Shown: piece after piece, positions 1 to 64,000 of the stretch | How positions within the stretch are numbered: position 1 is the first letter of the stretch | Layout of the letters: each line of letters opens with the position of its first letter | Assembly (NCBI RefSeq): GCF_014651635.1 | Contig: NZ_BMXG01000007.1 | Coordinates: forward strand, 1 to 64,000 | From: Cerasicoccus arenae | Lineage (GTDB): Bacteria > Verrucomicrobiota > Verrucomicrobiia > Opitutales > Cerasicoccaceae | Direction of reading: 5' to 3' | Length of the DNA stretch: 64,000 bases | Position numbers and translations under genes: made by a program | Notes under the pieces: model-generated | What the model saw: the letters and a program-made list of their open reading frames with translations, nothing else | The model's database searches: none | What the model was told of the DNA's origin: nothing

Positions 1-2
1 AG

Positions 3-419
3 ATACTTCGCCGACTCGAGGGGGGGGGGGGCGTCACTAAAGCTGTGGGGGAGGGTTTTTGGCCAAGCCTAATTGGAGCGACACCCGAACGGCAGCATCT
101 CAAGGAAGATCTATTGTATGATTTTCCGCATAGTATCGTCAAATTATTACCGCGCGAACATAGTTACTCCCTGATCGTGTGCCAATTGACGGAAGCGCAG
201 ATCACCGAGGATTGGGCTCGTTGTGAATTGCCGGAGCCGCTAACTCGTCTGGAGCATGAAGACTTAGTTCGTTTACTCCTTCGGCAACAATACTTTATGA
301 TCGGGGCGGTCAAGGCTTCGCCCAATATTCGGATGATCGCCTTGAACGCATTGGACCTTAGCTCCGCAGACGAATTGCCGCCCGAAATTAGTGAATTTCT
401 AGCCAGTGCATCGCGCTAG
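3..419 (+). CDS. C-terminal part of an unrecognised protein (5' end outside window)
   Basis: The reading frame is open from the first complete codon at base 3 to the TAG at 417-419, so the gene probably starts before the window. A GTG at 45 would be the first internal start, but nothing resembling a ribosome binding site precedes it. Bases 20-31 are a run of twelve G that encodes a string of glycines. The visible 138 residues are soluble, mildly acidic and leucine-rich, with no signal peptide, membrane segment or motif that I recognise. The following gene lies 80 bases downstream on the same strand. Function unknown. Confidence 0.55.
   Translation: MLRRLEGGGGVTKAVGEGFWPSLIGATPERQHLKEDLLYDFPHSIVKLLPREHSYSLIVCQLTEAQITEDWARCELPEPLTRLEHEDLVRLLLRQQYFMIGAVKASPNIRMIALNALDLSSADELPPEISEFLASASR
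20..31. repeat. G12 homopolymer inside a coding frame
   Basis: Twelve consecutive G, the longest mononucleotide run I found in the window. In the frame of the truncated first gene it encodes glycines. It lies very near the window edge, so a homopolymer sequencing error cannot be excluded. Confidence 0.9.
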
Positions 420-499
420 ATAAGAAGTTTCGGGACGGAATATGATTTTCTCGGTTAAGCCATGCTTTACACACGGCCTAAAGGCAGCATAAAGGAGGC

Positions 500-1243
500 A
501 TGAGCTGGTACTACGCACAAGGACAGGATTCCAAGGGGCCAATTACTCAAGAGGAATTTGATGCGCTCCGCTTTTCGGGGCAAATCAACGATCAGACCAT
601 GGTTTGGCGTGAAGGTTGGGCAGAGTGGCTACCACTGGGCCAAGCACCATTGGGAACTCCCTCCCCGACACCTGCTCCCGCAACTGGTGACCCGCAACTG
701 AGTGAAACGCCTGTGCTGGTGGATTCGTATCAGGGCCCCGTTGTGGATGGTGTGGGGGCCGAGGAAGTGCCAGCAGACCCGGCGGAGTTCAGCGATGGCC
801 TACCCTTGGAACATGAGGAAGCTGCGACGCATTTCGTGGCCGGTGCCCGTTGGTTTTACTGGATTGCGGCATTGTCAGCGGTCAACTCAACAATCGCTTT
901 CTTTCAAGGTGGTGTTTACTTCGTCATCGGTCTGGCGTTTACGATCATCATTGATGAAATTGGCTTCGCATTGTCCGAAGAAATGGGTGCTATGGCTGTC
1001 TATATCGCCTTTGGGGTGAATTTAGTTATTGCGGGCCTTGTCGCCTTGTTCGGCTATTTGTCGCTCAAGGGAATTCGTGCGGTGATGGTCATTGGTATCG
1101 TGCTGTATATCATCGATGGGCTGATTTTCCTACTAGCGGCAGATTTGCTTTCCGTGGCCTTTCACGCCTATGCCAGTTTCGGCCTGATACGCGGTTTCCT
1201 CGCCCTGAACAAGCTCAAGAAGGCGGACATCAAGCTGGTGTAA
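500..1243 (+). CDS. GYF_2-domain membrane protein
   Basis: Residues 1-46 form a GYF_2 (DUF4339) domain: the chain opens MSWYYA, followed by G-P-I-T and a W-R-E-G-W-A-E-W pattern. Such domains are thought to bind partner proteins on the cytoplasmic face. A Pro/Asp/Glu-rich linker (about 47-112) leads to a hydrophobic half with about four membrane segments (roughly 117-150, 163-188, 193-214 and a weaker one near 215-235). The start fits the family because GYF_2 begins at the extreme N terminus. An unusually strong AAAGGAGG (491-498) ends only one base before the ATG. The exact role is unknown; proteins with this layout are common in Verrucomicrobiota and Planctomycetota. Confidence 0.8.
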   Translation: MSWYYAQGQDSKGPITQEEFDALRFSGQINDQTMVWREGWAEWLPLGQAPLGTPSPTPAPATGDPQLSETPVLVDSYQGPVVDGVGAEEVPADPAEFSDGLPLEHEEAATHFVAGARWFYWIAALSAVNSTIAFFQGGVYFVIGLAFTIIIDEIGFALSEEMGAMAVYIAFGVNLVIAGLVALFGYLSLKGIRAVMVIGIVLYIIDGLIFLLAADLLSVAFHAYASFGLIRGFLALNKLKKADIKLV

Positions 1244-1259
1244 GGTGATATAACTCAGT

Positions 1260-1502
1260 ATGCGATTTTTTGGCGCGATTATCTTCGGTACGATGACGCT
1301 CGTTGGGGTGCTTTTACTTGTTTTGGCCAATCTGACCCTCGTTGCGGAAGATATACGGATAGGCCCAGAGAATTGGAATTGGGATTACCTGATTTGGATG
1401 GCAGCATCGCCCGTGGCTTGCTTGGGCCTCATGGTCGTCGGCATTCTTTTTGCGATGTCGTTTGCTCGGGCTTTTCGCCCACGCTTCACTACGAACATTT
1501 AG
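1260..1502 (+). CDS. Small two-helix membrane protein, hypothetical
   Basis: Eighty residues with two clear membrane segments (about 5-27 and 46-68) separated by a short, Trp-containing outer loop, and a basic C-terminal tail. It starts 16 bases after the GYF_2 gene on the same strand, with GGTGAT about 12 bases before the ATG, so the two are probably co-transcribed. I recognise no family. The hydrophobic pattern and operon-like spacing make it more likely real than not, and it may work with the preceding membrane protein. Confidence 0.55.
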   Translation: MRFFGAIIFGTMTLVGVLLLVLANLTLVAEDIRIGPENWNWDYLIWMAASPVACLGLMVVGILFAMSFARAFRPRFTTNI

Positions 1503-1534
1503 CATCAAACCGCCATTTGCGCAGTGCGGAAACC

Positions 1535-2293
1535 TTACGATGCAACATCCCGTTGCTTGCGGGCTGAGACGATGAGGGTGCGGCTGGTCATGACGTTCCA
1601 AGAGTGATGCTGGGCGGCGAGTTCGTCGCACATGGGGGTGATGGAACGGCCCTTGCGATCACGGCGGTTTTTGGCGCTGGCGGTGGCCCACTTGGAAATG
1701 GGCGCGGCTAGCCAATAGAAGGCGGCAGAGAACTTCTGAAGCTTGCCGGGGTAGTGCTTCACATCCTCAAAGCCGTTGTCGAGGAGCGACAGAGCCAAGT
1801 GGAAGAACGTAATCGGCGAGATGTGGCGCATCCAAGCATCCTTGCCCATGTCCTGAGCGGTCGGGAGTGCATCATAAAACAAGAACAGCCCACGGGAAAA
1901 GAATATCCACCGCGAGCGCAGGCTGAGCATATTAGGCACAGAGACAAAAAAGACGCCGCCGGGCTTCAGGATGCGCTGGATTTCGCTGATGGCGTGATGG
2001 TAATTCTCGATGTGCTCGAAGGCTTCGGTGCAGGTGATCAGGTCAAAGGTGTTGTCCTTGTAGGGCAGGTCGTCCTCGTTCAGATTAGCAGTCTTACCGG
2101 GGATGTCGCCCAGTTCGGGCATCAGCTCAAAATCGCAAGCCTCGGACTCCCAATTGGGCCGATCTTGCTTGAGTCGCCGGATAAGGTGCCCCCAGCCCGC
2201 AGAGATGTCTAGGTGCCGCCGCGGTGCTTCATCTACTTCGCTCAGAATCGCCTGGGCGACGTAGTCAATGATCATGGGCGGCTCAGCAGACAT
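1535..2293 (-). CDS. SAM-dependent class I methyltransferase
   Basis: 252 residues with the Rossmann-type methyltransferase core. A modified motif I (H-L-D-I-S-A-G-W-G-H) lies near residue 28, an acidic loop follows, then F-D-L-I-T-C-T-E-A-F-E-H and I-L-K-P-G-G-V-F-F-V-S-V-P-N, which are the post-II and III motifs of the Methyltransf_11 group. Motif I lacks the usual first glycine of DxGxGxG but keeps the acidic residue and the final glycine. The C-terminal third carries long hydrophobic helices, suggesting a lipid, quinone or cell-envelope substrate. That is only a guess. The gene stands alone, convergent with the small membrane gene before it. Confidence 0.8.
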   Translation of the reverse strand: MSAEPPMIIDYVAQAILSEVDEAPRRHLDISAGWGHLIRRLKQDRPNWESEACDFELMPELGDIPGKTANLNEDDLPYKDNTFDLITCTEAFEHIENYHHAISEIQRILKPGGVFFVSVPNMLSLRSRWIFFSRGLFLFYDALPTAQDMGKDAWMRHISPITFFHLALSLLDNGFEDVKHYPGKLQKFSAAFYWLAAPISKWATASAKNRRDRKGRSITPMCDELAAQHHSWNVMTSRTLIVSARKQRDVAS

Positions 2294-2461
2294 AGACGGG
2301 AAGGATGATGGATGGTAAAGATGTTTCTCTCACTAAATCACGAAGGCACAACGGTTTAAGCGAATGAAGCTATGATGTTTTAATTTTCGTCGTTACACTC
2401 AAATTTCACATGCCCATCTGCTCCCAGAAATCAGAGTGCTGTAGTAATTGCTATAGTTGTT

Positions 2462-2498
2462 GGAGGATGGTCGACATATAACCTCGATTCCATCCTCC
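2462..2498 (-). terminator. Inverted repeat downstream of accA (possible terminator)
   Basis: GGAGGATGG at 2462-2470 and CCATCCTCC at 2490-2498 form a perfect 9-bp stem around a 19-base loop. It sits 31 bases past the accA stop codon. No run of U follows on the minus strand, so it could equally be an mRNA-end protecting hairpin or a site for the methyltransferase gene that follows. Confidence 0.45.
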
Positions 2499-2528
2499 TG
2501 TGTCTCCGTGAGAGAATTCAACGTTGCT

Positions 2529-3494
2529 CTACGCTTCGGCGAATTGGCCCATGGCGCGGAACTTGGCGTAGCGACCGTCGAGGAGCGCTTTGGTGCTCTT
2601 CTTTTTGAGTGCTGCTAGGTTGACCTCCAAAGCGGTTTTCAAATTCTCCGCAGCAAGCGCGGCATCGATGTGAGCACCACCGAGGGGTTCGGGGACGATT
2701 TCGTCCACTACGCCGAGTTCGACGAGTTTGTCCGAAGTGATTTTGAGCGCGTCCGCCGCACGTGGGGCGTGGACACGGTCCTTCCAAAGAATTGCGGCGC
2801 AGCCTTCGGGTGAAATGACCGAGTAGTAGGCGTTATCCAGAATCAAAATACGATCCGCCACAGCAATGCCAAGGGCACCACCAGAACCACCTTCGCCAAT
2901 GATTGTGGCGATAATTGGCACAGTTAAGGCGCTCATCTCACGTATATTGACCGCGATTGCCTCGGCGACGTGGCGTTCTTCAGCACCAATGCCGGGATAA
3001 GCTCCGGGAGTGTCAATCAGACAGATAATCGGCATGCCGAACTTTTGAGCCATCTCCATGAGGCGCAGAGCCTTACGGTATCCTTCTGGATTTGGGCAGC
3101 CAAAATTGCGGGCTAGATTTTCCTTGGTCGAGCGGCCCTTTTGCTGGGCGACGATCATTACGGGGTCGCCGTTGAGGAAAGCTGGGCCACCAATGATGGC
3201 TTGGTCATCCATGTAGCGACGGTCGCCATGCAGTTCCTGAAAATCTTCAAAAATCGCGTCAATATAGTCCAACGAGTAGGGGCGTTGCGGATGTCGCGCG
3301 AGCTGGATTTTCTGCCAAGGCGTGAGACCAGCGTGAATGCGTTTGCGGGTCTCCTCGATCTTGACTTTGATCGCTTTGACCTCGTCTGTTACGTCGAGGT
3401 CACTTTCTTCGGACATGCGCTGCAAATTCGCGAGCTGCGCTTGCAACTCGTGGATGGGCTTTTCGAAATCGAGGCTGTACTTCGGTTTTTCCAT
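2529..3494 (-). CDS. accA: Acetyl-CoA carboxylase carboxyltransferase, alpha subunit
   Basis: AccA transfers the carboxyl group from biotin carboxyl carrier protein to acetyl-CoA, the first committed step of fatty acid synthesis, as a complex with AccD. The protein matches the family end to end: N-terminal helices starting MEKPKYSLDFEKP, the A-R-H-P-Q-R-P-Y motif, G-D-R, and the crotonase-like core with D-T-P-G-A-Y-P-G, G-E-G-G-S-G-G-A and the S-V-I-S-P-E-G region. With the ATG at 3494 the length is 322 residues, close to the E. coli enzyme (319). An upstream in-frame ATG at 3638 would add 48 residues with no family counterpart. The gene is divergent from the trigger factor operon. Confidence 0.95.
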   Translation of the reverse strand: MEKPKYSLDFEKPIHELQAQLANLQRMSEESDLDVTDEVKAIKVKIEETRKRIHAGLTPWQKIQLARHPQRPYSLDYIDAIFEDFQELHGDRRYMDDQAIIGGPAFLNGDPVMIVAQQKGRSTKENLARNFGCPNPEGYRKALRLMEMAQKFGMPIICLIDTPGAYPGIGAEERHVAEAIAVNIREMSALTVPIIATIIGEGGSGGALGIAVADRILILDNAYYSVISPEGCAAILWKDRVHAPRAADALKITSDKLVELGVVDEIVPEPLGGAHIDAALAAENLKTALEVNLAALKKKSTKALLDGRYAKFRAMGQFAEA

Positions 3495-3852
3495 AGCGTT
3501 AAACCGGTCACTATCTGTGGACGAGGGCGGCGCGTCAAATCCAAAGGAGGCATCGTTTTTAAACAGAGGATTTGGCAAAAGAATGAAAGGAATCAGTGAT
3601 TTTGAAGATAAAGAACCATCCATTGGTAAAGAGGGCATTGATTAGCGCATGTCTATTAGGCCGTTCCTGTGTTTTAAGGTTCAGTTTCTTAATGGTCGCG
3701 TATTGACCGATTTGCCGAAAATGGAATCAGTGCTTGATTCCGGGCGACTGAGTGGTTTGGCTGAAAGGCTTTTCATCGCGGAAAACCGCACTAATTGCCT
3801 TCTGGCCTTCCCCTGCGGAGGGTCTATCAACCATCGAAACCACCGAAACCAC
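3495..3852. promoter_or_regulatory. Divergent intergenic region between accA and tig
   Basis: With family-supported starts for both neighbours, 358 bases separate the divergent accA and trigger factor genes, so promoters for both should lie here. Open frames run through parts of it (68 residues in frame with tig, 48 in frame with accA), but their sequences do not resemble those families. A short direct repeat, GAAACCACC then GAAACCAC, lies immediately before the tig GTG. I see no convincing -35/-10 pair and no terminator. Confidence 0.5.
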
Positions 3853-5190
3853 GTGAAAGTTACCGTCGAAGACGTCAACGATACGCGCAAGAAAGTCCAC
3901 GTCAGCTTGAATGCTGACGAGATTGCTGCTGAAGCTAAGACACTGCTTAAGCAGTTTTCACAGAGCGCGAAGCTGCCTGGGTTCCGCCCCGGCAAAGCCC
4001 CTGAAAACCTGATCAAGGGTAAGTACAAGAACGAGTTGAAAGGCGAGCTGAACCGCAAGCTTACTTCGACTGCCTATGAGCATGGGGTTAAGGAATCCGG
4101 TCTCGACGTATTTGCCGTCGTGGCGATGGATGGTGGCGATGTCGAACCCGGAGCACCCGGCGCAGAGCTTTCCTTCACCTTTGATATTCGCCCGACCTTT
4201 GAGTTGCCCGAGTATAAAGGCGTCGCCGTCAGTGTGCCTAAGATGGAAGTCACCGAAGAAGAATTTGTGCAAACTAAGGACTACATCCTTAACCAACGCG
4301 CAGAATACAACATCGCTGAGAAAGCTGCTGAAAAAGGTGACTATGTAAAGGTCTCCTACGAAGGCAAAATTGGCGATGAGCGCATTGCAGAACTCGTCGA
4401 AGATAAGCCGATTTACGGTACGCAGACCAACACTTGGGAGCAGGCTGGGGATGACCAGTCACCCGGCGTCCAGTCGGTTGTGCAGGGTCTCCTAGGCATG
4501 TCCGTTGGCGAGAAGAAGGACGTTGAAGAAGTTTTTCCTGAAGATTTTGAAGTCGAGGCCTTGCGCGGCAAAACGGCGACTTATTCCCTTGAAGTGCACG
4601 AAGTGCGCGAGAAGAAGGTTCCTGAAATGGACGAAGAATTCCTAAAGACCTTTGAGGTCGAAACTGTCGAACAGTGGGAAGAACGTATCAAGCAAGACAT
4701 TCGCCGCCAAAAGGAACAGCATGTCACCGGCCAGAAGCGCCAGCAGTTGCTTGACCACCTGATGGGCCAAATCGAGATGCCGTTGCCAGAAAGCGCTGTA
4801 GAATCCGAGCGCGAACACATTTTGCGCCAGCATGTGACTCAGGCCATGGAACAGGGGGCCAGTGAGGAACAACTCGAAGAGCACAAGGAAACACTTTTCG
4901 GCCAAGCCGGTGAAGCTGCCCTTAAGCGTGTTAAAACCCAACTTATTCTAGGCCGTATTGCAGAAGTCGAAAAAATCAAGGTCGAGAACGAAGATATGCA
5001 GCGCGCGATCATGAATCAAGCAATGCAATCGCGGACCCCGCCAGATAACATTGTGAAGGAACTTCAGAAGGATCAGGATAAGCTTCGTGACCTGCAACGC
5101 GCAGTTCTTTTCGAGAAGACGCTTGATTTTCTGATCGATGCGGCGAACGTAACGGAAGTAGAAGCTGAAGCGACGCCCGCTGAAGTCTAA
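3853..5190 (+). CDS. tig: Trigger factor, ribosome-associated chaperone/prolyl isomerase
   Basis: Trigger factor binds the ribosomal exit tunnel and shields nascent chains. The ribosome-binding domain carries the signature G-F-R-P-G-K-A-P at about residues 43-50, corresponding to the G-F-R-x-G-x-x-P motif. A central FKBP-type isomerase domain (about 150-240, with V-K-V-S-Y-E-G and F-P-E-D-F) and a long helical C-terminal chaperone domain follow. The GTG at 3853 gives 446 residues, near the usual 430-450, and the chain starts V-K-V-T-V-E-D-V as expected. The frame stays open back to 3649, but that extension is unlike the family. First gene of the tig-clpP-clpX operon. Confidence 0.93.
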   Translation: MKVTVEDVNDTRKKVHVSLNADEIAAEAKTLLKQFSQSAKLPGFRPGKAPENLIKGKYKNELKGELNRKLTSTAYEHGVKESGLDVFAVVAMDGGDVEPGAPGAELSFTFDIRPTFELPEYKGVAVSVPKMEVTEEEFVQTKDYILNQRAEYNIAEKAAEKGDYVKVSYEGKIGDERIAELVEDKPIYGTQTNTWEQAGDDQSPGVQSVVQGLLGMSVGEKKDVEEVFPEDFEVEALRGKTATYSLEVHEVREKKVPEMDEEFLKTFEVETVEQWEERIKQDIRRQKEQHVTGQKRQQLLDHLMGQIEMPLPESAVESEREHILRQHVTQAMEQGASEEQLEEHKETLFGQAGEAALKRVKTQLILGRIAEVEKIKVENEDMQRAIMNQAMQSRTPPDNIVKELQKDQDKLRDLQRAVLFEKTLDFLIDAANVTEVEAEATPAEV

Positions 5191-5209
5191 GTGATAAGAT
5201 ATTTCCATT

Positions 5210-5806
5210 ATGAGTTACTATCCAGTTCCACACGTCGTTGAACGCGACGGGCGCGGTGAACGTTCTTGGGACATTTACAGCCGCTTGCTTCGTGACCGCA
5301 TTGTTTTTATCGGCACGCCGATCAATGACTTTGTGGCCAACGCAGTGGTTGCCCAGTTGCTCTTCCTGCAAATGGAAGATGCCAAGAAGGACATTCACCT
5401 GTACATCAATTCACCCGGCGGTAGTGTCACCGATGGTATGGCCATCTATGACACGATTAACTTCATGCATTGCGACGTGGTTACCTACTGCGTCGGCATG
5501 GCCGCTAGCATGGGGACAGTCCTCCTCGCTGCTGGCACGAAGGGTAAGCGCTATGCCTTGCCGAACAGCCGTGTGATGATCCACCAGCCGACTGGAGGGG
5601 CTACGGGCCAGACTTCAGACATCTCTATTGCGGCTCGGGAAATTCTCCGTTGGCGCAATACAATCAACGATATTTTGGCCGGTCACACGGGCAAGAGCGT
5701 TGACCAGATCACCAGCGACAGTGACCGTGATTACTACATGACCGCACAGGAAGCGTGTGATTACGGAATTGTGGACCAAGTAATCGTGCACAAGCCAAAG
5801 GAATAA
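5210..5806 (+). CDS. clpP: ATP-dependent Clp protease proteolytic subunit
   Basis: Serine protease that forms the tetradecameric chamber fed by ClpX. The catalytic triad is complete: Ser100 in G-M-A-A-S-M-G, His125 in M-I-H-Q-P, and Asp174 in D-S-D-R-D. The S-P-G-G-S-V oxyanion motif is at 68-73. At 198 residues it is standard length. It begins 19 bases after tig and is followed by clpX after 75 bases, the textbook tig-clpP-clpX order, so substrate recognition and degradation are co-regulated with nascent-chain folding. Confidence 0.97.
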
Positions 5807-5881
5807 ATCGCCTGTTTTGGCGCTCTACCTTTGTAATTGCCTGATTCATCGATAAATAGTATTATAGGGATAATTAGATAA

Positions 5882-7216
5882 ATGGCGAAATCCACCAAAA
5901 TGACCTTCTGCTCCTTCTGCGGCAAATCGCAGAACGAAGTTCGCAAAATGATTGCGGGCCCGGCAGGGGTGTATATCTGCGATTCCTGTGTCAATGTTTG
6001 CAAGACAATCATTGATAGGGAGTTAAAGGATGAGCCAGTTAAAGGCACACCAGCACCAGCAAACGATTTTTCCGTCAATTTAGTCAAGCCCTCGGAAATT
6101 AGAGCAAGGCTAGACGAGCACATTGTCGGGCAAGATCACGCGAAGAAGGTGTTGGCGGTCGCTGTTTACAATCACTATAAGCGGTTACAAAACGAAGATC
6201 ATTCAGATGACGCCGCTTTCGCTGAATTCAGTGAGGTTTCCATTGAAAAAAGCAATGTGCTACTGGTCGGGCCTACTGGTTCGGGCAAAACGCTGCTAGC
6301 TCGCACTTTAGCTAAAATGCTCGAAGTGCCCTTCGCCATCGCCGACGCAACCACCCTCACCGAGGCTGGCTACGTGGGGGAAGACGTTGAGAACATTGTC
6401 CTGCGCTTGCTTCAGTCTGCGAATTTCGATGTGAAAACAGCTGAGCGTGGAATCATTTATGTCGATGAAATCGATAAGATCGGCCGGAAGACCGACAACG
6501 TCTCCATTACGCGTGACGTTTCGGGTGAAGGGGTGCAGCAGGCTTTGCTGAAGATTATTGAAGGCACTGTTTGCAACGTCCCACCACAGGGCGGGCGCAA
6601 ACATCCGAATCAGGAATATATTCAGGTCAACACCGGGAACATCCTCTTTATTTGCGGTGGCGCTTTCGTTGGCTTAGACAAGCTGATTTCTGATCGTGCA
6701 GGTAAAAAAGTACTCGGCTTCGACATCACTGGCGAAAAGGCCCATGTGCCGCAGCGTGATGAAATCATGCGTGAAGTTCAGCCAGAAGATATGGTTAAAT
6801 TCGGCATGATCCCCGAGTTCATTGGTCGTCTGCCGATCGTATCCGTGCTCGACGAACTTACGCAGGAAGACCTCGAATTCATTTTGACCGAGCCGAAAAA
6901 TGCGCTCGTTAAGCAATACTCCAAGTTGATGGCTATGGAGGGCGTCAAACTGCGTTTTTCTCGCGACGCGATCAGTGCAATTGCTGAGAAAGCATTGAAC
7001 CTCAAGACTGGTGCTCGTGCACTGCGATCAATTATGGAGTCTCTTATGCTGGAAGTCATGTATGAGATTCCGCAGGATGAAACCATTGAAGAGTGCTTGG
7101 TAACCGCGGCCACGATTCGTCACGGCCATCGACCTCAGTTGAAGCGTGGTGATCATAACAGCGCGGACTCTTCCCCTTCGGAACCGAATAAGCCCACCGA
7201 AAACAACGCGGCCTAA
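5882..7216 (+). CDS. clpX: ATP-dependent Clp protease ATP-binding subunit ClpX
   Basis: AAA+ unfoldase that recognises tagged substrates and threads them into ClpP. The N-terminal zinc-binding domain has Cys10, Cys13, Cys33 and Cys36. Walker A is G-P-T-G-S-G-K-T (130-137), the pore loop G-Y-V-G-E-D-V-E follows, and Walker B is I-I-Y-V-D-E-I-D-K. Also present are the sensor region around [11 protein letters not shown] and I-P-E-F-I-G-R-L-P, the arginine-containing ClpX signature. 444 residues against 424 in E. coli; the extra residues are a Pro/Asn/Ser-rich C-terminal tail. Confidence 0.97.
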
Positions 7217-7312
7217 TACAGGTTTTTTGTTGGACTGATCTCTGTCGATGGCGTGCAGATCAGTTGACGCAGGTATGACTTGTCCTGCACTTCGTTTCAC
7301 CTATTAGGTAGG

Positions 7313-7389
7313 CGAAATAATTAATTTCGTTCATAATTGGAATATCGAACACTTAATTAGGGTCTTAATCCTAGTAAATGTGTTCGATA
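7313..7389 (+). promoter_or_regulatory. Inverted repeats between clpX and the kinase gene
   Basis: TATCGAACAC (7343-7352) and GTGTTCGATA (7380-7389) form a perfect 10-bp inverted repeat 83 bases before the kinase start. Between them TTAGG and CCTAG can extend pairing. Just upstream CGAAAT (7313-7318) pairs with ATTTCG (7324-7329). The region is AT-rich and has no T-run, so an operator or structured leader of the kinase-FHA operon fits better than a clpX terminator, but neither is proven. Confidence 0.45.
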
Positions 7390-7472
7390 AGTGAATGTAT
7401 GTAATTTGAGGTTTTACTTAGCTGTTTGGTTTCCTTGAATTGCTCAAAAAATGTTTTGATGCCTCCAATTCA

Positions 7473-9647
7473 ATGAACGTATCTGCCAAGTTGACCAACG
7501 GCCTGTTGGTTTATGAAAGATACCGGCTTAAGCGATTGCTCGGGCGCGGCGGTATGGGCGTTGTCTGGCTGGCCCATGATATTGAGCTCGAAAAAGACAT
7601 CGCACTGAAATTCCTATCCGAAAATCTACTTTACGACAGCAGCGCAATTAGGGATTTGAAGAAAGAGACTCGACGTGGGATGGAACTCTCTCACCCAAAC
7701 ATTATCCGAGTTTACGGTTTCTTCACGTCAGATTCTACAGCTGCCGTTGCGATGGAATACGTAGAGGGCAATAATCTCTCGAGCCTTCGCGACACACGTC
7801 CAGGTAGCTTTTTCGAGGTCGATGAACTTGCGGGCTGGACTCTGGAGCTTTGTTCAGCGCTGCATTATGCACACTCTCATGCGGAAATTGTGCACCGTGA
7901 TCTTAAGCCAGCTAACTTGATGATCGACCACAAGAACCGTCTCAAGGTTGCGGACTTCGGTATTTCAGCTAGCTTGACTGACGCGCATACACGTTTAACT
8001 GGCGCTGCTGGAGGGCTAAGAGGAACGATGCTATACATGGGGCCACAGCAGCTACTTGGGCAGCGTCCTTGCATTTCTCACGACATCTACGGCCTTGGGG
8101 CTACACTCTATGATTTGCTCACTGGTAAGCCCGTTTTTTATTCCGGCGATGTGAGCCTGCAGATCAGGGAAGCGATACCGCCCACGATTGCCGCACGCCG
8201 CGCAGAATTAGGATTGAATGCTGGTGAAATCCCAGCCCAATGGGAGGAAACCATTGCCGCTTGCCTGTCCAAAGAGGCTTCTCTCCGGCCCCGTAATGCA
8301 GCCGAAGTCATCAATCGGCTCTGTTTACAGGATGCGACTAGTAGGAGTGATTCAGCATTTCCTTTTTCTCTAGGTTTGGTTCAGACAGCTTCCAACGCGG
8401 TTGTTTCCGAACCAACTATCCACGAGCCGCCAGTTCCGCTCACGCTCATTCATAAACCGGTAGATCAGGATTACGCTAAGTTGCGCGATACTCGTGCAGG
8501 TGCCGGTGGCCAAATAGTAACGCCAAAGCACACTGGATTTTGGGTGTTAGTGATGGTCTTGATGATAATTTGTTTTGTTATCGTTGGCGGGGGAGTCGCG
8601 TATTTCGCCTTCCAGCATGGCCGTAATCAGGCGCAAACCCAAATCAAAGAACTACCTGACAAAGTCGCTATTGCTAGCACCAAAACGACTTCTAACGCGG
8701 CACCCAGCCAGATTCCGCCTGGCTTAGCTGATGCAGCAGAGGGTGACGGTACTCTCTTGGATGGAGGACCACGTCGCGCGCTTGATGCCGGTGGAATAAG
8801 GCCGCGAGTGGAGGGGGGGGGACAATTTCGCTCAAACGAACCCCGGAATCTTGGTCAGCCGGGGGGGGGGAGATCTCGGCAACGAGTTGTATCGTCTGTC
8901 ATTCATAATGAGCCGCGTTCTGGTAATGATTTTCAATTATCAGAAATTGGATTGGTATTTTCCTGGGCTCCACCGGCGAGGTTTAGCATTGGTTTGCCGC
9001 AGCATGGGCAAACTCCTGACTCAGATATGAATGAGTCGATGATAGTAGGCTTTCCGCAAGGCTTTTGGATAGGTCGCAAGGAAGTCACACAGGAGGAATA
9101 TGAGCGTGTGGTAGGCAGCAATCCGAGCCGATTTATTGAAACGCCGAATGCGCCCGTTGAAAATGTTTCGTGGTTCGAGGCAATGGATTTTTGTGACAAG
9201 CTCAATGCGCAGTATGCCGATATCATCCCAGATGGGTATCGCTTCTCACTGCCTACCCAAGCGCAGTTTGAATACGCCTCTTTGGCAGGGGAATTAGGCT
9301 TTTTCAGTCGCAACCAGTTGGATGATTATTCTTGGGGCATGCATTCCAGAGTGGATCGGCCACAAGTTGGGGGCCAATTGAAAGCAAATCCTTACGAGCT
9401 CTATGATATGAACGGCAATGTTGCGGAATGGTGCTTGGACTGGTATTCACCATCATTCCCGAGTGAGGAAATTCCCAATTGGGCGGGGCCGGAAACGGGT
9501 GAATGCCGTGTCGTTAAGGGCGGTCATATTCACGATGATCACGCACTACGTGCGTTTGAGCGTATGGCCGTCGATCCCAATGAGCACAATGATTTAATCG
9601 GCTTTCGCGTAGCTCTTATCCCAATCAATTCTCAGCATAAAAAGTAA
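7473..9647 (+). CDS. Hanks-type Ser/Thr kinase with membrane segment and C-terminal FGE-like domain
   Basis: Cytoplasmic kinase domain (about residues 15-290): glycine loop L-G-R-G-G-M-G, lysine in A-L-K, H-R-D-L-K-P-A-N and D-F-G are all present, so it should be active. A single membrane helix (roughly 356-380) leads through a low-complexity Gly/Arg-rich linker to a formylglycine-generating-enzyme/SUMF1-type domain (about 490-720, with G-R-K-E-V-T and M-N-G-N-V-A-E-W). The paired cysteines used by real FGE enzymes are missing: the R-V-V-K-G-G-H region has His/Asp instead, so this is probably a binding or sensor domain. The linker contains G9 and G10 runs. ATG 7473 is preferred over an in-frame TTG at 7440. 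The kinase-FGE layout resembles Chlamydia Pkn1. Confidence 0.88.
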   Translation: MNVSAKLTNGLLVYERYRLKRLLGRGGMGVVWLAHDIELEKDIALKFLSENLLYDSSAIRDLKKETRRGMELSHPNIIRVYGFFTSDSTAAVAMEYVEGNNLSSLRDTRPGSFFEVDELAGWTLELCSALHYAHSHAEIVHRDLKPANLMIDHKNRLKVADFGISASLTDAHTRLTGAAGGLRGTMLYMGPQQLLGQRPCISHDIYGLGATLYDLLTGKPVFYSGDVSLQIREAIPPTIAARRAELGLNAGEIPAQWEETIAACLSKEASLRPRNAAEVINRLCLQDATSRSDSAFPFSLGLVQTASNAVVSEPTIHEPPVPLTLIHKPVDQDYAKLRDTRAGAGGQIVTPKHTGFWVLVMVLMIICFVIVGGGVAYFAFQHGRNQAQTQIKELPDKVAIASTKTTSNAAPSQIPPGLADAAEGDGTLLDGGPRRALDAGGIRPRVEGGGQFRSNEPRNLGQPGGGRSRQRVVSSVIHNEPRSGNDFQLSEIGLVFSWAPPARFSIGLPQHGQTPDSDMNESMIVGFPQGFWIGRKEVTQEEYERVVGSNPSRFIETPNAPVENVSWFEAMDFCDKLNAQYADIIPDGYRFSLPTQAQFEYASLAGELGFFSRNQLDDYSWGMHSRVDRPQVGGQLKANPYELYDMNGNVAEWCLDWYSPSFPSEEIPNWAGPETGECRVVKGGHIHDDHALRAFERMAVDPNEHNDLIGFRVALIPINSQHKK
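8813..8821. repeat. G9 tract in the kinase linker
   Basis: Nine G encoding Gly-Gly-Gly in the linker between the membrane helix and the FGE-like domain of the kinase. It lies 39 bases before a second, longer G run in the same linker; a slip here would shift the frame of the C-terminal domain. Confidence 0.9.
8861..8870. repeat. G10 tract in the kinase linker
   Basis: Ten G encoding three glycines in the same linker as the G9 run. Opposite one-base slips in the two tracts would restore the frame and change only the 16-18 residues between them. Confidence 0.9.
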
Positions 9648-9661
9648 TTTTTCTCTATATC

Positions 9662-9994
9662 ATGAGCAACTCACAACATCAAGACTCTACGGCTATTGAA
9701 CCCGGCTTGAAGGTCACGGTCGAAGGCAAGACATACTTGGCGAACGCTGGCGATGTCCTTGGGCGCGAAGGCACCGTGGCCAAAGACGTTTTTTATTTCA
9801 TCAAGACGGTTTCCCGCATTCATGTTAAGATTAGCAAGCAGGAAGGTCGCTGGTTCATTACGGTGCCAAAATCCGTTAACAATTCCACTAAATTGGACGG
9901 TGTTGAAGTTGTGCGTGATGTCCCACAAAAAATTGTCGGCACACGCATTCTTAAAATGTCCGAGAGCTGCGTGGTCACTCTTGAAGCTGACTAG
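9662..9994 (+). CDS. FHA-domain phosphothreonine-binding protein
   Basis: 110 residues, almost entirely one forkhead-associated fold. It has G-R-E-G-T-V (the loop with the conserved Gly-Arg), S-R-I-H-V-K-I (the Ser-x-x-His phosphothreonine site), then N-S-T-K-L-D-G, the Asn-x-x-x-L-x-G end of the family. FHA domains bind phosphothreonine peptides. The gene starts 15 bases after the kinase stop, so it is very likely the phospho-reader of that kinase or one of its substrates. Its TAG shares the palindrome CTAG (9991-9994) with the stop of the convergent oxidoreductase gene. Confidence 0.85.
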   Translation: MSNSQHQDSTAIEPGLKVTVEGKTYLANAGDVLGREGTVAKDVFYFIKTVSRIHVKISKQEGRWFITVPKSVNNSTKLDGVEVVRDVPQKIVGTRILKMSESCVVTLEAD

Positions 9995-11091
9995 GCCTTG
10001 CTTCTGGCTTTAAGTGCTGCCTCGTAGGCTGAGGAGTCGAGGGGCAGCTCGACGGGTTGTTGTGTAAAGGTCGAGTAAAGCATTGCGTTGGCCAGCTCCA
10101 CTGAATGAATGCCTTCGACAGCAGGGGCAATTAATGGTTCACCATGAAGAATCGCTGCGGCAAAGTTACGCAGTATTCCGACATGGCCACTGCTTCCTTC
10201 TCCCATCGGTATGGTAATTTCCCAGTGCTCGGGCTTCTTAAATGAATGAGTCGCTGTGCGAGAGTGCTCAGAAACGGGCATTTCAGTGCGCTCAAATTTA
10301 AAAACCCCGTTTTCGATTACGACTCGACCACGGTCTGCAGCGACCTCAAGACGATTGACACCAGGTGCTTCGCCAGTGCTGGTAATGAAAACACCGGTCG
10401 CGCCATCGGGGTATTCGAGTAGCGCGGTGACAGCGTCCTCGACTTCAATGTCATGGAAGCGTCCAAATTGGCACAGAGCGGTGATTTTTTTCGGCATGCC
10501 AAAAAGCCATTGCAGGAGGTCCAAATTGTGTGGGCATTGGTTAAGCAAAACGCCACCGCCTTCGCCCCCCCAGGTTGCACGCCATTCGCCGGAGCCGTAG
10601 TAAGCACTAGTCCGATACCAGTCAGTGATGATCCAGTTGACGCGTTGGATCGTGCCCAACTCCCTGGATTGGATCATCTTACGCAGCTTGCCGTAATGCG
10701 GATTGCCGCGCTGGTTAAACATAGCCCCGAAGACAATGCTACGATCCTTCCATGCACTGATAAGGCGCTCGCAGTCGGCCTTGTGTACCGAGATGGGTTT
10801 CTCGACCATGACATGTAAACCGCGCTCCAGCGCAGCAATACCCAATGGAGTATGGCTGTAGTGTGGCGTGGCAATGAGGACAGCGTCCACGGTGCCGGAT
10901 TCCATCATTTCGATCGCGTCGGAGAAGTTTTTTACGTCGTCTCCATAACCTTGCAGGCGTTCTTGTACGCGGTCAGCGATCGCGGCCAAGCGCATGCCGG
11001 GGACTTTGCCTTCAAGTATATTACGGGCGTGGGCGACACCCATGCCGCCCATGCCAATAATACCGAGGCGAACCGTGCTTTGCTCTTTCAT
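9991..11091 (-). CDS. Gfo/Idh/MocA-family NAD(P)-dependent oxidoreductase
   Basis: N-terminal Rossmann fold with G-I-I-G-M-G-G-M-G (nucleotide binding), the hallmark V-E-K-P-I motif, and the C-terminal substrate-binding beta-sheet domain with N-Q-C-P-H-N-L-D, which supplies the usual His/Asp. Relatives oxidise or reduce sugars, inositols or sugar acids. The ATG at 11091 gives 366 residues and follows the mannosidase stop by only four bases (GAGAG just upstream), so the two are translationally coupled. This implies it handles a sugar released by the mannosidase. The substrate cannot be read from the sequence. Confidence 0.9.
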   Translation of the reverse strand: MKEQSTVRLGIIGMGGMGVAHARNILEGKVPGMRLAAIADRVQERLQGYGDDVKNFSDAIEMMESGTVDAVLIATPHYSHTPLGIAALERGLHVMVEKPISVHKADCERLISAWKDRSIVFGAMFNQRGNPHYGKLRKMIQSRELGTIQRVNWIITDWYRTSAYYGSGEWRATWGGEGGGVLLNQCPHNLDLLQWLFGMPKKITALCQFGRFHDIEVEDAVTALLEYPDGATGVFITSTGEAPGVNRLEVAADRGRVVIENGVFKFERTEMPVSEHSRTATHSFKKPEHWEITIPMGEGSSGHVGILRNFAAAILHGEPLIAPAVEGIHSVELANAMLYSTFTQQPVELPLDSSAYEAALKARSKA

Positions 11092-11095
11092 CTCT

Positions 11096-13600
11096 CTAAT
11101 CACTGTAACTGTCGCGATAGGAATAGATGGACAATGCTTGGCGGACCTGAGCAATTGTCATTGTTTCCAATGGACGTAGTGTTACGGTCTTGGTTTCGCC
11201 GGGGAAGATGTCGAAGAAGTTATCGCTAAACCTGTGTGGAATGGCGTCCGCAAGATTTAAGTAAACTTGGTATGCAATCTGGTCGCTCGTCAGCGTAATC
11301 TGAAACTGACCACCTGCTGCCTTGGATACCTTGGCCTTGATTTTTGGGTGATGGAATTCCAAGCGCTTGGGTGAAGTGAGCGTCGTCGTGTTTACACTCA
11401 TTTCGCCATCTTCGGAGGATAGACGGGTGCGGATAATCAAGTCGTTTCGTCCGTTGGAATCTAACCAAGAGGAAACATCGAGTTTCTTGCGGCGAACCGC
11501 TTTATCCGGAGTTAGCGTGATGGATTTGGTTTCCTCAGTCAGTATTTCATTCATGCCGATGGACCAGACTTGCCAGGTCAGCTCTGCCTTGCATCGCTTC
11601 GGGCCATCGAAAACCGTATGGATTTCTACTGCGGTAGTGTCGTTATAGACGGTATTGGAGCTGCTGTGCATTTCCTCTTTGCCCAGCCATTTCACAGAGA
11701 CGAGCCCCGGTGCAAAAAAGCGTTTTGCAGCGTATTGGAGAGCTTTCCAACGACCACCATAGTCTATACTGGACCATGATGCGACTGGCCAGCAATCGTT
11801 GATCTGCCAGAAAAGCGCACCCATCGTGCGGGGCATATTACGACGCATATGCTCAATGCCATAACGTAGGCAAAAGGCTTGCATGACTTGTGACAGATAG
11901 ACCGTAGCAGCGTAGTCCTTGGGGAAACGGTAGAGCTCCGCTACGTAGTGGAAAATAATCTGATTACCACCACCGTTCTTTTGGTGGTTATCCATTTCCG
12001 GCCCAAAGAGATTACTGCTCTCGGTGAAGGTACGCGCCGTTTCCACATGTGGGTATGCCTGCATACCAAATTCCGAAAAGAAACGATGAGGTTGCTCTTC
12101 ATAGGCTGAGTAATGTCTGCGCGAATGCCAAACTCCCCAGAAATGCACGTCGCCAGATTCTGGGTTGGCGGTGTCGCCATAAGTGTCGTCGGGGTTGTGC
12201 TCCGAAGTTGGGATATAATCTGCGCCGGGTAAATGCTTGGCCAAGGCATTCGGTAGGATTTCGTGAAATACTTTTTCGTATGCGCGCCGGACCTTCTTGT
12301 TGCTCAGCAACAATTGCCGGTCGAGCTGGACAATCTCATTATTGCCGCACCACAATGCGATATGAGCGTAATTACGGAGCCGACGCACTTGGCAGTCAGC
12401 TTCAGCACGCACTTGTTTGAGGAACGCAGCATCTCCAGGATAAGCCGCGCAGGCGAACATGAAGTCCTGCCAAATCATCAACCCACGCTCAAGGCAGCCC
12501 TCGTAAAACGATTCAAGTTCGTAGATGCCGCCACCCCAAACGCGCAGCATGTTCATGTTGGCGTCCACTGCGGAGTCCAGAAGGTCGTCAATAAGTGCCT
12601 CGCCTTCGTTGACGAAACTGTGGGCAGGAATCCAATTGGCACCCTTGGCAAAAATGGGGCGACCATTGACAAGAAACTGGAAACTCGTGCCCCACTCGTC
12701 GGGATGTTGGTCGAGCTTGATCTCGCACAGAGCAACACGCTGCGTACGCTGATCAAGCAGAGTATCCCCATCCCACAAATCTATTTGGAGTTCGTACAAG
12801 GGCTGTTCGCCATAGCCGCTGGGCTGCCAGATTTTCGGCTGCTTCACGGTGAGTTCCAAGGTATCACCGAGCGCAGATTCTGTTTCGCCGATGAGTGTGC
12901 CCTGATAGCTGAGGCTCGCAGTGATGCTATGACGGGCATTGCGACGCACGGTCTGAGCATCGACTTTTACGGTGCATTGTTTCGCATCGTGGATCTGCGT
13001 TACGAGATGGTCTGTTAGTCGGTTGCTGGACCAAGCTTCGAGGCGGATCGGGCGCCAGATGCCGCTTGATGCGAGGCGTGGGCCCCAGTCCCAGCCAAAT
13101 GAACACTGCTGCTTACGCAGTTCAGTTCGGCCGCCGATCTTGTCACAAGAAATTGGTTTAGGATTTGGATCACGTGCCCGAATGGCGTCCCATGGATTGG
13201 CAAAATCAATTTCCAGCAGGTTCTCCCCAGAATGTAAGAGCGCCTTTACCGGAAAGCGATGGCTAACAAACATGTTCTCAGTTTTCGCGATAACTTGGCC
13301 GTTGAGCTTGACCGTTGCCATGGTATCGAGCCCCTCGGCAACGAGGTCCACGACGTCCTCAGCCAAGAGGGCCTCACTGACGATAAAACTCGCGCGATAT
13401 TGCCAATCAGTCTGCTCGATCCAAAGCAGATCTTCTTCATTGGTTCCGTAGAACGGATCTGGGATTAGCTCATGGCGATACAGATCGCTATGAACACAGC
13501 CAGGCACTTGGGCGTCATGCCAAGTGTCGGAATCTACATCGCGGAATTTCCAGTTTTGGTGAAGGTCGAGTATTTGAGGCAGCGAGGTGTCTTTATCCAT
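11096..13600 (-). CDS. Glycoside hydrolase family 2 beta-mannosidase
   Basis: 834-residue GH2 enzyme that removes terminal beta-mannosyl residues. The N-terminal jelly-roll opens with the beta-mannosidase pattern (W-K-F-R-D, V-P-G-C-V-H-S-D-L, D-P-F-Y-G). Immunoglobulin-like middle domains and the TIM barrel follow. The acid/base is Glu422 in W-C-G-N-N-E and the nucleophile Glu510 in F-F-S-E-F-G-M-Q. R-V-W-G-G-G-I-Y, typical of the family, is at 353-360. No signal peptide is visible, so it should act in the cytoplasm on imported oligosaccharides, which fits the sugar importer nearby. Coupled by a 4-base gap to the Gfo/Idh gene. Confidence 0.93.
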   Translation of the reverse strand: MDKDTSLPQILDLHQNWKFRDVDSDTWHDAQVPGCVHSDLYRHELIPDPFYGTNEEDLLWIEQTDWQYRASFIVSEALLAEDVVDLVAEGLDTMATVKLNGQVIAKTENMFVSHRFPVKALLHSGENLLEIDFANPWDAIRARDPNPKPISCDKIGGRTELRKQQCSFGWDWGPRLASSGIWRPIRLEAWSSNRLTDHLVTQIHDAKQCTVKVDAQTVRRNARHSITASLSYQGTLIGETESALGDTLELTVKQPKIWQPSGYGEQPLYELQIDLWDGDTLLDQRTQRVALCEIKLDQHPDEWGTSFQFLVNGRPIFAKGANWIPAHSFVNEGEALIDDLLDSAVDANMNMLRVWGGGIYELESFYEGCLERGLMIWQDFMFACAAYPGDAAFLKQVRAEADCQVRRLRNYAHIALWCGNNEIVQLDRQLLLSNKKVRRAYEKVFHEILPNALAKHLPGADYIPTSEHNPDDTYGDTANPESGDVHFWGVWHSRRHYSAYEEQPHRFFSEFGMQAYPHVETARTFTESSNLFGPEMDNHQKNGGGNQIIFHYVAELYRFPKDYAATVYLSQVMQAFCLRYGIEHMRRNMPRTMGALFWQINDCWPVASWSSIDYGGRWKALQYAAKRFFAPGLVSVKWLGKEEMHSSSNTVYNDTTAVEIHTVFDGPKRCKAELTWQVWSIGMNEILTEETKSITLTPDKAVRRKKLDVSSWLDSNGRNDLIIRTRLSSEDGEMSVNTTTLTSPKRLEFHHPKIKAKVSKAAGGQFQITLTSDQIAYQVYLNLADAIPHRFSDNFFDIFPGETKTVTLRPLETMTIAQVRQALSIYSYRDSYSD

Positions 13601-13693
13601 ATACGAGGCAAACTAGCACGTCCCCCCGGTTGTCGGGCGAGCGCAAAATGAGTTTAATTGAAGCACTAAAAATTGGCAGACGGGCTACCTCTA

Positions 13694-14737
13694 TTATGCA
13701 GGCTCCTGGAGAATGTCGTCAATTTGCTCGAGTTCTGAATCGCTAAGTGGTCCAGCATCAAGTGACTTGGCACAGTCAATAACCTGTTGTGGGCGGCTTG
13801 CCCCAATCAACACACTGGTCGTTTCCGGATGACGGAGCACCCAAGCCAGCGCAAGCTGAGCCAGTGTTTGACCACGCGCTGAAGCGACCTCATTGAGTGC
13901 GCGAAGCTGGGCCTGTAGGGCAGGGGTAATATTATCGGCCTTTAAGAAAGTACTGCTGCTGCCAGCACGGGAATCCTTTGGCACATCTTTCAGATACTTG
14001 CCAGTCAGAAGGCCGCCAGCGAGCGGGCTGAAGATGATCGTGCCAACGCCATCTGCTCCGTTTGTCCGTAAAAGTGCATCCCGGTTTTCGCGGCTAAGCA
14101 TACTGTAGCTGAACTGGTGGATGATTGGCGTGGCCCAGCCATGACGACGGCAAAGCTCGACGACTTGGCGAGCATGCTCAGGGGCATAATAATTAGAAAT
14201 ACCAGTATAGAGCGCCCGCCCGCTTTTGACGAGATAGTCAAGCGCAGCAAGCGTTTCTTCCAGAGGCGTGTTGGGATCTGGCCGATGGTGGTAGAAAATG
14301 TCGACATAGTCTAATTTTAGCCGTTTGAGCGATTGATCGCAGGAGCTGACAATATATTTGCGGGAACCTCCATCACCATAGGGGCCTGCCCACATACCAT
14401 AGCCTGCCTTGGTAGAGATAATTAGCTCATCCCGATAGCCAGCAAAGTCCTGCTTGATAATTTTCCCGCAACGCTCTTCGGCGGAGCCGGGGGGGGGGCC
14501 GTAATTGTTGGCCAGGTCAAAATGTGTGATGCCAAGATCGAATGCCGTGAAGAGCATCTGACGGCAATTCTCATTGATAGAGGCCTCATTGGTGCTCTGT
14601 AAGGAGTCCGTACCCGGTGCGCCAAAATTATGCCAGGCACCGAGACTAACGGCAGGAAGCTTCAAGCCAGAGTGACCACTATGGCGAAACCAGTTGCCGG
14701 CTTGAGAGTAACGTTTATCGGAAGGAGAATAACTCAT
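13694..14737 (-). CDS. Aldo/keto reductase of the YghZ (glyceraldehyde 3-phosphate reductase) group
   Basis: 347 residues, an alpha/beta barrel. N-N-Y-G-P-P-P-G-S-A-E-E-R carries the catalytic tyrosine and is diagnostic for the YghZ/AKR14 group. S-T-K-A-G-Y-G supplies the lysine, F-Y-H-H-R-P the histidine, and G-A-S-R-P-Q the NADPH phosphate-binding region. E. coli YghZ reduces L-glyceraldehyde 3-phosphate and methylglyoxal. The Pro-Pro-Pro is encoded by a C10 run (14489-14498). It lies 93 bases downstream-facing from the mannosidase start on the same strand and may be part of the carbohydrate locus. Confidence 0.9.
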   Translation of the reverse strand: MSYSPSDKRYSQAGNWFRHSGHSGLKLPAVSLGAWHNFGAPGTDSLQSTNEASINENCRQMLFTAFDLGITHFDLANNYGPPPGSAEERCGKIIKQDFAGYRDELIISTKAGYGMWAGPYGDGGSRKYIVSSCDQSLKRLKLDYVDIFYHHRPDPNTPLEETLAALDYLVKSGRALYTGISNYYAPEHARQVVELCRRHGWATPIIHQFSYSMLSRENRDALLRTNGADGVGTIIFSPLAGGLLTGKYLKDVPKDSRAGSSSTFLKADNITPALQAQLRALNEVASARGQTLAQLALAWVLRHPETTSVLIGASRPQQVIDCAKSLDAGPLSDSELEQIDDILQEPA

Positions 14738-15212
14738 TGGGCGTTAGTAAGCAGATACTGGAGCGTTTGGCGAAACTTCTGAGTAAATTTCTGATTTTTT
14801 TATAAATGACTGTCAGCTGCCACTATAGATCATTCACTATCTGGACTAGTTCAATGTTCATGAGGTCAAGTCCTTCTTATTGGACGTATTTTCCGTTCTT
14901 CTGAGTGTTCCCCCGTCTAATAAATTCGCTGCGCTAGGCATTGATCGTCAGTGCCATTTTGCTCGCCATCGCTCAAGTTGTCCGCGCTTGGTGTTTTCGT
15001 TAATTAATATCGAAATCTAAGGAGTGATCAAGGCGGCGAGATTGATATTAAAGACAAAAGTCATATTTGATCACCTGATGTCTTTGATTTTTGATCGGTC
15101 CAGGAAACATGCTCTTTCGTAAGAAAGTGCTCGCTCCTTAAAAAATTTGGAACAATTTTTACGTCGACAATGCAAAGGACATTGTCCTGATTGTCTGTTT
15201 TTAACCCCTTAA
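14738..15212. promoter_or_regulatory. Regulatory region between the aldo/keto reductase and the sugar ABC operon
   Basis: 475 bases with no credible gene, between divergent genes. It contains several inverted repeats: AATATC..AATCT (15007-15019) against AGATTGATATT (15040-15050), and GTGATCA (15025-15031) against TGATCAC (15068-15074). A third TGATC lies shortly after, and GACAATG/CATTGTC is nearer the operon. The density of palindromes suggests binding sites for a sugar-responsive repressor or activator, although no regulator gene is present nearby. Confidence 0.5.
15165..15188 (+). promoter_or_regulatory. Candidate operator 25 bases before the ABC-importer operon
   Basis: GACAATG (15166-15172) and CATTGTC (15180-15186) are a perfect inverted repeat with a 7-base spacer. 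The overlapping AGGAC-ATT-GTCCT (15176-15188) is a second palindrome. The position just upstream of the first gene start (15213) fits repressor binding or a leader hairpin. Which protein would bind is unknown. Confidence 0.4.
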
Positions 15213-16124
15213 ATGATTCCCCGTATATCCATTTACAAATTACTGTATAAATCGCTAGTCATTGGAGTGATTGCTAGTTGTTTCGCCGGATGTGGTTCAC
15301 CAGATGACCCTACAGGCGAAGCGTTGCTGACGCCTACAGAGAAAGGTCTGTCCGCGTTGAAAATGTTTGATTACGACGAGGCTTATCAACAGCTGAGCAA
15401 AGTGCAACCGACGCTTGCACCGACCGATCCGCAATGGCTTGAGGTGACATTTGCCTACGCCTTGGCCAGTTGGCATCGCCCGCCGCCAAATCAACGAAAT
15501 ATAGATCAAGCAGCACAGCTCTTTAATGAGATGATTAATGCGAAAGTCTCAGAGGAATGGAAAACTCGAGCCCAACTTTCACTCGCTCGCATTTACGAAG
15601 TAGATGATTATATAGGCGACAAGGTTGACCTAGCTAAAGCTCGTGAAATCTATCGCCAAGTGCAAAACCGTTACCCCACTGGAGACTTCGGCTATCAGGC
15701 GTCTTTACGCTTAGCACAAACGTATGTGCAGGAGCTAGAACCCAAAGCAATCGAACAGGGTATAGACATTGTCAGAGAGCAAATCGCACGTGACCCCGAG
15801 AGTCCTTGGGCCGCCGTTGCTTATCAATTTTTGGGCGATATCTACATCCAAGCCAATGGGGATGCCGCCGCTGCACTGAAAGCTTATCAGATGGCTGAGA
15901 AGATTGGTTTTTCGAACAATTCCCGAACCGATGCTTATCTTTGGCGCATGGCTGGGTGGGCGAAGCAGATTGGGGAAGAGCCGGAGGCCGTTCGCCTATG
16001 GACGCACATAGTTGAAGAATTTCCTCGCAGTCCGTATGGCACGCTTTCACGGGACAATGTACGCGAGTATGCGCTGCAGTATCCAGAAAAAGGCATTACT
16101 GCCCCAGAACTAAAGACTTGGTAG
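15213..16124 (+). CDS. TPR-repeat lipoprotein of the sugar ABC operon
   Basis: 303 residues. A basic N terminus and hydrophobic stretch (9-22) end in the lipobox F-A-G-C, with Cys27 as the lipidation site. The rest is helical with repeated pairs resembling tetratricopeptide repeats (A-L-K-M-F-D-Y-D-E-A-Y; Q-A-A-Q-L-F-N-E-M; A-R-E-I-Y-R-Q-V; A-L-K-A-Y-Q-M-A), similar to YbgF/BamD-type periplasmic scaffolds. It is the first gene of the importer operon, one base before the binding-protein gene. I infer that it docks the importer or its substrate at a membrane. A lipoprotein of this type is unusual in a sugar ABC operon. Confidence 0.82.
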   Translation: MIPRISIYKLLYKSLVIGVIASCFAGCGSPDDPTGEALLTPTEKGLSALKMFDYDEAYQQLSKVQPTLAPTDPQWLEVTFAYALASWHRPPPNQRNIDQAAQLFNEMINAKVSEEWKTRAQLSLARIYEVDDYIGDKVDLAKAREIYRQVQNRYPTGDFGYQASLRLAQTYVQELEPKAIEQGIDIVREQIARDPESPWAAVAYQFLGDIYIQANGDAAAALKAYQMAEKIGFSNNSRTDAYLWRMAGWAKQIGEEPEAVRLWTHIVEEFPRSPYGTLSRDNVREYALQYPEKGITAPELKTW

Positions 16125-16125
16125 T

Positions 16126-17976
16126 ATGAGCAAGGAGGAGGGTAAAAAAGGATTTAATTGGAACTGGTTGGCTATTGCCGCCCTGATCATTGCCTATGCG
16201 TTCAGCGCTGGTCGTTTTTTCGTCTATAGCGCCCAGAATAATGGCGATGCAAACAGCAAAAAAACCATTCGTGTTGCTCACTGGCAATTAGAGCCGGGTT
16301 ACCGTGAAGCACTGGATTGGGCGATGAACGAATACAATAACCTGCCTCACGTGAAAGAAGCTGGTATTGAGGTTGTCCAGATACCATTGCCGCAGAGTGT
16401 GTATAATCAATTCATGAACGTACATTTGATCAGCGGTACGGCACCAGACATATCGGCTGCTGGTAACACGAAGCTGATTCAAGGCAACGCAATCGGTCGT
16501 TTTTATGCCTCGGTAGGGGAATATGTTAACCAAGTTAATCCCTATAATTCAGTTGAGAAGCTATCGCCGGATTTAGATCCCGAGTTGCGAGAATACTTAG
16601 CCAACGCTTCTTGGAAGGACACTTTTTTAGATGGTATGGAAGGCGGTTGGCGTCAGGAACTGAACGACTATTACTCCATACCGATCAGTAACGCTGGTGG
16701 CATGCGGCTCTATTATAACATGTCCTTGCTCAAAAAGGGGAAAACGTTTCTGCGGGAAGCTTTGGCTAAGAAATCTCAGCCAGAATGGTTGAAACAAGTT
16801 TGGCTGCGTGAAGTCGATGGCTCACAGCAAGGCTACCTGCCTGATAATGAGCGACTGCGTAAGTGGGTGGCCAATGATGATGAGGTGCCGCAAACCATGG
16901 GGCAATTAATACTTTATTGCTTCTCTATCAAGGCAATGGCTAAGGCGAAAAACATGGAATACCTTGTGCCGATCTCAGTTGGCAATAGCTCTAGTGGCGA
17001 CCCGGTTTTTCGCTACCAGAATGCATTCTTTAACATCTTGGGTAAGGATTTAGAGTATGATGGAAATACGGGTATTAGCGGTTTAGAGGCATTTGATGGC
17101 CTTTATCGCAACCAATGGAACTTCGACTCCAAACCCATGAAAGCATACTTCGAAGTTGCCAAGTTATTTACACAATTCTACCCCGTCGGTTACTTGGGTC
17201 TGGATCGCGAGCAGACTCAGCGTCGTTTTGTTCTCGGAGATGCTGCCATCTTTTCATCAGGTGGTTGGGATGCGGCGGGAGTCTTCAAAGGCGCTTCAGA
17301 AAGCAATAGTGAAGAGAAGCGTTTTAAGGTAAGCATTGCGCCGCCGACTATGCCTGCGCCTGATGAGCGTTGGGGCGACATGATTAAATACATGCCCTCC
17401 GAAGCTAACTTCAAAACTGGCGTCCCGTTGTCGATCAACAAGCAGACTCAACACCTAGATTGGGCACTAGACTTTCTAATGTTTATTTCGTCTCAACCAG
17501 TGAACGAAGAATTCAACAGAATTGCGGCTTGGTTGCCTGCTACTGTAGGCTCAGAGACGATCGAATCTATGCGTGGTTTTGAACCGATAGTCGAAGGTTT
17601 TCCAAGCTACGAATCGTTTAACCCCGACAACTCCCGTGCCGCTATAAAATCTCAGTGGAGTGGTATGTCCAAACTCGTGATTACTGGCGGTATGGACTAC
17701 GAAGAATTTGCCTCTAAAATGACATCATTCCTCGACAGTCAACGCCAGGGCATTAAAGCTTATTGGTTTCATGACCGTCAGGGCATTAAGGATCGCACCC
17801 GCGCATTGGATCGCACACTTTCAGTCGAGGAACTCAACCTGACGTTGGATGATAACGCCAAATCCGCAGAGCGTTTTCGCTCACTTTTTTATCAAAGCCT
17901 TACTGACGACGAGGGCGTAAATCTGGAAATGATCTGGCGCAAGCTTCACCCGGACCAACCGTTCCCCACACTGTAA
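16126..17976 (+). CDS. Membrane-anchored extracellular sugar-binding protein (ABC importer)
   Basis: 616 residues. The N terminus is basic with a single hydrophobic segment (about 13-34) and no lipobox or obvious signal-peptidase site, so the protein is probably anchored by an uncleaved helix. After it come the family-1 solute-binding features: T-I-R-V-A-H-W, a Y-N-M-S-L-L-K-K-G segment and a G-D-A-A-I-F-S-S-G-G-W-D-A-A-G segment that resembles the hinge/ligand site of sugar-binding proteins. It is about 200 residues longer than typical maltose-type proteins, the excess being inserts and a C-terminal helical tail. Followed after 8 bases by the first permease. Confidence 0.87.
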   Translation: MSKEEGKKGFNWNWLAIAALIIAYAFSAGRFFVYSAQNNGDANSKKTIRVAHWQLEPGYREALDWAMNEYNNLPHVKEAGIEVVQIPLPQSVYNQFMNVHLISGTAPDISAAGNTKLIQGNAIGRFYASVGEYVNQVNPYNSVEKLSPDLDPELREYLANASWKDTFLDGMEGGWRQELNDYYSIPISNAGGMRLYYNMSLLKKGKTFLREALAKKSQPEWLKQVWLREVDGSQQGYLPDNERLRKWVANDDEVPQTMGQLILYCFSIKAMAKAKNMEYLVPISVGNSSSGDPVFRYQNAFFNILGKDLEYDGNTGISGLEAFDGLYRNQWNFDSKPMKAYFEVAKLFTQFYPVGYLGLDREQTQRRFVLGDAAIFSSGGWDAAGVFKGASESNSEEKRFKVSIAPPTMPAPDERWGDMIKYMPSEANFKTGVPLSINKQTQHLDWALDFLMFISSQPVNEEFNRIAAWLPATVGSETIESMRGFEPIVEGFPSYESFNPDNSRAAIKSQWSGMSKLVITGGMDYEEFASKMTSFLDSQRQGIKAYWFHDRQGIKDRTRALDRTLSVEELNLTLDDNAKSAERFRSLFYQSLTDDEGVNLEMIWRKLHPDQPFPTL

Positions 17977-17984
17977 TTGACACC

Positions 17985-19463
17985 GTGGCTACACCAAACT
18001 CCAAACCAAAAAACAGCAGCTGGATTGCACGCTACGCGCCTAAGTCCAAGCTCTATCTGGCGCTCTATCTTCTATGTCTGCCAACGATCTTGTCGTTGCT
18101 GATCTTTAGCTATTACCCGAAGATCGATGTAGTGATCATGTCGTTCTTCCGTTGGAAACCGCCAGCAGTCAAAGAATTCATTGGACTGCGGAATTTCCTA
18201 GAAGCGTTTTCTGATCCGCAGTTCTGGCAATCGTTCAAGCTGGTTGGTATTTTGCTAATGGCCAATCTACTCAAGCTTTGGCCAGGCATTTTTGCGGCGA
18301 TCGCATTGCACCGTTTAGCGAATGACCGATTGCGCTATATTTTTCAGGTATGTTTTGTCGTGCCGATGATCATTCCAGGTATGGTTTGGCTGCTCATTTG
18401 GAAAAGCTTCTTCGAGCCAGACTTTGGGTTGCTTAACCGAATACTCAATGCAACTGGTGGTATGAAGTTGCTCGATTGGATGGATACGGCGATGCCACGT
18501 ATTGCATCCATACTTGATCCAGTGACCAACGGAATCATTGGCCCAGCCTTTGGCGGACTGGGAGGATTGATTTTGGTTGGGGCTCTGGTCATTGCTTTCG
18601 GAGGACGTAAAGAGCGCGATAGTGGCCGCTTTATGCAGTATGGCTTGTTGTTGGTAGGTAGTTTGATCATCCCCATTTGCGGTGCACTGGGTTTATTGAC
18701 TACACCAGCTCTTCTGTTGATTCCGGCTGTATTGATCGTCATCTGGATGGTCTTTTTAGCGCGCCAGTTAGGTCATTCATGGATTGCTTGGCCGTTCTTG
18801 CTCCTTGCGGGTTCAATGGTTTTCTGGGGCGAATTGTGGCGGATGCCGCTTGCCATGTTCATTGGTATAGCTGTGTTTGAGATTATTCGTTCCCGCTTCG
18901 ACTACTTTACTGGCCGACCGCTGATCAATTGGATTGGTATGGGCATCCTAACGATTGGTTCGGCATTTGTAATCTTCGGACAAATCTGGACCGAGCCAAT
19001 AGAACAGTTCAATTTGGGCACCCCCGCTTGGCTGGGTAACCAGGACCTCGTGATTCCGGCTTTGCTTTTTTGGGGATTCCCATGGGTAGGTACGGTCGGT
19101 GTCCTGATCTACTTGTCCGGCTTGCAGAACATCTCCAAAGATGTATACGAGGCTGCGGAACTCGACGGGGTAGGGCCAATGGGGATGATTTTCCGCATTG
19201 AATTGCCGCTGATCATGACGCAGGTCCGCATTAATTTGATTTTTATGACTATCGGAACACTCGTGCAGTACGAGACCTTCCTGATTCTTCTTGGACCTGA
19301 TGGCGGTCCGGGTAATAAAGGCATGGTGCCGGGTCTATATATGTTTAGCTCAGCCTTCTCGGAAGGGCGTTTCGGTTACGCTTGTTCGCTCGGCATGGTG
19401 TTGTTCGTCATCATCTTATTGTTGACGATTGTCTATCAGAAATACGTGAAAGTGGATAAATAG
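17985..19463 (+). CDS. Sugar ABC permease, MalF-like, with a large membrane insert
   Basis: 492 residues, starting with GTG. N-terminal helices (about 24-42, 83-108, 119-141) and the C-terminal part follow MalF/UgpA-type permeases, including the coupling EAA motif E-A-A-E-L-D-G-V-G at 389-397 and L-I-Y-L-S-G-L-Q-N-I just before it. Typical relatives have about 290-310 residues. Here about 180 residues with some five or six hydrophobic segments (between about 165 and 345) are inserted after the F-E-P-D-F-G-L-L-N motif. The frame is uninterrupted and the insert is membrane-like throughout, so this is a real expansion rather than an assembly error. Confidence 0.9.
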   Translation: MATPNSKPKNSSWIARYAPKSKLYLALYLLCLPTILSLLIFSYYPKIDVVIMSFFRWKPPAVKEFIGLRNFLEAFSDPQFWQSFKLVGILLMANLLKLWPGIFAAIALHRLANDRLRYIFQVCFVVPMIIPGMVWLLIWKSFFEPDFGLLNRILNATGGMKLLDWMDTAMPRIASILDPVTNGIIGPAFGGLGGLILVGALVIAFGGRKERDSGRFMQYGLLLVGSLIIPICGALGLLTTPALLLIPAVLIVIWMVFLARQLGHSWIAWPFLLLAGSMVFWGELWRMPLAMFIGIAVFEIIRSRFDYFTGRPLINWIGMGILTIGSAFVIFGQIWTEPIEQFNLGTPAWLGNQDLVIPALLFWGFPWVGTVGVLIYLSGLQNISKDVYEAAELDGVGPMGMIFRIELPLIMTQVRINLIFMTIGTLVQYETFLILLGPDGGPGNKGMVPGLYMFSSAFSEGRFGYACSLGMVLFVIILLLTIVYQKYVKVDK

Positions 19464-19465
19464 AG

Positions 19466-20305
19466 ATGTCAGAAACTAGAGTTAGTAAATTGGGCGAAAC
19501 CATAAAGATCAGTTATCTGCTCTTCGTGCTCTTCTTTGCCTTCGTGCCATTGTTCGTCATGATCGTGGTGAGCTTTAAGAGTAATGAGCAGTACCTGGCT
19601 AATCCCTGGTTCTTTGATCATCCATCGACTTGGAAATGGGAGAACTGGTCCTATGCATGGGATATGGTTAGTGGTTATATCGCCAACTCAATCTTTGTCT
19701 CAGTCAGTGGCACTGCGATTACACTGTCGATCGTGCTAATGTCTAGTTATGCGATTGCCCGCTATGACTTTCCTGGGAAAAATATTATTTTCTACTTAGT
19801 TATGGCGACCATGTTCCTTCCCGGCACAGTAGCAGCATTGGTTACGTTGTTTGACCTATTGGTCAAGTTGAACTTAGTAAACAGTCTTTGGGCGCTGGTT
19901 GTTATGGCTGCAGTGGGGGGACAGGTGACAGGTGTCTTCATTTTGCGAAATTTCATTGAAGATATCCCGAAAGAGCTATTTGAGTCTGCACAACTAGATG
20001 GTGCTGGTCACCTTCAGCAGATTTGGCACATCATTCTACCGCTTTCGGCATCTATCATTTCGGTGACATGCATCATGGACTTTCTGCATTCGTGGAACAA
20101 CGTGATCCTTCCTTTACTCCTCCTACGAGACGATGCCTTGCTAACGATCCCAGTTGGGCTCTATCGTATGGACGGCGAATATGTGAAGCAATACGGTGAG
20201 CTCATGGCGGGCTTTGCAATAGCATCAGTGCCGCTCTTAATTCTCTTTGTTTTCTCGATGAAACTATTTGTTAAAGGACTTTCCGCAGGCGCGGTGAAAG
20301 GATAA
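19466..20305 (+). CDS. Sugar ABC permease, MalG-like
   Basis: 279 residues, six predicted membrane helices, with the coupling motif E-S-A-Q-L-D-G-A-G near residue 172 that contacts the ATPase. The length and the N-terminal pattern ([11 protein letters not shown]) are those of carbohydrate-uptake transporter family 1, MalG/LacG type. It starts two bases after the first permease stop and precedes the ATPase gene by seven bases, so the transporter subunits are made from one message. Confidence 0.93.
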
Positions 20306-20312
20306 AAATATT

Positions 20313-21443
20313 ATGGCTGAGGTTACTCTTAAGAATCTAGTTAAGGAATACCGCGACGACAAACGCACTACCTTTCGCGCGGTAAAAGGCATCAATTTGG
20401 AAATTCGCGATCGTGAATTCATGGTGCTCGTAGGCCCGTCAGGCTGTGGGAAATCCACCAGTCTACGTATGATCGCTGGTCTCGAAGATATCACAGATGG
20501 TGAAATTTCTATTGGTGACCGCGTAGTCAACGATGTGCAGCCAAAAGACCGCGACATTGCCATGGTTTTCCAGAACTACGCACTTTATCCGCATATGACT
20601 GTTTTTGACAACATGGCTTTTGGCCTAAAGTTGCTCAAGTATCCTCGTGATGAAATTAAGAAGCGTGTCGATGACGCTGCTGACATCTTGGGGCTGGAAT
20701 CGATGCTCGACCGCAAGCCCAAGCAACTATCCGGCGGCCAGCGTCAACGTGTAGCTGTAGGCCGTGCGATTGTGCGAAAGCCCAAAGTATTCCTATTCGA
20801 CGAGCCGCTCTCTAATCTGGACGCCAAAATGCGCGTGCAGATGCGCACGGAGATCTCAAAACTCCATGCTCGCCTGAACGCCACCATGATCTACGTGACT
20901 CACGACCAAGTTGAGGCGATGACGATGGGTGACCGTATCTGCGTGATGAAAGATGGTAATATCATGCAGGTCGCAGAGCCATTGGATCTCTACAATCGTC
21001 CAGAAAATATGTTTACTGCAGGCTTTATCGGTAGCCCGCCTATGAACTTTTTCTATGGTCAGGTTGTTCCTGAAGGTGGACGTCTTGTCTTCGTTGAAAA
21101 GAACGATGGCAATGCTCCGATTCGCATAACTTTGGATGACCGCCTAGCTCGCTTGGCGAAAAACTATGAAGGTAAGTCCATCGTCTTCGGTATTCGTCCT
21201 GAAGACATCTCTGATGCGCTCATGGTTACGCATATTGACGAGTCTCGCTGCCTCACCGCCAAGGTGGATGTCTCCGAGCCGATGGGTGCTGAGACCTATC
21301 TTTACTTCGATACAACCGCGCATAGCTTCATCGCTCGTGTTCATTCTGAGCATAAATTCGACTTTGGTCAGCAGGTTAAAGTCTCTCTCGATCTCGAAAA
21401 AGCACACCTCTTCGATCCAGAAACTGAAGACGTCTTAAAGTAA
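20313..21443 (+). CDS. Sugar ABC transporter ATPase (MalK/UgpC/MsmK family)
   Basis: 376 residues. Walker A G-P-S-G-C-G-K-S is at 41-48, then the Q-loop ([11 protein letters not shown]), signature L-S-G-G-Q-R-Q-R, Walker [13 protein letters not shown] and switch His in T-H-D-Q. A C-terminal OB-fold regulatory (TOBE) domain (about 240-376, including F-G-I-R-P-E-D) is standard for MalK-type ATPases and often receives regulatory proteins. Such ATPases are commonly shared among several importers. Last gene of the operon; a small hairpin and then tRNA-Thr follow. Confidence 0.95.
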
Positions 21444-21500
21444 TTAGATAATTGCGCTTGCGCCTTGCGTGTGTATCGCTAAACCAGTCTTCTTTTTGTT

Positions 21501-21516
21501 GGGACTTAGTCCCTTT
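21501..21516 (+). terminator. Short hairpin after the ABC operon
   Basis: GGGAC-TTA-GTCCC (21501-21513) followed by TTT, just before the tRNA gene. The stem is only five base pairs and the U-run short, so termination would be weak. It may instead mark the tRNA 5' leader. Confidence 0.3.
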
Positions 21517-21517
21517 A

Positions 21518-21593
21518 GCCACCTTAGCTCAGTTGGTAGAGCGGTTGATTTGTAATCTCCAGGTCGTCGGTTCGACTCCGACAGGTGGCTCCA
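21518..21593 (+). tRNA. tRNA-Thr (anticodon TGT)
   Basis: Cloverleaf by eye: acceptor GCCACCT/AGGTGGC with discriminator T and encoded CCA (21591-21593), D arm with AGTTGGTAGA, and T arm GTCGG-TTCGACT-CCGAC. The anticodon loop TTTGTAA gives UGU, threonine. The anticodon stem is imperfect: GTTGA opposite TCTCC leaves two adjacent mismatches (positions 28/42 and 29/41), whereas a perfect partner would be TCAAC. All other arms pair fully, so the gene is probably functional. Confidence 0.9.
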
Positions 21594-21602
21594 CTTTCCG
21601 AT

Positions 21603-24600
21603 CTAGGCCCTGTGGGCAATCCGAAGCTTTTGGCGACGCTTCCATTCAAATAGGATAAGGCCACTGATCATTACGCCACCGATAAAATAGGTGCTCGGTT
21701 CGGGAACAGGAATCGGAACAATTTCACCGGTGGACAGAATTTGTGCGGTATAGAGGCCAGTGGGAAGCCCTGGAGGATTACTGAAGAATATTCGTGAGAG
21801 TTGATCATTGGTAACCCCGTTGACCGTTGAGCCGATGAAAAATTGATCGGTGCCACCACCGCCGTATGAGCCGTTCCAGCCTGAAATGACAAGGCTCCCA
21901 GTGCCACTCCAAGTGGTGCTCGCACTATCGGCGAACTTGACGATGCTGCCGTCCGCGGGATTGCTACCCAAGTCAATATTAACACTCGAATTATTGGTCA
22001 GAGTTAGTGAGCCCAAGACTTCATTGGAGTCATTCAGGTTCCAAGTCGGTGTGGAAATCCCGCTTAGATTATCCCCAAACTCCATCTTTGTATTGTTCTC
22101 GATCTGATTGCTTGTGGAGTTGAGCAGTGTGCCACCGTTTATAACGATTTTCGTGGCCTGCAAATTATTCAGATTGCTACCAATGGTTGTTTGTCCATCG
22201 CCCGTTTTGGTAATGACACCTAGATTCTCAATGTTCGTGTTGGCGGTAGCGGCGGTGATCACTGAATTGCCTGAAGTTACATTTAGCGTAATTTTCGGGG
22301 CGTTTGCGATATCCATCCCAGCGGTAAAAGTTAGGTTGCCGAGCACTTCCAATGTGCCCGCAGTGGCAGCGCTGCCACCATTGAAGGAGGAGTTGGCACC
22401 GAAAACGGTTGGGCCCTGCGCTACGGTCATTTTACCGCTGTTGCTAAGGGTAATGTCGCCATTGAGATTAACCGATCCCGCCGTTTCGGTAGCTACATTG
22501 AAATTTGAGCCATTTCCATTTACGGTTAGTGCGTCGCCATTAGTCAGGTTAAATGTGCTCGCTGCTGCGCCAGCTGAAAGCTGAACATTGGCGGTAGCTC
22601 CATTGCTTACCAAAATGCTCGAGCTAGAGCCTGCAGTAGTGAAGTTTGTGCTACCGGTGAAGTTCGTCGTGCCGCCACTTATCACAATACTGGAACCGCT
22701 GTCCGTAAGGATATTGCCGCCAACGTTAAAGTTCGTTGTGCCTGCCGTTTGATTGAAATTACCGTCAAAGGTAAGGTTGCCTCCTGAGAGCATTGTTGCG
22801 AGGCCACCGGTGTTGCTCATTGTGGAGCCGTCTCCGATTTCAATACTGCCGCCTGAAGTGGCATTGAGTGTGCCCCCTGCATTGACAGTGACGTTTGCAT
22901 CGCCAAAGACGGATGTGCCGGCTCCATTGCCGCCCACTAGCATGTTGCCGCCGACTGTGCTGGTGACTACACCGCTGTTAACGACAAGGTTATTAAAGGT
23001 ATTGGCACCAGTTAGGCTGAGAGTGCCAGCGCCTTCCTTCGTCAGTTGGTTGTTTCCACTGATCACGCCGCTTAGCGTGCCAGTAATGCCGCTTTCTACG
23101 GTTAATGCGGCATTGGTTGTTAGATTGCCAGCGCCCGATAGAGTCAGGTTATTGCTATCGATGTTACCAATAGTGAATCCATTGTTGATTGAGTAGGCTG
23201 GGCTGAGAGTCCGAGCTGCGCCAGTGGCACCGATACGGCCACCATTGAAGCTAATGGCTCCAGTTCCGAGTGCCGTGTTATTCCCGATCTCAATAGTGCC
23301 ATCGTTTAGGACAGTACCGCCAGTATAGCTACTCGAGGCATTGAATTGCGTCGCACCACTCCCATTTTTAGTCAGTGAACCAGAACCGGTGATTTGCGAG
23401 TTAAAAACAGTGCGGCCCATTCCGGTAATGGTGACAGCATTGCCATTGGTCGCGAACTGGCTGAGCGTGCCACCATTGACGCCAAATGTTAAACCAGTGG
23501 TTCCCGTCGAGTTATTGGATATCAGCAGATTGTCTGCGAGCGACACGTTTACTCGTCTATTATTTCGGTTACCGATGACATGCTCACCGTCACCAGTAAC
23601 AGTTAAATAGGCTGTGCTACTACCAGTCTGGTCAAAAATGAGAGTGCGTGTATTGCCATTATTGGACTGAAATCCATAATCTTTCCCTCCTGTACTCGCC
23701 AGCACCATTGTGCCAACCGTTCGATTACCGTTTAGGTCCACCGTACGGTCGCCGTTAACGGCATCGGCAAACAAGACCTTGGTCCCAGCCGAGTTATCGG
23801 GGGGGGGATCGTTATCAACCCAGTTGTTTGGCCGACTATTTCGCCACTGCTGCCCATTGGGACCATCCCATTCATGGAAGTCAGCTAGCGAGGGTACTAT
23901 TTCATAAACGCCACCGCCCAAACTGATCATCTGAGCGCTACCATAACCGGCAAAGTTTATGTTGGAGAGTGCACCAGGGCCACTTCCAAAACTGCCAATG
24001 TTATTATCTAGCACTTGCAAGCGAGTGCCACCGTTGCCGGTGAAATTGCCCGCCCAGTTGTCGATGGTCAGGGTGCCACCTGAACGGGTCATGTCGGCAA
24101 AAGTTAAATAGCCTCCAGCTGCGCCCATGAAATCAATTGTAGAGTTACTACTTAGCGTCATGACGTCCATGCGGTCGGCAAAGCCATTCGTGGCGAATGT
24201 GCCGCCGCCAAGTGTTAGGTCCATGTTATCAGCAAAAGCATTATTGGCCCCAAGGGTAGCCTTGCCAGCGTTGACGCTGAGCGCACCCGTGAAAGTGTTG
24301 CTTCCAGTGAATGCCATGTTACCCGTGCCAGTTTTGATGAAGTTCCCTCCATCCTGAATGCTGCCTGAAAATGTGGTGTTGGTGTTGTCACCTCCAGCGG
24401 TGAGGGTTGCACCTCGTGTGCGGATGGTTCCACCACCTGCCAGTGAGCCAACGGTGTCGCTGTAAGCGGCGTTGGCCATGTCCAGTGTCGCGCCTGACTG
24501 CACAATAATAGCACTATTGTCATTGATCCGGTTGCCAGCGTCTCCAAACAACAGTGTAGCGCCGTTGTTAACTTGAGTGAAGCCGCTTTGGGAGCCTGAA

Positions 24601-26828
24601 GGGCCTTTAAATACGGTCGTGCCCCCCCCCGTGATCACCACGTTCTGACCCGCACCATTGAGACCTCCTGAACCATCTAGTAACAGTTGGGCTCCAGTGG
24701 CGGCACCAATGTAGGTCGTGCCACCGCTTAGCGTTACTGGGGCATTGATTTCGTTATTACCGCTAGAGCTCCAAAGTGCGGCTTTGCCCACTACGCCAGT
24801 CCCAGCGATATTAAATGACTCCGCACCACTAATGTCGAGGCCGCCCGTCATTTCCAAAGTTGCTCCACTCGCGACGGTTGTACCGTTGGCTGTTGTACCG
24901 AGTGCGTTGGAATGTTCGATGAGTAGCGTACCAGAGCTTACGGTGGTGGCACCTGTGTAAGTGTTGTTGCCACCTAGAATACCAGTGCCGGTGCCTGTCT
25001 TATTGAGACTTGTGCCAGAGCCAGAAACAACCCCACTTAAGTCAGTTGTAGCGCCGTTGGCTGCATAGAGCGCGATGCTATTACCGTTGCCAGTGACCGT
25101 GCTAGTAACATCAAGGACTCCGGACTCACTACCAATGGTGCTATTGCCCGCCAAAGTGACAGGGCCGGCAAATACATTGGAACCACTTGAGTTGGTTAGA
25201 GCCCCAGTGGAAGCGTTACCATTACCGTTGATCGTAAGCGCTTCGCCTGTGGGTGTCGTTATGTTATTGGACAGTGCTAGGGACGCGCCGCTCTGCACAA
25301 TTGTGTCGTTACCCGAATTACCCAAGGCGTTATTGTTTGCTATGCGGAGGCGACCTGCTTGTACAGTAGTTGTGCCCGTATAAGTATTATTACCAGCAAA
25401 GACGGTAGTTCCATTGCCTTCGACTGTTAGTACTCCACTACCACTGATTACGCCATTAACGTTTGTGAGGCCTGTTGTTTCAAAGGTTAGCGCATTGGCA
25501 TTGGCGTTGATGTTTCCATTCAGCGTTAGCGTCTGGTCGACCAGATTTTGGACGTCTAGGGCATTATTGGCGGAAATGTTATTATTGATGGTATGGTCGG
25601 CATTGCCATTGGGGTTGTTGAGCACGTTTAGATAGCTCTTACCGTTACCATTAGTATCGAAGATGAGGCTTTGCGAAGCCAAAGGACTCAGTGTGTAGCT
25701 GGACGTGCCGGAAAATGTGGCGCTGTTGATCGTCCGATTCCCTCCATTGATATTAACGGTCTGAGCGACTTTCGTGTCAGGAAAGGCGTCAGAGAAAATT
25801 ACATGGCTATAGGTGCTGGGAACCGTGTCTTGGTCCCAGTTAACACCGGTTCCCCATAGTTCATTGCCATCCTCGTTATCCCAATAAAAGGAATTCGCAC
25901 CACCGGTGGCAGATACTTGCAGGTTACGGATTTCATAGACTTCAACCGAACCACCTGTGCTTCCAGAAAAACCGATGCGCAGTTGATCGGGGCGGGCTCC
26001 GGTCAAGGTTGTTTGGAACAGTTCAGTTAGGGATCCATCGTAGCCGTTCTGCATCCATACGGTAAGCTCGTTACTCGAGCTGAGCTCCATTTCAAAGTGC
26101 CTGTAATCTCCTGCATCTTGATCTGGCCGGGTAGGGGAGTTTATAAAGTCCATACTAAACCCCGGCCCAAAAGTGTCTGTGAGGGAGGGATTCGTGCCAT
26201 CGCCTGTTCCTTCTAAATAACCGTAGCCAGTGGTGCCACTACCAGAATCGCGAACAGCGACTTCGTTAGGTAAAAAACCAGGTCCGCCAACGCGGCCTTC
26301 AGTCGGATTGGAGTAGTTACCGTAAACATCAAGGCCAACTCCCACGTAAGCGCCTGCAAGGCCATCAATGCCCGTTTGTTGTGCATAGCCCAAAGACCCG
26401 CCAGTAGCACCGGGGGCAAATGCATCGCCAGCATCCCACATGAAGACCGTTATGCCGTCTGCTGGGTCTGTACCCGGTTTCCAAAAAGCGAAATCGAAAC
26501 CAACACGGATTGTGTTGCTGACTGAGGGGATGGCTGTGTCTAACGCGATGGCGTTAGACTGGTTTCCGGTGGTGGTGGCTAGGCGAAGCCAGCCGTTACC
26601 ATTGATGTCGATTTGTGGAGCACCAAATTCGGGGTCGGCTGCATCTGGGGTGGCTAATGCCGTTAATCGGGCGGGGGGGGAGGTGCCTGCTGCGCCAGTC
26701 TGAAATTCCCAGCCAGGCGCTGAATCGTAACGGAACGACTCAGTGTACACCAACTGAGCACTCACAGTGGCCGACAAAGCGACCAGTGAGACAACCACTG
26801 GTAACATAAATTTTCCATTCCCTGCCAT
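21603..26828 (-). CDS. Giant PEP-CTERM surface protein with autotransporter-associated beta-strand repeats
   Basis: 1741 residues. A signal peptide (about 1-24, ending A-T-V-S-A) precedes an L-type-lectin-like beta-sandwich of about 280 residues, with W-L-R-L, a D-G-I-T-V-F-M-W segment and R-H-F-E-M-E. Then more than a thousand residues rich in Gly, Asn, Thr and Ser contain repeats of the type G-G-N-N-T-Y-T-G-A-T-T-V..G-T-L, known as autotransporter-associated beta-strand (PATR-like) repeats, expected to form a beta-helix. The C terminus is a PEP-CTERM sorting signal: V-P-E-P-S from residue 1708, one helix, then W-K-R-R, to be cut by an exosortase. No outer-membrane barrel is present. C9 runs at 23799 and 24622 (9 bases each) and C8 at 26673 encode Pro or Gly pairs. 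Confidence 0.88.
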   Translation of the reverse strand: MAGNGKFMLPVVVSLVALSATVSAQLVYTESFRYDSAPGWEFQTGAAGTSPPARLTALATPDAADPEFGAPQIDINGNGWLRLATTTGNQSNAIALDTAIPSVSNTIRVGFDFAFWKPGTDPADGITVFMWDAGDAFAPGATGGSLGYAQQTGIDGLAGAYVGVGLDVYGNYSNPTEGRVGGPGFLPNEVAVRDSGSGTTGYGYLEGTGDGTNPSLTDTFGPGFSMDFINSPTRPDQDAGDYRHFEMELSSSNELTVWMQNGYDGSLTELFQTTLTGARPDQLRIGFSGSTGGSVEVYEIRNLQVSATGGANSFYWDNEDGNELWGTGVNWDQDTVPSTYSHVIFSDAFPDTKVAQTVNINGGNRTINSATFSGTSSYTLSPLASQSLIFDTNGNGKSYLNVLNNPNGNADHTINNNISANNALDVQNLVDQTLTLNGNINANANALTFETTGLTNVNGVISGSGVLTVEGNGTTVFAGNNTYTGTTTVQAGRLRIANNNALGNSGNDTIVQSGASLALSNNITTPTGEALTINGNGNASTGALTNSSGSNVFAGPVTLAGNSTIGSESGVLDVTSTVTGNGNSIALYAANGATTDLSGVVSGSGTSLNKTGTGTGILGGNNTYTGATTVSSGTLLIEHSNALGTTANGTTVASGATLEMTGGLDISGAESFNIAGTGVVGKAALWSSSGNNEINAPVTLSGGTTYIGAATGAQLLLDGSGGLNGAGQNVVITGGGTTVFKGPSGSQSGFTQVNNGATLLFGDAGNRINDNSAIIVQSGATLDMANAAYSDTVGSLAGGGTIRTRGATLTAGGDNTNTTFSGSIQDGGNFIKTGTGNMAFTGSNTFTGALSVNAGKATLGANNAFADNMDLTLGGGTFATNGFADRMDVMTLSSNSTIDFMGAAGGYLTFADMTRSGGTLTIDNWAGNFTGNGGTRLQVLDNNIGSFGSGPGALSNINFAGYGSAQMISLGGGVYEIVPSLADFHEWDGPNGQQWRNSRPNNWVDNDPPPDNSAGTKVLFADAVNGDRTVDLNGNRTVGTMVLASTGGKDYGFQSNNGNTRTLIFDQTGSSTAYLTVTGDGEHVIGNRNNRRVNVSLADNLLISNNSTGTTGLTFGVNGGTLSQFATNGNAVTITGMGRTVFNSQITGSGSLTKNGSGATQFNASSSYTGGTVLNDGTIEIGNNTALGTGAISFNGGRIGATGAARTLSPAYSINNGFTIGNIDSNNLTLSGAGNLTTNAALTVESGITGTLSGVISGNNQLTKEGAGTLSLTGANTFNNLVVNSGVVTSTVGGNMLVGGNGAGTSVFGDANVTVNAGGTLNATSGGSIEIGDGSTMSNTGGLATMLSGGNLTFDGNFNQTAGTTNFNVGGNILTDSGSSIVISGGTTNFTGSTNFTTAGSSSSILVSNGATANVQLSAGAAASTFNLTNGDALTVNGNGSNFNVATETAGSVNLNGDITLSNSGKMTVAQGPTVFGANSSFNGGSAATAGTLEVLGNLTFTAGMDIANAPKITLNVTSGNSVITAATANTNIENLGVITKTGDGQTTIGSNLNNLQATKIVINGGTLLNSTSNQIENNTKMEFGDNLSGISTPTWNLNDSNEVLGSLTLTNNSSVNIDLGSNPADGSIVKFADSASTTWSGTGSLVISGWNGSYGGGGTDQFFIGSTVNGVTNDQLSRIFFSNPPGLPTGLYTAQILSTGEIVPIPVPEPSTYFIGGVMISGLILFEWKRRQKLRIAHRA

Positions 26829-27015
26829 AATTGAAGAAGGGAAACGCCGTGTTTATAACGAATTCAGGCCTTTCCCTCATTTTACTAATCTACATTTGCA
26901 TAATTCACACATAAATTGGGGGGAATGGCGAAGGTTTTTGAAATAAATAGGGTCTATTGCCTATTCATAAATTGTCTAGAATCTACAAAATGGTTTTTTA
27001 GCCCAAATTGGTATG

Positions 27016-27465
27016 CTATTTTTGCCAGCGGACAATCAACAGGTAGGTGCCCGTATTCTCGGCCTGAGGCCCGCCAATAACAGCGGGTGTGCCTGGATTT
27101 AAACGAACGAGGGTTGTTAGGAGCTTTTGCTGGCCGCGCCGCCAATCAAGATTCACTGGCAGTTTACTGCCAGCAATAGGCTGAAGACCGAGTTGGAGGC
27201 TTGTCCCGCCAAAAAGGTTGGTCGTCATACCACCTGGAACCTCAATGGAGAGGATTTTTCGATCCTTCTGCTGATATGTGCTGAAGCGAAACAGCCGCTG
27301 CAAAGTCTCTGCATAGGGTTTCAGCTGTGGATCGACGCCCTCGTTGGAATTAGATGCCATAACGAGAATGACTTCAACTTTTGTGCGTTCCTGAGCTTGG
27401 GCAATGCAAGGTGTCAGGCAGAAGAGGGTCAACGCAAGTGTCGTTAAGAGTGTTCGTATAGTCAT
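27016..27465 (-). CDS. Small secreted protein coupled to an ECF sigma factor
   Basis: 149 residues with a clear signal peptide (1-24, L-T-T-L-A-L-T-L-F then C-I-A-Q-A). The mature part is beta-rich (V-E-V-I-L-V-M-A-S-N, I-L-S-I-E-V-P-G-G, T-Y-L-L-I-V-R-W). I recognise no family. The ATG overlaps the sigma-factor stop (ATGA, 27462-27465), so translation is coupled, yet there is no cytoplasmic or membrane-spanning anti-sigma domain. It may be a periplasmic target or sensor of the same regulon. Confidence 0.65.
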   Translation of the reverse strand: MTIRTLLTTLALTLFCLTPCIAQAQERTKVEVILVMASNSNEGVDPQLKPYAETLQRLFRFSTYQQKDRKILSIEVPGGMTTNLFGGTSLQLGLQPIAGSKLPVNLDWRRGQQKLLTTLVRLNPGTPAVIGGPQAENTGTYLLIVRWQK

Positions 27466-28022
27466 GATGATTTTTTCCAGATGGCGGCGAGTTTTTGACG
27501 GGCGGCGTGCAAGCGTGACATTACGGTGCCGGGCTTGATGCTGAGCGTATCGGCGATTTCTTGATAACTGTAACCGCTCAGCTCACGTAAAACAAGCGCA
27601 CTTCTCTGCTCTTCCGGTAATTGCGCTAAGGCAGTTTGTAGTTCATCCCAACGCTCACGATGAATCGCCCGTTGGGCTGGATTTGCTTCGTGAGATGGAG
27701 ATTCATCAATTGATTCAACTGTCGCTGCACGGTGATTATTTCGTTTTCGTACTCTAATTGCATCGAGTGCTGTGTTGATTGATATACGATGCAACCAAGT
27801 GTAAAATGAAGACGTGTAATCATAAGAATCAATCCTTTTCCATGCCTTAACCCACGCTTCTTGAGCAGCTTCCCGTGCCTCGAATTCGGAGCCCATCATC
27901 GCGAATAACGTACGCACTGTTCGTTCGTGATAACGCCGAAATAATAAGCCGAATGCATCCGCATCGCCTTGCTGGGCGGCGCGGATCCAGGCATCCTCTT
28001 CAGCGCGTAAATCGTTGGGCAT
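27462..28022 (-). CDS. ECF-type RNA polymerase sigma factor
   Basis: 186 residues with both ECF regions. Region 2 (about 20-90) has A-F-G-L-L-F-R-R-Y-H and the -10-binding W-V-K-A-W-K..F-Y-T-W-L-H-R-I-S-I-N. Region 4 (about 125-180) has L-P-E-E-Q-R-S-A-L-V-L-R-E-L and the helix-turn-helix S-Y-Q-E-I-A-D-T-L-S-I-K-P-G-T-V-M-S-R-L-H-A-A-R. It directs transcription from alternative promoters, often its own. The next gene in the operon encodes a secreted protein and no recognisable anti-sigma factor, so how its activity is controlled is unclear. Confidence 0.92.
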   Translation of the reverse strand: MPNDLRAEEDAWIRAAQQGDADAFGLLFRRYHERTVRTLFAMMGSEFEAREAAQEAWVKAWKRIDSYDYTSSFYTWLHRISINTALDAIRVRKRNNHRAATVESIDESPSHEANPAQRAIHRERWDELQTALAQLPEEQRSALVLRELSGYSYQEIADTLSIKPGTVMSRLHAARQKLAAIWKKSS

Positions 28023-28197
28023 GAGTGTAGTTTACGATACGATAAGAAGCAATCATGCGAGTGCCATGACAAATATGCGTAATGCAACTTCGCTTCATGA
28101 TTCCGTTACGTATAACATCTTTTTTGCAAGACATCTGATCTAATTCTGTTAACATGTGCCGTTCTCAAAAAAATAACGCCTCTATACAAAAACAATT

Positions 28198-29823
28198 ATG
28201 CCTAAACAAAAAATCGTCTATCTCGTTGCAAATGGCGACCTTCGTTTATCCGCCAATCAGAACTGCTGGGAAGAGCAGGCTAAAATGGAGAAAGAGCTCT
28301 CAAAGGTTCTGTTAACTTTAGGTGGAAAAATAAAGCGCGCGCACAAATATAAACCAACTGAAAAGCATGGTTTTATCTCGAGTCAGCGTGAAGGTATGGA
28401 TGTTTTTGCAACGATTGATCGATACGCACCGTTGATTATCGCTGAAGCTGTTTGGCAATACTCGCACCATCTCCTGGCCGGTCTGATCTCGCACCGTGGG
28501 CCGATTCTTACCGTCGCGAATTGGAGTGGCACTTGGCCAGGGCTCGTCGGCATGCTCAATCTTAACGGTTCACTCACAAAGGCTGGTGTGAAATACTCAA
28601 CGCTCTGGAGCGAAAATTTCAGCAAGGACAAATCATTCCATGAGAACCTCAAGACATGGCTAGAAAAGGGAGAAGTTATCCATGCCACCCGCCACGTTAA
28701 AAAATACAGTGGTCGTAAAACACCGAATCGCTTGAAGATTTTGTCTCGCAAAATGGTCACTGATCTCGACCGGGAAAAGGTGATCATGGGGGTTTTCGAC
28801 GAAGGTTGCATGGGCATGTACAACGCCGTGATTCCTGACGAACTGCTTTTCCCTCTAAGTGTGTATAAAGAACAGCTAAGCCAGAGTGCTCTATATGCAG
28901 AAATGCAAACCGTGACCGCAGCGGAAGCCGACGAAATTTATAAGTTCCTTGTTGATCGTGGGTTCAACTTTCACTTTGGTAAAAAAGAAGCAAAGGATCT
29001 CACTAAGTCGCAGGTTTTGCAGCAATGCAAGATGTACATCGCAGCTTGCCGCATTGGCGATCGCTTCGGATGCGAGGCCATCGGCATTCAGTATCAGCAA
29101 GGTTTAAAGGATCTTTGCCCCGCATCTGACTTAGTCGAAGGCATGCTCAATAGTTCGGATCGCCCACCGGTCAAAAATGCCCAGGGGAAAATTATTAAAA
29201 AAGGTGAAACCTATCCGCACTTTAACGAAGTAGACGAATGTTGCGGACTCGATGCGATCTTAACCAAACGTGTTCATCGTGCCTTAAAGCAACCAACGGA
29301 AACCACACTGCACGATTTGCGCTGGGGCGACTGGGATCAATCAGGTACTACTAAAGATTACGTTTGGGTGTTCCTGATCAGCGGATCGGCACCCGTCGAG
29401 CATCACGTTGGCGGATGGAAAGGCAGCCATGGCTATCGCCAACCAGCGATGTATTTCCCCCTCGGTGGCAGTACCTTACACGGTATTGCCAAACCGGGTG
29501 AGATTGTCTGGAGCCGTATCTTCATCGAAGACGACAAACTCAAAATGGACATCGGTCGTGCGAAGGTCATCGAACTGCCAGAAGAGGAAACTCAGCGCCG
29601 TCTAGACGAAACAACGCCACAATGGCCCATCATGCATGCAGTGACCTACGGGGTCACCCGTGATCAGATGATGGCTCGCCATAAAGCAAACCACATCAAC
29701 GTAGCGTACGCTAAGACCGCCGAGCAGGCAGATAACTGTTTATACGCCAAAGCCGACCTTGCAGCTCAGCTAGGCATTGAAGTCTTCATCTGCGGGAGCA
29801 CGGCTAAGAAGAAGACGCTGTAG
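28198..29823 (+). CDS. L-fucose/L-arabinose isomerase-like protein
   Basis: 541 residues. The overall pattern resembles the fucose-isomerase superfamily. An N-terminal Rossmann-like part ends in [25 protein letters not shown] segment and N-E-V-D-E-C-C-G could supply metal-binding acids, and a C-terminal beta-domain has P-L-G-G-S-T-L-H-G and P-G-E-I-V-W-S-R. Members interconvert aldoses and ketoses using a divalent metal; the real substrate here is unknown. Cytoplasmic, no signal peptide. The gene stands alone, with a strong terminator just after it. The assignment rests on motif resemblance only. Confidence 0.6.
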
Positions 29824-29848
29824 GCTCGAGCACAGAGTCAATTTAACG

Positions 29849-29882
29849 GGGCCAGACGATTAGAAAAAATCTGGCCCTTTTT
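29849..29882 (+). terminator. Rho-independent terminator of the isomerase-like gene
   Basis: GGGCCAGA (29849-29856) pairs perfectly with TCTGGCCC (29870-29877) around a 13-base A-rich loop, followed by TTTTT (29878-29882). It lies 26 bases past the stop codon and is the clearest intrinsic terminator in the window. Read on the other strand it also ends near the convergent RNase R gene. Confidence 0.85.
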
Positions 29883-29932
29883 ATTCCTTAATCCGGTGGT
29901 ATCGAACAGGAAAAATATGTGTTAACGAAGGC

Positions 29933-32275
29933 TTACTTCCTCCGCCGTCGACCTTGGCCTTTGTCGTTACGTCTTTCCCGCCGCTTCGGTTTTTCAAGCT
30001 GATCCGTTAGTCTAAAGTCCATCTGGCGCTTAAAGCGGTCGATGCGCTCAATGACGACATTGACCTTGTCGCCGACACTGTAGCGCTTTTGCATTTTACG
30101 GCCAAGCAGTGCTGCGCCCCCATCAACAACGTGATAAATATCGTCCTGAAGCGTTGAAATGTGGACCATGCCGAAGGCCATCGTCTGCGTGAGCTCGATG
30201 AAGAGACCGTGGTTACGCGCGTCAGTGATGACCGCTTCGAACTCGTTCTTTTCCGGCTTGGTAGCTTCTTTCTCGAAGTATTCCAGCAGCTTGATTTTGT
30301 TCGACTCGCGTTCGGCCTCTTGGCTGCTTCGCTCGGTGATCGAAAGGTGTTCACCCATACGATCGAGTTCGCTTTTTGAGTAAATCTTGGGCGGGCGTGA
30401 GGGGGCGGTATCGTTGCCGGACTTCATCAAGAAAAAGTCGAAAATTCGGTGGACCACAAGATCTGAGTAACGCCGGATTGGCGAGGTGAAGTGCGCGTAA
30501 AACTGCTTGGCCAAGCCATAGTGTCCGTCGGCTTCTGCCCGGTAACAAGCTTGCTTGAGACTACGCAGAAATGAGATACGCAACGTATATCCCTGCGGGT
30601 GGTCCTTCACTTGAGCGAGCAGCTTTGTAACTTCGCCACGCTTGGTCAGGTCGCCGCATTTGAGACCGGCGATCTGCATTTGCTGGCGTAATTCATTGAG
30701 CTTCTCTGGATCAGGTTCGTCGTGGACGCGAGACAGATACGGCAGCTTGGCTAGCGATAGCTCCCGCGCAACAACTTCGTTGGCCGTCAGCATAAATTCC
30801 TCGATGAGCTGGTGGCTCTCATCGTATTCGTGCTGCACGATACGGTCTGCATAGCCGTCTTCATCAACGTAGATTTTCACCTCCGGCATATCGAGTTCAA
30901 GACTGCCTTTCTTGAAGCGGTCACGTCGTAATTTACTGGCAACTTTCCATAAGTTGCGGACGCCTTGTTGCAGCTTCAATAGTTCGTCGTCCTTCAACTC
31001 ATTGAGCGCTCGGCCAGTGGAACCGGTCTGGTGCGCCGGGGGGAGGGGGGTGGCACGAATTTCATCTAAGTCGCTCTTTTTAAGCAGCGCCAGCGCTTGC
31101 CCATAGGTGAGTCGCTTATTCGAACGAATGACGGAGTTGGAAAATCCTTTTTTTCGCAGCGTGCCCTTGACGTCGAACTCCAGCCAGACGCTCTTAACTA
31201 GCCGGTCTTCAGCCTCGACGAGCGAACAAATGCCGTTGGACAACGCATGCGGCAGCATAGGGATCACGCAGCCAACGAGGTATGTCGAATTACCGCGTTT
31301 CTGAGCTTCCCGGTCAAGAGCGCTGTTATGTTTAACGTAGGCCGAGACATCCGCGATATGCACACCAACACGCATGCCGCCGCCTTTTTTTTCCTCAATG
31401 GAAATGGCATCGTCAAAGTCCTTAGCGTCGTCTGGGTCGATGGTGAACGTGAACAGTTTGCGCGCGTCTTGGCGGCCAACGATATCCTTGCTGCTGACCT
31501 TCGGCGAGACGTCCAGCACTTGCTCACTGACAGCCTGTGGGAATTCTGGTGAGAGTTCGAATTTGTGCAACAGTGCCTTAAACTCGGCTCCAGGCTCGTG
31601 GGTAAGGCCGAGCACCTCGATGATTTCGCCCTCTGGATTAAGATGCCGCTGACGCCATTCCAACATCCGTACAATAACTTTGTCGTCCTCCTTGGGGCGG
31701 GGCAAAAATGCAGACTCTTCTGGCGGTGGCACCAAAATATCCTGGATGATGCGTGGATCGTCCGGGATCACATACCAGAACATACGTGAGCGTTTCAGTG
31801 TGCCAGTAAAGGTTTCCCGCTTACGCTGTAAGATGCGGATAACGCGGGCGTAAGTCTGGTCGCCAAATCGCGTGTCCTGCCGCCGATTACCTCGTTGGCG
31901 GCCTTCGAAACGCTTGTTGCTGTCGTCCACACGGACGAGGACCTTGTCACCATGCAACGCTAGTCCGGTATCTTCTGAACGTATCTCCAGCGGTTCTCGC
32001 GCGGCTTGGCCGGGCTTGGGGTCAGGCATGACTCGTGCGGAGCCGCTTTGGCGAAACAAGATGTCTCCCGCTACAAGGTCGGCGTCTTTGGGTAGCACAA
32101 AACGATCCTTCTTAATCCGTGCAATAACACCTTCGTCGAGGAGTTTATGCAGTGTGCGGCGCAGTTGTTTGCGTTCGCTCTTTTGGAGCTTGAGGGTGTC
32201 TGCCAGTTCTTCCTGGCGTAATGGGGAGTACTCTTTGTTCCCGAGCAACTCGATAATCGATTCTTCTAATGCCAT
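29933..32275 (-). CDS. rnr: Ribonuclease R (3'-5' exoribonuclease)
   Basis: Degrades structured RNA processively from the 3' end. Order: N-terminal winged helix (E-L-A-D-T-L-K-L), cold-shock domains, and the RNB catalytic domain with the metal-binding signature D-P-D-D-A-K-D-F-D-D-A. H-F-T-S-P-I-R-R-Y-S-D-L follows, then an S1 domain (about 690-765) and a basic Arg/Lys-rich tail typical of RNase R. The ATG at 32275 gives 780 residues. An ATG at 32305 would add ten residues unlike the family. Last gene of a same-strand series with polyprenyl synthase, the E1/KAS fusion and RhlE. In other bacteria RNase R is induced by cold. Confidence 0.94.
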   Translation of the reverse strand: MALEESIIELLGNKEYSPLRQEELADTLKLQKSERKQLRRTLHKLLDEGVIARIKKDRFVLPKDADLVAGDILFRQSGSARVMPDPKPGQAAREPLEIRSEDTGLALHGDKVLVRVDDSNKRFEGRQRGNRRQDTRFGDQTYARVIRILQRKRETFTGTLKRSRMFWYVIPDDPRIIQDILVPPPEESAFLPRPKEDDKVIVRMLEWRQRHLNPEGEIIEVLGLTHEPGAEFKALLHKFELSPEFPQAVSEQVLDVSPKVSSKDIVGRQDARKLFTFTIDPDDAKDFDDAISIEEKKGGGMRVGVHIADVSAYVKHNSALDREAQKRGNSTYLVGCVIPMLPHALSNGICSLVEAEDRLVKSVWLEFDVKGTLRKKGFSNSVIRSNKRLTYGQALALLKKSDLDEIRATPLPPAHQTGSTGRALNELKDDELLKLQQGVRNLWKVASKLRRDRFKKGSLELDMPEVKIYVDEDGYADRIVQHEYDESHQLIEEFMLTANEVVARELSLAKLPYLSRVHDEPDPEKLNELRQQMQIAGLKCGDLTKRGEVTKLLAQVKDHPQGYTLRISFLRSLKQACYRAEADGHYGLAKQFYAHFTSPIRRYSDLVVHRIFDFFLMKSGNDTAPSRPPKIYSKSELDRMGEHLSITERSSQEAERESNKIKLLEYFEKEATKPEKNEFEAVITDARNHGLFIELTQTMAFGMVHISTLQDDIYHVVDGGAALLGRKMQKRYSVGDKVNVVIERIDRFKRQMDFRLTDQLEKPKRRERRNDKGQGRRRRK

Positions 32276-32381
32276 ATGTGGTGAGCGTAGCATAGCGCAG
32301 ATCATAGTGGGTTGAACAGCACTAATCTCAAAATTTGGGACGGTTTAGCCCTCAATACGCCGTTTTGCGTTTATATCCAAG

Positions 32382-33317
32382 TCAATGAAGCGCCGCCGCA
32401 GCTGCCCCCATTGCAATTACCAACTTGCGGCGAGTAGGCACGTAACAACGGCCAGAGAAAACGTCACTTTGCTTACGTTCGATTGCCCCAAGGATGCCGC
32501 CATAAACGCGACTCATCAGTCTGACGCAGAAGCGCGAGCCGTCAGCATCAAGGTAGGGAAGACCGATTTCGCCGGAACAATAATAATCGCGGGCCCGGTC
32601 GATTTGAAAACGAGTAAACTTTCGCCATCGCGGGTCGGCTGCATTGGGGGTGGACAGGAAATCACGGTTTAGGCCAAACTCGGCAAGCTCCTCACGCGGT
32701 AGATAAATACGGTTGCGGGTAAAATCCTCGGCAACATCGCGCAGGATATTCGTTAGTTGCATTGCAATGCCCATTTCGATGGCACGGGGAACGCCTGCGA
32801 GTTCCTTGAGGCCAAAAATCCGACTCATGATCAGCCCCACGACTGAGGCCACATGGTAGCAATATAGTTCCAGTTCGGCAAAGTCAACGAACTCGACTGG
32901 CTTCCGATCCCAGCAACAGCCCTCCATCAGGTCGACGTAAAAGCTGATCGGCACCGCGTATTGACGCGTCACTTCCGCAAAGGCCGGTGCGAACGGTAGC
33001 TTACTTTCTCCTGCAAGAATGCTGTCCAGTTCGGCTTGCAGCGTTGCAAGGTCGGGTTGCTGATCGGGCGGCGTTTCGTCGATAACATCGTCCACCCAGC
33101 GACAAAAGGCGTAGATCGCATACGCCGCGCTTTTTTTCTCCGCAGGCAGTGGAAACGAGGCGAAGAAGAAGCTGGTAGCGTGTTCCCGAGTAGATTCCTT
33201 ACATACAGCAAGTGACGCCGCCAACTCAGGCTTACGGCGCCAACCGGATTCTGGTTGGGGCGTTTCCCAGTTAGTCGGTAGTTTACAGGTAATGGCGTTG
33301 CCTAATGGTTTGGGCAT
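32382..33317 (-). CDS. Phytoene/squalene synthase family enzyme
   Basis: 311 residues. Head-to-head condensation of two prenyl diphosphates, using two Asp-rich motifs for magnesium: D-D-V-I-D (76-80) and N-I-L-R-D-V-A-E-D (191-199). R-N-R-I-Y-L-P-R-E-E-L and the F-Y-V-D-L-M-E-G segment are also family features. The product could be presqualene/squalene for hopanoids (HpnC/HpnD type) or phytoene for carotenoids; no desaturase or second Hpn gene is nearby to decide. Seven C stand directly before the ATG (33318-33324 on the minus strand), where a spacer to a ribosome site would be. Lies 97 bases after the E1/KAS fusion. Confidence 0.88.
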   Translation of the reverse strand: MPKPLGNAITCKLPTNWETPQPESGWRRKPELAASLAVCKESTREHATSFFFASFPLPAEKKSAAYAIYAFCRWVDDVIDETPPDQQPDLATLQAELDSILAGESKLPFAPAFAEVTRQYAVPISFYVDLMEGCCWDRKPVEFVDFAELELYCYHVASVVGLIMSRIFGLKELAGVPRAIEMGIAMQLTNILRDVAEDFTRNRIYLPREELAEFGLNRDFLSTPNAADPRWRKFTRFQIDRARDYYCSGEIGLPYLDADGSRFCVRLMSRVYGGILGAIERKQSDVFSGRCYVPTRRKLVIAMGAAAAALH

Positions 33318-33324
33318 GGGGGGG
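33318..33324 (-). repeat. C7 run abutting the start codon of the synthase gene
   Basis: On the coding strand CCCCCCC is followed immediately by ATG CCC. No Shine-Dalgarno-like sequence lies between it and the upstream gene's 3' flank, so slippage here would alter leader spacing but not the protein. Confidence 0.8.
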
Positions 33325-33414
33325 CTGATTTTTAACAGGCAGGCCAGAAATGAGCATTTTTACTCCCAAAAGTGTAATCCGAACTTCCTGCTCAATATCT
33401 CCTCTTGCCTCCCC

Positions 33415-36400
33415 TCAACTATGCAGCAGCGCAGCACCAAAGGTGAAGCCGCCGCCGAAGGCGACGAGGGCGATCTTTCCGCCGTTATCAGGGAGCTTGT
33501 CCCAGTTTTCGGCGAGGCAGATCGGGATGCTGCACGAGGATGTGTTGCCGTAAAGGTGTATATTCTCCCAAATCTTGGCGTGGTCCAAACGCATCCGTTT
33601 GCCGAGCGCACGGAGGATACGCTGGTTGGCCTGATGCGGGATGATCACATCGAGATCGTTGAGCTCCAAATTCTGCTTCGCACAAGCTTCGCGCAGGGTT
33701 GTAGCCATACGGCTAACTGCGTCGTGGAATACTTGCTTGCCGTGCATGGCGATGGCTTCGCTGCTACCCATGAGCGGCACACGGAGGTATTCACCGGATT
33801 CACCACGGCCAGATATGACCGGAGACTCCATTCGCAGGCCGGGCTCGTTTCCGTTACTATCTGATGCGTCGGCTTTGATCAGGGTGGCAGTGGCACCGTC
33901 GCCAAAGAGGATCGCGGTATTGTAATCCTCGGGGTCGATCACACGGGAAAGCATTTCCGCAGTGATTAACAACACGCGGCCTTTCGGGCGCGTTTGCAAG
34001 AAATCGTGGGCGGCCTGTAGGCCGTAAAGATAACCGCTGCACGCCGCACTGATATCGTAGCCTGGGCACTCGCGTTCGGGTGCCAATTGGTGCAGGACGC
34101 GCATTGCAAGTGAGGGCGTGCCCTTGTCAGGCGTGGTTGTGGCGCAAATGACGAGATCGACCTGATCGATCGTATCTTCGATCCCGGCAAAAAGTTTTTC
34201 CACGGCTTCAGACGCCAAGCCCAGCATTGTCTGATCGGAAGTTGCCCAATTACGGGACTCAATGCCAGTCATCTTAATGATCTCGGCGCTGTCTTTGTCG
34301 GGGAAATTAAAACGCTCTAGCAGTTGCTCGTTAGTGACCTTCTCGTGGCCATGCGCCGCGGCAATTGCGGTCAATCGGATCGTAGCGTTCGCGACTGGCT
34401 TTACGCTAAGTTCGGTGGCAGGTGACTGCTTCGACTCAAGAAGAATCGGACGGCGCTTAATAATCTGCTGTGAGGCCGATTTAGCACTGCTTTCCGTGCG
34501 GCGAAGTTCAATCAAGGGCTCACCAATGCGGACAGATTCACCCTCGGCAACAATGACCTTTTCGACAACCGCGTGGCATGGAGAAAAAAGTTCAGCGGCG
34601 GCTTTTTCGGCTTCAAAAATAGCAATAACTTGATCAGGGGTAACGGCTTCGCCTTCCTGCACAAGCCATTCAACCAGATTGATGGTATCGTCAGAGGCAC
34701 CTACGCCCATGGCAGTAATCGTCTCAATTTCGCCGTCACCATCGTCGTCGCTTTGCCATGATATCTTCAGGCCAATCATCTCGGCGGCGGCCGTGACAAT
34801 TTTCTCCGCAGACGGCAGCATCGCTAATTGATTGGCGAGATTGAAAGGAGCAAAAGCGTCGGGCCGTGTGACTCGGCGAATCTGAACGGGTTCGCCCGCA
34901 GCCTCAGCAATTTGAGACGCGACTTCTGCGCCAACGCCCGCAAATCGATTGTCTTCATGGGTAACGATCAAGCGCTTAGTGCGTCTAACGGATGCCAACA
35001 CAGCGGCTTCATCCCATGGGGAAATCGAACGTAGATCAATGACTTCCGCTGAAACGCCAAGGTCCTCGAGGAGAGTAGCGGATTCTTCGCAGATCGGAAC
35101 AGTGTTGCCCCAACCAACGAGCGTCACGTCGCTACCTTCACGGACTGTGCGCGATCTGGCAACCGGGACCCAGTGCTTGGCAATGTCGGGCGAAGTAACC
35201 CGCGTCGAGTCGTTGATCAGATTCTTCGGGTAAAGGAAAACGGTAGGGCGGGGGGAGCGGAGCGCGGCATTAAGCAGGCCAGCCGCATCAGCAGCCGTTG
35301 AAGGCATAACGATGTCCACGCCTGGCGAATGCGCGAGCATGGCCTCCATTGTTTGCGTATGGAACGGGCCAGTGCCTCCACGATAGCCACCGCAGGAAAC
35401 CATGAGCACGACAGGGCAGCGCCATTCGCCAGCAGTTCGCCAGAACATTGACGCAAGCTCGTTATGGTAAAGGTTTTGAACGAGTGGCAGAAAGTCTGCG
35501 AACTGGATAAATGCCACCGGGCGTGCACCTGCAAGCGCTTGCCCAATCGTGAGCCCCATGATGCTACATTCAGCCAGTGCGGAGTTAACCACACGGCCAG
35601 GAAATTGGGTGGAGAGCCCTTTGCAAACGCCAAATACGTCGCCTTTAGGGTCTTCGATATCTTCGCCAAGGAGCTTGACGGTTGAGTCACGCTGAAGGGC
35701 ATCGAGTAACGAATCACGTATTGCGTCCCGCATGGTGACTGCTTGAGTGGTCACTTGGCCACGATATTCATCGCGCTGCAAATAATCCGCGTGGAGCGGC
35801 TCACGCGACTCCAAACAGAGCTTCGGCATAGCAGCAGTGCGTGCCAATTCAGCCTCGGCACGGGCGTGATCTTTCGCCTCGGACTCGATGGCCAGTAGGT
35901 CGCTGTCGGCGATTCCAAGATCGATCAGTTGCTCGCGGAGGTGAGGGATCGGATCGCGGAAACGTGCGTTTTCTGCGAGGTCTTCAGCCGTGCGGTAAAG
36001 AGTCTGGTCGTCTGCGTTAGAATGGCTACCAAGGCGCTCAACGCGCATCAGGGCAATAGCCGGACCACGTGTATGGCGAATGTGCTTAGTTAACTTGCCG
36101 AAGAGCTCGCGCGAAGCCAGCACATCGACACCATCAAACCGGTGGATCGGTAGGCCAAGGAATTCCTCGGCCTCGCCATTAGGGAGGGAAAAGAAAGTTT
36201 TGCCGAGTGTCGTTGTTGACAGGGCATATCCGTTGTTTTGCACTAGGAACAAAACGGGCAAGTGGGAACGTACGGCTTCACCGACAGCTTCAAAGAAATC
36301 ACCTTGTTGGACACCGCCATCGCCAACGGAGGCGTAGACAAGTGGTGCGTCCGGCTGATCCTTAATCACACTCGCTGCACCCACGGCTGGGAGCAGATTG

Positions 36401-36816
36401 TTGCCGACGGAAACGGGCATGCTCATCATGTTCAGCGCACGGCTGGAGTGCATGACGTTCATCTGCCGACCTTGCGAGGTCGAGGCATCGTTCCCGAACA
36501 GGGCGTCAAAAAAGGCCCGGGGGGGGAGGCCGCGCGCTAGCATGAGCGCACGGTCACGATAATGACACGCCAACCAGTCGGCGGGGGTCAAAAAATCCGC
36601 CAAAGCGGCGCTGGATTCGTGTCCAGCGCCGGCAATGTGGAAATGTCCTTCACCGCGGGCGATGATGGCTCGCTCGACCGCTTCGATTTCGCGGGCGAGC
36701 ACTAATGTACGGTACAGTTCTTTGGCTCCGAGAGCGGATTCAGCAGAAGATGCTGATTCCGCTTCGGTTTCGGATGTTCCGGTGGTCTGATGGATGTTTC
36801 CGGGAAGTAAACTCAT
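33415..36816 (-). CDS. Fusion: 2-oxoacid dehydrogenase E1-alpha / E1-beta / lipoyl domain / beta-ketoacyl-ACP synthase III
   Basis: One uninterrupted 1133-residue chain. E1-alpha (about 30-340) has the thiamine-diphosphate motif G-D-G (166-168) to N-N (194-195). E1-beta (about 358-685) has G-E-D-I and R-V-V-N-S-A-L-A-E. A lipoyl domain (about 697-772) has Lys738 in F-E-A-E-K-A-A-A-E-L as the attachment site. The C-terminal 325 residues are a KAS III (FabH-type): Cys926 in A-A-C-S-G-Y, His1061 in I-P-H-Q-A-N and Asn1091 in Y-G-N-T-S-S complete the triad. No E2 acyltransferase core (HxxxDG) or E3 is in the chain. I infer direct use of acyl-lipoyl groups to start fatty acid synthesis. Fifteen bases after the RhlE gene. 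Confidence 0.92.
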   Translation of the reverse strand: MSLLPGNIHQTTGTSETEAESASSAESALGAKELYRTLVLAREIEAVERAIIARGEGHFHIAGAGHESSAALADFLTPADWLACHYRDRALMLARGLPPRAFFDALFGNDASTSQGRQMNVMHSSRALNMMSMPVSVGNNLLPAVGAASVIKDQPDAPLVYASVGDGGVQQGDFFEAVGEAVRSHLPVLFLVQNNGYALSTTTLGKTFFSLPNGEAEEFLGLPIHRFDGVDVLASRELFGKLTKHIRHTRGPAIALMRVERLGSHSNADDQTLYRTAEDLAENARFRDPIPHLREQLIDLGIADSDLLAIESEAKDHARAEAELARTAAMPKLCLESREPLHADYLQRDEYRGQVTTQAVTMRDAIRDSLLDALQRDSTVKLLGEDIEDPKGDVFGVCKGLSTQFPGRVVNSALAECSIMGLTIGQALAGARPVAFIQFADFLPLVQNLYHNELASMFWRTAGEWRCPVVLMVSCGGYRGGTGPFHTQTMEAMLAHSPGVDIVMPSTAADAAGLLNAALRSPRPTVFLYPKNLINDSTRVTSPDIAKHWVPVARSRTVREGSDVTLVGWGNTVPICEESATLLEDLGVSAEVIDLRSISPWDEAAVLASVRRTKRLIVTHEDNRFAGVGAEVASQIAEAAGEPVQIRRVTRPDAFAPFNLANQLAMLPSAEKIVTAAAEMIGLKISWQSDDDGDGEIETITAMGVGASDDTINLVEWLVQEGEAVTPDQVIAIFEAEKAAAELFSPCHAVVEKVIVAEGESVRIGEPLIELRRTESSAKSASQQIIKRRPILLESKQSPATELSVKPVANATIRLTAIAAAHGHEKVTNEQLLERFNFPDKDSAEIIKMTGIESRNWATSDQTMLGLASEAVEKLFAGIEDTIDQVDLVICATTTPDKGTPSLAMRVLHQLAPERECPGYDISAACSGYLYGLQAAHDFLQTRPKGRVLLITAEMLSRVIDPEDYNTAILFGDGATATLIKADASDSNGNEPGLRMESPVISGRGESGEYLRVPLMGSSEAIAMHGKQVFHDAVSRMATTLREACAKQNLELNDLDVIIPHQANQRILRALGKRMRLDHAKIWENIHLYGNTSSCSIPICLAENWDKLPDNGGKIALVAFGGGFTFGAALLHS

Positions 36817-36831
36817 TGTGACGTGAGCCTA

Positions 36832-38145
36832 CTACCGAACTGATTGCCGGGGCCCCCGTCGAGCGTTAAAATTGCGCTTACCGCGTGGTGGTCCACCGCG
36901 TGAACCGCCACGTTGGCCACCGCCACCGCGCTGGAAACGCTTACCCTGACCGGATTTGCCGCCGGAGTTACGACGTGCAACCAAGCTTTCTTGGTGGAAC
37001 GCATGTTCGTGGTGAACCGCAATTTCCTGTTTTAGAAGGCGTTCTACTGCGCGTAATTCATTGAAGTCATCACCGGTACAGAAGGACAGTGCCACACCTT
37101 CAGCGCCACCGCGAGCGGTGCGGCCAATGCGGTGGACGTAGGCTTCTGGTTCGTCTGGCAGGTCGAAGTTAATAACCAATGTGATGTTCTTCACGTCAAT
37201 GCCGCGGGCGGCAACGTCAGTTGCAACAAGCACATTCGGGCGTCCACGACGGAAGTTATCCAGCGCGCGCTGACGTGCGTTTTGGCTCTTGTTGCCGTGA
37301 ATCGCATCGGCACGGATTCCGCCTTGGCCGAGTGCCTTCGCAATACGGTCTGCTCCGTGCTTGGTGCGGCTGAAGATCAGTGTGAGGTTGTCGCCTTCAC
37401 GCTCTTTCTGCTCGTTGAGCAGGGTTTCTAGAAGGGTGAACTTGTCATCGCGCTGAACGAAACACATGCGGTGATCAATGGCGTCGGCCGTTGGGCGTTC
37501 CGGTGCGATACGTACTTCAACTGGGTTGGAGAGAATTTCCTCAGCCAAGCGAGTGACAGTGTTTGAGAACGTAGCCGAGAAGAACAGCGACTGGCGCTCA
37601 CGGGGCAACTTCGATACGATACGACGGATGTCGTTGATGAAGCCCATGTCGAGCATGCGGTCGGCTTCGTCGAGGACGAAGTGCTCCACTGCATCGAACT
37701 CAAAGTGACCTTGTTCGTATAGGTCGAGCAAGCGACCAGGTGTTGCGATAAGGACATCGACTCCGCGCTTCATCGCACGAATCTGTGGACCCGCACTGAC
37801 GCCGCCGTAGATTAGAGCGGTATTAAGGCGTAAGTGCTTACCGTAATCGTCAAAACTCTTAGCAACCTGCACGGCCAGTTCACGAGTAGGGGTCAACACG
37901 AGGGCGCGCATGCGTCCCTTCATGAGGCGATGATTCTTCTCGTTTAAATGGTGCAGAATCGGCAGCGCGAATGCAGCGGTTTTACCAGTGCCAGTTTGAG
38001 CGGAGCCCAGTAGGTCACGGCCTTCCAGCAAATGTGGAATAGCTTGCGCTTGAATTGGCGAAGGCGTTACGTAGTTTTTATCGCGCAAAGCACGGTGAAG
38101 GGGCGCCGCCAATGGCAACGCCTCGAATGATTCAATTGAACTCAT
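36832..38145 (-). CDS. DEAD-box RNA helicase, RhlE type
   Basis: 437 residues with all helicase motifs: Q motif (T-P-S-P-I-Q), A-Q-T-G-T-G-K-T, P-T-R-E-L, D-E-A-D, S-A-T and H-R-I-G-R-T-A-R-G-G. The C-terminal tail (about 385-437) is rich in Arg and Gly, as in RhlE helicases that act on ribosome assembly or the degradosome. First gene of the series running to rnr. A 12-bp hairpin sits in its leader (38198-38234). Pairing of a DEAD-box helicase with RNase R in one locus fits RNA unwinding plus decay. Confidence 0.93.
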   Translation of the reverse strand: MSSIESFEALPLAAPLHRALRDKNYVTPSPIQAQAIPHLLEGRDLLGSAQTGTGKTAAFALPILHHLNEKNHRLMKGRMRALVLTPTRELAVQVAKSFDDYGKHLRLNTALIYGGVSAGPQIRAMKRGVDVLIATPGRLLDLYEQGHFEFDAVEHFVLDEADRMLDMGFINDIRRIVSKLPRERQSLFFSATFSNTVTRLAEEILSNPVEVRIAPERPTADAIDHRMCFVQRDDKFTLLETLLNEQKEREGDNLTLIFSRTKHGADRIAKALGQGGIRADAIHGNKSQNARQRALDNFRRGRPNVLVATDVAARGIDVKNITLVINFDLPDEPEAYVHRIGRTARGGAEGVALSFCTGDDFNELRAVERLLKQEIAVHHEHAFHQESLVARRNSGGKSGQGKRFQRGGGGQRGGSRGGPPRGKRNFNARRGPRQSVR

Positions 38146-38583
38146 AAGTCTGTCTGTACCCGCAGGCTGTTAGGCCAGAATTAAATGGCGGGCGTTTCGA
38201 TGATGTGATTAAGGCCTAAAACAATCACTCATCGATGGAGACCGGTTCAGGAGCTATAAAACGTCGTTCAAAAACAACCGTTTCGCGGGACAACCCCGTG
38301 TAGCTGCGATGGAAAATGGCGATTTTGAGAGGCATGGCAAGAGAAATATGTAAATTCTTTTCCAGCAGTAAAATTAGCCATCACTGGGACAGACTTGGGT
38401 TTAAATACATCCCGCTGGTTGACTCAGTTCCAGCTTAGTGATTACTAATAAGACCGCTGCTTTATGTGAGAGATCAAAGTTTCGAGGATCGGGTTGCCAG
38501 CCAATGATGGTATGTTCCAAAGTTTAAGCTTTGTATTCATATAAGCTGTTTTGAGAGGAAAATCATTTACCACCCGACTTGTT
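38146..38583. promoter_or_regulatory. Divergent intergenic region before RhlE and the aldo/keto reductase
   Basis: 438 bases without a credible gene. The RhlE side holds a strong hairpin (listed separately). A short frame begins at 38551 in phase with the reductase but adds only 11 residues unlike the family. I see no tRNA, no other structured RNA family and no clear promoter consensus. Confidence 0.5.
38198..38234 (-). promoter_or_regulatory. Leader hairpin of the RhlE operon
   Basis: CGATGATGTGATT (38198-38210) pairs with AATCACTCATCG (38223-38234): twelve base pairs with one bulged T, around the loop AAGGCCTAAAAC. It lies 53 to 89 bases upstream of the helicase ATG, within the probable 5' leader. 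It could be a temperature-sensitive or autoregulatory RNA element or a protein-binding palindrome. Confidence 0.5.
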
Positions 38584-39765
38584 ATGCACTACCGACGCTT
38601 TGGCCGAACTGAATTGAAAATGCCCGTGATTACCGCTGGCGGAATGCGCTACCAACAATCATGGAACGACTTGCCTGCCGATGAAATCACCGCCCAAGAG
38701 CAGGAGCGGATTTCAAAGACCATTCATCGCGCGCTTGAGCTGGGCATTAATCATATCGAAACGGCGCGTGGTTATGGCAGTTCCGAACGTCAGTTGGGAG
38801 TCGTGTTAAAAGACATTCCACGCGATAGCTATATCCTGCAAAGCAAAGTCGCGCCCAAGGAAGACCCCAAAGAGTTTGAGCAAGTCCTCGAAGAAACCTT
38901 CGACCGTCTGGGCTGTGACTATCTGGATTTGTTCGGTTTCCATGGACTGAATACAGACGAATTGACGGATTGGACGATCCGTAAGGGTGGTTGCATGGAG
39001 GTTACTCGTCGCTGGCAAAAAGATGGCCGTATCCGGTACATCGGTTTTTCCACCCATGGCACTTGCGACACCATAATCCGCGCCATTGAGACGGGTGAGT
39101 TTGATTATGTGAACTTGCACTGGTATTTTATTAACCAGACCAACTGGCAGGCGATTGAAGCGGCAACCAAGCAAGATATGGGCGTATTTATTATCAGCCC
39201 GAATGATAAGGGAGGCCAGCTCTACAATCCGCCACCAAAGCTTGTTGATCTTTGTGCGCCGCTCACGCCAATGGGCTTCAACTCATTGTTCTGCCTGCGT
39301 CGCCCAGAGGTCCATACCCTTAGTGTCGGTGCCGCCCAGCCAGACCAGTACGATCCGCAAATTGAAGCATTGGCATACTATGACAACATTGACGCCGTTA
39401 TTTCTCCAATAGAAGATCGAATCAACGCCGCCATGGTGGATGCCCTTGGTGCCGACTGGTGGCCTAACTATACCAAGCATTTACCAACCTTCGACAAAGC
39501 CCCAGGTGAAATAAACTTAATCTACATTTTGCGTCTGTGGTCGCTTGCCAAGGGCCTCGACATGGATGACTATGGTAAATACCGTTATGGCATGATTGGC
39601 AACGGAGGACACTGGATGGCTGGTCAAAAAGCAGGGAATTTCGATGACGCGGAAATCATTAAGGCGGTTAACGGTCATCAGTTTGCCGATCGCATCCCTA
39701 GCATTCTCCGCGAGGCCCACGAGATGTTCAAGGGCAAGGAGCGCGAGCGCCTCTCGAGCACCTAA
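38584..39765 (+). CDS. Aldo/keto reductase
   Basis: 393 residues starting M-H-Y-R-R-F-G-R-T at ATG 38584. TIM-barrel aldo/keto reductase: catalytic Tyr in E-T-A-R-G-Y-G-S-S-E, Lys in L-Q-S-K-V, His in F-G-F-H-G-L-N. It belongs to the group of longer reductases that often carry a C-terminal 4Fe-4S ferredoxin domain, but the cysteine cluster of that domain is absent and the C-terminal 120 residues are helical. Substrate unknown. 139 bases upstream of a sulfatase gene on the same strand, so a role in sulfated-sugar breakdown is possible. Confidence 0.85.
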   Translation: MHYRRFGRTELKMPVITAGGMRYQQSWNDLPADEITAQEQERISKTIHRALELGINHIETARGYGSSERQLGVVLKDIPRDSYILQSKVAPKEDPKEFEQVLEETFDRLGCDYLDLFGFHGLNTDELTDWTIRKGGCMEVTRRWQKDGRIRYIGFSTHGTCDTIIRAIETGEFDYVNLHWYFINQTNWQAIEAATKQDMGVFIISPNDKGGQLYNPPPKLVDLCAPLTPMGFNSLFCLRRPEVHTLSVGAAQPDQYDPQIEALAYYDNIDAVISPIEDRINAAMVDALGADWWPNYTKHLPTFDKAPGEINLIYILRLWSLAKGLDMDDYGKYRYGMIGNGGHWMAGQKAGNFDDAEIIKAVNGHQFADRIPSILREAHEMFKGKERERLSST

Positions 39766-39904
39766 TCGTTAGTCGTGATATCTTGCGTAACTGAACAAAG
39801 AAGAAAGAGCGCGGCCTCATGAGCGAGTGGCATTGGGAGAGCTGGATTCAACGCGATTAATATCAAGTTGCATGATTAAAATCTAATGAATAACTTAACG
39901 CTCA

Positions 39905-41254
39905 ATGCCCCGCCCAAACGTCATCTATGTCTTTGCGGATCAGTGGAGAGCCCAGGCGATGGGCTATGCTGGTGACCCCAATGTTAAAACACCAAATCTG
40001 GACGTATTTGCTGCCGAATCGGTTAATTTCCGTAAGGCGATTTCAGGTGTACCGGTTTGTTGTCCGGCTCGAGCAACGCTGATCAGCGGCCAACGCCCAT
40101 TGAGCCACGGCGTATTCCTGAACGATGTCTGCCTGCCGAATGATCGGCGTTCAATTGCGCACCGTTTCAAAGATGCAGGATATGATACAGCGTACATCGG
40201 CAAATGGCATATCGATGGTCATGGCCGCAAAAGCTATAATATTCCGCCCGAGCGCAACCGTGGCTTCGATTACTGGAAGGTACTTGAGTGCACGCACGAT
40301 TATAACTCGTCGCCTTACTTTGAAGGAACTTCTGAGGTCAAGAAATTCTGGGAGGGCTATGATGCTATTGCTCAAACTACGGACGCCTGCAACTACGTGC
40401 GTAATCGATCGCCCGAGGATAAGCCTTTTCTCCTAATGCTTTCTTGGGGGCCGCCACATGATCCCTATGGGACCGCGCCAGAGCAGTATCGTGCGATGTA
40501 TAACCCCGATGATATTATCCTTCCCCTAAACGTGCCTGAAGAAGAGGTCGACACCGCCCGAAAGGAGTTAGCCGGCTACTATGCCCATTGTTCTGCACTA
40601 GACGACCAATTTGCACGTTTGCGCGAGGTGCTGAGGGCGACCGGACAGGAGGAAAACACCATTCTAGTCTTCACCTCGGATCACGGCGACATGCTTAGGT
40701 CTCATGGACAGCAACGCAAACAGCGGCCTTGGGAAGAGTCGATGAGGATTCCATTTCTTCTCCGTTGGCCTGCGGGCCTAGGCGAGCAGGGAAGAGCAAC
40801 TGACGCCTTACTCGATGTCCTAGATCACCAGCCAACATTATTGGAATTGTGCAGCATTGAGTGTGATGGAGCCCTTGAGGGGCTTAGTTTTAAGGCCGCT
40901 GCCAAAAACAATGCGGTTGACGCCGATTATGCGGCGCTACTGGCTTGTTACCATCCGTTTGGTGAATATGAACGGCGAAATGGTGGGCAGGAATACCGAG
41001 GGCTTCGAACTCAACGTTACACCTATGTAGAGACTCGGGGTGAACCGTGGCTGCTCTATGACAACGACAACGACCCATACCAACTGTTAAATCTGGTTAG
41101 TAACCCGACACACTCAGATATTCAGCATCGACTCTCATCTCTACTGCACGCCAAATTGGATTCCTTGGGTGATCGATTTGAGATAGGTGAAACTTACTGT
41201 AGGCACTGGGGACATCCGATTGACGAATGGGGCACAGTGCCGGTGTTTGATTGA
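39905..41254 (+). CDS. Sulfatase, formylglycine-dependent (arylsulfatase family)
   Basis: 449 residues. The active-site signature C-x-P-x-R is present as C52-C-P-A-R56; Cys52 would be oxidised to formylglycine by a maturase. Metal-binding Asp12 in F-A-D-Q, N-L-D near residue 31, the H-x-K motif (G-K-W-H) and S-D-H-G-D (about 258-262) complete the fold. No signal peptide is visible, suggesting cytoplasmic action on imported sulfated oligosaccharides. The Gln after the first Asp is common among polysaccharide sulfatases. The FGE-like domain of the kinase in this window lacks catalytic cysteines, so the maturase must be encoded elsewhere. Confidence 0.92.
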   Translation: MPRPNVIYVFADQWRAQAMGYAGDPNVKTPNLDVFAAESVNFRKAISGVPVCCPARATLISGQRPLSHGVFLNDVCLPNDRRSIAHRFKDAGYDTAYIGKWHIDGHGRKSYNIPPERNRGFDYWKVLECTHDYNSSPYFEGTSEVKKFWEGYDAIAQTTDACNYVRNRSPEDKPFLLMLSWGPPHDPYGTAPEQYRAMYNPDDIILPLNVPEEEVDTARKELAGYYAHCSALDDQFARLREVLRATGQEENTILVFTSDHGDMLRSHGQQRKQRPWEESMRIPFLLRWPAGLGEQGRATDALLDVLDHQPTLLELCSIECDGALEGLSFKAAAKNNAVDADYAALLACYHPFGEYERRNGGQEYRGLRTQRYTYVETRGEPWLLYDNDNDPYQLLNLVSNPTHSDIQHRLSSLLHAKLDSLGDRFEIGETYCRHWGHPIDEWGTVPVFD

Positions 41255-42209
41255 TTCCTTAAATAGCTATAAGTGTAACTTATGTAGCGAAGGAAGGTAG
41301 GGGAGGAACAAAGTCCCAGTTTTTCCAATCCAGACTATGACAACGCCAGTTTTTGCGCGTAACGTAAGATAACGAGCCAAATGTATAGCCTGCCGTTTGT
41401 AGGGTGTAGCGTAAAACGCTCGAAGATCTGGATCTGTAACTGACACCTTAATGATCTCGCCAGCACGAACACGACGCCGGACTAAGCAGATGATGTGCGG
41501 CTTAGTCATAAAGGGAAATTCCATCTGTGAACCATCAGCATGGATGGTCCGTAAAGGAGGCACGGCACCTTCACAGAAGCATGAACTGGACGATTTTCGC
41601 AATACGGAACACCACTCACGATCACGTAGAAAATGGGATTTCGATTTTGTTCCCGCTATTCGTACCGTTGCCGCAATGGCCTTCGGCCACCCGATGGGAA
41701 CTTCGCTCTGCTCGTTTTGCTACCCGCTTTTTGCTGGCTAAGGGAAAGCTGTTTGGCTCATATATTCGATACGCCGCTAATCCCTTTACGCTCGACGAGC
41801 TGTTGGCTCGCAGCTCTCGCTAAAAAGGGGCGGCTGCCGTATTGGCTTTTGAAATTGTATAGTGGGAACGCGGAGGTGATGCAGACCCTAGAGTTGAGAA
41901 CGCAGCCTTATTACTCTACTTTTTTGTTCCCTTCGCCGTCTCCTTCTTCGCCGACATGACCAATGTCCCATCGCCAAGAATGAGCCTGCCAACATCCCAG
42001 AAACCAACCTCAAAACACATAAAAACAAACAGCCCAAGAGCATCTGTGCAGCTCTCAAGGCGCGCTGCGGGTGGCTAAAACCTCTAATGAATCAAGCCGC
42101 TGAGTATTAGCCCGTTGATCGAACTCACCATAAAGCTAAATCCACGTACAGCTTAAAATCAGAAGTCAGACCACGACCCAATTACGCCATTGCATACATG
42201 GCCACGATT
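41255..42209. other. Gene-poor stretch of 955 bases
   Basis: No convincing gene. A minus-strand frame from ATG 41524 to 41267 (85 residues, basic, ending hydrophobic) has no recognised family and no ribosome site. Several overlapping plus-strand frames between 41451 and 41959 look like spurious readings of the same DNA in three frames. ATAAGT-GTA-ACTTAT (41269-41283) is a small palindrome after the sulfatase. TGGCC-TTC-GGCCA near 41680 can form a tight hairpin. The composition becomes AT-richer towards 42100. It could be a decayed gene or an insertion scar. Confidence 0.5.
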
Positions 42210-42629
42210 TCAATCCGAGCTCCTTTCATCGGAAACCTCTTGATAGAGCAATGAAATTTGACTGCCGCGCACATCTCCTACTTTTACATACGACATAAGA
42301 TCGAGGTCCACCACTCCTAACTCAACAAATCTCCCCTTATTTAATTTTACCAGGAACTTCAAACCCTCAATATTCGCTACAACCTCAAAGCTTCCATACA
42401 TGGTTAAATTCAGCGGTAGTAAGTATGAATAAAAACGGTCATCATTAATCGAGTAACAAACAAATTCTTTTGAATCGTTGAAGAAATACCATGCGTGAGT
42501 ATCCTCAACATATCTGGCCACGAAAGCCTCCGGATATTCAGTATACCTGCCCGAAAACCTAAAAACAGAATTCGAGTTCCCAGTATAAAGAACGATTACG
42601 GAATAGGGGCCTAAAAGCTTCATAGCCAT
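42210..42629 (-). CDS. Orphan hypothetical protein
   Basis: 139 residues from the ATG at 42629 (a second ATG two codons later has a better-placed GGAAAT upstream). It is rich in aromatic residues and beta-strand patterns (S-V-I-V-L-Y, H-A-W-Y-F-F-N, F-V-C-Y-S-I), with no signal peptide or membrane helix. It resembles no family I know. Local DNA is noticeably AT-richer than the flanking housekeeping genes and the gene stands alone between long non-coding stretches, so recent acquisition or an orphan gene is plausible. Confidence 0.5.
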   Translation of the reverse strand: MAMKLLGPYSVIVLYTGNSNSVFRFSGRYTEYPEAFVARYVEDTHAWYFFNDSKEFVCYSINDDRFYSYLLPLNLTMYGSFEVVANIEGLKFLVKLNKGRFVELGVVDLDLMSYVKVGDVRGSQISLLYQEVSDERSSD

Positions 42630-42777
42630 GGATTTCCGCAAGTCGGAGCACCTCAAAATTCCCAAAATCGAAAACTAGACATAATATATATTGTGCGTAA
42701 AATATACGCCTAAGTCTTTTCTAGGTAAATCTATAAGGCTATACAAATCATAGCTTTACGGCGCATTCACGTGCGTT

Positions 42778-42795
42778 GGCTCTCTATCAAGAGCC
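42778..42795 (-). terminator. Hairpin downstream of lepB
   Basis: GGCTCT (42778-42783) and AGAGCC (42790-42795) form a 6-bp stem with a 6-base loop, 54 bases past the lepB stop. No U-run follows on the minus strand; a weak terminator at best. Confidence 0.3.
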
Positions 42796-42848
42796 TTGAA
42801 ATGAGACCACCGAAAAGCGATAAGGTCGGCCGCAAATATCAAATAAGC

Positions 42849-44261
42849 TTACTTTGCTGGGCCCCAACGATGAGAAAACGGGTAAAAGATGAATGCCGCG
42901 CGACCTATGACATCTTGCTCCGGAACCATATTTGCCGGCACTCCAGCTTCAATTTCTGCCTGAGTGCGCAGAACATCATCCATCCCGTAGCCCCAGAAAC
43001 GACTATCCGAACTGTGTGGTGAATTGTCGCCCATGGCATAAACATAACCTGGGACAATTGTCTCTGTCTTACCTTCTGTAAGGCGCATCCGTTGTTGGTA
43101 ACCAGGATAATCTTCAATCTGCTGTGCATTCTTATCAAATGCGTCAGCACCCTCGATCGGTGCGCCATTACGATAAAGAGTCGTATCTTTGACTTCAAGT
43201 TCATCCCCAGCCACGCCAACCAAGCGCTTGATATAATATCGCTCATCGGGCTCCAGTTGGCCGATGCTGTTTTGTGTGCGTAATCCAGGAATGTTATTCG
43301 TGCGGAATACGATTGGCGAACCGACCTCTGGCTGGACGAAGTTATAGCTAAATCGGTCGACGAATAGCATATCGCCGCTATTAATATTGAAATCAAGAAC
43401 GGTGGCCCCGGCCTCAAGCATTTTCCCTGTATTGATCAGCAGGACGCTTGGATCGCTCGATCGTGAAACTTTACCTTGCTCCTGTAATTCTTCTAAAACG
43501 GTAGTTAAGCCAGTGCCCGTTGGGTTGTCGTAATCAGGAAACCAGCTTTCGACCAACACGTCGTCGAGTTCGAAATCGCCGGGCACTTCGACATCCACTA
43601 AAGTTCCACCAACCAAGACTTTATACTTTTTCCAGACCGATTTAATCTGCTTAAATCGAGGTCCGAAGGTCATCTTTTCAAAAGTTTCATACACTGGTTT
43701 GGCAATTGGACCAACATCAGTACGGGCAATTCGAACTGGAATGACCAGCTCGCCGCTATTGGGTGCTGTTATATAGTAGTTGAAGTCTCCGAATAGAAAC
43801 GGAAGTGACTGCGGTAGACCTTGAGTTGCCCCCAGAAAGAATCGTTTGCCAACAGACGGGCGTGGCTCGTCCGGAGGATAAACGGTAGCATTAAGCCCAG
43901 CATAAGTCGGCCACATCGAATTGGTGGGAATCTTAAACGGCTGGAAGAAATACGTGCGAACGCCAATGGCCAGTACCGCTGCAACGATCACCATTTCTAC
44001 ATTTTCTGACCCAAATGTGACTGGGTAAAGCTTACCCCCATGCTTCTTCAGCATGCTTTCAAGCGCATCCGTGGCTACTTTCAGTTCTTTGTCGGCGGCT
44101 TTGGACGTCAATGCGGACTCCAAGGCTTTGCGACCTTCGGCAATTTGCGCCAGCGCAGTCTCGCTCAATACATCACGTCGGTATGCGACGACCTTGTGCG
44201 CGTGCCCCAGCATATGCCGAGCTTGCTTACGCAGTTTTTTCTGCTTATTGCCAAAGAACAT
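42849..44261 (-). CDS. lepB: Signal peptidase I, enlarged form
   Basis: Membrane serine protease that removes signal peptides after secretion. An N-terminal coiled, basic region leads to one membrane helix (about 88-106). Then come Ser115 in P-T-N-S-M-W-P-T and Lys345 in Y-I-K-R-L-V-G, the Ser/Lys catalytic pair, and the G-D-N-S-x-x-S-x-D-S-R-x-W-G box near the C terminus. Typical enzymes separate Ser and Lys by about 40-60 residues; here it is 230, owing to an insert of roughly 175 residues. 470 residues in all. Large LepB proteins are known in Chlamydiae, so this appears to be a PVC-group trait. Eleven bases after lepA. Confidence 0.93.
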   Translation of the reverse strand: MFFGNKQKKLRKQARHMLGHAHKVVAYRRDVLSETALAQIAEGRKALESALTSKAADKELKVATDALESMLKKHGGKLYPVTFGSENVEMVIVAAVLAIGVRTYFFQPFKIPTNSMWPTYAGLNATVYPPDEPRPSVGKRFFLGATQGLPQSLPFLFGDFNYYITAPNSGELVIPVRIARTDVGPIAKPVYETFEKMTFGPRFKQIKSVWKKYKVLVGGTLVDVEVPGDFELDDVLVESWFPDYDNPTGTGLTTVLEELQEQGKVSRSSDPSVLLINTGKMLEAGATVLDFNINSGDMLFVDRFSYNFVQPEVGSPIVFRTNNIPGLRTQNSIGQLEPDERYYIKRLVGVAGDELEVKDTTLYRNGAPIEGADAFDKNAQQIEDYPGYQQRMRLTEGKTETIVPGYVYAMGDNSPHSSDSRFWGYGMDDVLRTQAEIEAGVPANMVPEQDVIGRAAFIFYPFSHRWGPAK

Positions 44262-44272
44262 GCTGTTGGGAT

Positions 44273-46072
44273 CTAATTAGAAGTTTTCAGGATTTGAATG
44301 AAGGCGTCTTGTGGTATGGAGACTTTGCCAATTTGCTTCATTCGTTTTTTGCCCTCTTTTTGTTTTTCGAGCAGCTTGCGCTTGCGGCTGATGTCTCCGC
44401 CATAGCACTTCGCTGTCACGTCCTTACGAAACGCACTAATCGTTTCACGCGCAATGATTTTGCTGCCCACAGTGGCCTGAATCGGGATTTTAAACATCTG
44501 CTGCGGCATGATCTCCTTTAGCCGCTCGCAGAGCACCCTGCCCCGGCTTTCGGCTTTGTCACGGTGGACGATAGATGAAAATGCGTCAACGGGTTCGGCA
44601 TTCACCATGATGTCCATTTTCACGAGGTCACTCTGCTGATACTCACCGATCTCGTAATCCATAGAACCGTAGCCCTTGGTGATCGATTTCAGGCGGTCAT
44701 TGAAGTCGATAAGGATTTCATTCAGCGGCAGCGTACAAACAAGCATAACGCGTGTTCCATCAACCGTTTCGGTGTGATCACACATGCCACGTTTTTCTGA
44801 GACTAACGCCAAGATGTCGCCAATATGCGAACTCGGCGTGTGAATCGTAGCGCGGATCGTTGGTTCTTCGATGTATTCGATAAGGTCCGTATTCGGCATA
44901 AATACCGGATTATGAACCTCCTTAATCGTTCCATCGGTCAGCTTTACTTTGTAAACAACACTTGGATAAGTCGATATGATATCCATGTCGTACTCACGAC
45001 GTAGACGCTCTTGAACGATTTCCATGTGTAACAGTCCGAGGAAACCGCAACGAAAACCGAAGCCCAATGCGACTGAACTCTCTGGCTGGTAAACCAGTGC
45101 AGCGTCGTTGAGCTGAAATTTCGCCATGCTGGCTTTGAGCTTGTTGTAGTCCGAAGTATCCAGCGGATATATACCACTAAACACCATGGGGCGCACTTCC
45201 TTGTAGCCCGGTAGCATCGTGGACGCTGGATCGGACGCTTGGGTGATTGTATCCCCAATTTTGATCTCAGTCAGATTTTTGATCGCAGTGACAACATAGC
45301 CAGTACGACCGGCAGCCAACTCCTTCTCAGGAATCATGCTGGGCGAAAAACGTCCGACTTCCTTGATAATTGTTTTTTGGCCCGTTCCCATCATCATGAC
45401 TTCATCTCCGGCCTTCAGTGTGCCAGAGAAAACGCGAACGTAGCAGATGACACCCTTATAGGTGTCATAGACGTTGTCAAAAATTAGAACTCGGGCGCAC
45501 GGGCCCTCTGTCCAACGCGGTGGGGGCAACCGTTTGGCAACGGCTTCCAGAATATCGTCAATACCGATGCCAGATTTACCGCTGGCGTGAATCGCCTCTT
45601 CTCGCGGGATGGCGAGCACGTCTTCGATTTGCTGTTCAATGACTTCGGGCTGCGCACCGGGTAAATCGATTTTATTGATTACGGGAATGATCTCCAGCCC
45701 TTGCTCCATTGCCAAATGAGCGTTGGCGACGGTTTGAGCTTCAATACCCTGGGCTGCGTCCACCAAAAGGAGTGCGCCTTCACAGGCGGCCAAACTGCGT
45801 GAAACTTCGTAAGAGAAGTCAACATGGCCTGGAGTATCAATCAGGTTGAATAGGTAGTCTTTGCCATCGAGTTGGTAAAGCATCGAGACCGGATGGCTCT
45901 TGATGGTGATACCACGTTCACGCTCAAGGTCCATCGAGTCGAGCAGCTGCGCTTTCATGTCACGCCGCTGAACGGTGCTTGTTTGTTCGAGCAGTCGGTC
46001 AGACAAGGTGGTCTTGCCGTGATCTACGTGCGCAATAATGCAAAAGTTGCGGATATGGTCCGTGGTGCTCAT
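44273..46072 (-). CDS. lepA: Elongation factor 4 (LepA), ribosomal back-translocase GTPase
   Basis: 599 residues, same length as E. coli LepA. It opens with the G domain I-A-H-V-D-H-G-K-T-T-L (P-loop), R-G-I-T-I-K, D-T-P-G-H-V-D-F and N-K-I-D. EF-G-like domains II, III and V follow, with the LepA-specific C-terminal domain (P-I-Q-A-T-V-G-S-K-I-I-A-R and K-C-Y-G-G-D-I-S-R-K-R). LepA acts on stalled or mistranslocated ribosomes and in subunit biogenesis. It sits between fabD (6 bases upstream) and lepB (11 bases downstream), the lepA-lepB pair being conserved widely. Confidence 0.97.
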   Translation of the reverse strand: MSTTDHIRNFCIIAHVDHGKTTLSDRLLEQTSTVQRRDMKAQLLDSMDLERERGITIKSHPVSMLYQLDGKDYLFNLIDTPGHVDFSYEVSRSLAACEGALLLVDAAQGIEAQTVANAHLAMEQGLEIIPVINKIDLPGAQPEVIEQQIEDVLAIPREEAIHASGKSGIGIDDILEAVAKRLPPPRWTEGPCARVLIFDNVYDTYKGVICYVRVFSGTLKAGDEVMMMGTGQKTIIKEVGRFSPSMIPEKELAAGRTGYVVTAIKNLTEIKIGDTITQASDPASTMLPGYKEVRPMVFSGIYPLDTSDYNKLKASMAKFQLNDAALVYQPESSVALGFGFRCGFLGLLHMEIVQERLRREYDMDIISTYPSVVYKVKLTDGTIKEVHNPVFMPNTDLIEYIEEPTIRATIHTPSSHIGDILALVSEKRGMCDHTETVDGTRVMLVCTLPLNEILIDFNDRLKSITKGYGSMDYEIGEYQQSDLVKMDIMVNAEPVDAFSSIVHRDKAESRGRVLCERLKEIMPQQMFKIPIQATVGSKIIARETISAFRKDVTAKCYGGDISRKRKLLEKQKEGKKRMKQIGKVSIPQDAFIQILKTSN

Positions 46073-46078
46073 ACGTTT

Positions 46079-46984
46079 TTAAAGGGGCAAATCAGCGAAT
46101 TCGCCCAACGACGAAACCACAGCGTCGCGGTCAATCCGCTTGGCTAGGCCTGCAAGTGTGGCGCCCGGGCCACACTCGTAAAATTCAGTCATACCCAGAG
46201 AAACCAGGCCACGGAAACAGTCTTCCCAGCGAACAGCGGACACCACTTGGGTCACGAGCGCCTGTTTGATTTCATCGGGGTTGCTCACCTCTTGTCCCGT
46301 CGTGTTAGTGAACACGGGGATCTGTGGGGTAGCAAATGGCTTGTCGGCTAGATAAGCCGCAAACGCATCGGCTGCGGGCTGCATTAACCGGCTATGGTAT
46401 GCTCCAGCAACGTTCAGTGGAATTGCGCGCTTGAATCCAGCATTTTGCGCATCGGCCATGGCTTCAGCAATTTTTGCTTTGTCGCCAGAAAGAACGGTTT
46501 GACCGGGGCAATTGAGATTCGCAACGTCCACATCGTGCTTGCGGGCAAGATCATAGGCAGCTTGCAGATCGCCACCAAGCAGGCTTGTCATCCCACCATT
46601 CGTCGCTTCACAGGCTTCCTGCATCAGGCGGCCGCGCTCGGCCACAACTTGCAGGCCGGTTGCGAAATCAAATACGCCCGCAGCATGCAACGCGGTTAGC
46701 TCGCCAAGGCTTAGCCCTGCCACACCACCGACTTGTGGTAGCTTGCCTCGCTCACGTAATGTTTCCACCACCGCGACGCCATGCACATAGAGTGCGGGCT
46801 GGCAGACCCGAGTTTCGGTCAATGTTTCAGCGGGGCCGTCAAAACAGGCGGATTTCAAATCCCAACCCAACACATCGTTGGCTTGGTCAAAAACCTTCTG
46901 CGCGGCTGCGCTATTTTCGCACAAGGTTTTACCCATGCCGACGGCTTGGGCGCCCTGCCCCGAAAAAATGAATGCTACTGCCAT
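46079..46984 (-). CDS. fabD: Malonyl-CoA:ACP transacylase
   Basis: 301 residues. Transfers malonyl from CoA to acyl carrier protein, supplying the extender for fatty acid synthesis. The active-site Ser92 is in G-L-S-L-G-E, His197 in G-A-Y-H-S-R-L-M, and the N terminus carries F-S-G-Q-G-A-Q as usual. First gene of fabD-lepA-lepB. Malonyl-ACP made here is the co-substrate expected for the KAS III domain of the fusion protein at 33415-36816. Confidence 0.96.
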   Translation of the reverse strand: MAVAFIFSGQGAQAVGMGKTLCENSAAAQKVFDQANDVLGWDLKSACFDGPAETLTETRVCQPALYVHGVAVVETLRERGKLPQVGGVAGLSLGELTALHAAGVFDFATGLQVVAERGRLMQEACEATNGGMTSLLGGDLQAAYDLARKHDVDVANLNCPGQTVLSGDKAKIAEAMADAQNAGFKRAIPLNVAGAYHSRLMQPAADAFAAYLADKPFATPQIPVFTNTTGQEVSNPDEIKQALVTQVVSAVRWEDCFRGLVSLGMTEFYECGPGATLAGLAKRIDRDAVVSSLGEFADLPL

Positions 46985-47026
46985 AAGGGGTAGAGCATTT
47001 CACGGATTCAAACGCACATGGAAAGA

Positions 47027-47878
47027 TTAAAAACGATCCAGGTTCCGGAAATACTTTTCAGAGACGTCCTTTTTACGTCGATTGGTCGCTTCTGAGGGCG
47101 TGGATGTGGGTGCTGGTGAGGCTAAATTAGCCGACTGTGGTAAAATGCTTTCGGTTTCTCCGACTAAGAGCGGACGACTGCGAGTTGTGTCCCCCCCCAG
47201 CGACTGCTGCCAATTGCTTTGCGGTGCTGCTGTGTTGTCTGTCCATTGAGGCGTTAAAACTTCAGCAATGACTGGACTCGATTGCTTGGGCTGGAGTCCC
47301 ACCATATAAGGATTTACGCGTGTTTTGGCCGGCTCTGGCGTTGTCATGTGCACTTGCGCTGAGTCCATGGATAAGTCGAGCGTGCGGTCAAGCACAGGCT
47401 CATGAAATATTTGGCTCCAGTCATTTATCGGAGTGGTTGATTCGCCTCCATTGGCTCGCTCCAGTCGTGCAAAGTGATCCACAAACATTGTTGGGGAATA
47501 AAAACTGAGGCGCTTTTCTTCAAGTTCCTCTTCTTCCTCGGCGCTCAGATCGCTGTCCGGTTGATACTTGCCGGACAACTTCATGACTCCCACTGCTAGC
47601 CAATCTTTTTGTTCATGGCGAAGAACCATGTCTGCCGTCGTCATTTCCTCGGTTGGTGTCGATGTGTTCGTCGCCTTTTTCGCAGAATGAGGGTTCAATG
47701 CTTTCTCTGGAATGGATTCAACCATCGGCTTGAGCGCCTCAGTGGGCGTTGTGGACTCTTGCTTAAGGTGTGCCGGCGCAGTGCTTGCTTTCGTCGATGA
47801 TGAATCCGCCGTTTCAGCATGTAACGCTGCTGTAAGCACCGCTAATGCAAAGATACCTGCCCACATCGCCTTCATCAT
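47027..47878 (-). CDS. Secreted low-complexity protein coupled to the pilT-like gene
   Basis: 283 residues with a signal peptide (about 1-21). The mature chain is rich in Ser, Thr, Pro, Glu and Ala, with an acidic stretch (S-A-E-E-E-E-E-L-E-E-K) near residue 115 and a basic end. It is probably disordered and periplasmic or surface-exposed. I recognise no domain. Its ATG shares a base with the stop codon of the PilT-like ATPase gene (TAATG), so the two are translated together, implying a role in the same pilus or secretion machine. Gly-Gly is encoded within a C8/G8 run at 47191-47198. Confidence 0.65.
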   Translation of the reverse strand: MMKAMWAGIFALAVLTAALHAETADSSSTKASTAPAHLKQESTTPTEALKPMVESIPEKALNPHSAKKATNTSTPTEEMTTADMVLRHEQKDWLAVGVMKLSGKYQPDSDLSAEEEEELEEKRLSFYSPTMFVDHFARLERANGGESTTPINDWSQIFHEPVLDRTLDLSMDSAQVHMTTPEPAKTRVNPYMVGLQPKQSSPVIAEVLTPQWTDNTAAPQSNWQQSLGGDTTRSRPLLVGETESILPQSANLASPAPTSTPSEATNRRKKDVSEKYFRNLDRF

Positions 47879-48984
47879 TAACCGACGAGTCCGCCGGTGC
47901 TCAGGAAGATGCCCTTCAAATTCATTTCGAGTGACTTTGGATTAGGCGAAGCCGCGAGGCCGTCTGCCTTGGAGACAAAACCTGCCTTAATAAGCCGATA
48001 AAGATCTCGATTAAAGGATTTCGAGCCTGTTTCGTCACCACCGTCAATCACCGCGTTGATCTTTTGGAATTCGCCATCTTCGATGACGTTTCGTGCCAAA
48101 CTATCAACCACGAACAGCTCCACGCAGGGCACTCGTCCCCCTTCAATACCTGGAATCAGCTTCTGTGTAATGGTTCCGCGCAGAGTGCTGGCGATTTGAC
48201 GTCGCATGGCGTGCTGCTGCTCGACTGGGAAGAATTCGAAAAGACGCTGAACCGCCTGTTGGGCGCTGCCTGCGTGCAAAGTACCAAAGACCAAGTGACC
48301 TGTTTCAGCCGCATGGAGTGCGGTTTCAAAGGTGCTCTTGTCGCGCATTTCCCCGATGAGGATCACGTCTGGGTCTTGGCGGAGCACGGCTTTCAGACCA
48401 AGCTCAAATGTCGGCGCGTCAATTCCGATTTCGCGCTGATTGAACACCGATTTTTTGTCCGTGTAGTTAAATTCAATCGGATCTTCCAGGGTAACGATGT
48501 GCTTGTCAAAGTTTGCGTTGATGTAGTCCAACATCGCCGCGAGCGTGGAACTCTTACCCGAGCCAGTGGCCCCGCAAACAATCACAATGCCGTCTTTGTG
48601 TAGACAGAATTTTTTGAATTGGTCCGGGTCGTGGTTCAGATCCTCAAAAGTCGGCGGCGTATCCTTAACATGACGAAAAACGACACTTGGCATCCCACGT
48701 TGGAAGAAGCCATTGACGCGAAAACGCCCTAACCCCAGCTCGTCGAGGTCATAGCAATAGTCGACCTGATTTTCGCTTTTCCAGTTCTCATAGAATTGCT
48801 CTGGTACACTCTGCTCGATGAACTCAAGTATCTGATCGTGGCTGAGAGGATCCATGTCCACGGGTTCTAAGTGGCCATGCAAACGCAAAAAAGCCGGCTT
48901 TTCCGTCTTAATGTGGATGTCACTGGCACCGTTTTCCACGGCCAATTGTAGAAGACTATTAAATAATTCGATGGACTCAGACAT
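47878..48984 (-). CDS. PilT/PilU-type pilus retraction ATPase
   Basis: 368 residues of the type II/IV secretion ATPase superfamily. The N-terminal PAS-like domain contains the PilT motif A-S-D-I-H. Then come Walker A G-A-T-G-S-G-K-S-S, the Asp box (T-L-E-D-P-I-E), Walker B L-I-G-E-M-R-D and the His box (T-G-H-L-V-F-G-T-L-H), followed by Q-R-L-F-E-F-F-P. The length and these motifs match PilT/PilU (retraction of type IV pili) rather than PilB. The A-I-R-N-L-I-R-E motif of classic PilT is not obvious: the matching place reads S-L-A-R-N-V-I-E-D-G-E, nearer to PilU. No other pilus genes are in the window. Confidence 0.9.
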   Translation of the reverse strand: MSESIELFNSLLQLAVENGASDIHIKTEKPAFLRLHGHLEPVDMDPLSHDQILEFIEQSVPEQFYENWKSENQVDYCYDLDELGLGRFRVNGFFQRGMPSVVFRHVKDTPPTFEDLNHDPDQFKKFCLHKDGIVIVCGATGSGKSSTLAAMLDYINANFDKHIVTLEDPIEFNYTDKKSVFNQREIGIDAPTFELGLKAVLRQDPDVILIGEMRDKSTFETALHAAETGHLVFGTLHAGSAQQAVQRLFEFFPVEQQHAMRRQIASTLRGTITQKLIPGIEGGRVPCVELFVVDSLARNVIEDGEFQKINAVIDGGDETGSKSFNRDLYRLIKAGFVSKADGLAASPNPKSLEMNLKGIFLSTGGLVG

Positions 48985-49083
48985 GATGCGGGTTGAGTTT
49001 AGCAGAATACCGTTGTCATAAACGACTGCTTAGCGATAAGTAGCCGCGCATTAACCAGATAATAAGCTAATCTTTAAGCTCGA

Positions 49084-49977
49084 ATGAACACAACTCAATT
49101 TTATGGCGTTCACACCGCTCTTGTTACTCCGATGCTGGATAACGGCTCCGTTGCCTATGACGAATTGGCTGCATTGGTGGAAAAGCAAGTAGCCGAAGGC
49201 ATCAATGGACTAGTCGCAGTAGGTACTACAGGCGAGTCCCCCACCCTCGACCACGACGAACACAGCCAAGTGATTCGGACCGTGGCAGAGGCAGCGGGTG
49301 GCAAGGTGCCCGTTTTGGCTGGCACTGGCTCTAATTCTACCGCAGAGGCCGTATCGCTGACCAAGCGTGCTGATGCCGATGAAGGCGTTACGGGCATGCT
49401 TGTAGTTGCGCCCTACTATAATAAGCCCGGCGCGGAAGGTCAGTTTCGCCATTTCAGTGCGATTGCAGAGTCCACCGAAAAGCCAATCATCCTTTACTCG
49501 ATTCCAAGCCGTTGTGGCGTGGATATCCCAGTTGAAGTCTGCGCACGCCTCTTTGAGAAGTATCCGCACGTTTGTGGCATCAAGGAAGCCGGAGGTCAAT
49601 CCGCCCGTGTTGCACAACTCGTGCAGAAGCTCGGTTCGGATTACCTAATTCTCTCCGGCGACGACGGCCTTACCCTGCCCTTTATGTCCTTCGGGGCCAA
49701 AGGAGTGATCAGTGTCGCATCTAACCTAATCGTCACCGATCTAGTGGAAATGGTTCAGCTTGCACTAAAGAATGACTTCATTGCGGCTGATAAGATTAAC
49801 CGTCGCTACCAGCCATTGTTCAGCGATCTCTTCATCCAGCCCAATCCTGTGCCAGTGAAGACCGCTATGCAGCGTGCCGGCATAATTTCCTCAGCGGCTG
49901 TCCGTTTGCCAATGTGCGAAATGACCAATGCCACCCTTAATCAACTCATTAAAACCCTAGAAGGACTTGGCCTTTAA
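49084..49977 (+). CDS. dapA: 4-hydroxy-tetrahydrodipicolinate synthase
   Basis: 297-residue TIM-barrel aldolase that condenses pyruvate with aspartate semialdehyde, the entry step to diaminopimelate and lysine. The Schiff-base lysine is Lys167 in G-I-K-E-A, the catalytic tyrosine Tyr138 in L-Y-S-I-P-S-R, and the proton relay Thr-Thr is in V-G-T-T-G-E-S (47-51, TTG at 48-50). A-P-Y-Y-N-K-P is also conserved. First gene of dapA-dapB-ruvA; dapB starts four bases after its stop. Confidence 0.97.
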   Translation: MNTTQFYGVHTALVTPMLDNGSVAYDELAALVEKQVAEGINGLVAVGTTGESPTLDHDEHSQVIRTVAEAAGGKVPVLAGTGSNSTAEAVSLTKRADADEGVTGMLVVAPYYNKPGAEGQFRHFSAIAESTEKPIILYSIPSRCGVDIPVEVCARLFEKYPHVCGIKEAGGQSARVAQLVQKLGSDYLILSGDDGLTLPFMSFGAKGVISVASNLIVTDLVEMVQLALKNDFIAADKINRRYQPLFSDLFIQPNPVPVKTAMQRAGIISSAAVRLPMCEMTNATLNQLIKTLEGLGL

Positions 49978-49981
49978 GATC

Positions 49982-50716
49982 ATGGCTATCAACATTTTAC
50001 TAAATGGATGCAGTGGCCGAATGGGCCAAGCGATCACTGCAGCCGCAGCCAGCAGCGACGCCGTTATCTACGGTGCCTGTGACCAAGGCGACAAGCCACA
50101 GGATTTCATCGAAGGTTGCGATGTCGTCATCGACTTCTCTTTCCATGCTGCTACCCCCCCCCTCGCCCGTCTCGCCGCGGAATATGGTAAGCCCATGGTA
50201 ATTGGTGCTACAGGCCACACAGCAGACGAACGGGCAGCTATTCTCGATGTAACCAAAGTTATTCCGATGGTTTGGGCTGGCAATTTTTCGATCGGTGTCA
50301 ACGTACTCTTTCACTTGGTCGGCAAGGCGGCAAAGCTACTTCCTGCTGAATATGAGGCCGAAATAATAGAGATGCACCACCATAGCAAAATTGACGCCCC
50401 CAGCGGCACGGCAGAGCGATTGATTGAGCAAGTCCTCGACGCACGTGGACTGAACCGCAGCAATGTCCAGCATGGCCGTGAGGGCAACATCGGTGCTCGC
50501 CCACAGGCCGAAGTAGGCGTCCATGCTGTGCGCGGTGGCAGCATCGTAGGTGATCATGAGGTGCTTTTCGCAGGCCCCCACGAGCGAATTTCACTCTCCC
50601 ATCACGCCGAAGACCGTGGCATCTTTGCCCGTGGTGCTATTTGCGCTGGGCATTGGGTGACCGACAAACCCCCTGGTCTTTATAACATGGAAGACGTGCT
50701 CGGCTTACGGGACTAG
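49982..50716 (+). CDS. dapB: 4-hydroxy-tetrahydrodipicolinate reductase
   Basis: Second step of the diaminopimelate pathway, using NAD(P)H. With ATG 49982 the protein has 244 residues. The nucleotide-binding G-C-S-G-R-M-G-Q opens the chain, followed by D-F-S (V-I-D-F-S-F-H) and the substrate/catalytic E-M-H-H-H-S-K-I-D-A-P-S-G-T, the DapB signature. It is shorter than E. coli DapB (273) mainly in the N-terminal domain. Pro-Pro in A-A-T-P-P-L is encoded in a C9 run (50154-50162), remarkable in an essential gene because a slip would inactivate it. Confidence 0.95.
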   Translation: MAINILLNGCSGRMGQAITAAAASSDAVIYGACDQGDKPQDFIEGCDVVIDFSFHAATPPLARLAAEYGKPMVIGATGHTADERAAILDVTKVIPMVWAGNFSIGVNVLFHLVGKAAKLLPAEYEAEIIEMHHHSKIDAPSGTAERLIEQVLDARGLNRSNVQHGREGNIGARPQAEVGVHAVRGGSIVGDHEVLFAGPHERISLSHHAEDRGIFARGAICAGHWVTDKPPGLYNMEDVLGLRD

Positions 50717-50742
50717 GCCAAGCATTTAATCGCATTTGAATC

Positions 50743-51348
50743 ATGATTGCCTATCTACAGGGAAAAGTTGCCGATGCGACGCCATTGACTGCTATTATTG
50801 ATGTCAATGGCATCGGTTATGCGCTTACCATCCCGGTAACTACGGCTGAAAAGCTCCCACCCGTAGGCCAACAAACAAAAATCTGGACGGTGGCGGTGTA
50901 TCGGGAAGACTCAGCATCGCTTTATGGCTTTGCCACGATCGACGAGCGTGATTTCTTCCGGTTGTTGGTGGAAAAGGTGTCGGGCATTGGCCCGAAGATT
51001 GCTATTAGCATTTTGAGTAAGCTCAGCGTCGCCATGCTGCAACAAGCCATTGCCAGTGGGGATGTCGGACTGCTCGCCAAGTGCCCTGGTATCGGTAAAA
51101 AAACCGCAGAGCGCCTTGTTGTAGAACTAAAGGATAAGGTCGGGGCACTCGGTGGATCAAATATTGCAAACGCCGATAATACAGGCGTTTCACCGTCTTC
51201 AGTTGCTCCATTGAGCATTCAGGATGCAGTTGCTGCTTTGGTGGCCTTAGGATACAAACTTCCCGACGCTGACAAATCTGTCCGGAAAGCGGCCCAAACT
51301 CGTCCTGACGCAACAACCGAAGAGTTGATTCGTGCTGCGCTTAATTAA
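50743..51348 (+). CDS. ruvA: Holliday junction branch migration protein RuvA
   Basis: 201 residues, the standard length. It binds four-way junctions as a tetramer and loads the RuvB motor. The N-terminal OB fold starts M-I-A-Y-L-Q-G-K-V. Two helix-hairpin-helix motifs contain V-S-G-I-G-P-K and C-P-G-I-G-K-K-T-A-E-R-L. The flexible C-terminal domain (A-V-A-A-L-V-A-L-G-Y) contacts RuvB. It lies 26 bases after dapB on the same strand and about 10.6 kb from ruvB, so the usual ruvAB pair is split here. Confidence 0.96.
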   Translation: MIAYLQGKVADATPLTAIIDVNGIGYALTIPVTTAEKLPPVGQQTKIWTVAVYREDSASLYGFATIDERDFFRLLVEKVSGIGPKIAISILSKLSVAMLQQAIASGDVGLLAKCPGIGKKTAERLVVELKDKVGALGGSNIANADNTGVSPSSVAPLSIQDAVAALVALGYKLPDADKSVRKAAQTRPDATTEELIRAALN

Positions 51349-51402
51349 TACCGCAAAAAGTCGACCTCCTATCGAAAAATCAGACTTTCTGAGTCATGGA
51401 CG

Positions 51403-52137
51403 CTAGTAGGCGTAGCCAATAACAGCGCCAGCCCCTTGACTTTCTTCCACGAGCACAACTGGCGTCGCGGTTCCAGGAAACTGACGAACTGGAATAGTCG
51501 GGCTGCGGTTTTCCAGTAGTTCGGCTGGATTTGGAAGCTGTGGTCGGGCGGCTTCTAAGGCCCTGCCCAAGCGGAAGATATTGCTTTCAGGCACCGTTTG
51601 CAGCGATTGAATCTGCACTTCGCCCTGATCGCGGTAAGAAACAAGGGCTAATGGCCGTCCAGATTGGTCGATAATCAGTCGAGAATTGCTGTTCGGCGAA
51701 TTTAGTTGCGCAAGGAGGTGCTCGCGAACGTCTATCGGCGGGGTACCAGTCATATCGGCTTCCGGGCTCACCTCCACCTCAAGCGCTTCAACTGAATCTC
51801 GATAAAGCAGGCCAACGGTTACAGCGATAGCTGCGGTTGCGGCTGAAAACTGACAAAGAAGCACCAAGCCCTTACGACGTTCTTCAAATTTAATACAGGC
51901 TTCATTGATTGCGCGTGTTGCTCGTTGGGTCAGGCTATCGCGGCGAAGTTCTCGTTGCGGATTACCGCAAATCAATGCCAAGGCCTGTCGCTCAGCGTTA
52001 TGAATACGGCGTAAGCTTTCAAACTTCTGTTTGCGCTCTTGATCCGTAAGCTCCTTACGCAAAACCTGTAAGTCGCGAGGACTGATTTCGCGATCTAGAT
52101 ACAGATTTACTAATTCGTTAAAACGCGTGTCGGTCAT
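51403..52137 (-). CDS. Putative membrane anti-sigma factor partner
   Basis: 244 residues. The N-terminal helical part (R-F-N-E-L-V-N-L-Y-L-D-R-E-I-S) resembles the zinc-less anti-sigma N-terminal domain. One membrane segment follows (about 93-112, A-A-T-A-A-I-A-V-T-V-G-L-L), and the C-terminal 130 residues would be periplasmic and beta-rich. Its ATG overlaps the stop of the sigma-factor gene (ATGA, 52134-52137), a classic sigma/anti-sigma arrangement. No HxxxCxxC zinc motif is present. The assignment rests on topology and coupling more than on sequence. Confidence 0.7.
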   Translation of the reverse strand: MTDTRFNELVNLYLDREISPRDLQVLRKELTDQERKQKFESLRRIHNAERQALALICGNPQRELRRDSLTQRATRAINEACIKFEERRKGLVLLCQFSAATAAIAVTVGLLYRDSVEALEVEVSPEADMTGTPPIDVREHLLAQLNSPNSNSRLIIDQSGRPLALVSYRDQGEVQIQSLQTVPESNIFRLGRALEAARPQLPNPAELLENRSPTIPVRQFPGTATPVVLVEESQGAGAVIGYAY

Positions 52138-52736
52138 TCGAAGTCACGACCTAGTTTTTCACGGAGGCTATCGCGAGCGCGGGCGATACGACTCTTTACC
52201 GTACCCACACTAATGCTTAATTCCTCCGCAATTTCTTCGTAGGACAAATTGTAAACATTGCGCAGTTCAAGAATTTCCCGGTGTTTGGGATTCAAATCCT
52301 TCATGCGGGCGGTAACTTCTTGGAGAAACTCGTTGGTGAGCGTGGCTTCGCCAGGATCTTCACCTTCAGCGGGCAAGATATCCTCTAAGGTCGATGTGGT
52401 ATCGTCACCGAGGGTTTGATCTAAAGAGACCGATGCACTGCGCTTACGGCGAAACCAATACCAGTAGCGATTATGCGACAGATTCGTTGCGATCTGGTAG
52501 AGCCATGTCGAGAACGAGGAATCGCCTCGGAAATTCTCCAGACCCTTTTGAGCGCGCACAAAGGTATCCTGAGCAATCTCCTCGGCGTCTTCGCGGTTTT
52601 TTAAGAGGTGAAAGGCACGCGCAAAAATGCGGTCCCAATACCGGGTGACAACTTCGTTAAATGCGGCTGCATCCCCACTTCTGTAACGTTCGAGCAGGGC
52701 GGCGTCGATTTGCGCTTGTTCGTTTCTTTCAGCCAT
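52134..52736 (-). CDS. ECF-type sigma factor (RpoE-like)
   Basis: 200 residues from ATG 52736; an ATG at 52784 would add 16 unrelated residues. Region 2: Y-W-D-R-I-F-A-R-A-F, E-D-A-E-E-I-A-Q-D-T-F and F-S-T-W-L-Y-Q-I-A-T-N. Region 4: L-N-P-K-H-R-E-I-L-E-L-R and the helix-turn-helix S-Y-E-E-I-A-E-E-L-S-I-S-V-G-T-V-K-S-R. Typical of envelope-stress sigma factors that hold their own operon under control with a coupled membrane anti-sigma, here the next gene. A C9 run sits about 95 bases upstream (52830-52838), in the likely promoter or leader region. Confidence 0.93.
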   Translation of the reverse strand: MAERNEQAQIDAALLERYRSGDAAAFNEVVTRYWDRIFARAFHLLKNREDAEEIAQDTFVRAQKGLENFRGDSSFSTWLYQIATNLSHNRYWYWFRRKRSASVSLDQTLGDDTTSTLEDILPAEGEDPGEATLTNEFLQEVTARMKDLNPKHREILELRNVYNLSYEEIAEELSISVGTVKSRIARARDSLREKLGRDFE

Positions 52737-52829
52737 AGCTATAAGGATTAGAGCATCCCAAGGTTGTTTTGTTCCTTTATACATACAGAAAATGGCAAAA
52801 TCTGCAAGTTCTATCCAAAATCAGTTCGA

Positions 52830-52838
52830 GGGGGGGGG
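52830..52838 (-). repeat. C9 tract upstream of the ECF sigma gene
   Basis: Nine G on the plus strand (C on the sigma-gene strand), the only run of eight or more that I found outside a gene. It lies between the small membrane frame ending at 52844 and the sigma start at 52736, where length change could alter promoter spacing. Confidence 0.85.
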
Positions 52839-52843
52839 CACCA

Positions 52844-53074
52844 TCAGCGTCGTAGCAGATCAAGCAGCATGGCGATGTTTTTGCGACGTTCATTCTCAAT
52901 AACTTTCCGCGCAGCCTCACGTGTTTTCCACCAATGCGCAATTTTATAGATGATGTAAGAAATTAAGTACAGAAAATGATTCCAGTGATTCCTCAATTCG
53001 ACTTTAAAGAAGTAGCGAAAATCAGCGATTAATTCGCTGATATTAATGATGAGAAATATGGCTACACTTAGCAT
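52844..53074 (-). CDS. Small basic membrane protein, hypothetical
   Basis: 76 residues: a hydrophobic N terminus (V-A-I-F-L-I-I-N-I), a second hydrophobic patch (F-L-Y-L-I-S-Y-I-I-Y) and a strongly basic, helical C terminus (R-E-A-A-R-K-V-I-E-N-E-R-R-K). No recognised family. It precedes the sigma-factor gene on the same strand by about 107 bases. The surrounding 266 bases up to the helicase gene (53075-53340) hold nothing I can name. It may be a real small membrane protein or a chance frame in AT-rich DNA. Confidence 0.35.
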   Translation of the reverse strand: MLSVAIFLIINISELIADFRYFFKVELRNHWNHFLYLISYIIYKIAHWWKTREAARKVIENERRKNIAMLLDLLRR

Positions 53075-53340
53075 CGGATCACTGTTTTCTCAATGCTCGA
53101 TGCTTCGTGTCAAATGGCAAAATATAATATTGTGGAATATTCATAATTGATTCATGGTTATTGTCTATTATGCTGAAATAGAACTATCTACTTTGAGCGT
53201 ATAGCATGCTGTATATGGAATATCTCGCGTTTGCCTCTCGCTTAGGCGTATTATTTAGACAGGTGTGGTTGTGTCGTTTCCCTGTCTAACTACTTCAAAA
53301 ACCACTCGCATTTCGGCAAAGCTATCCCAAAACTCCCTAC

Positions 53341-55443
53341 ATGGATTTTGCTGAACCCCGTGGCATGGCGCGTGACGCCTTTGCGCCAATTGATTACGAA
53401 GCTGAGCTCAACCCCGGTCAACTGGCCGCCGTTACGGCGGCAGATGGACCAGCTCTTGTGCTAGCCGGCGCTGGCTCAGGGAAGACACGCACACTCACTT
53501 ACCGTGTTGCTTATTTGCTGGAGAAAGGTGTTTTGCCCCGCGAAATCCTCCTCCTGACCTTCACCAATAAAGCCGCGCGGGAAATGCTGACTCGTGTCGA
53601 GGAGCTAACAGGCGTGGAAGGCCGTAAATTCTGGGGCGGCACGTTCCACTCGATTGGCAGCCGCATTCTCCGCATGTATGGCGAAAGCATTGGATTGGAC
53701 AAAAACTACACGATCCTCGACCAAGGGGACTCTGAGAGTCTCTTTGGTGATGTACTCAAGGAAGTTGACGGCAAGTTTTCCAAGGATAAGGAAAACCCTA
53801 AAACAAAAGTTGTGCTGGACATGATCAGCTACGCTCGCAACACCAATCAGCTAACCGAAGACATCGCTCGGGAGCGCTTTTCCTGGCTAGATCAGCTTCC
53901 TGGTCAACTTGCGATTTTCGCTCAAGCTTACGAGGCCAAGAAGCGCGCTCAACAGGTTTGTGATTACGATGACCTGCTCGAACTCTGGCTCAAGCTGCTC
54001 AATGAAAATACAGAGGTGCGAGAGCTGCTCCAATCACGTTTCCGCTACATTCTTGTCGACGAGTTTCAGGACACAAACACGGTGCAAGCAGCTATCATTA
54101 ATCGCATGGCAGAGAAGCACCGCAATGTCATGATCGTTGGTGACAACTGGCAGTGTATCTACACTTGGCGCGGCGCAGAATTCGGAAACATGGAGAAGTT
54201 CGCCAACGTCTACCCCGAGCGTAAAATCTACAAGATCGAAGTGAACTATCGATCAAGCCCGGAGATTCTTCGTCTGGCCAACGCTTTAATGCTTCAGCAC
54301 CCCCCCATCGACGGTTATCCTCTGGAATTGGCATCGGCGAAGAGCTCAAACCAACGGCCGTACATTGTCCCCACGATGGACACTCGCCAACAGGCGCAAT
54401 TCGTCCTCCGACGTGTTGAAGGCTTACAGATGGAAGGCGTGCCGCTAAGTGACATTGCAGTCCTCTATCGCGCACATTTTCAGGCAATGGATTTGCAAAT
54501 GGAGCTTTCTCGTCAGGGCGTGGGTTATACGATTACGAGTGGGGTGCGTTTCTTCGAGCAAGCGCACATCCGCGATTTCATCGCGCAATTGTCGTTTCTC
54601 ACCAATCCAGGCAACGAAACGAGCTTTAAGCGCGTTGCTGGCCTATTGCCCAAGGTCGGGCCGAAGACGGCCGAACGCTTGCTCAAGCTTGCGCAGAAGG
54701 TCGTAGAGAAAGACAACGTGACTATCTTTGTCGCACTCAGCGATAAAACGGTAATTGGAAAGGTGCCCAAAGACGCCGTCGACGATTGGACGGATATGGC
54801 CTACACGCTCCAAAACATGCATGATGCGCTCGGCGCACCAGTAGCCATTACTGCCCTTTCGCCAGTTCAGGATCATCAGCGCGATCTGTTTGCCGAAGTG
54901 CTGGCCGAGGAAAAAACGTCGCACACGCCCAAGACCCCCGAAGAGATTGTCAAAATTGGCATTGAAGGCTGGTATGGCGATTATCTGCGCACAGTCTACG
55001 AGAACTGGCAAAGCCGCCGCGATGACCTGGATTCACTGATCGGATTTGCCAGCCGCTATGATTCGATGACCGAGCTGCTGACGCAACTCGTCTTGCTCAA
55101 TTCCGAGACCAGCGACCGGAAAATCGACCCAGACTCCGACACATTGCGCTTATCAACCATCCACCAGGCCAAAGGGCTGGAGTTTCCATATGTTTTCGTT
55201 CTGGGTTGCGCGGACGAGCTGCTACCGCTCAAGCGCGCAATTGAAGAGGGTGACGTCGAAGAAGAACGTCGATTGCTCTACGTCGCCGTTACACGTGCAA
55301 TGAACGAGCTTTATCTCTGCTACCCCAAAGTCACAGTGACCGGTGGCCCCCCTCGCCTTCTCCAGCCCAGCCGTTTTTTGCGAGATATCCAAGCTATCGG
55401 TGACGATTTCTATGAGCCATTGCACTTACAGGGAGCTTGGTGA
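53341..55443 (+). CDS. UvrD/Rep/PcrA-family DNA helicase
   Basis: 700-residue superfamily 1A helicase that unwinds DNA 3' to 5' in repair or replication restart. Motifs in order: Q motif L-N-P-G-Q, Walker A A-G-A-G-S-G-K-T (42-49), motif Ia (T-F-T-N-K-A-A), motif II D-E-F-Q-D-T, motif III V-G-D-N-W-Q-C-I-Y-T-W-R-G-A, motif IV N-Y-R-S, motif V (L-S-T-I-H-Q-A-K-G-L-E-F) and motif VI (V-A-V-T-R-A). The D-N-W-Q-C-I variant of motif III differs from the usual D-D-D-Q-S-I and marks a Rep/UvrD subgroup. A C7 run at 54300-54306 encodes Pro-Pro. Confidence 0.94.
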   Translation: MDFAEPRGMARDAFAPIDYEAELNPGQLAAVTAADGPALVLAGAGSGKTRTLTYRVAYLLEKGVLPREILLLTFTNKAAREMLTRVEELTGVEGRKFWGGTFHSIGSRILRMYGESIGLDKNYTILDQGDSESLFGDVLKEVDGKFSKDKENPKTKVVLDMISYARNTNQLTEDIARERFSWLDQLPGQLAIFAQAYEAKKRAQQVCDYDDLLELWLKLLNENTEVRELLQSRFRYILVDEFQDTNTVQAAIINRMAEKHRNVMIVGDNWQCIYTWRGAEFGNMEKFANVYPERKIYKIEVNYRSSPEILRLANALMLQHPPIDGYPLELASAKSSNQRPYIVPTMDTRQQAQFVLRRVEGLQMEGVPLSDIAVLYRAHFQAMDLQMELSRQGVGYTITSGVRFFEQAHIRDFIAQLSFLTNPGNETSFKRVAGLLPKVGPKTAERLLKLAQKVVEKDNVTIFVALSDKTVIGKVPKDAVDDWTDMAYTLQNMHDALGAPVAITALSPVQDHQRDLFAEVLAEEKTSHTPKTPEEIVKIGIEGWYGDYLRTVYENWQSRRDDLDSLIGFASRYDSMTELLTQLVLLNSETSDRKIDPDSDTLRLSTIHQAKGLEFPYVFVLGCADELLPLKRAIEEGDVEEERRLLYVAVTRAMNELYLCYPKVTVTGGPPRLLQPSRFLRDIQAIGDDFYEPLHLQGAW

Positions 55444-55483
55444 TTACGTTCACAATCAATCATCCACTCCCTTCAATGATCGC

Positions 55484-56392
55484 TTAGCCCAACAATTGTT
55501 TCCAGTGCTTAGCGATGTCGATACGCCGAGCAAACCAAACATCGCCCTTAGTCGTTGCATGGATCAAAAACTTGACGAGTCCACCGATACGACTGGGGCG
55601 ACCGATGTAGCGAGGGTGCAGGCCAATCGACATCATCGCTGGCTGATCAGCGCCCTCTTCCCATAGCGTATCGAATGCATCAATACAGACACGGGCGAAA
55701 TCGTCTGCGCTTAAAAATTTGCCCGCAGGCCCAGCCTGATAGCGCATGTCATTTGTATCAAAGGCATAAGGCACGATGACGTGGTTCCGGCCAGCAACGG
55801 CCTGAATACGCGGTAAATCGTCGTCGTAGGCGTCTGAATCATAAAGGAATCCTTTTTCGGCCAACAAACGACGAGTTATCGGTGATGGCGCTCCTTTGGT
55901 GTGCCAGCCAAGCGGCCTCACCCCACAGGCGTTTTCAATCGCAGCAATTGTTTTGTCGATGATTGCACGCTCATGTACTTCCGACATTTGCGAATGGTTT
56001 TCCCAACGATAACTATGGGCTGAGATTTCATGACCGCGGGCTACAATGTCCTGAGCCAACCAAGGCGCTCGTTCAATGGTACGCCCCGCCGAGCTAACCG
56101 TGCTCTTCACGCCGAAACGATCCAACACGCGCATGATGCGCCAATAGCCCACTCGCGGACCATAGTCGAAGTGGGACGCCAAGCAGTGATTGGGGACGTT
56201 TTCAATTGGCTCGAGAATCTCGTAGACCGCCTCGTTCTTCTCATCACCATCGGCCAAAGAAAGCTCGGCACCAGCTTCGGCGTTGAGCACAATCGACACC
56301 GCAAGCCTAGCGTCGTTGGGCCAATTGGGATGAGGCGGCTCACCGCCATAGCCAAGCAGGTCGCGCGGATAGGGAGATCGCTCGTTACTCAT
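55484..56392 (-). CDS. Polysaccharide deacetylase-fold protein, PuuE (allantoinase-like) type
   Basis: 302 residues. The N terminus Y-P-R-D-L-L-G-Y-G-G-E-P-P-H-P-N-W-P is the signature of the PuuE group, metal-independent allantoinases of purine breakdown with the NodB barrel fold. The NodB-like motif H-E-I-S-A-H-S-Y-R-W-E-N-H is present, and the middle contains G-W-H-T-K-G-A-P-S. No other purine-degradation gene is near, so the true substrate could be another amide or acetyl group. Convergent with the helicase gene, 40 bases apart; 68 bases downstream of metH on the same strand. Confidence 0.85.
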   Translation of the reverse strand: MSNERSPYPRDLLGYGGEPPHPNWPNDARLAVSIVLNAEAGAELSLADGDEKNEAVYEILEPIENVPNHCLASHFDYGPRVGYWRIMRVLDRFGVKSTVSSAGRTIERAPWLAQDIVARGHEISAHSYRWENHSQMSEVHERAIIDKTIAAIENACGVRPLGWHTKGAPSPITRRLLAEKGFLYDSDAYDDDLPRIQAVAGRNHVIVPYAFDTNDMRYQAGPAGKFLSADDFARVCIDAFDTLWEEGADQPAMMSIGLHPRYIGRPSRIGGLVKFLIHATTKGDVWFARRIDIAKHWKQLLG

Positions 56393-56460
56393 TGGTTGAT
56401 CCTGAGCAACAGTCAGTCGGACATCAAGCCGGTATTGAGTAGATGCCTAAACCGTAATAC

Positions 56461-59400
56461 TTATTCGTTCAAGTTAGGTGACAGCCATTTCGCGGCGAAT
56501 TCGAGCGTTACACCCTTGCGCGCGGCGTAGTCTTCCAACTGCTCGTGATTGATAAGCCCCACTCCAAAATAGCGGCTCTCCGGATGAGCGAAATAAAGGC
56601 CACTCACTGCAGAAGCCGGATACATGGCGCGGCTTTCAGTCAGGCGAATACCGGTGCGCGCCTCGACATCGAGCAATTCCCAAAGCGTGTCTTTTTCCGT
56701 GTGGTCGGGACATGCAGGATAACCAGCTGCTGGGCGGATGCCCTGATACTGTTCCTTGATCATCCAAGCAACGTGGTCGTTCATTTCATTGGCTTTGCGC
56801 GACAATGTTTCCTGTCCAGAGAATCCCTCTTGGGCACCAAAGCCCCATTGATCGCGAACTTGCTTATGTAGCCACTCCGCGCAGGCCTCGGCAAAACGGT
56901 CGCCTAGGGCCTTGATCATGATGCTGGTAAAGTCGTCGCCTTTTTCTTCAAACGTCTTGGCGTAGGTATCGACTTCAGCCCCAGGCGTGCATGCAAAGCC
57001 GCCCAACGCATCGACAATGCCCGTTGATTTTGGTGCCACAAAATCGGCGAGGCAGTAATACGGCTCATCCGCTTTCAGCTTCTCTTTCTGCTGCCGCAAG
57101 AAATGAAAACGAGCCAACGGCGAAGTCCCTGACGGTAACACGCCTGAGCTCAGAGAATCGGGCGAATAAACAAGCACATCGTCGCCGAGGGACTGTGCTG
57201 GCCAGAGGGCCGTGACCCCACGTAAGCGGAAACGCTGATTGCTGACAATGTCGTCGAGTAGGCGTAACGCTTCGTCGTAAAGTTTTGTCGCTTCCTCACC
57301 GTATTTCTCATGAGTAAGGATTTTCGGGAACAAGCCCTTGAGCTCCCAGGAATGAAAGAACGGCGACCAGTCGAAGTATTCTGCCACCTTATCCAGCGGA
57401 ATATTGTCCCAGCTTTTTAATCCAAAACTTTCCGGCTGAGGGGGGGGGGAGCTTGTCCAGTCAATCTGTGGCGCATGCGCGCGGGCTTCCTGAATCGATA
57501 CGATTTTAACCTTTGCGCGGCTCTCTTCGTAGCGGCGTTTATGCTTCTCATGATCAGCCGCAAGCTCCTTGATGTAGGCGTCGCGCTTCTTCGGGTTTAG
57601 CAGTGAGTTACAGACACCAGTCACCAGTGAGGCATCCCCCACCCTTACCACGGGTTGGTCATAGTGAGGCACAAGCTTGATGGCGGTATGTGCGCTGCTG
57701 GTAGTGGCTCCACCGATCAACAAGGGCTGCTTGTTGCCGCGCTTCTGCATCTCTTTCGCGTTGAAAATCATCTCATCAAGAGAAGGCGTAATCAGACCAG
57801 ACAAACCGATAATATCCGCCCCCCACTCTTCCGCTTCGCGCAGAATTGTGTCGCAGTCAACCATCACACCGAGGTCTTTGACCTCATAGTTGTTGCAGGC
57901 AAGCACAACACCGACGATGTTCTTGCCGATGTCGTGCACATCACCTTTCACCGTCGCGATAAGAAATTTGCCCGCCGAACTACTACTGCCGTCTTTCTCC
58001 TTCTCCATGTAGGGGAGTAAGTAGGCTACGGCTTTTTTCATTACACGGGCACTCTTCACCACCTGTGGAAGGAACATCTTCCCTGCACCAAAAAGTTCGC
58101 CGACAATCTTCATACCGTCCATCAACGGACCTTCGATGACATCCAGCGGACGCGGGTATTTTTGACGCGCTTCCTCGGTATCAGCGTCAACGTGCATGAC
58201 AATGCCTTTGACCAACGCATGCGACAGCCGTTCCTCGACTGTGCCGGAACGCCAGTCGATCGCTACGTCAGCCGTTTTTTTTTCTGTGGCTGCTGGAACC
58301 GCGCCTGCACCCGACTCCAAGAATTTCTCAAGTATCTCGGGTTTTTTTTCTAAGGTGGCGCGTTCAAAAAGATCGCGGAGCACGTTCATGCCCTTGAGCA
58401 TGGCCAAATTGATGCGCTCCTCCGGCGTACCAGCGCCCAAGGTCACGCGGCCATCCTTGATCGCTTCGGCAAAATCAATGAGTTTCTCGGTAGACTCTGG
58501 ATCGCGATTCAGGAGGACGTCCTCGACTAGCTTTTTAAGCGTCGGGTCCATTTGCTCGTAGTCCATGAGCAGGCTCGGGTTGACAATCGCCATGTCGAGC
58601 CCAGCCGCGCAAGCGTGGTGCAGGAAGGCCGCATGCATGGCCTCGCGCACTGGGTTGTTGCCGCGGAAGGAAAACGAAACATTCGAGAGACCGCCGCTAG
58701 TGCGTGCACCAGGGCAGCGTTTCTTAACTTCGCGAACAGCCTCAATGAAGTCCACTGCGTAGTTATTGTGCTCCTCCATACCGGTCGCAACGGTGAGGAT
58801 ATTCAGGTCAAAAATAATGTCCTGAGGATCCATGCCGACTTCTTCAGTCAGTATCTTAAACGAACGCTCCGCAATAGCGACCTTGTCATCTTTATTATCC
58901 GCTTGGCCCTTTTCGTCGAACGCCATCACGATGACCGCCGCGCCGTAGCGCGTGATCTTCTTAGCCTGTGCACGGAACTCATCCTCGCCACCCTTCAGGC
59001 TGATCGAATTGACGATGCACTTACCTTGCACGCATTTCAGGCCCGCCTCAATGACAGACCACTTCGAGCTGTCGATCATGATCGGCACGCGGCAAATATC
59101 CGGCTCCGAAGAAATGAGGTTCAAGAAATGCGTCATGCAGGCTTCACCATCTAGCATGCCTTCGTCGAAATTAACGTCGATGACTTGCGCGCCGCTCTCC
59201 ACTTGAGATAGGGCAATGGCGAGCCCGCCATTGAAATCGTCATTCTTAATCAGCTTTTTAAAGCGCGGGGAGCCAGTCACATTAGTGCGCTCGCCGACAT
59301 TTACGAAGCCCGTGCTTTCGTCGATATTGAGCGCTTCTAAGCCGCTGAGGCGTAATGCAGGCTTGGCGACTGGAATCTTGCGGGGGGGGTATTGCTTGAG

Positions 59401-60402
59401 CTCCTTGACGACAGCCGCGATGTGCCCCGGCGTGGTGCCGCAGCACCCCCCCACTAGGTTCACAAGGCCATTCTTGGCAAACTGCCCGACCGCGCTACTG
59501 GTGTGCGCAGGGGTTTCATCGTAACCGGTGTCGGAAAGTGGATTCGGCAGACCGGCATTCGGGTAAACGTGAACGTAGCAATCGGCGACACGAGAAAGCT
59601 CTTCGAGAAAGGGCTTCATCAGGTCGGCACCGAGTGCGCAGTTCAAGCCAACACAGAGCGGTTTGGCGTGGCGGATGGAATTCCAGCATGCCTCAACCGT
59701 TTGCCCCGAAAGTGTGCGCCCAGATTGGTCGGTGATCGTCACCGAAACGATGACCGGCAGGCGCTCGTCCAACGTATCTTGAAAGTCTGCTATAGCGTGC
59801 AGGCAGGCCTTGAGGTTGAGCGTGTCAAAAGTTGTTTCCGGCAAGAGCAAATCGACGCCTCCTTCAACAAGAGCTTCAGTCTGGTCATAGTATGCCTGAT
59901 AAAGATCGTCGTAGGTAGCCGCGCGATATTCAGGGCGATTGACGTCCGGCGAAATCGATGCCGTACGATTCGTCGGGCCTATAGCACCTGCAACAAAAGT
60001 TGGCCGATTTTCTTTGGCTGAAATTTCCTCCGCCACCTTTCGGGCTAATCGTGCAGAGGCCACATTGATGTCCCGCACGCGGTGTTCGAGCTTGTAATCG
60101 GCCTGAGCGATCGTTGTGCCGCTAAAAGTGTTCGTCTCAATGATGTCAGCACCAGCTTCAAAGAATTGCTGATGAATCTTCGCAATCACGTCTGGCCGAG
60201 TGATACTCAACAGGTCGTTGTTCCCCTTGAGGTCACCTGGGGCATCCGCTAGGGATTCGTCGCGAAAATCTTTTTCGGCCAGCTTATATTGCTGAATCAT
60301 GGTGCCCATGGCACCATCTAGGAATACAATGCGTTCTGCCAGCAGATCAACGAGCAGCTGGCCCTTGGCCGTATACGGTTTGGTGTGTGCTTTTTGAGAC
60401 AT
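56461..60402 (-). CDS. metH: Cobalamin-dependent methionine synthase
   Basis: 1313 residues (E. coli 1227). Homocysteine domain (1-340): zinc ligands Cys255, Cys320 and Cys321 in G-L-N-C and G-G-C-C-G. Pterin-binding domain (about 362-625) with [11 protein letters not shown]. Cobalamin cap and binding domain with D-V-H-D-I-G-K-N, whose His ligates cobalt. C-terminal activation domain with the SAM-binding [12 protein letters not shown]. It transfers a methyl group from methyltetrahydrofolate to homocysteine via methylcobalamin. G-runs on the plus strand encode Pro or Gly pairs (57440-57449, 59382-59389). A 10-bp inverted repeat sits just before the ATG. Confidence 0.97.
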
Positions 60403-60408
60403 GGAAAT

Positions 60409-60442
60409 AACGCATCAATAAATTCGGATATTTTGATGCGTT
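60409..60442 (-). promoter_or_regulatory. Hairpin or operator directly before metH
   Basis: AACGCATCAA (60409-60418) and TTGATGCGTT (60433-60442) form a perfect 10-bp inverted repeat with a 14-base loop. On the metH strand the hairpin ends six bases before the ATG, where the ribosome binds, and the divergent rsmG gene starts 65 bases away. It could be a translational control hairpin, a repressor site for metH, or both. Confidence 0.55.
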
Positions 60443-60506
60443 GCAAGCATGAAGTTGCGATTGCTTGTCTTAAATCCAGTTGGCATAACTTGCCAATATT
60501 CAAACC

Positions 60507-61193
60507 GTGCAAAGCTTAAAAACTCACTTCCCTGAAATCACTGAACCAACCTGGACGCAGCTTGAGGCATGGTCCGCGCTTATGCGTGACTGGAATGCCA
60601 AAATCAACCTAATCTCGCGTAAGGATATAGACCGGCTCGAAGAAAAGCACCTCGCGCACTGCCTAGTCGTCACCAAAGTGCTCAAGCTTATGGCTGGCGC
60701 ACGGGTGATTGACGTTGGTACAGGTGGCGGTTTGCCTGGTTTGGTGATGGCCATTTGCTATCCTCAGGCTCACTTCACCTTGGTCGACTCTGTGGGCAAG
60801 AAGATCAAGGTTGTTGAAGACATCTCCAAACAGCTGAATCTCGAAAATGTCGAAGTGCGCAACTGTAGGGCTGAGAGCATAAATCGAGAATTCGATTTCA
60901 TTACGGGACGAGCCGTCAAAGAACTGCCATTATTCGTCAATTGGGTCCGAAAACTGAGTCGCCGCGGCAAGAAGCACTCGCTCGAAAACGGCCTACTCTA
61001 TTGGAAAGGTGGAGAATACGCGGAGGAAGTGGATAAGCTAAAAATCAAGCCTGTCCACGTATGGCCGATCGATGATTTCCTGCCCGGTGAAGAGTTTGCT
61101 GGTAAATATCTTTTGCACTTCCGCGCACAGGATCTGCCACAGGCGCGTAAGCCCCCCGTCATTCCAATACAGCACAGAATTCGTTCGAAATGA
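60507..61193 (+). CDS. rsmG: 16S rRNA (guanine527-N7)-methyltransferase
   Basis: 228 residues, starting with GTG. Matches RsmG/GidB: N-terminal W-N-A-K-I-N-L-I-S-R-K-D, SAM motif I V-I-D-V-G-T-G-G-G-L-P-G, V-D-S-V-G-K-K-I-K-V, C-R-A-E-S and the G-R-A-V motif. It methylates G527 of 16S rRNA; loss gives low-level streptomycin resistance in other bacteria. In many genomes it sits beside parA/parB near the origin; here it is next to metH instead. Its stop overlaps the following methyltransferase start by four bases. Confidence 0.93.
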   Translation: MQSLKTHFPEITEPTWTQLEAWSALMRDWNAKINLISRKDIDRLEEKHLAHCLVVTKVLKLMAGARVIDVGTGGGLPGLVMAICYPQAHFTLVDSVGKKIKVVEDISKQLNLENVEVRNCRAESINREFDFITGRAVKELPLFVNWVRKLSRRGKKHSLENGLLYWKGGEYAEEVDKLKIKPVHVWPIDDFLPGEEFAGKYLLHFRAQDLPQARKPPVIPIQHRIRSK

Positions 61194-61936
61194 GCGAAAA
61201 CGATCTAATGATCGCCAATAAGAATCAGCACATGTATGATTGCTATGGCGCGGCCTATCACGCCAAACGCGGACGTGAGGCTGACAGTTCGTGGAACCGC
61301 TACCTCGATCAACCCATGATCGAGGCGCTGTTTGATGGTTTGGCTGCTGGGCGAGTGGTTGACCTTGGATGTGGAAGCGGCTTGATGACGCGCTGGCTGC
61401 GGGATCAAGGCCACATTGCTGTTGGTGTCGATTTCTCCGAAACGTTGATCGATATTGCCCGCACAGAAAACCCCGATCTCGATTTTTCCGTGGCCAACAT
61501 CAAGGCGACGCCCTACCCCGCTTCCTCGTTCGACATAGCCGTCAGCGCTCTGGTGTTACACTACGAGCAAGACCTCGGACCGATTTTCGCCGAAGTCGCG
61601 CGCGTGCTCCGACCGAACAGTCGGTTCATTTTTACGATGCACCACCCTGTGGACGAAGTGTCCCACTCCCACGAGCGCCTATCGAATGCCAGGACCATTA
61701 CACCTTATTTTCACAACAAGCCCTATACCTTCGATATGGCGGGCATGCAACTGACCGCCTATCATCATACCTTTGAAAATATCTCCGAAGCTCTGTTCGC
61801 CAATGGCTTCGTGATTGAGCGGATCAGGGAGGCGCGGATGTTGGACACGGTGAAAGATCACTTTCCAGACTATTATGAGCGCACCAATAACTACCCTTCC
61901 TTCGTTGGCTTCCGTGCAAGGCTTTTCGCTCAATAA
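61190..61936 (+). CDS. SAM-dependent methyltransferase coupled to rsmG
   Basis: 248 residues. Class I fold with motif I V-V-D-L-G-C-G-S-G-L-M-T, acidic V-G-V-D-F-S-E-T, and F-D-I-A-V-S-A-L-V-L-H-Y plus V-A-R-V-L-R-P-N, the Methyltransf_11 group. The C-terminal part carries A-Y-H-H-T-F-E-N and F-V-I-E-R-I-R-E-A, as in small-molecule methyltransferases. Overlap with rsmG (ATGA) means translational coupling. The substrate is unknown: it might be a metabolite or quinone, or rRNA-related by association. Confidence 0.85.
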   Translation: MSENDLMIANKNQHMYDCYGAAYHAKRGREADSSWNRYLDQPMIEALFDGLAAGRVVDLGCGSGLMTRWLRDQGHIAVGVDFSETLIDIARTENPDLDFSVANIKATPYPASSFDIAVSALVLHYEQDLGPIFAEVARVLRPNSRFIFTMHHPVDEVSHSHERLSNARTITPYFHNKPYTFDMAGMQLTAYHHTFENISEALFANGFVIERIREARMLDTVKDHFPDYYERTNNYPSFVGFRARLFAQ

Positions 61937-61967
61937 GCCATTATCGCCCAAGTCACTGACCGGCGAG

Positions 61968-63008
61968 TTACTCAAAAAGCGAGGTCTGACCGCTAGCGCT
62001 CTCCGGCTTGATACCAATCGTGGCCCATGCTTTCGGCGTGAGCACTCTGCCCTGCTGGGTACGAGCAAGGTAGCCTTCTTGGATTAGATACGGCTCGTGA
62101 ACTTCCTCGAGCGTGTGCTCTTCCTCCCCCACTGCGACAGCAACGGTGCCGAGACCGACTGGCCCACCCTTGTAATTCTGCGCCATGAGGCGAAGAATAC
62201 GCTTGTCCATTTCGTCGAGGCCATTGCGGTCAATCTCTAGCAATTCCAATGCTGAAGAGGCAACGGAACCCGTGATCTCGCCATCGGCGCGTTGCTCCGC
62301 GAAGTCGCGGGCAAAGTTGATCAAATTATTTGCGATGCGCGGCGTACCTCGAGCACGGCCTGCGATCTCCGCCGCTCCGTCGTCTGTAATCGCCACATTG
62401 AGCAGTTTGCAGCTTCGGCGGACGATCTTTTCGAGCGTGGCGCGATCGTAATAATCAAGGCGGGTCTGAAGCGTAAACCGGCTGCGTAATGGCGCGGTGA
62501 GGAGCCCCGTGCGAGTTGTCGCGCCAACGAGCGTAAAACGAGGAATCGACAAGCGAACGCTGCGCGCGTTGGGGCCTTGGTCGATCATAATATCGATGCG
62601 AAAGTCCTCCATTGCCGAGTAGAGATATTCTTCGACGGCCTTGGGGATGCGATGGATCTCGTCAATGAAAAGCAGGTCGCCCTCCTGTAGTCCAGTAAGT
62701 AGCCCGGCGAGGTCGCCTGCCTTATCGATAACGGGACCGCTGGTCAGTCGCAAACTAGCGCCCATTTCGTGCGCGAGAATGTGAGCGAGGGTTGTCTTGC
62801 CGAGTCCTGGCGGGCCATGCAGCAAAATGTGGTTCAACGCTTCACCGCGCTTGCTCGCCGCACCGACCATTACCTCAAGCCGCTCCTTGGTTTTGCCCTG
62901 CCCGGAAAAATCGGCGAAGCTCAGAGGACGCAGCGCTTTTTCCACCGCAGTCTCGGGTGCTTCAAGCACCTGCGAGAGGTAATCCGTTCCTTTGGCTTCG
63001 TCGGGCAT
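61968..63008 (-). CDS. ruvB: Holliday junction branch migration helicase RuvB
   Basis: 346 residues of AAA+ motor that drives branch migration with RuvA. Walker A H-G-P-P-G-L-G-K-T-T (about 64-73), Walker B L-L-F-I-D-E-I-H-R, and the arginine-finger region A-T-T-R-T-G-L-L-T-A-P-L-R-S-R-F. The winged-helix C-terminal domain has E-P-Y-L-I-Q and T-P-K-A-W. The chain is ten or so residues longer at the N terminus than in E. coli. It converges with the coupled methyltransferase (31 bases) and lies 55 bases downstream of murA on the same strand. Confidence 0.97.
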   Translation of the reverse strand: MPDEAKGTDYLSQVLEAPETAVEKALRPLSFADFSGQGKTKERLEVMVGAASKRGEALNHILLHGPPGLGKTTLAHILAHEMGASLRLTSGPVIDKAGDLAGLLTGLQEGDLLFIDEIHRIPKAVEEYLYSAMEDFRIDIMIDQGPNARSVRLSIPRFTLVGATTRTGLLTAPLRSRFTLQTRLDYYDRATLEKIVRRSCKLLNVAITDDGAAEIAGRARGTPRIANNLINFARDFAEQRADGEITGSVASSALELLEIDRNGLDEMDKRILRLMAQNYKGGPVGLGTVAVAVGEEEHTLEEVHEPYLIQEGYLARTQQGRVLTPKAWATIGIKPESASGQTSLFE

Positions 63009-63063
63009 AGTGGAGTGTTAGCTGGATTGCTGGGGAAACGAAAGAATTTTCCAGCAAGGCACC

Positions 63064-64000
63064 CTAGCTTTCGCCCGAGAGATCTTTGGGCATCTGATCC
63101 TGATTGAGCCGCTCCACATCGGCACCAAGCCCGCGGAGTTTTTCGTCAAAATTCTCGTAGCCACGGTCAAGATGGTAAATGCGCTGAACCCAGGTTTCGC
63201 CGTGAGCTGCCATCGCCGCCAAAATTAGGGCTGCACTTGCCCGAAGGTCGCTCGCCATGACGGGGGCACCAGAGAGCGGATTTCGACGTCCTTTGACGAT
63301 CGCACTGGCACCCTCGATGGCAATATCTGCTCCCATGCGCTGAAGCTCAGGCACGTGCATGAAACGATTCGGATATACGCGCTCTGTGATGATCGATAGG
63401 CCCGGAGTAACGCTCATTAGCGTACACATTTGCGCCTGTAGATCGGTCGGAAATCCTGGATGCGGCAATGTGATAACGTCGACCGGATTCAACGTGCCGG
63501 GGGTGCCTCGCATCCGGATACGGCCACCGAGTTCGATGGAAAAATCGGCCCCGGCCTCCTCCAGCTTGTCAAGGAGAGCCGATAAATCTTCTGGATGCGC
63601 GCCATTGACGGTGATGTCGGCATCCAGCATCGCGGCGGCAATCAAATACGTTCCTGCCTCAATGCGGTCGTCGATCACACGGTAAGTCGTGCCATTCAAC
63701 TTATCCACGCCTTCGATTGTCAGGCAATGACTGCCGACGCCTTCGATCTTCGCCCCCATGGAAAGGAGCATTTTGCACAGGTCAACGACCTCAGGCTCGC
63801 AGGCAGCAGACTCGATACGCGTGACACCCGGCGTAAGTACGGCGGCCATTAAAATGTTTGCCGTGCCAGTGACCGTGCTGCCATGTCGGCCACCAAGGAA
63901 TACATGCCCCCCCCTCGCGCGTTTTGCGTCGATGTGAACGTAGCCCGCACGGACATCCACCTCGCAATTGAGCTTGGCCAAACCTTTCAGATGCAGATCG
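63064..64000 (-). CDS. murA: UDP-N-acetylglucosamine 1-carboxyvinyltransferase, C-terminal three quarters (5' end outside window)
   Basis: First committed step of peptidoglycan synthesis: enolpyruvyl transfer to UDP-GlcNAc. The frame is open through the right edge of the window (D-L-H-L-K-G-L precedes the visible TTG), so about 115 N-terminal residues, including the catalytic-cysteine loop, are missing. Visible landmarks are E-P-E-V-V-D, Y-R-V-I-D-D-R-I-E-A-G-T, H-P-G-F-P-T-D-L-Q-A-Q, N-R-F-M-H-V-P-E-L and R-A-S-A-A-L-I-L-A, all aligned with MurA. Gly-Gly in A-R-G-G-H-V is encoded by a G8/C8 run (63907-63914). Confidence 0.95.
   Translation of the reverse strand, partial: DLHLKGLAKLNCEVDVRAGYVHIDAKRARGGHVFLGGRHGSTVTGTANILMAAVLTPGVTRIESAACEPEVVDLCKMLLSMGAKIEGVGSHCLTIEGVDKLNGTTYRVIDDRIEAGTYLIAAAMLDADITVNGAHPEDLSALLDKLEEAGADFSIELGGRIRMRGTPGTLNPVDVITLPHPGFPTDLQAQMCTLMSVTPGLSIITERVYPNRFMHVPELQRMGADIAIEGASAIVKGRRNPLSGAPVMASDLRASAALILAAMAAHGETWVQRIYHLDRGYENFDEKLRGLGADVERLNQDQMPKDLSGES

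Follow-up and report, generated by a model that had tools for sequence, protein, structure and literature searches.

What does a gene do that joins the enzyme releasing an acyl group from a 2-oxo acid to an enzyme that begins a fatty-acid chain, with nothing between them that would place the acyl group on CoA? On the general view, bacteria begin their fatty acids with an acyl-CoA primer, and in 2-oxo acid dehydrogenases an E2 core transfers the acyl group to CoA. In the 64,000-nucleotide stretch of DNA analysed here (the window), one intact ATG frame of 1133 aa holds the E1-alpha, E1-beta and lipoyl parts of such a dehydrogenase followed by a beta-ketoacyl-ACP synthase III (KAS III). It lies on the minus strand at 33415–36816, where the plus strand carries many stops, and consists of the following parts:

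33415..36816, minus strand: whole fusion, E1-alpha / E1-beta / lipoyl domain / KAS III (intact open-reading frame, four-domain Pfam match)
35821..36711, minus strand: E1-alpha domain, aa 36–332, with the ThDP motif GDG..NN at aa 165–195 (Pfam E1_dh, 7.5e-34)
34804..35742, minus strand: E1-beta domain, aa 359–671, with Glu416 and His486 (Pfam Transket_pyr and Transketolase_C)
34504..34689, minus strand: lipoyl domain, aa 710–771, with the putative attachment Lys738, codon 34603–34605 (Pfam Biotin_lipoyl, 2.1e-10)
34390..34497, minus strand: linker between lipoyl domain and KAS III, aa 774–809 (mostly low pLDDT)
33418..34389, minus strand: KAS III domain, aa 810–1133 (Pfam ACP_syn_III and ACP_syn_III_C)
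34039–34041, 33634–33636 and 33544–33546, minus strand: KAS III catalytic codons Cys926, His1061 and Asn1091 (conserved in 37/37)

The first-pass annotation had read this gene as a single intact frame with four domains in that order and with the E2 acyltransferase core missing, and the open-reading frame and Pfam confirmed both points, placing the gene on the minus strand. All six Pfam matches lie above the curated cut-offs (E1_dh 36–332, Transket_pyr 359–534, Transketolase_C 556–671, Biotin_lipoyl 710–771, ACP_syn_III 920–986 and ACP_syn_III_C 1045–1131), and Pfam returned no match in the chain to the E2 core (2-oxoacid_dh, PF00198) or to an E3-binding domain. Among NCBIfam models, the fusion reached the subfamily model PRK09352 (beta-ketoacyl-ACP synthase 3; 268.5 bits, cut-off 249) and stayed below the narrower fabH model TIGR00747 (225 bits, cut-off 292). 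An assembly or frame artefact is ruled out by the intact frames of 37 fusions from mostly independent genomes, and a chance fusion in one genome by the recurrence of the same domain order in 36 of 388 Verrucomicrobiota genomes (16 genera in 10 families, two of the 36 matches being partial) and in two other phyla.

An alignment of the window protein with 36 homologous fusions, in which Cys926, His1061 and Asn1091 were additionally aligned to E. coli FabH, showed that the annotation had numbered the GDG..NN motif, Lys738 and the three KAS residues correctly. Gly165, Gly167, Asn195, His265, Glu416 and His486 of the E1 parts are invariant in 37/37 fusions, as are the lipoyl Lys738 and the KAS residues Cys926, His1061 and Asn1091; the ThDP motif reads GEG rather than GDG in four. 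The features of a 2-oxo acid dehydrogenase (ThDP E1 motif, catalytic His and Glu, lipoyl lysine) and those of a KAS III (thiolase fold, Cys-His-Asn) are all present. Homologues without the KAS catalytic cysteine, which the annotation had named as evidence against its reading, were looked for, and none of the 37 fusions lacks the Cys, the His or the Asn; a dead KAS domain is ruled out by this invariance.

Relatives of the fusion show what else can stand in the place of the KAS III. Frames of 1000–1140 aa that align with the E1-alpha and E1-beta parts of the fusion occur in 22 further genomes of the order, and the 16 of these that were read continue from the E1 and lipoyl parts into an E2-like domain (recognised by the E2 motif in 13 of the 16 and by PF00198 for G043). 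In the E1 tree these single chains, which come from other families of the order, branch as sister to the fusions, and since the nearest relatives are thus E1-alpha/E1-beta/lipoyl/E2 chains, the KAS III occupies the position of the acyltransferase. The first three domains stand in the same order in both, but the single chains (L006–L021) end in an E2 core with DHRxxNG, where the usual motif is DHRxxDG, whereas the fusion ends in KAS III. No genome in the order and family sample had both a fusion and an E1-lipoyl-E2 single chain.

We consider it rather probable that the protein makes primers on a tether, with the ketosynthase in place of E2, and that the acyl group moves directly from lipoyl group to cysteine without CoA. 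In such an enzyme the fused ThDP E1 would act on a 2-oxo acid, in all likelihood branched, decarboxylating it and reductively acylating the lipoyl group of Lys738; this arm, on its probably flexible linker, would then pass the acyl group to Cys926 of the KAS III, which would condense it with malonyl-ACP to 3-oxoacyl-ACP and so begin a fatty-acid chain. Acyl-CoA would never be formed, the KAS III would stand in for the E2 acyltransferase, and a separate dihydrolipoamide dehydrogenase would reoxidise the lipoyl group. An AlphaFold2 model of the fusion, built from a 35-row alignment, has a pLDDT of 87 with low-confidence parts at the N-terminus (1–23), at 134–136 and in the linker around 796–808; pLDDT falls below 50 at 796–808 and block means range from 38 to 68 over aa 771–810, and the linker between the lipoyl domain and the KAS III is probably flexible. 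In model comparisons, the KAS part (810–1133) superposes on E. coli FabH with Z 44.4 and an rmsd of 1.7 Å over 310 residues, and the E1-beta part (358–682) on the Thermus branched-chain E1-beta (1um9_B) with Z 44.2 and an rmsd of 1.3 Å. A lipoyl arm is about long enough for the pantetheine tunnel (about 14 against 18–20 Å), and, as both E1 (an alpha-beta twofold) and KAS III form dimers, one homodimer could serve both.

Whether CoA takes part is a question for the KAS III active site. In FabH the adenine of CoA is sandwiched by Trp32 and Arg151 (PMC4606726). Each of these residues is absent from 37/37 fusions, whereas 27 stand-alone KAS III from these or related genomes have Trp32 in 23 cases and Arg151 in all, and Arg151 is likewise present in the five aligned solved FabH, B. 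subtilis FabHA included. FabHA takes branched acyl-CoA and keeps its Arg151, so branched primers by themselves do not explain the loss of this arginine. Arg249, which we take to be the ACP-docking arginine, is kept in 37/37 fusions together with Asn247, Ile250 and Phe304, so that both the tunnel for pantetheine and the face towards ACP are retained; Gly305 is also kept, and Arg36 in 29 of the 37. Asn247 lines the tunnel which the pantetheine arm of malonyl-ACP also needs. This is the pattern expected if malonyl-ACP were still the second substrate and the first no longer arrived on CoA, and the missing adenine contacts are no proof of CoA being unused. One could instead suppose that the acyl-lipoyl group is handed to a separate pyruvate- or 2-oxoglutarate-type E2 and returns as acyl-CoA to the tethered KAS III, acting as an ordinary FabH; the largely kept pantetheine path (Arg36 and Asn247) would suit such channelling, and every carrier tested encodes at least one other E2. 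We think it unlikely, given that the adenine sandwich is lost from every fusion while the canonical FabH of the same genomes keeps both residues, that the tether of E1 and lipoyl domain to the KAS III would be of little use if the intermediate left the chain, and that the fusion has no E3-binding domain.

The E2 complement of the carriers bears on both direct transfer and channelling. The window genome has only two PF00198 matches, both away from the fusion: a PDH-type E2 (best model TIGR01349, 428 bits, just below the cut-off of 445) and a sucB, which exceeds its cut-off and belongs to a sucA-sucB-lpd operon; contig 5 carries a further, separate pair of E1-alpha and E1-beta genes. By NCBIfam, Cysteiniphilum encodes sucB and aceF, as does Accumulibacter by operon, G445 and G119 have an aceF-type E2 only, and G453, G160 and G104 have aceF and an extra E1/E2 cluster. 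The first-pass annotation had proposed seeing whether carriers lack a separate E2 for branched 2-oxo acids; this held for the window genome, Cysteiniphilum, Accumulibacter, G445 and G119 and may not hold for G453, G160 and G104, with their further cluster. Genomes of the window's family (f1) without the fusion likewise have two E2 proteins, so having no third E2 is no peculiarity of fusion carriers, and the census shows no more than the lack of a dedicated branched-chain E2. The separate E3 that the annotation had called for is encoded in the window genome as an lpd-like gene in the sucA-sucB-lpd operon, assigned as dihydrolipoamide dehydrogenase by operon and sequence. A stand-alone canonical FabH was found beside the fusion in the carriers checked, and lipoate synthase in 9/9 carriers tested.

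The E1 parts bear on the acyl group itself. Compared with solved E1s, the E1-alpha part scores 140 bits with the Thermus branched-chain E1-alpha and at most 78 bits with all others, human branched-chain and pyruvate types included, and it carries HSxxDD and GRQM, as do the branched-chain E1-alpha sequences aligned with it. The marked proximity of the E1-alpha to the Thermus enzyme suggests, with moderate confidence, that the substrate is likelier to be a branched 2-oxo acid than pyruvate. Position 87 of the KAS III is Thr or Ser in all fusions and Phe in 18 of the 27 stand-alone enzymes; Phe87 favours acetyl-CoA and Thr87 longer primers (PMC3734052). Direct transfer could also start from pyruvate (or 2-oxobutanoate) and supply straight-chain primers without acetyl-CoA: the E1-beta part is about as similar to pyruvate-type as to branched-chain E1-beta, and the NCBIfam E1 matches of the fusion, all below cut-off, are named pyruvate dehydrogenase. 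This variant is improbable in view of the E1-alpha scores and motifs, of a position 87 that points to larger primers and of the pyruvate dehydrogenase and FabH that carriers already own for acetyl priming. Overall, the pattern fits direct lipoyl-to-cysteine priming without CoA, with branched 2-oxo acids the most likely source of the acyl group.

Direct priming of this kind has partial counterparts in known systems. The fusion shares with the branched-chain 2-oxo acid dehydrogenase complex the key residues of a ThDP E1-alpha and E1-beta, the lipoyl lysine and a separate E3; it differs in carrying E1-alpha, E1-beta and lipoyl domain in one chain, without E2 core or E3-binding domain and with KAS III instead. 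With FabH it has in common the fold (Z 44.4), the Cys-His-Asn triad and Arg249, but it is without Trp32 and Arg151, has Thr or Ser at position 87 and is tethered to its own acyl-generating enzyme. In the assembly of quinocarcin and naphthyridinomycin a two-carbon unit passes CoA-free from lipoyl group to ACP; there an E2-like acyltransferase loads the ACP, whereas in the fusion the ketosynthase cysteine would itself receive the acyl group, for immediate condensation. Corynebacterial OdhA (8p5v), a single chain combining the E1 and the E2 of 2-oxoglutarate dehydrogenase, likewise couples an E1 to an acyl-accepting catalytic domain, in its case the E2 succinyltransferase domain, but has the opposite domain order and an E1 of a different class. 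No description of the four-domain architecture was found in the literature within scope, which lay mostly outside the subscription journals and included the topic of lipoyl-to-ACP transfer. On balance we lean towards a widespread, overlooked enzyme whose single polypeptide would make 3-oxoacyl-ACP directly from malonyl-ACP and a 2-oxo acid and would thereby begin (branched) fatty acids without CoA. If this is true, a ketosynthase in the place of E2 breaks two rules at once, that of priming from acyl-CoA and that of passage from E2 to CoA, and it would account for branched primers in bacteria without a branched-chain E2, while its tight tether would free the selection of primers from the state of the acyl-CoA pool. 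The module might be transferable to other hosts for branched-lipid production, and the route can be tested with one purified protein.

The same four-domain order, which the annotation had proposed seeking in other genomes, recurs in three bacterial phyla. Outside Verrucomicrobiota we found it in Spirochaetota (Spirochaetales), in Candidatus Accumulibacter (Betaproteobacteria) and in Cysteiniphilum and relatives (Gammaproteobacteria), a spread that is a lower bound because the scan of named genomes used two E1 motifs only. In a sample of 88 genomes from the family and order of the window, the full chain occurs in the window genome and in four genomes of another genus of its family (G005, G007, G008 and G009; 51–68% identity to the window fusion), and it was not found in the three congeners (G001–G003). 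A branch with SH-aLRT 100 separates the fusions from 16 single-chain E1-lipoyl-E2 rows in the E1-part tree, and another with SH-aLRT 100 separates them from 26 stand-alone KAS III rows in the KAS-part tree. A single origin is likely, short of proof since the trees were built quickly, have long branches and are rooted at the midpoint, and the mixing of phyla within the fusion clade suggests horizontal transfer between phyla.

In the window, the fusion lies between two genes on the same strand:

36832..38145, minus strand: RhlE-type RNA helicase, upstream neighbour, 15 bp before the fusion start (NCBIfam; housekeeping, outside the pathway)
32382..33317, minus strand: HpnD/phytoene-synthase family protein, downstream neighbour (NCBIfam HpnD, 1e-61, below cut-off)

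The gap from the fusion to the start of the next gene is 97 bp. In two of the congeners (G001 and G002) the rhlE-type gene is directly followed by the phytoene-synthase-like gene, and the window fusion sits exactly between the two, the locus having the appearance of a clean gain or loss. The phytoene-synthase-like gene is present without the fusion in all three congeners, and a link between the two is unsupported, as congeners pair that gene with rhlE where no fusion stands. Clustering of neighbours over 37 carriers and the window gave no conserved operon recurring with the fusion across lineages.

One spirochaete, Spirochaeta sp. UBA5339 (L068), has on the same strand before its fusion genes for sulfate activation, cysteate synthase (TIGR03844, 451 bits, cut-off 325), a serine-palmitoyltransferase-like enzyme and cysH, a set that would fit a sulfonolipid such as capnine. 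Capnine has an iso-branched chain, and its first enzyme prefers acyl-ACP over acyl-CoA (PMC9304779). This sulfonolipid-type neighbourhood was seen in one genome only. The window genome has no cysteate synthase, nor does any of the sampled Verrucomicrobiota genomes with the fusion, which rules out a sulfonolipid role in the window genome. Direct transfer might nevertheless serve a specialised lipid or polyketide, with products that differ by lineage, the sulfonolipid of this spirochaete being one; the patchy gene, seemingly exchanged between phyla, the neighbours in UBA5339 and the congeners that manage without the fusion would agree with that, but no neighbourhood of tailoring enzymes recurs and the fusion mostly stands alone, and we hold such a role to be very improbable. 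As for the lipids themselves, branched fatty acids (iso-C14:0) are reported in Coraliomargarita, and mainly C14:0 and C18:1 in Cerasicoccaceae (PMC10288369).

The fusion gene of Spirochaeta sp. UBA5339 (locus L068) lies within a row of consecutive genes on the same strand, which is likely a sulfonolipid cluster outside Bacteroidota:

L068:1640-11558, same strand, sulfate activation genes, cysteate synthase (TIGR03844), a serine-palmitoyltransferase-like enzyme, cysH and the fusion gene

Cysteate synthase also scored above the cut-off in two congeneric Verrucomicrobiota genomes (genus f57/g173), both of which were without the fusion:

G277 contig 97:112562-113767, cysteate synthase
G294 contig 167:74331-75536, cysteate synthase

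Single chains ending in the E2 acyltransferase, of about 1000-1100 aa, are spread over many families of the window's order, as in:

L006:1366-4593, (+), single-chain E1-alpha/E1-beta/lipoyl/E2 protein, likewise present in L007-L021

Most readable copies of their E2 motif are DHRxxNG rather than DHRxxDG, the latter being found in none of the L006-L021 copies with a readable motif. Two nearly complete genomes of fusion carriers in family f49 (G445 and G119) each yielded a single E2-type acyltransferase, which was aceF-like, and 2-oxoglutarate dehydrogenase may therefore be missing from both.

Two other proteins are encoded in the window:

28198-29823, (+), 541-aa protein, candidate phosphoenolpyruvate carboxykinase-like
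21603-26828, (-), 1741-aa protein with many autotransporter-like repeats

The former had no NCBIfam match at 1e-15 and its sequence, judged by eye, suggests a phosphoenolpyruvate carboxykinase-like protein. The latter carries a C-terminal PEP-CTERM-like tail (PEPSTYFIGGVMISGLILFEWKRRQKLR).
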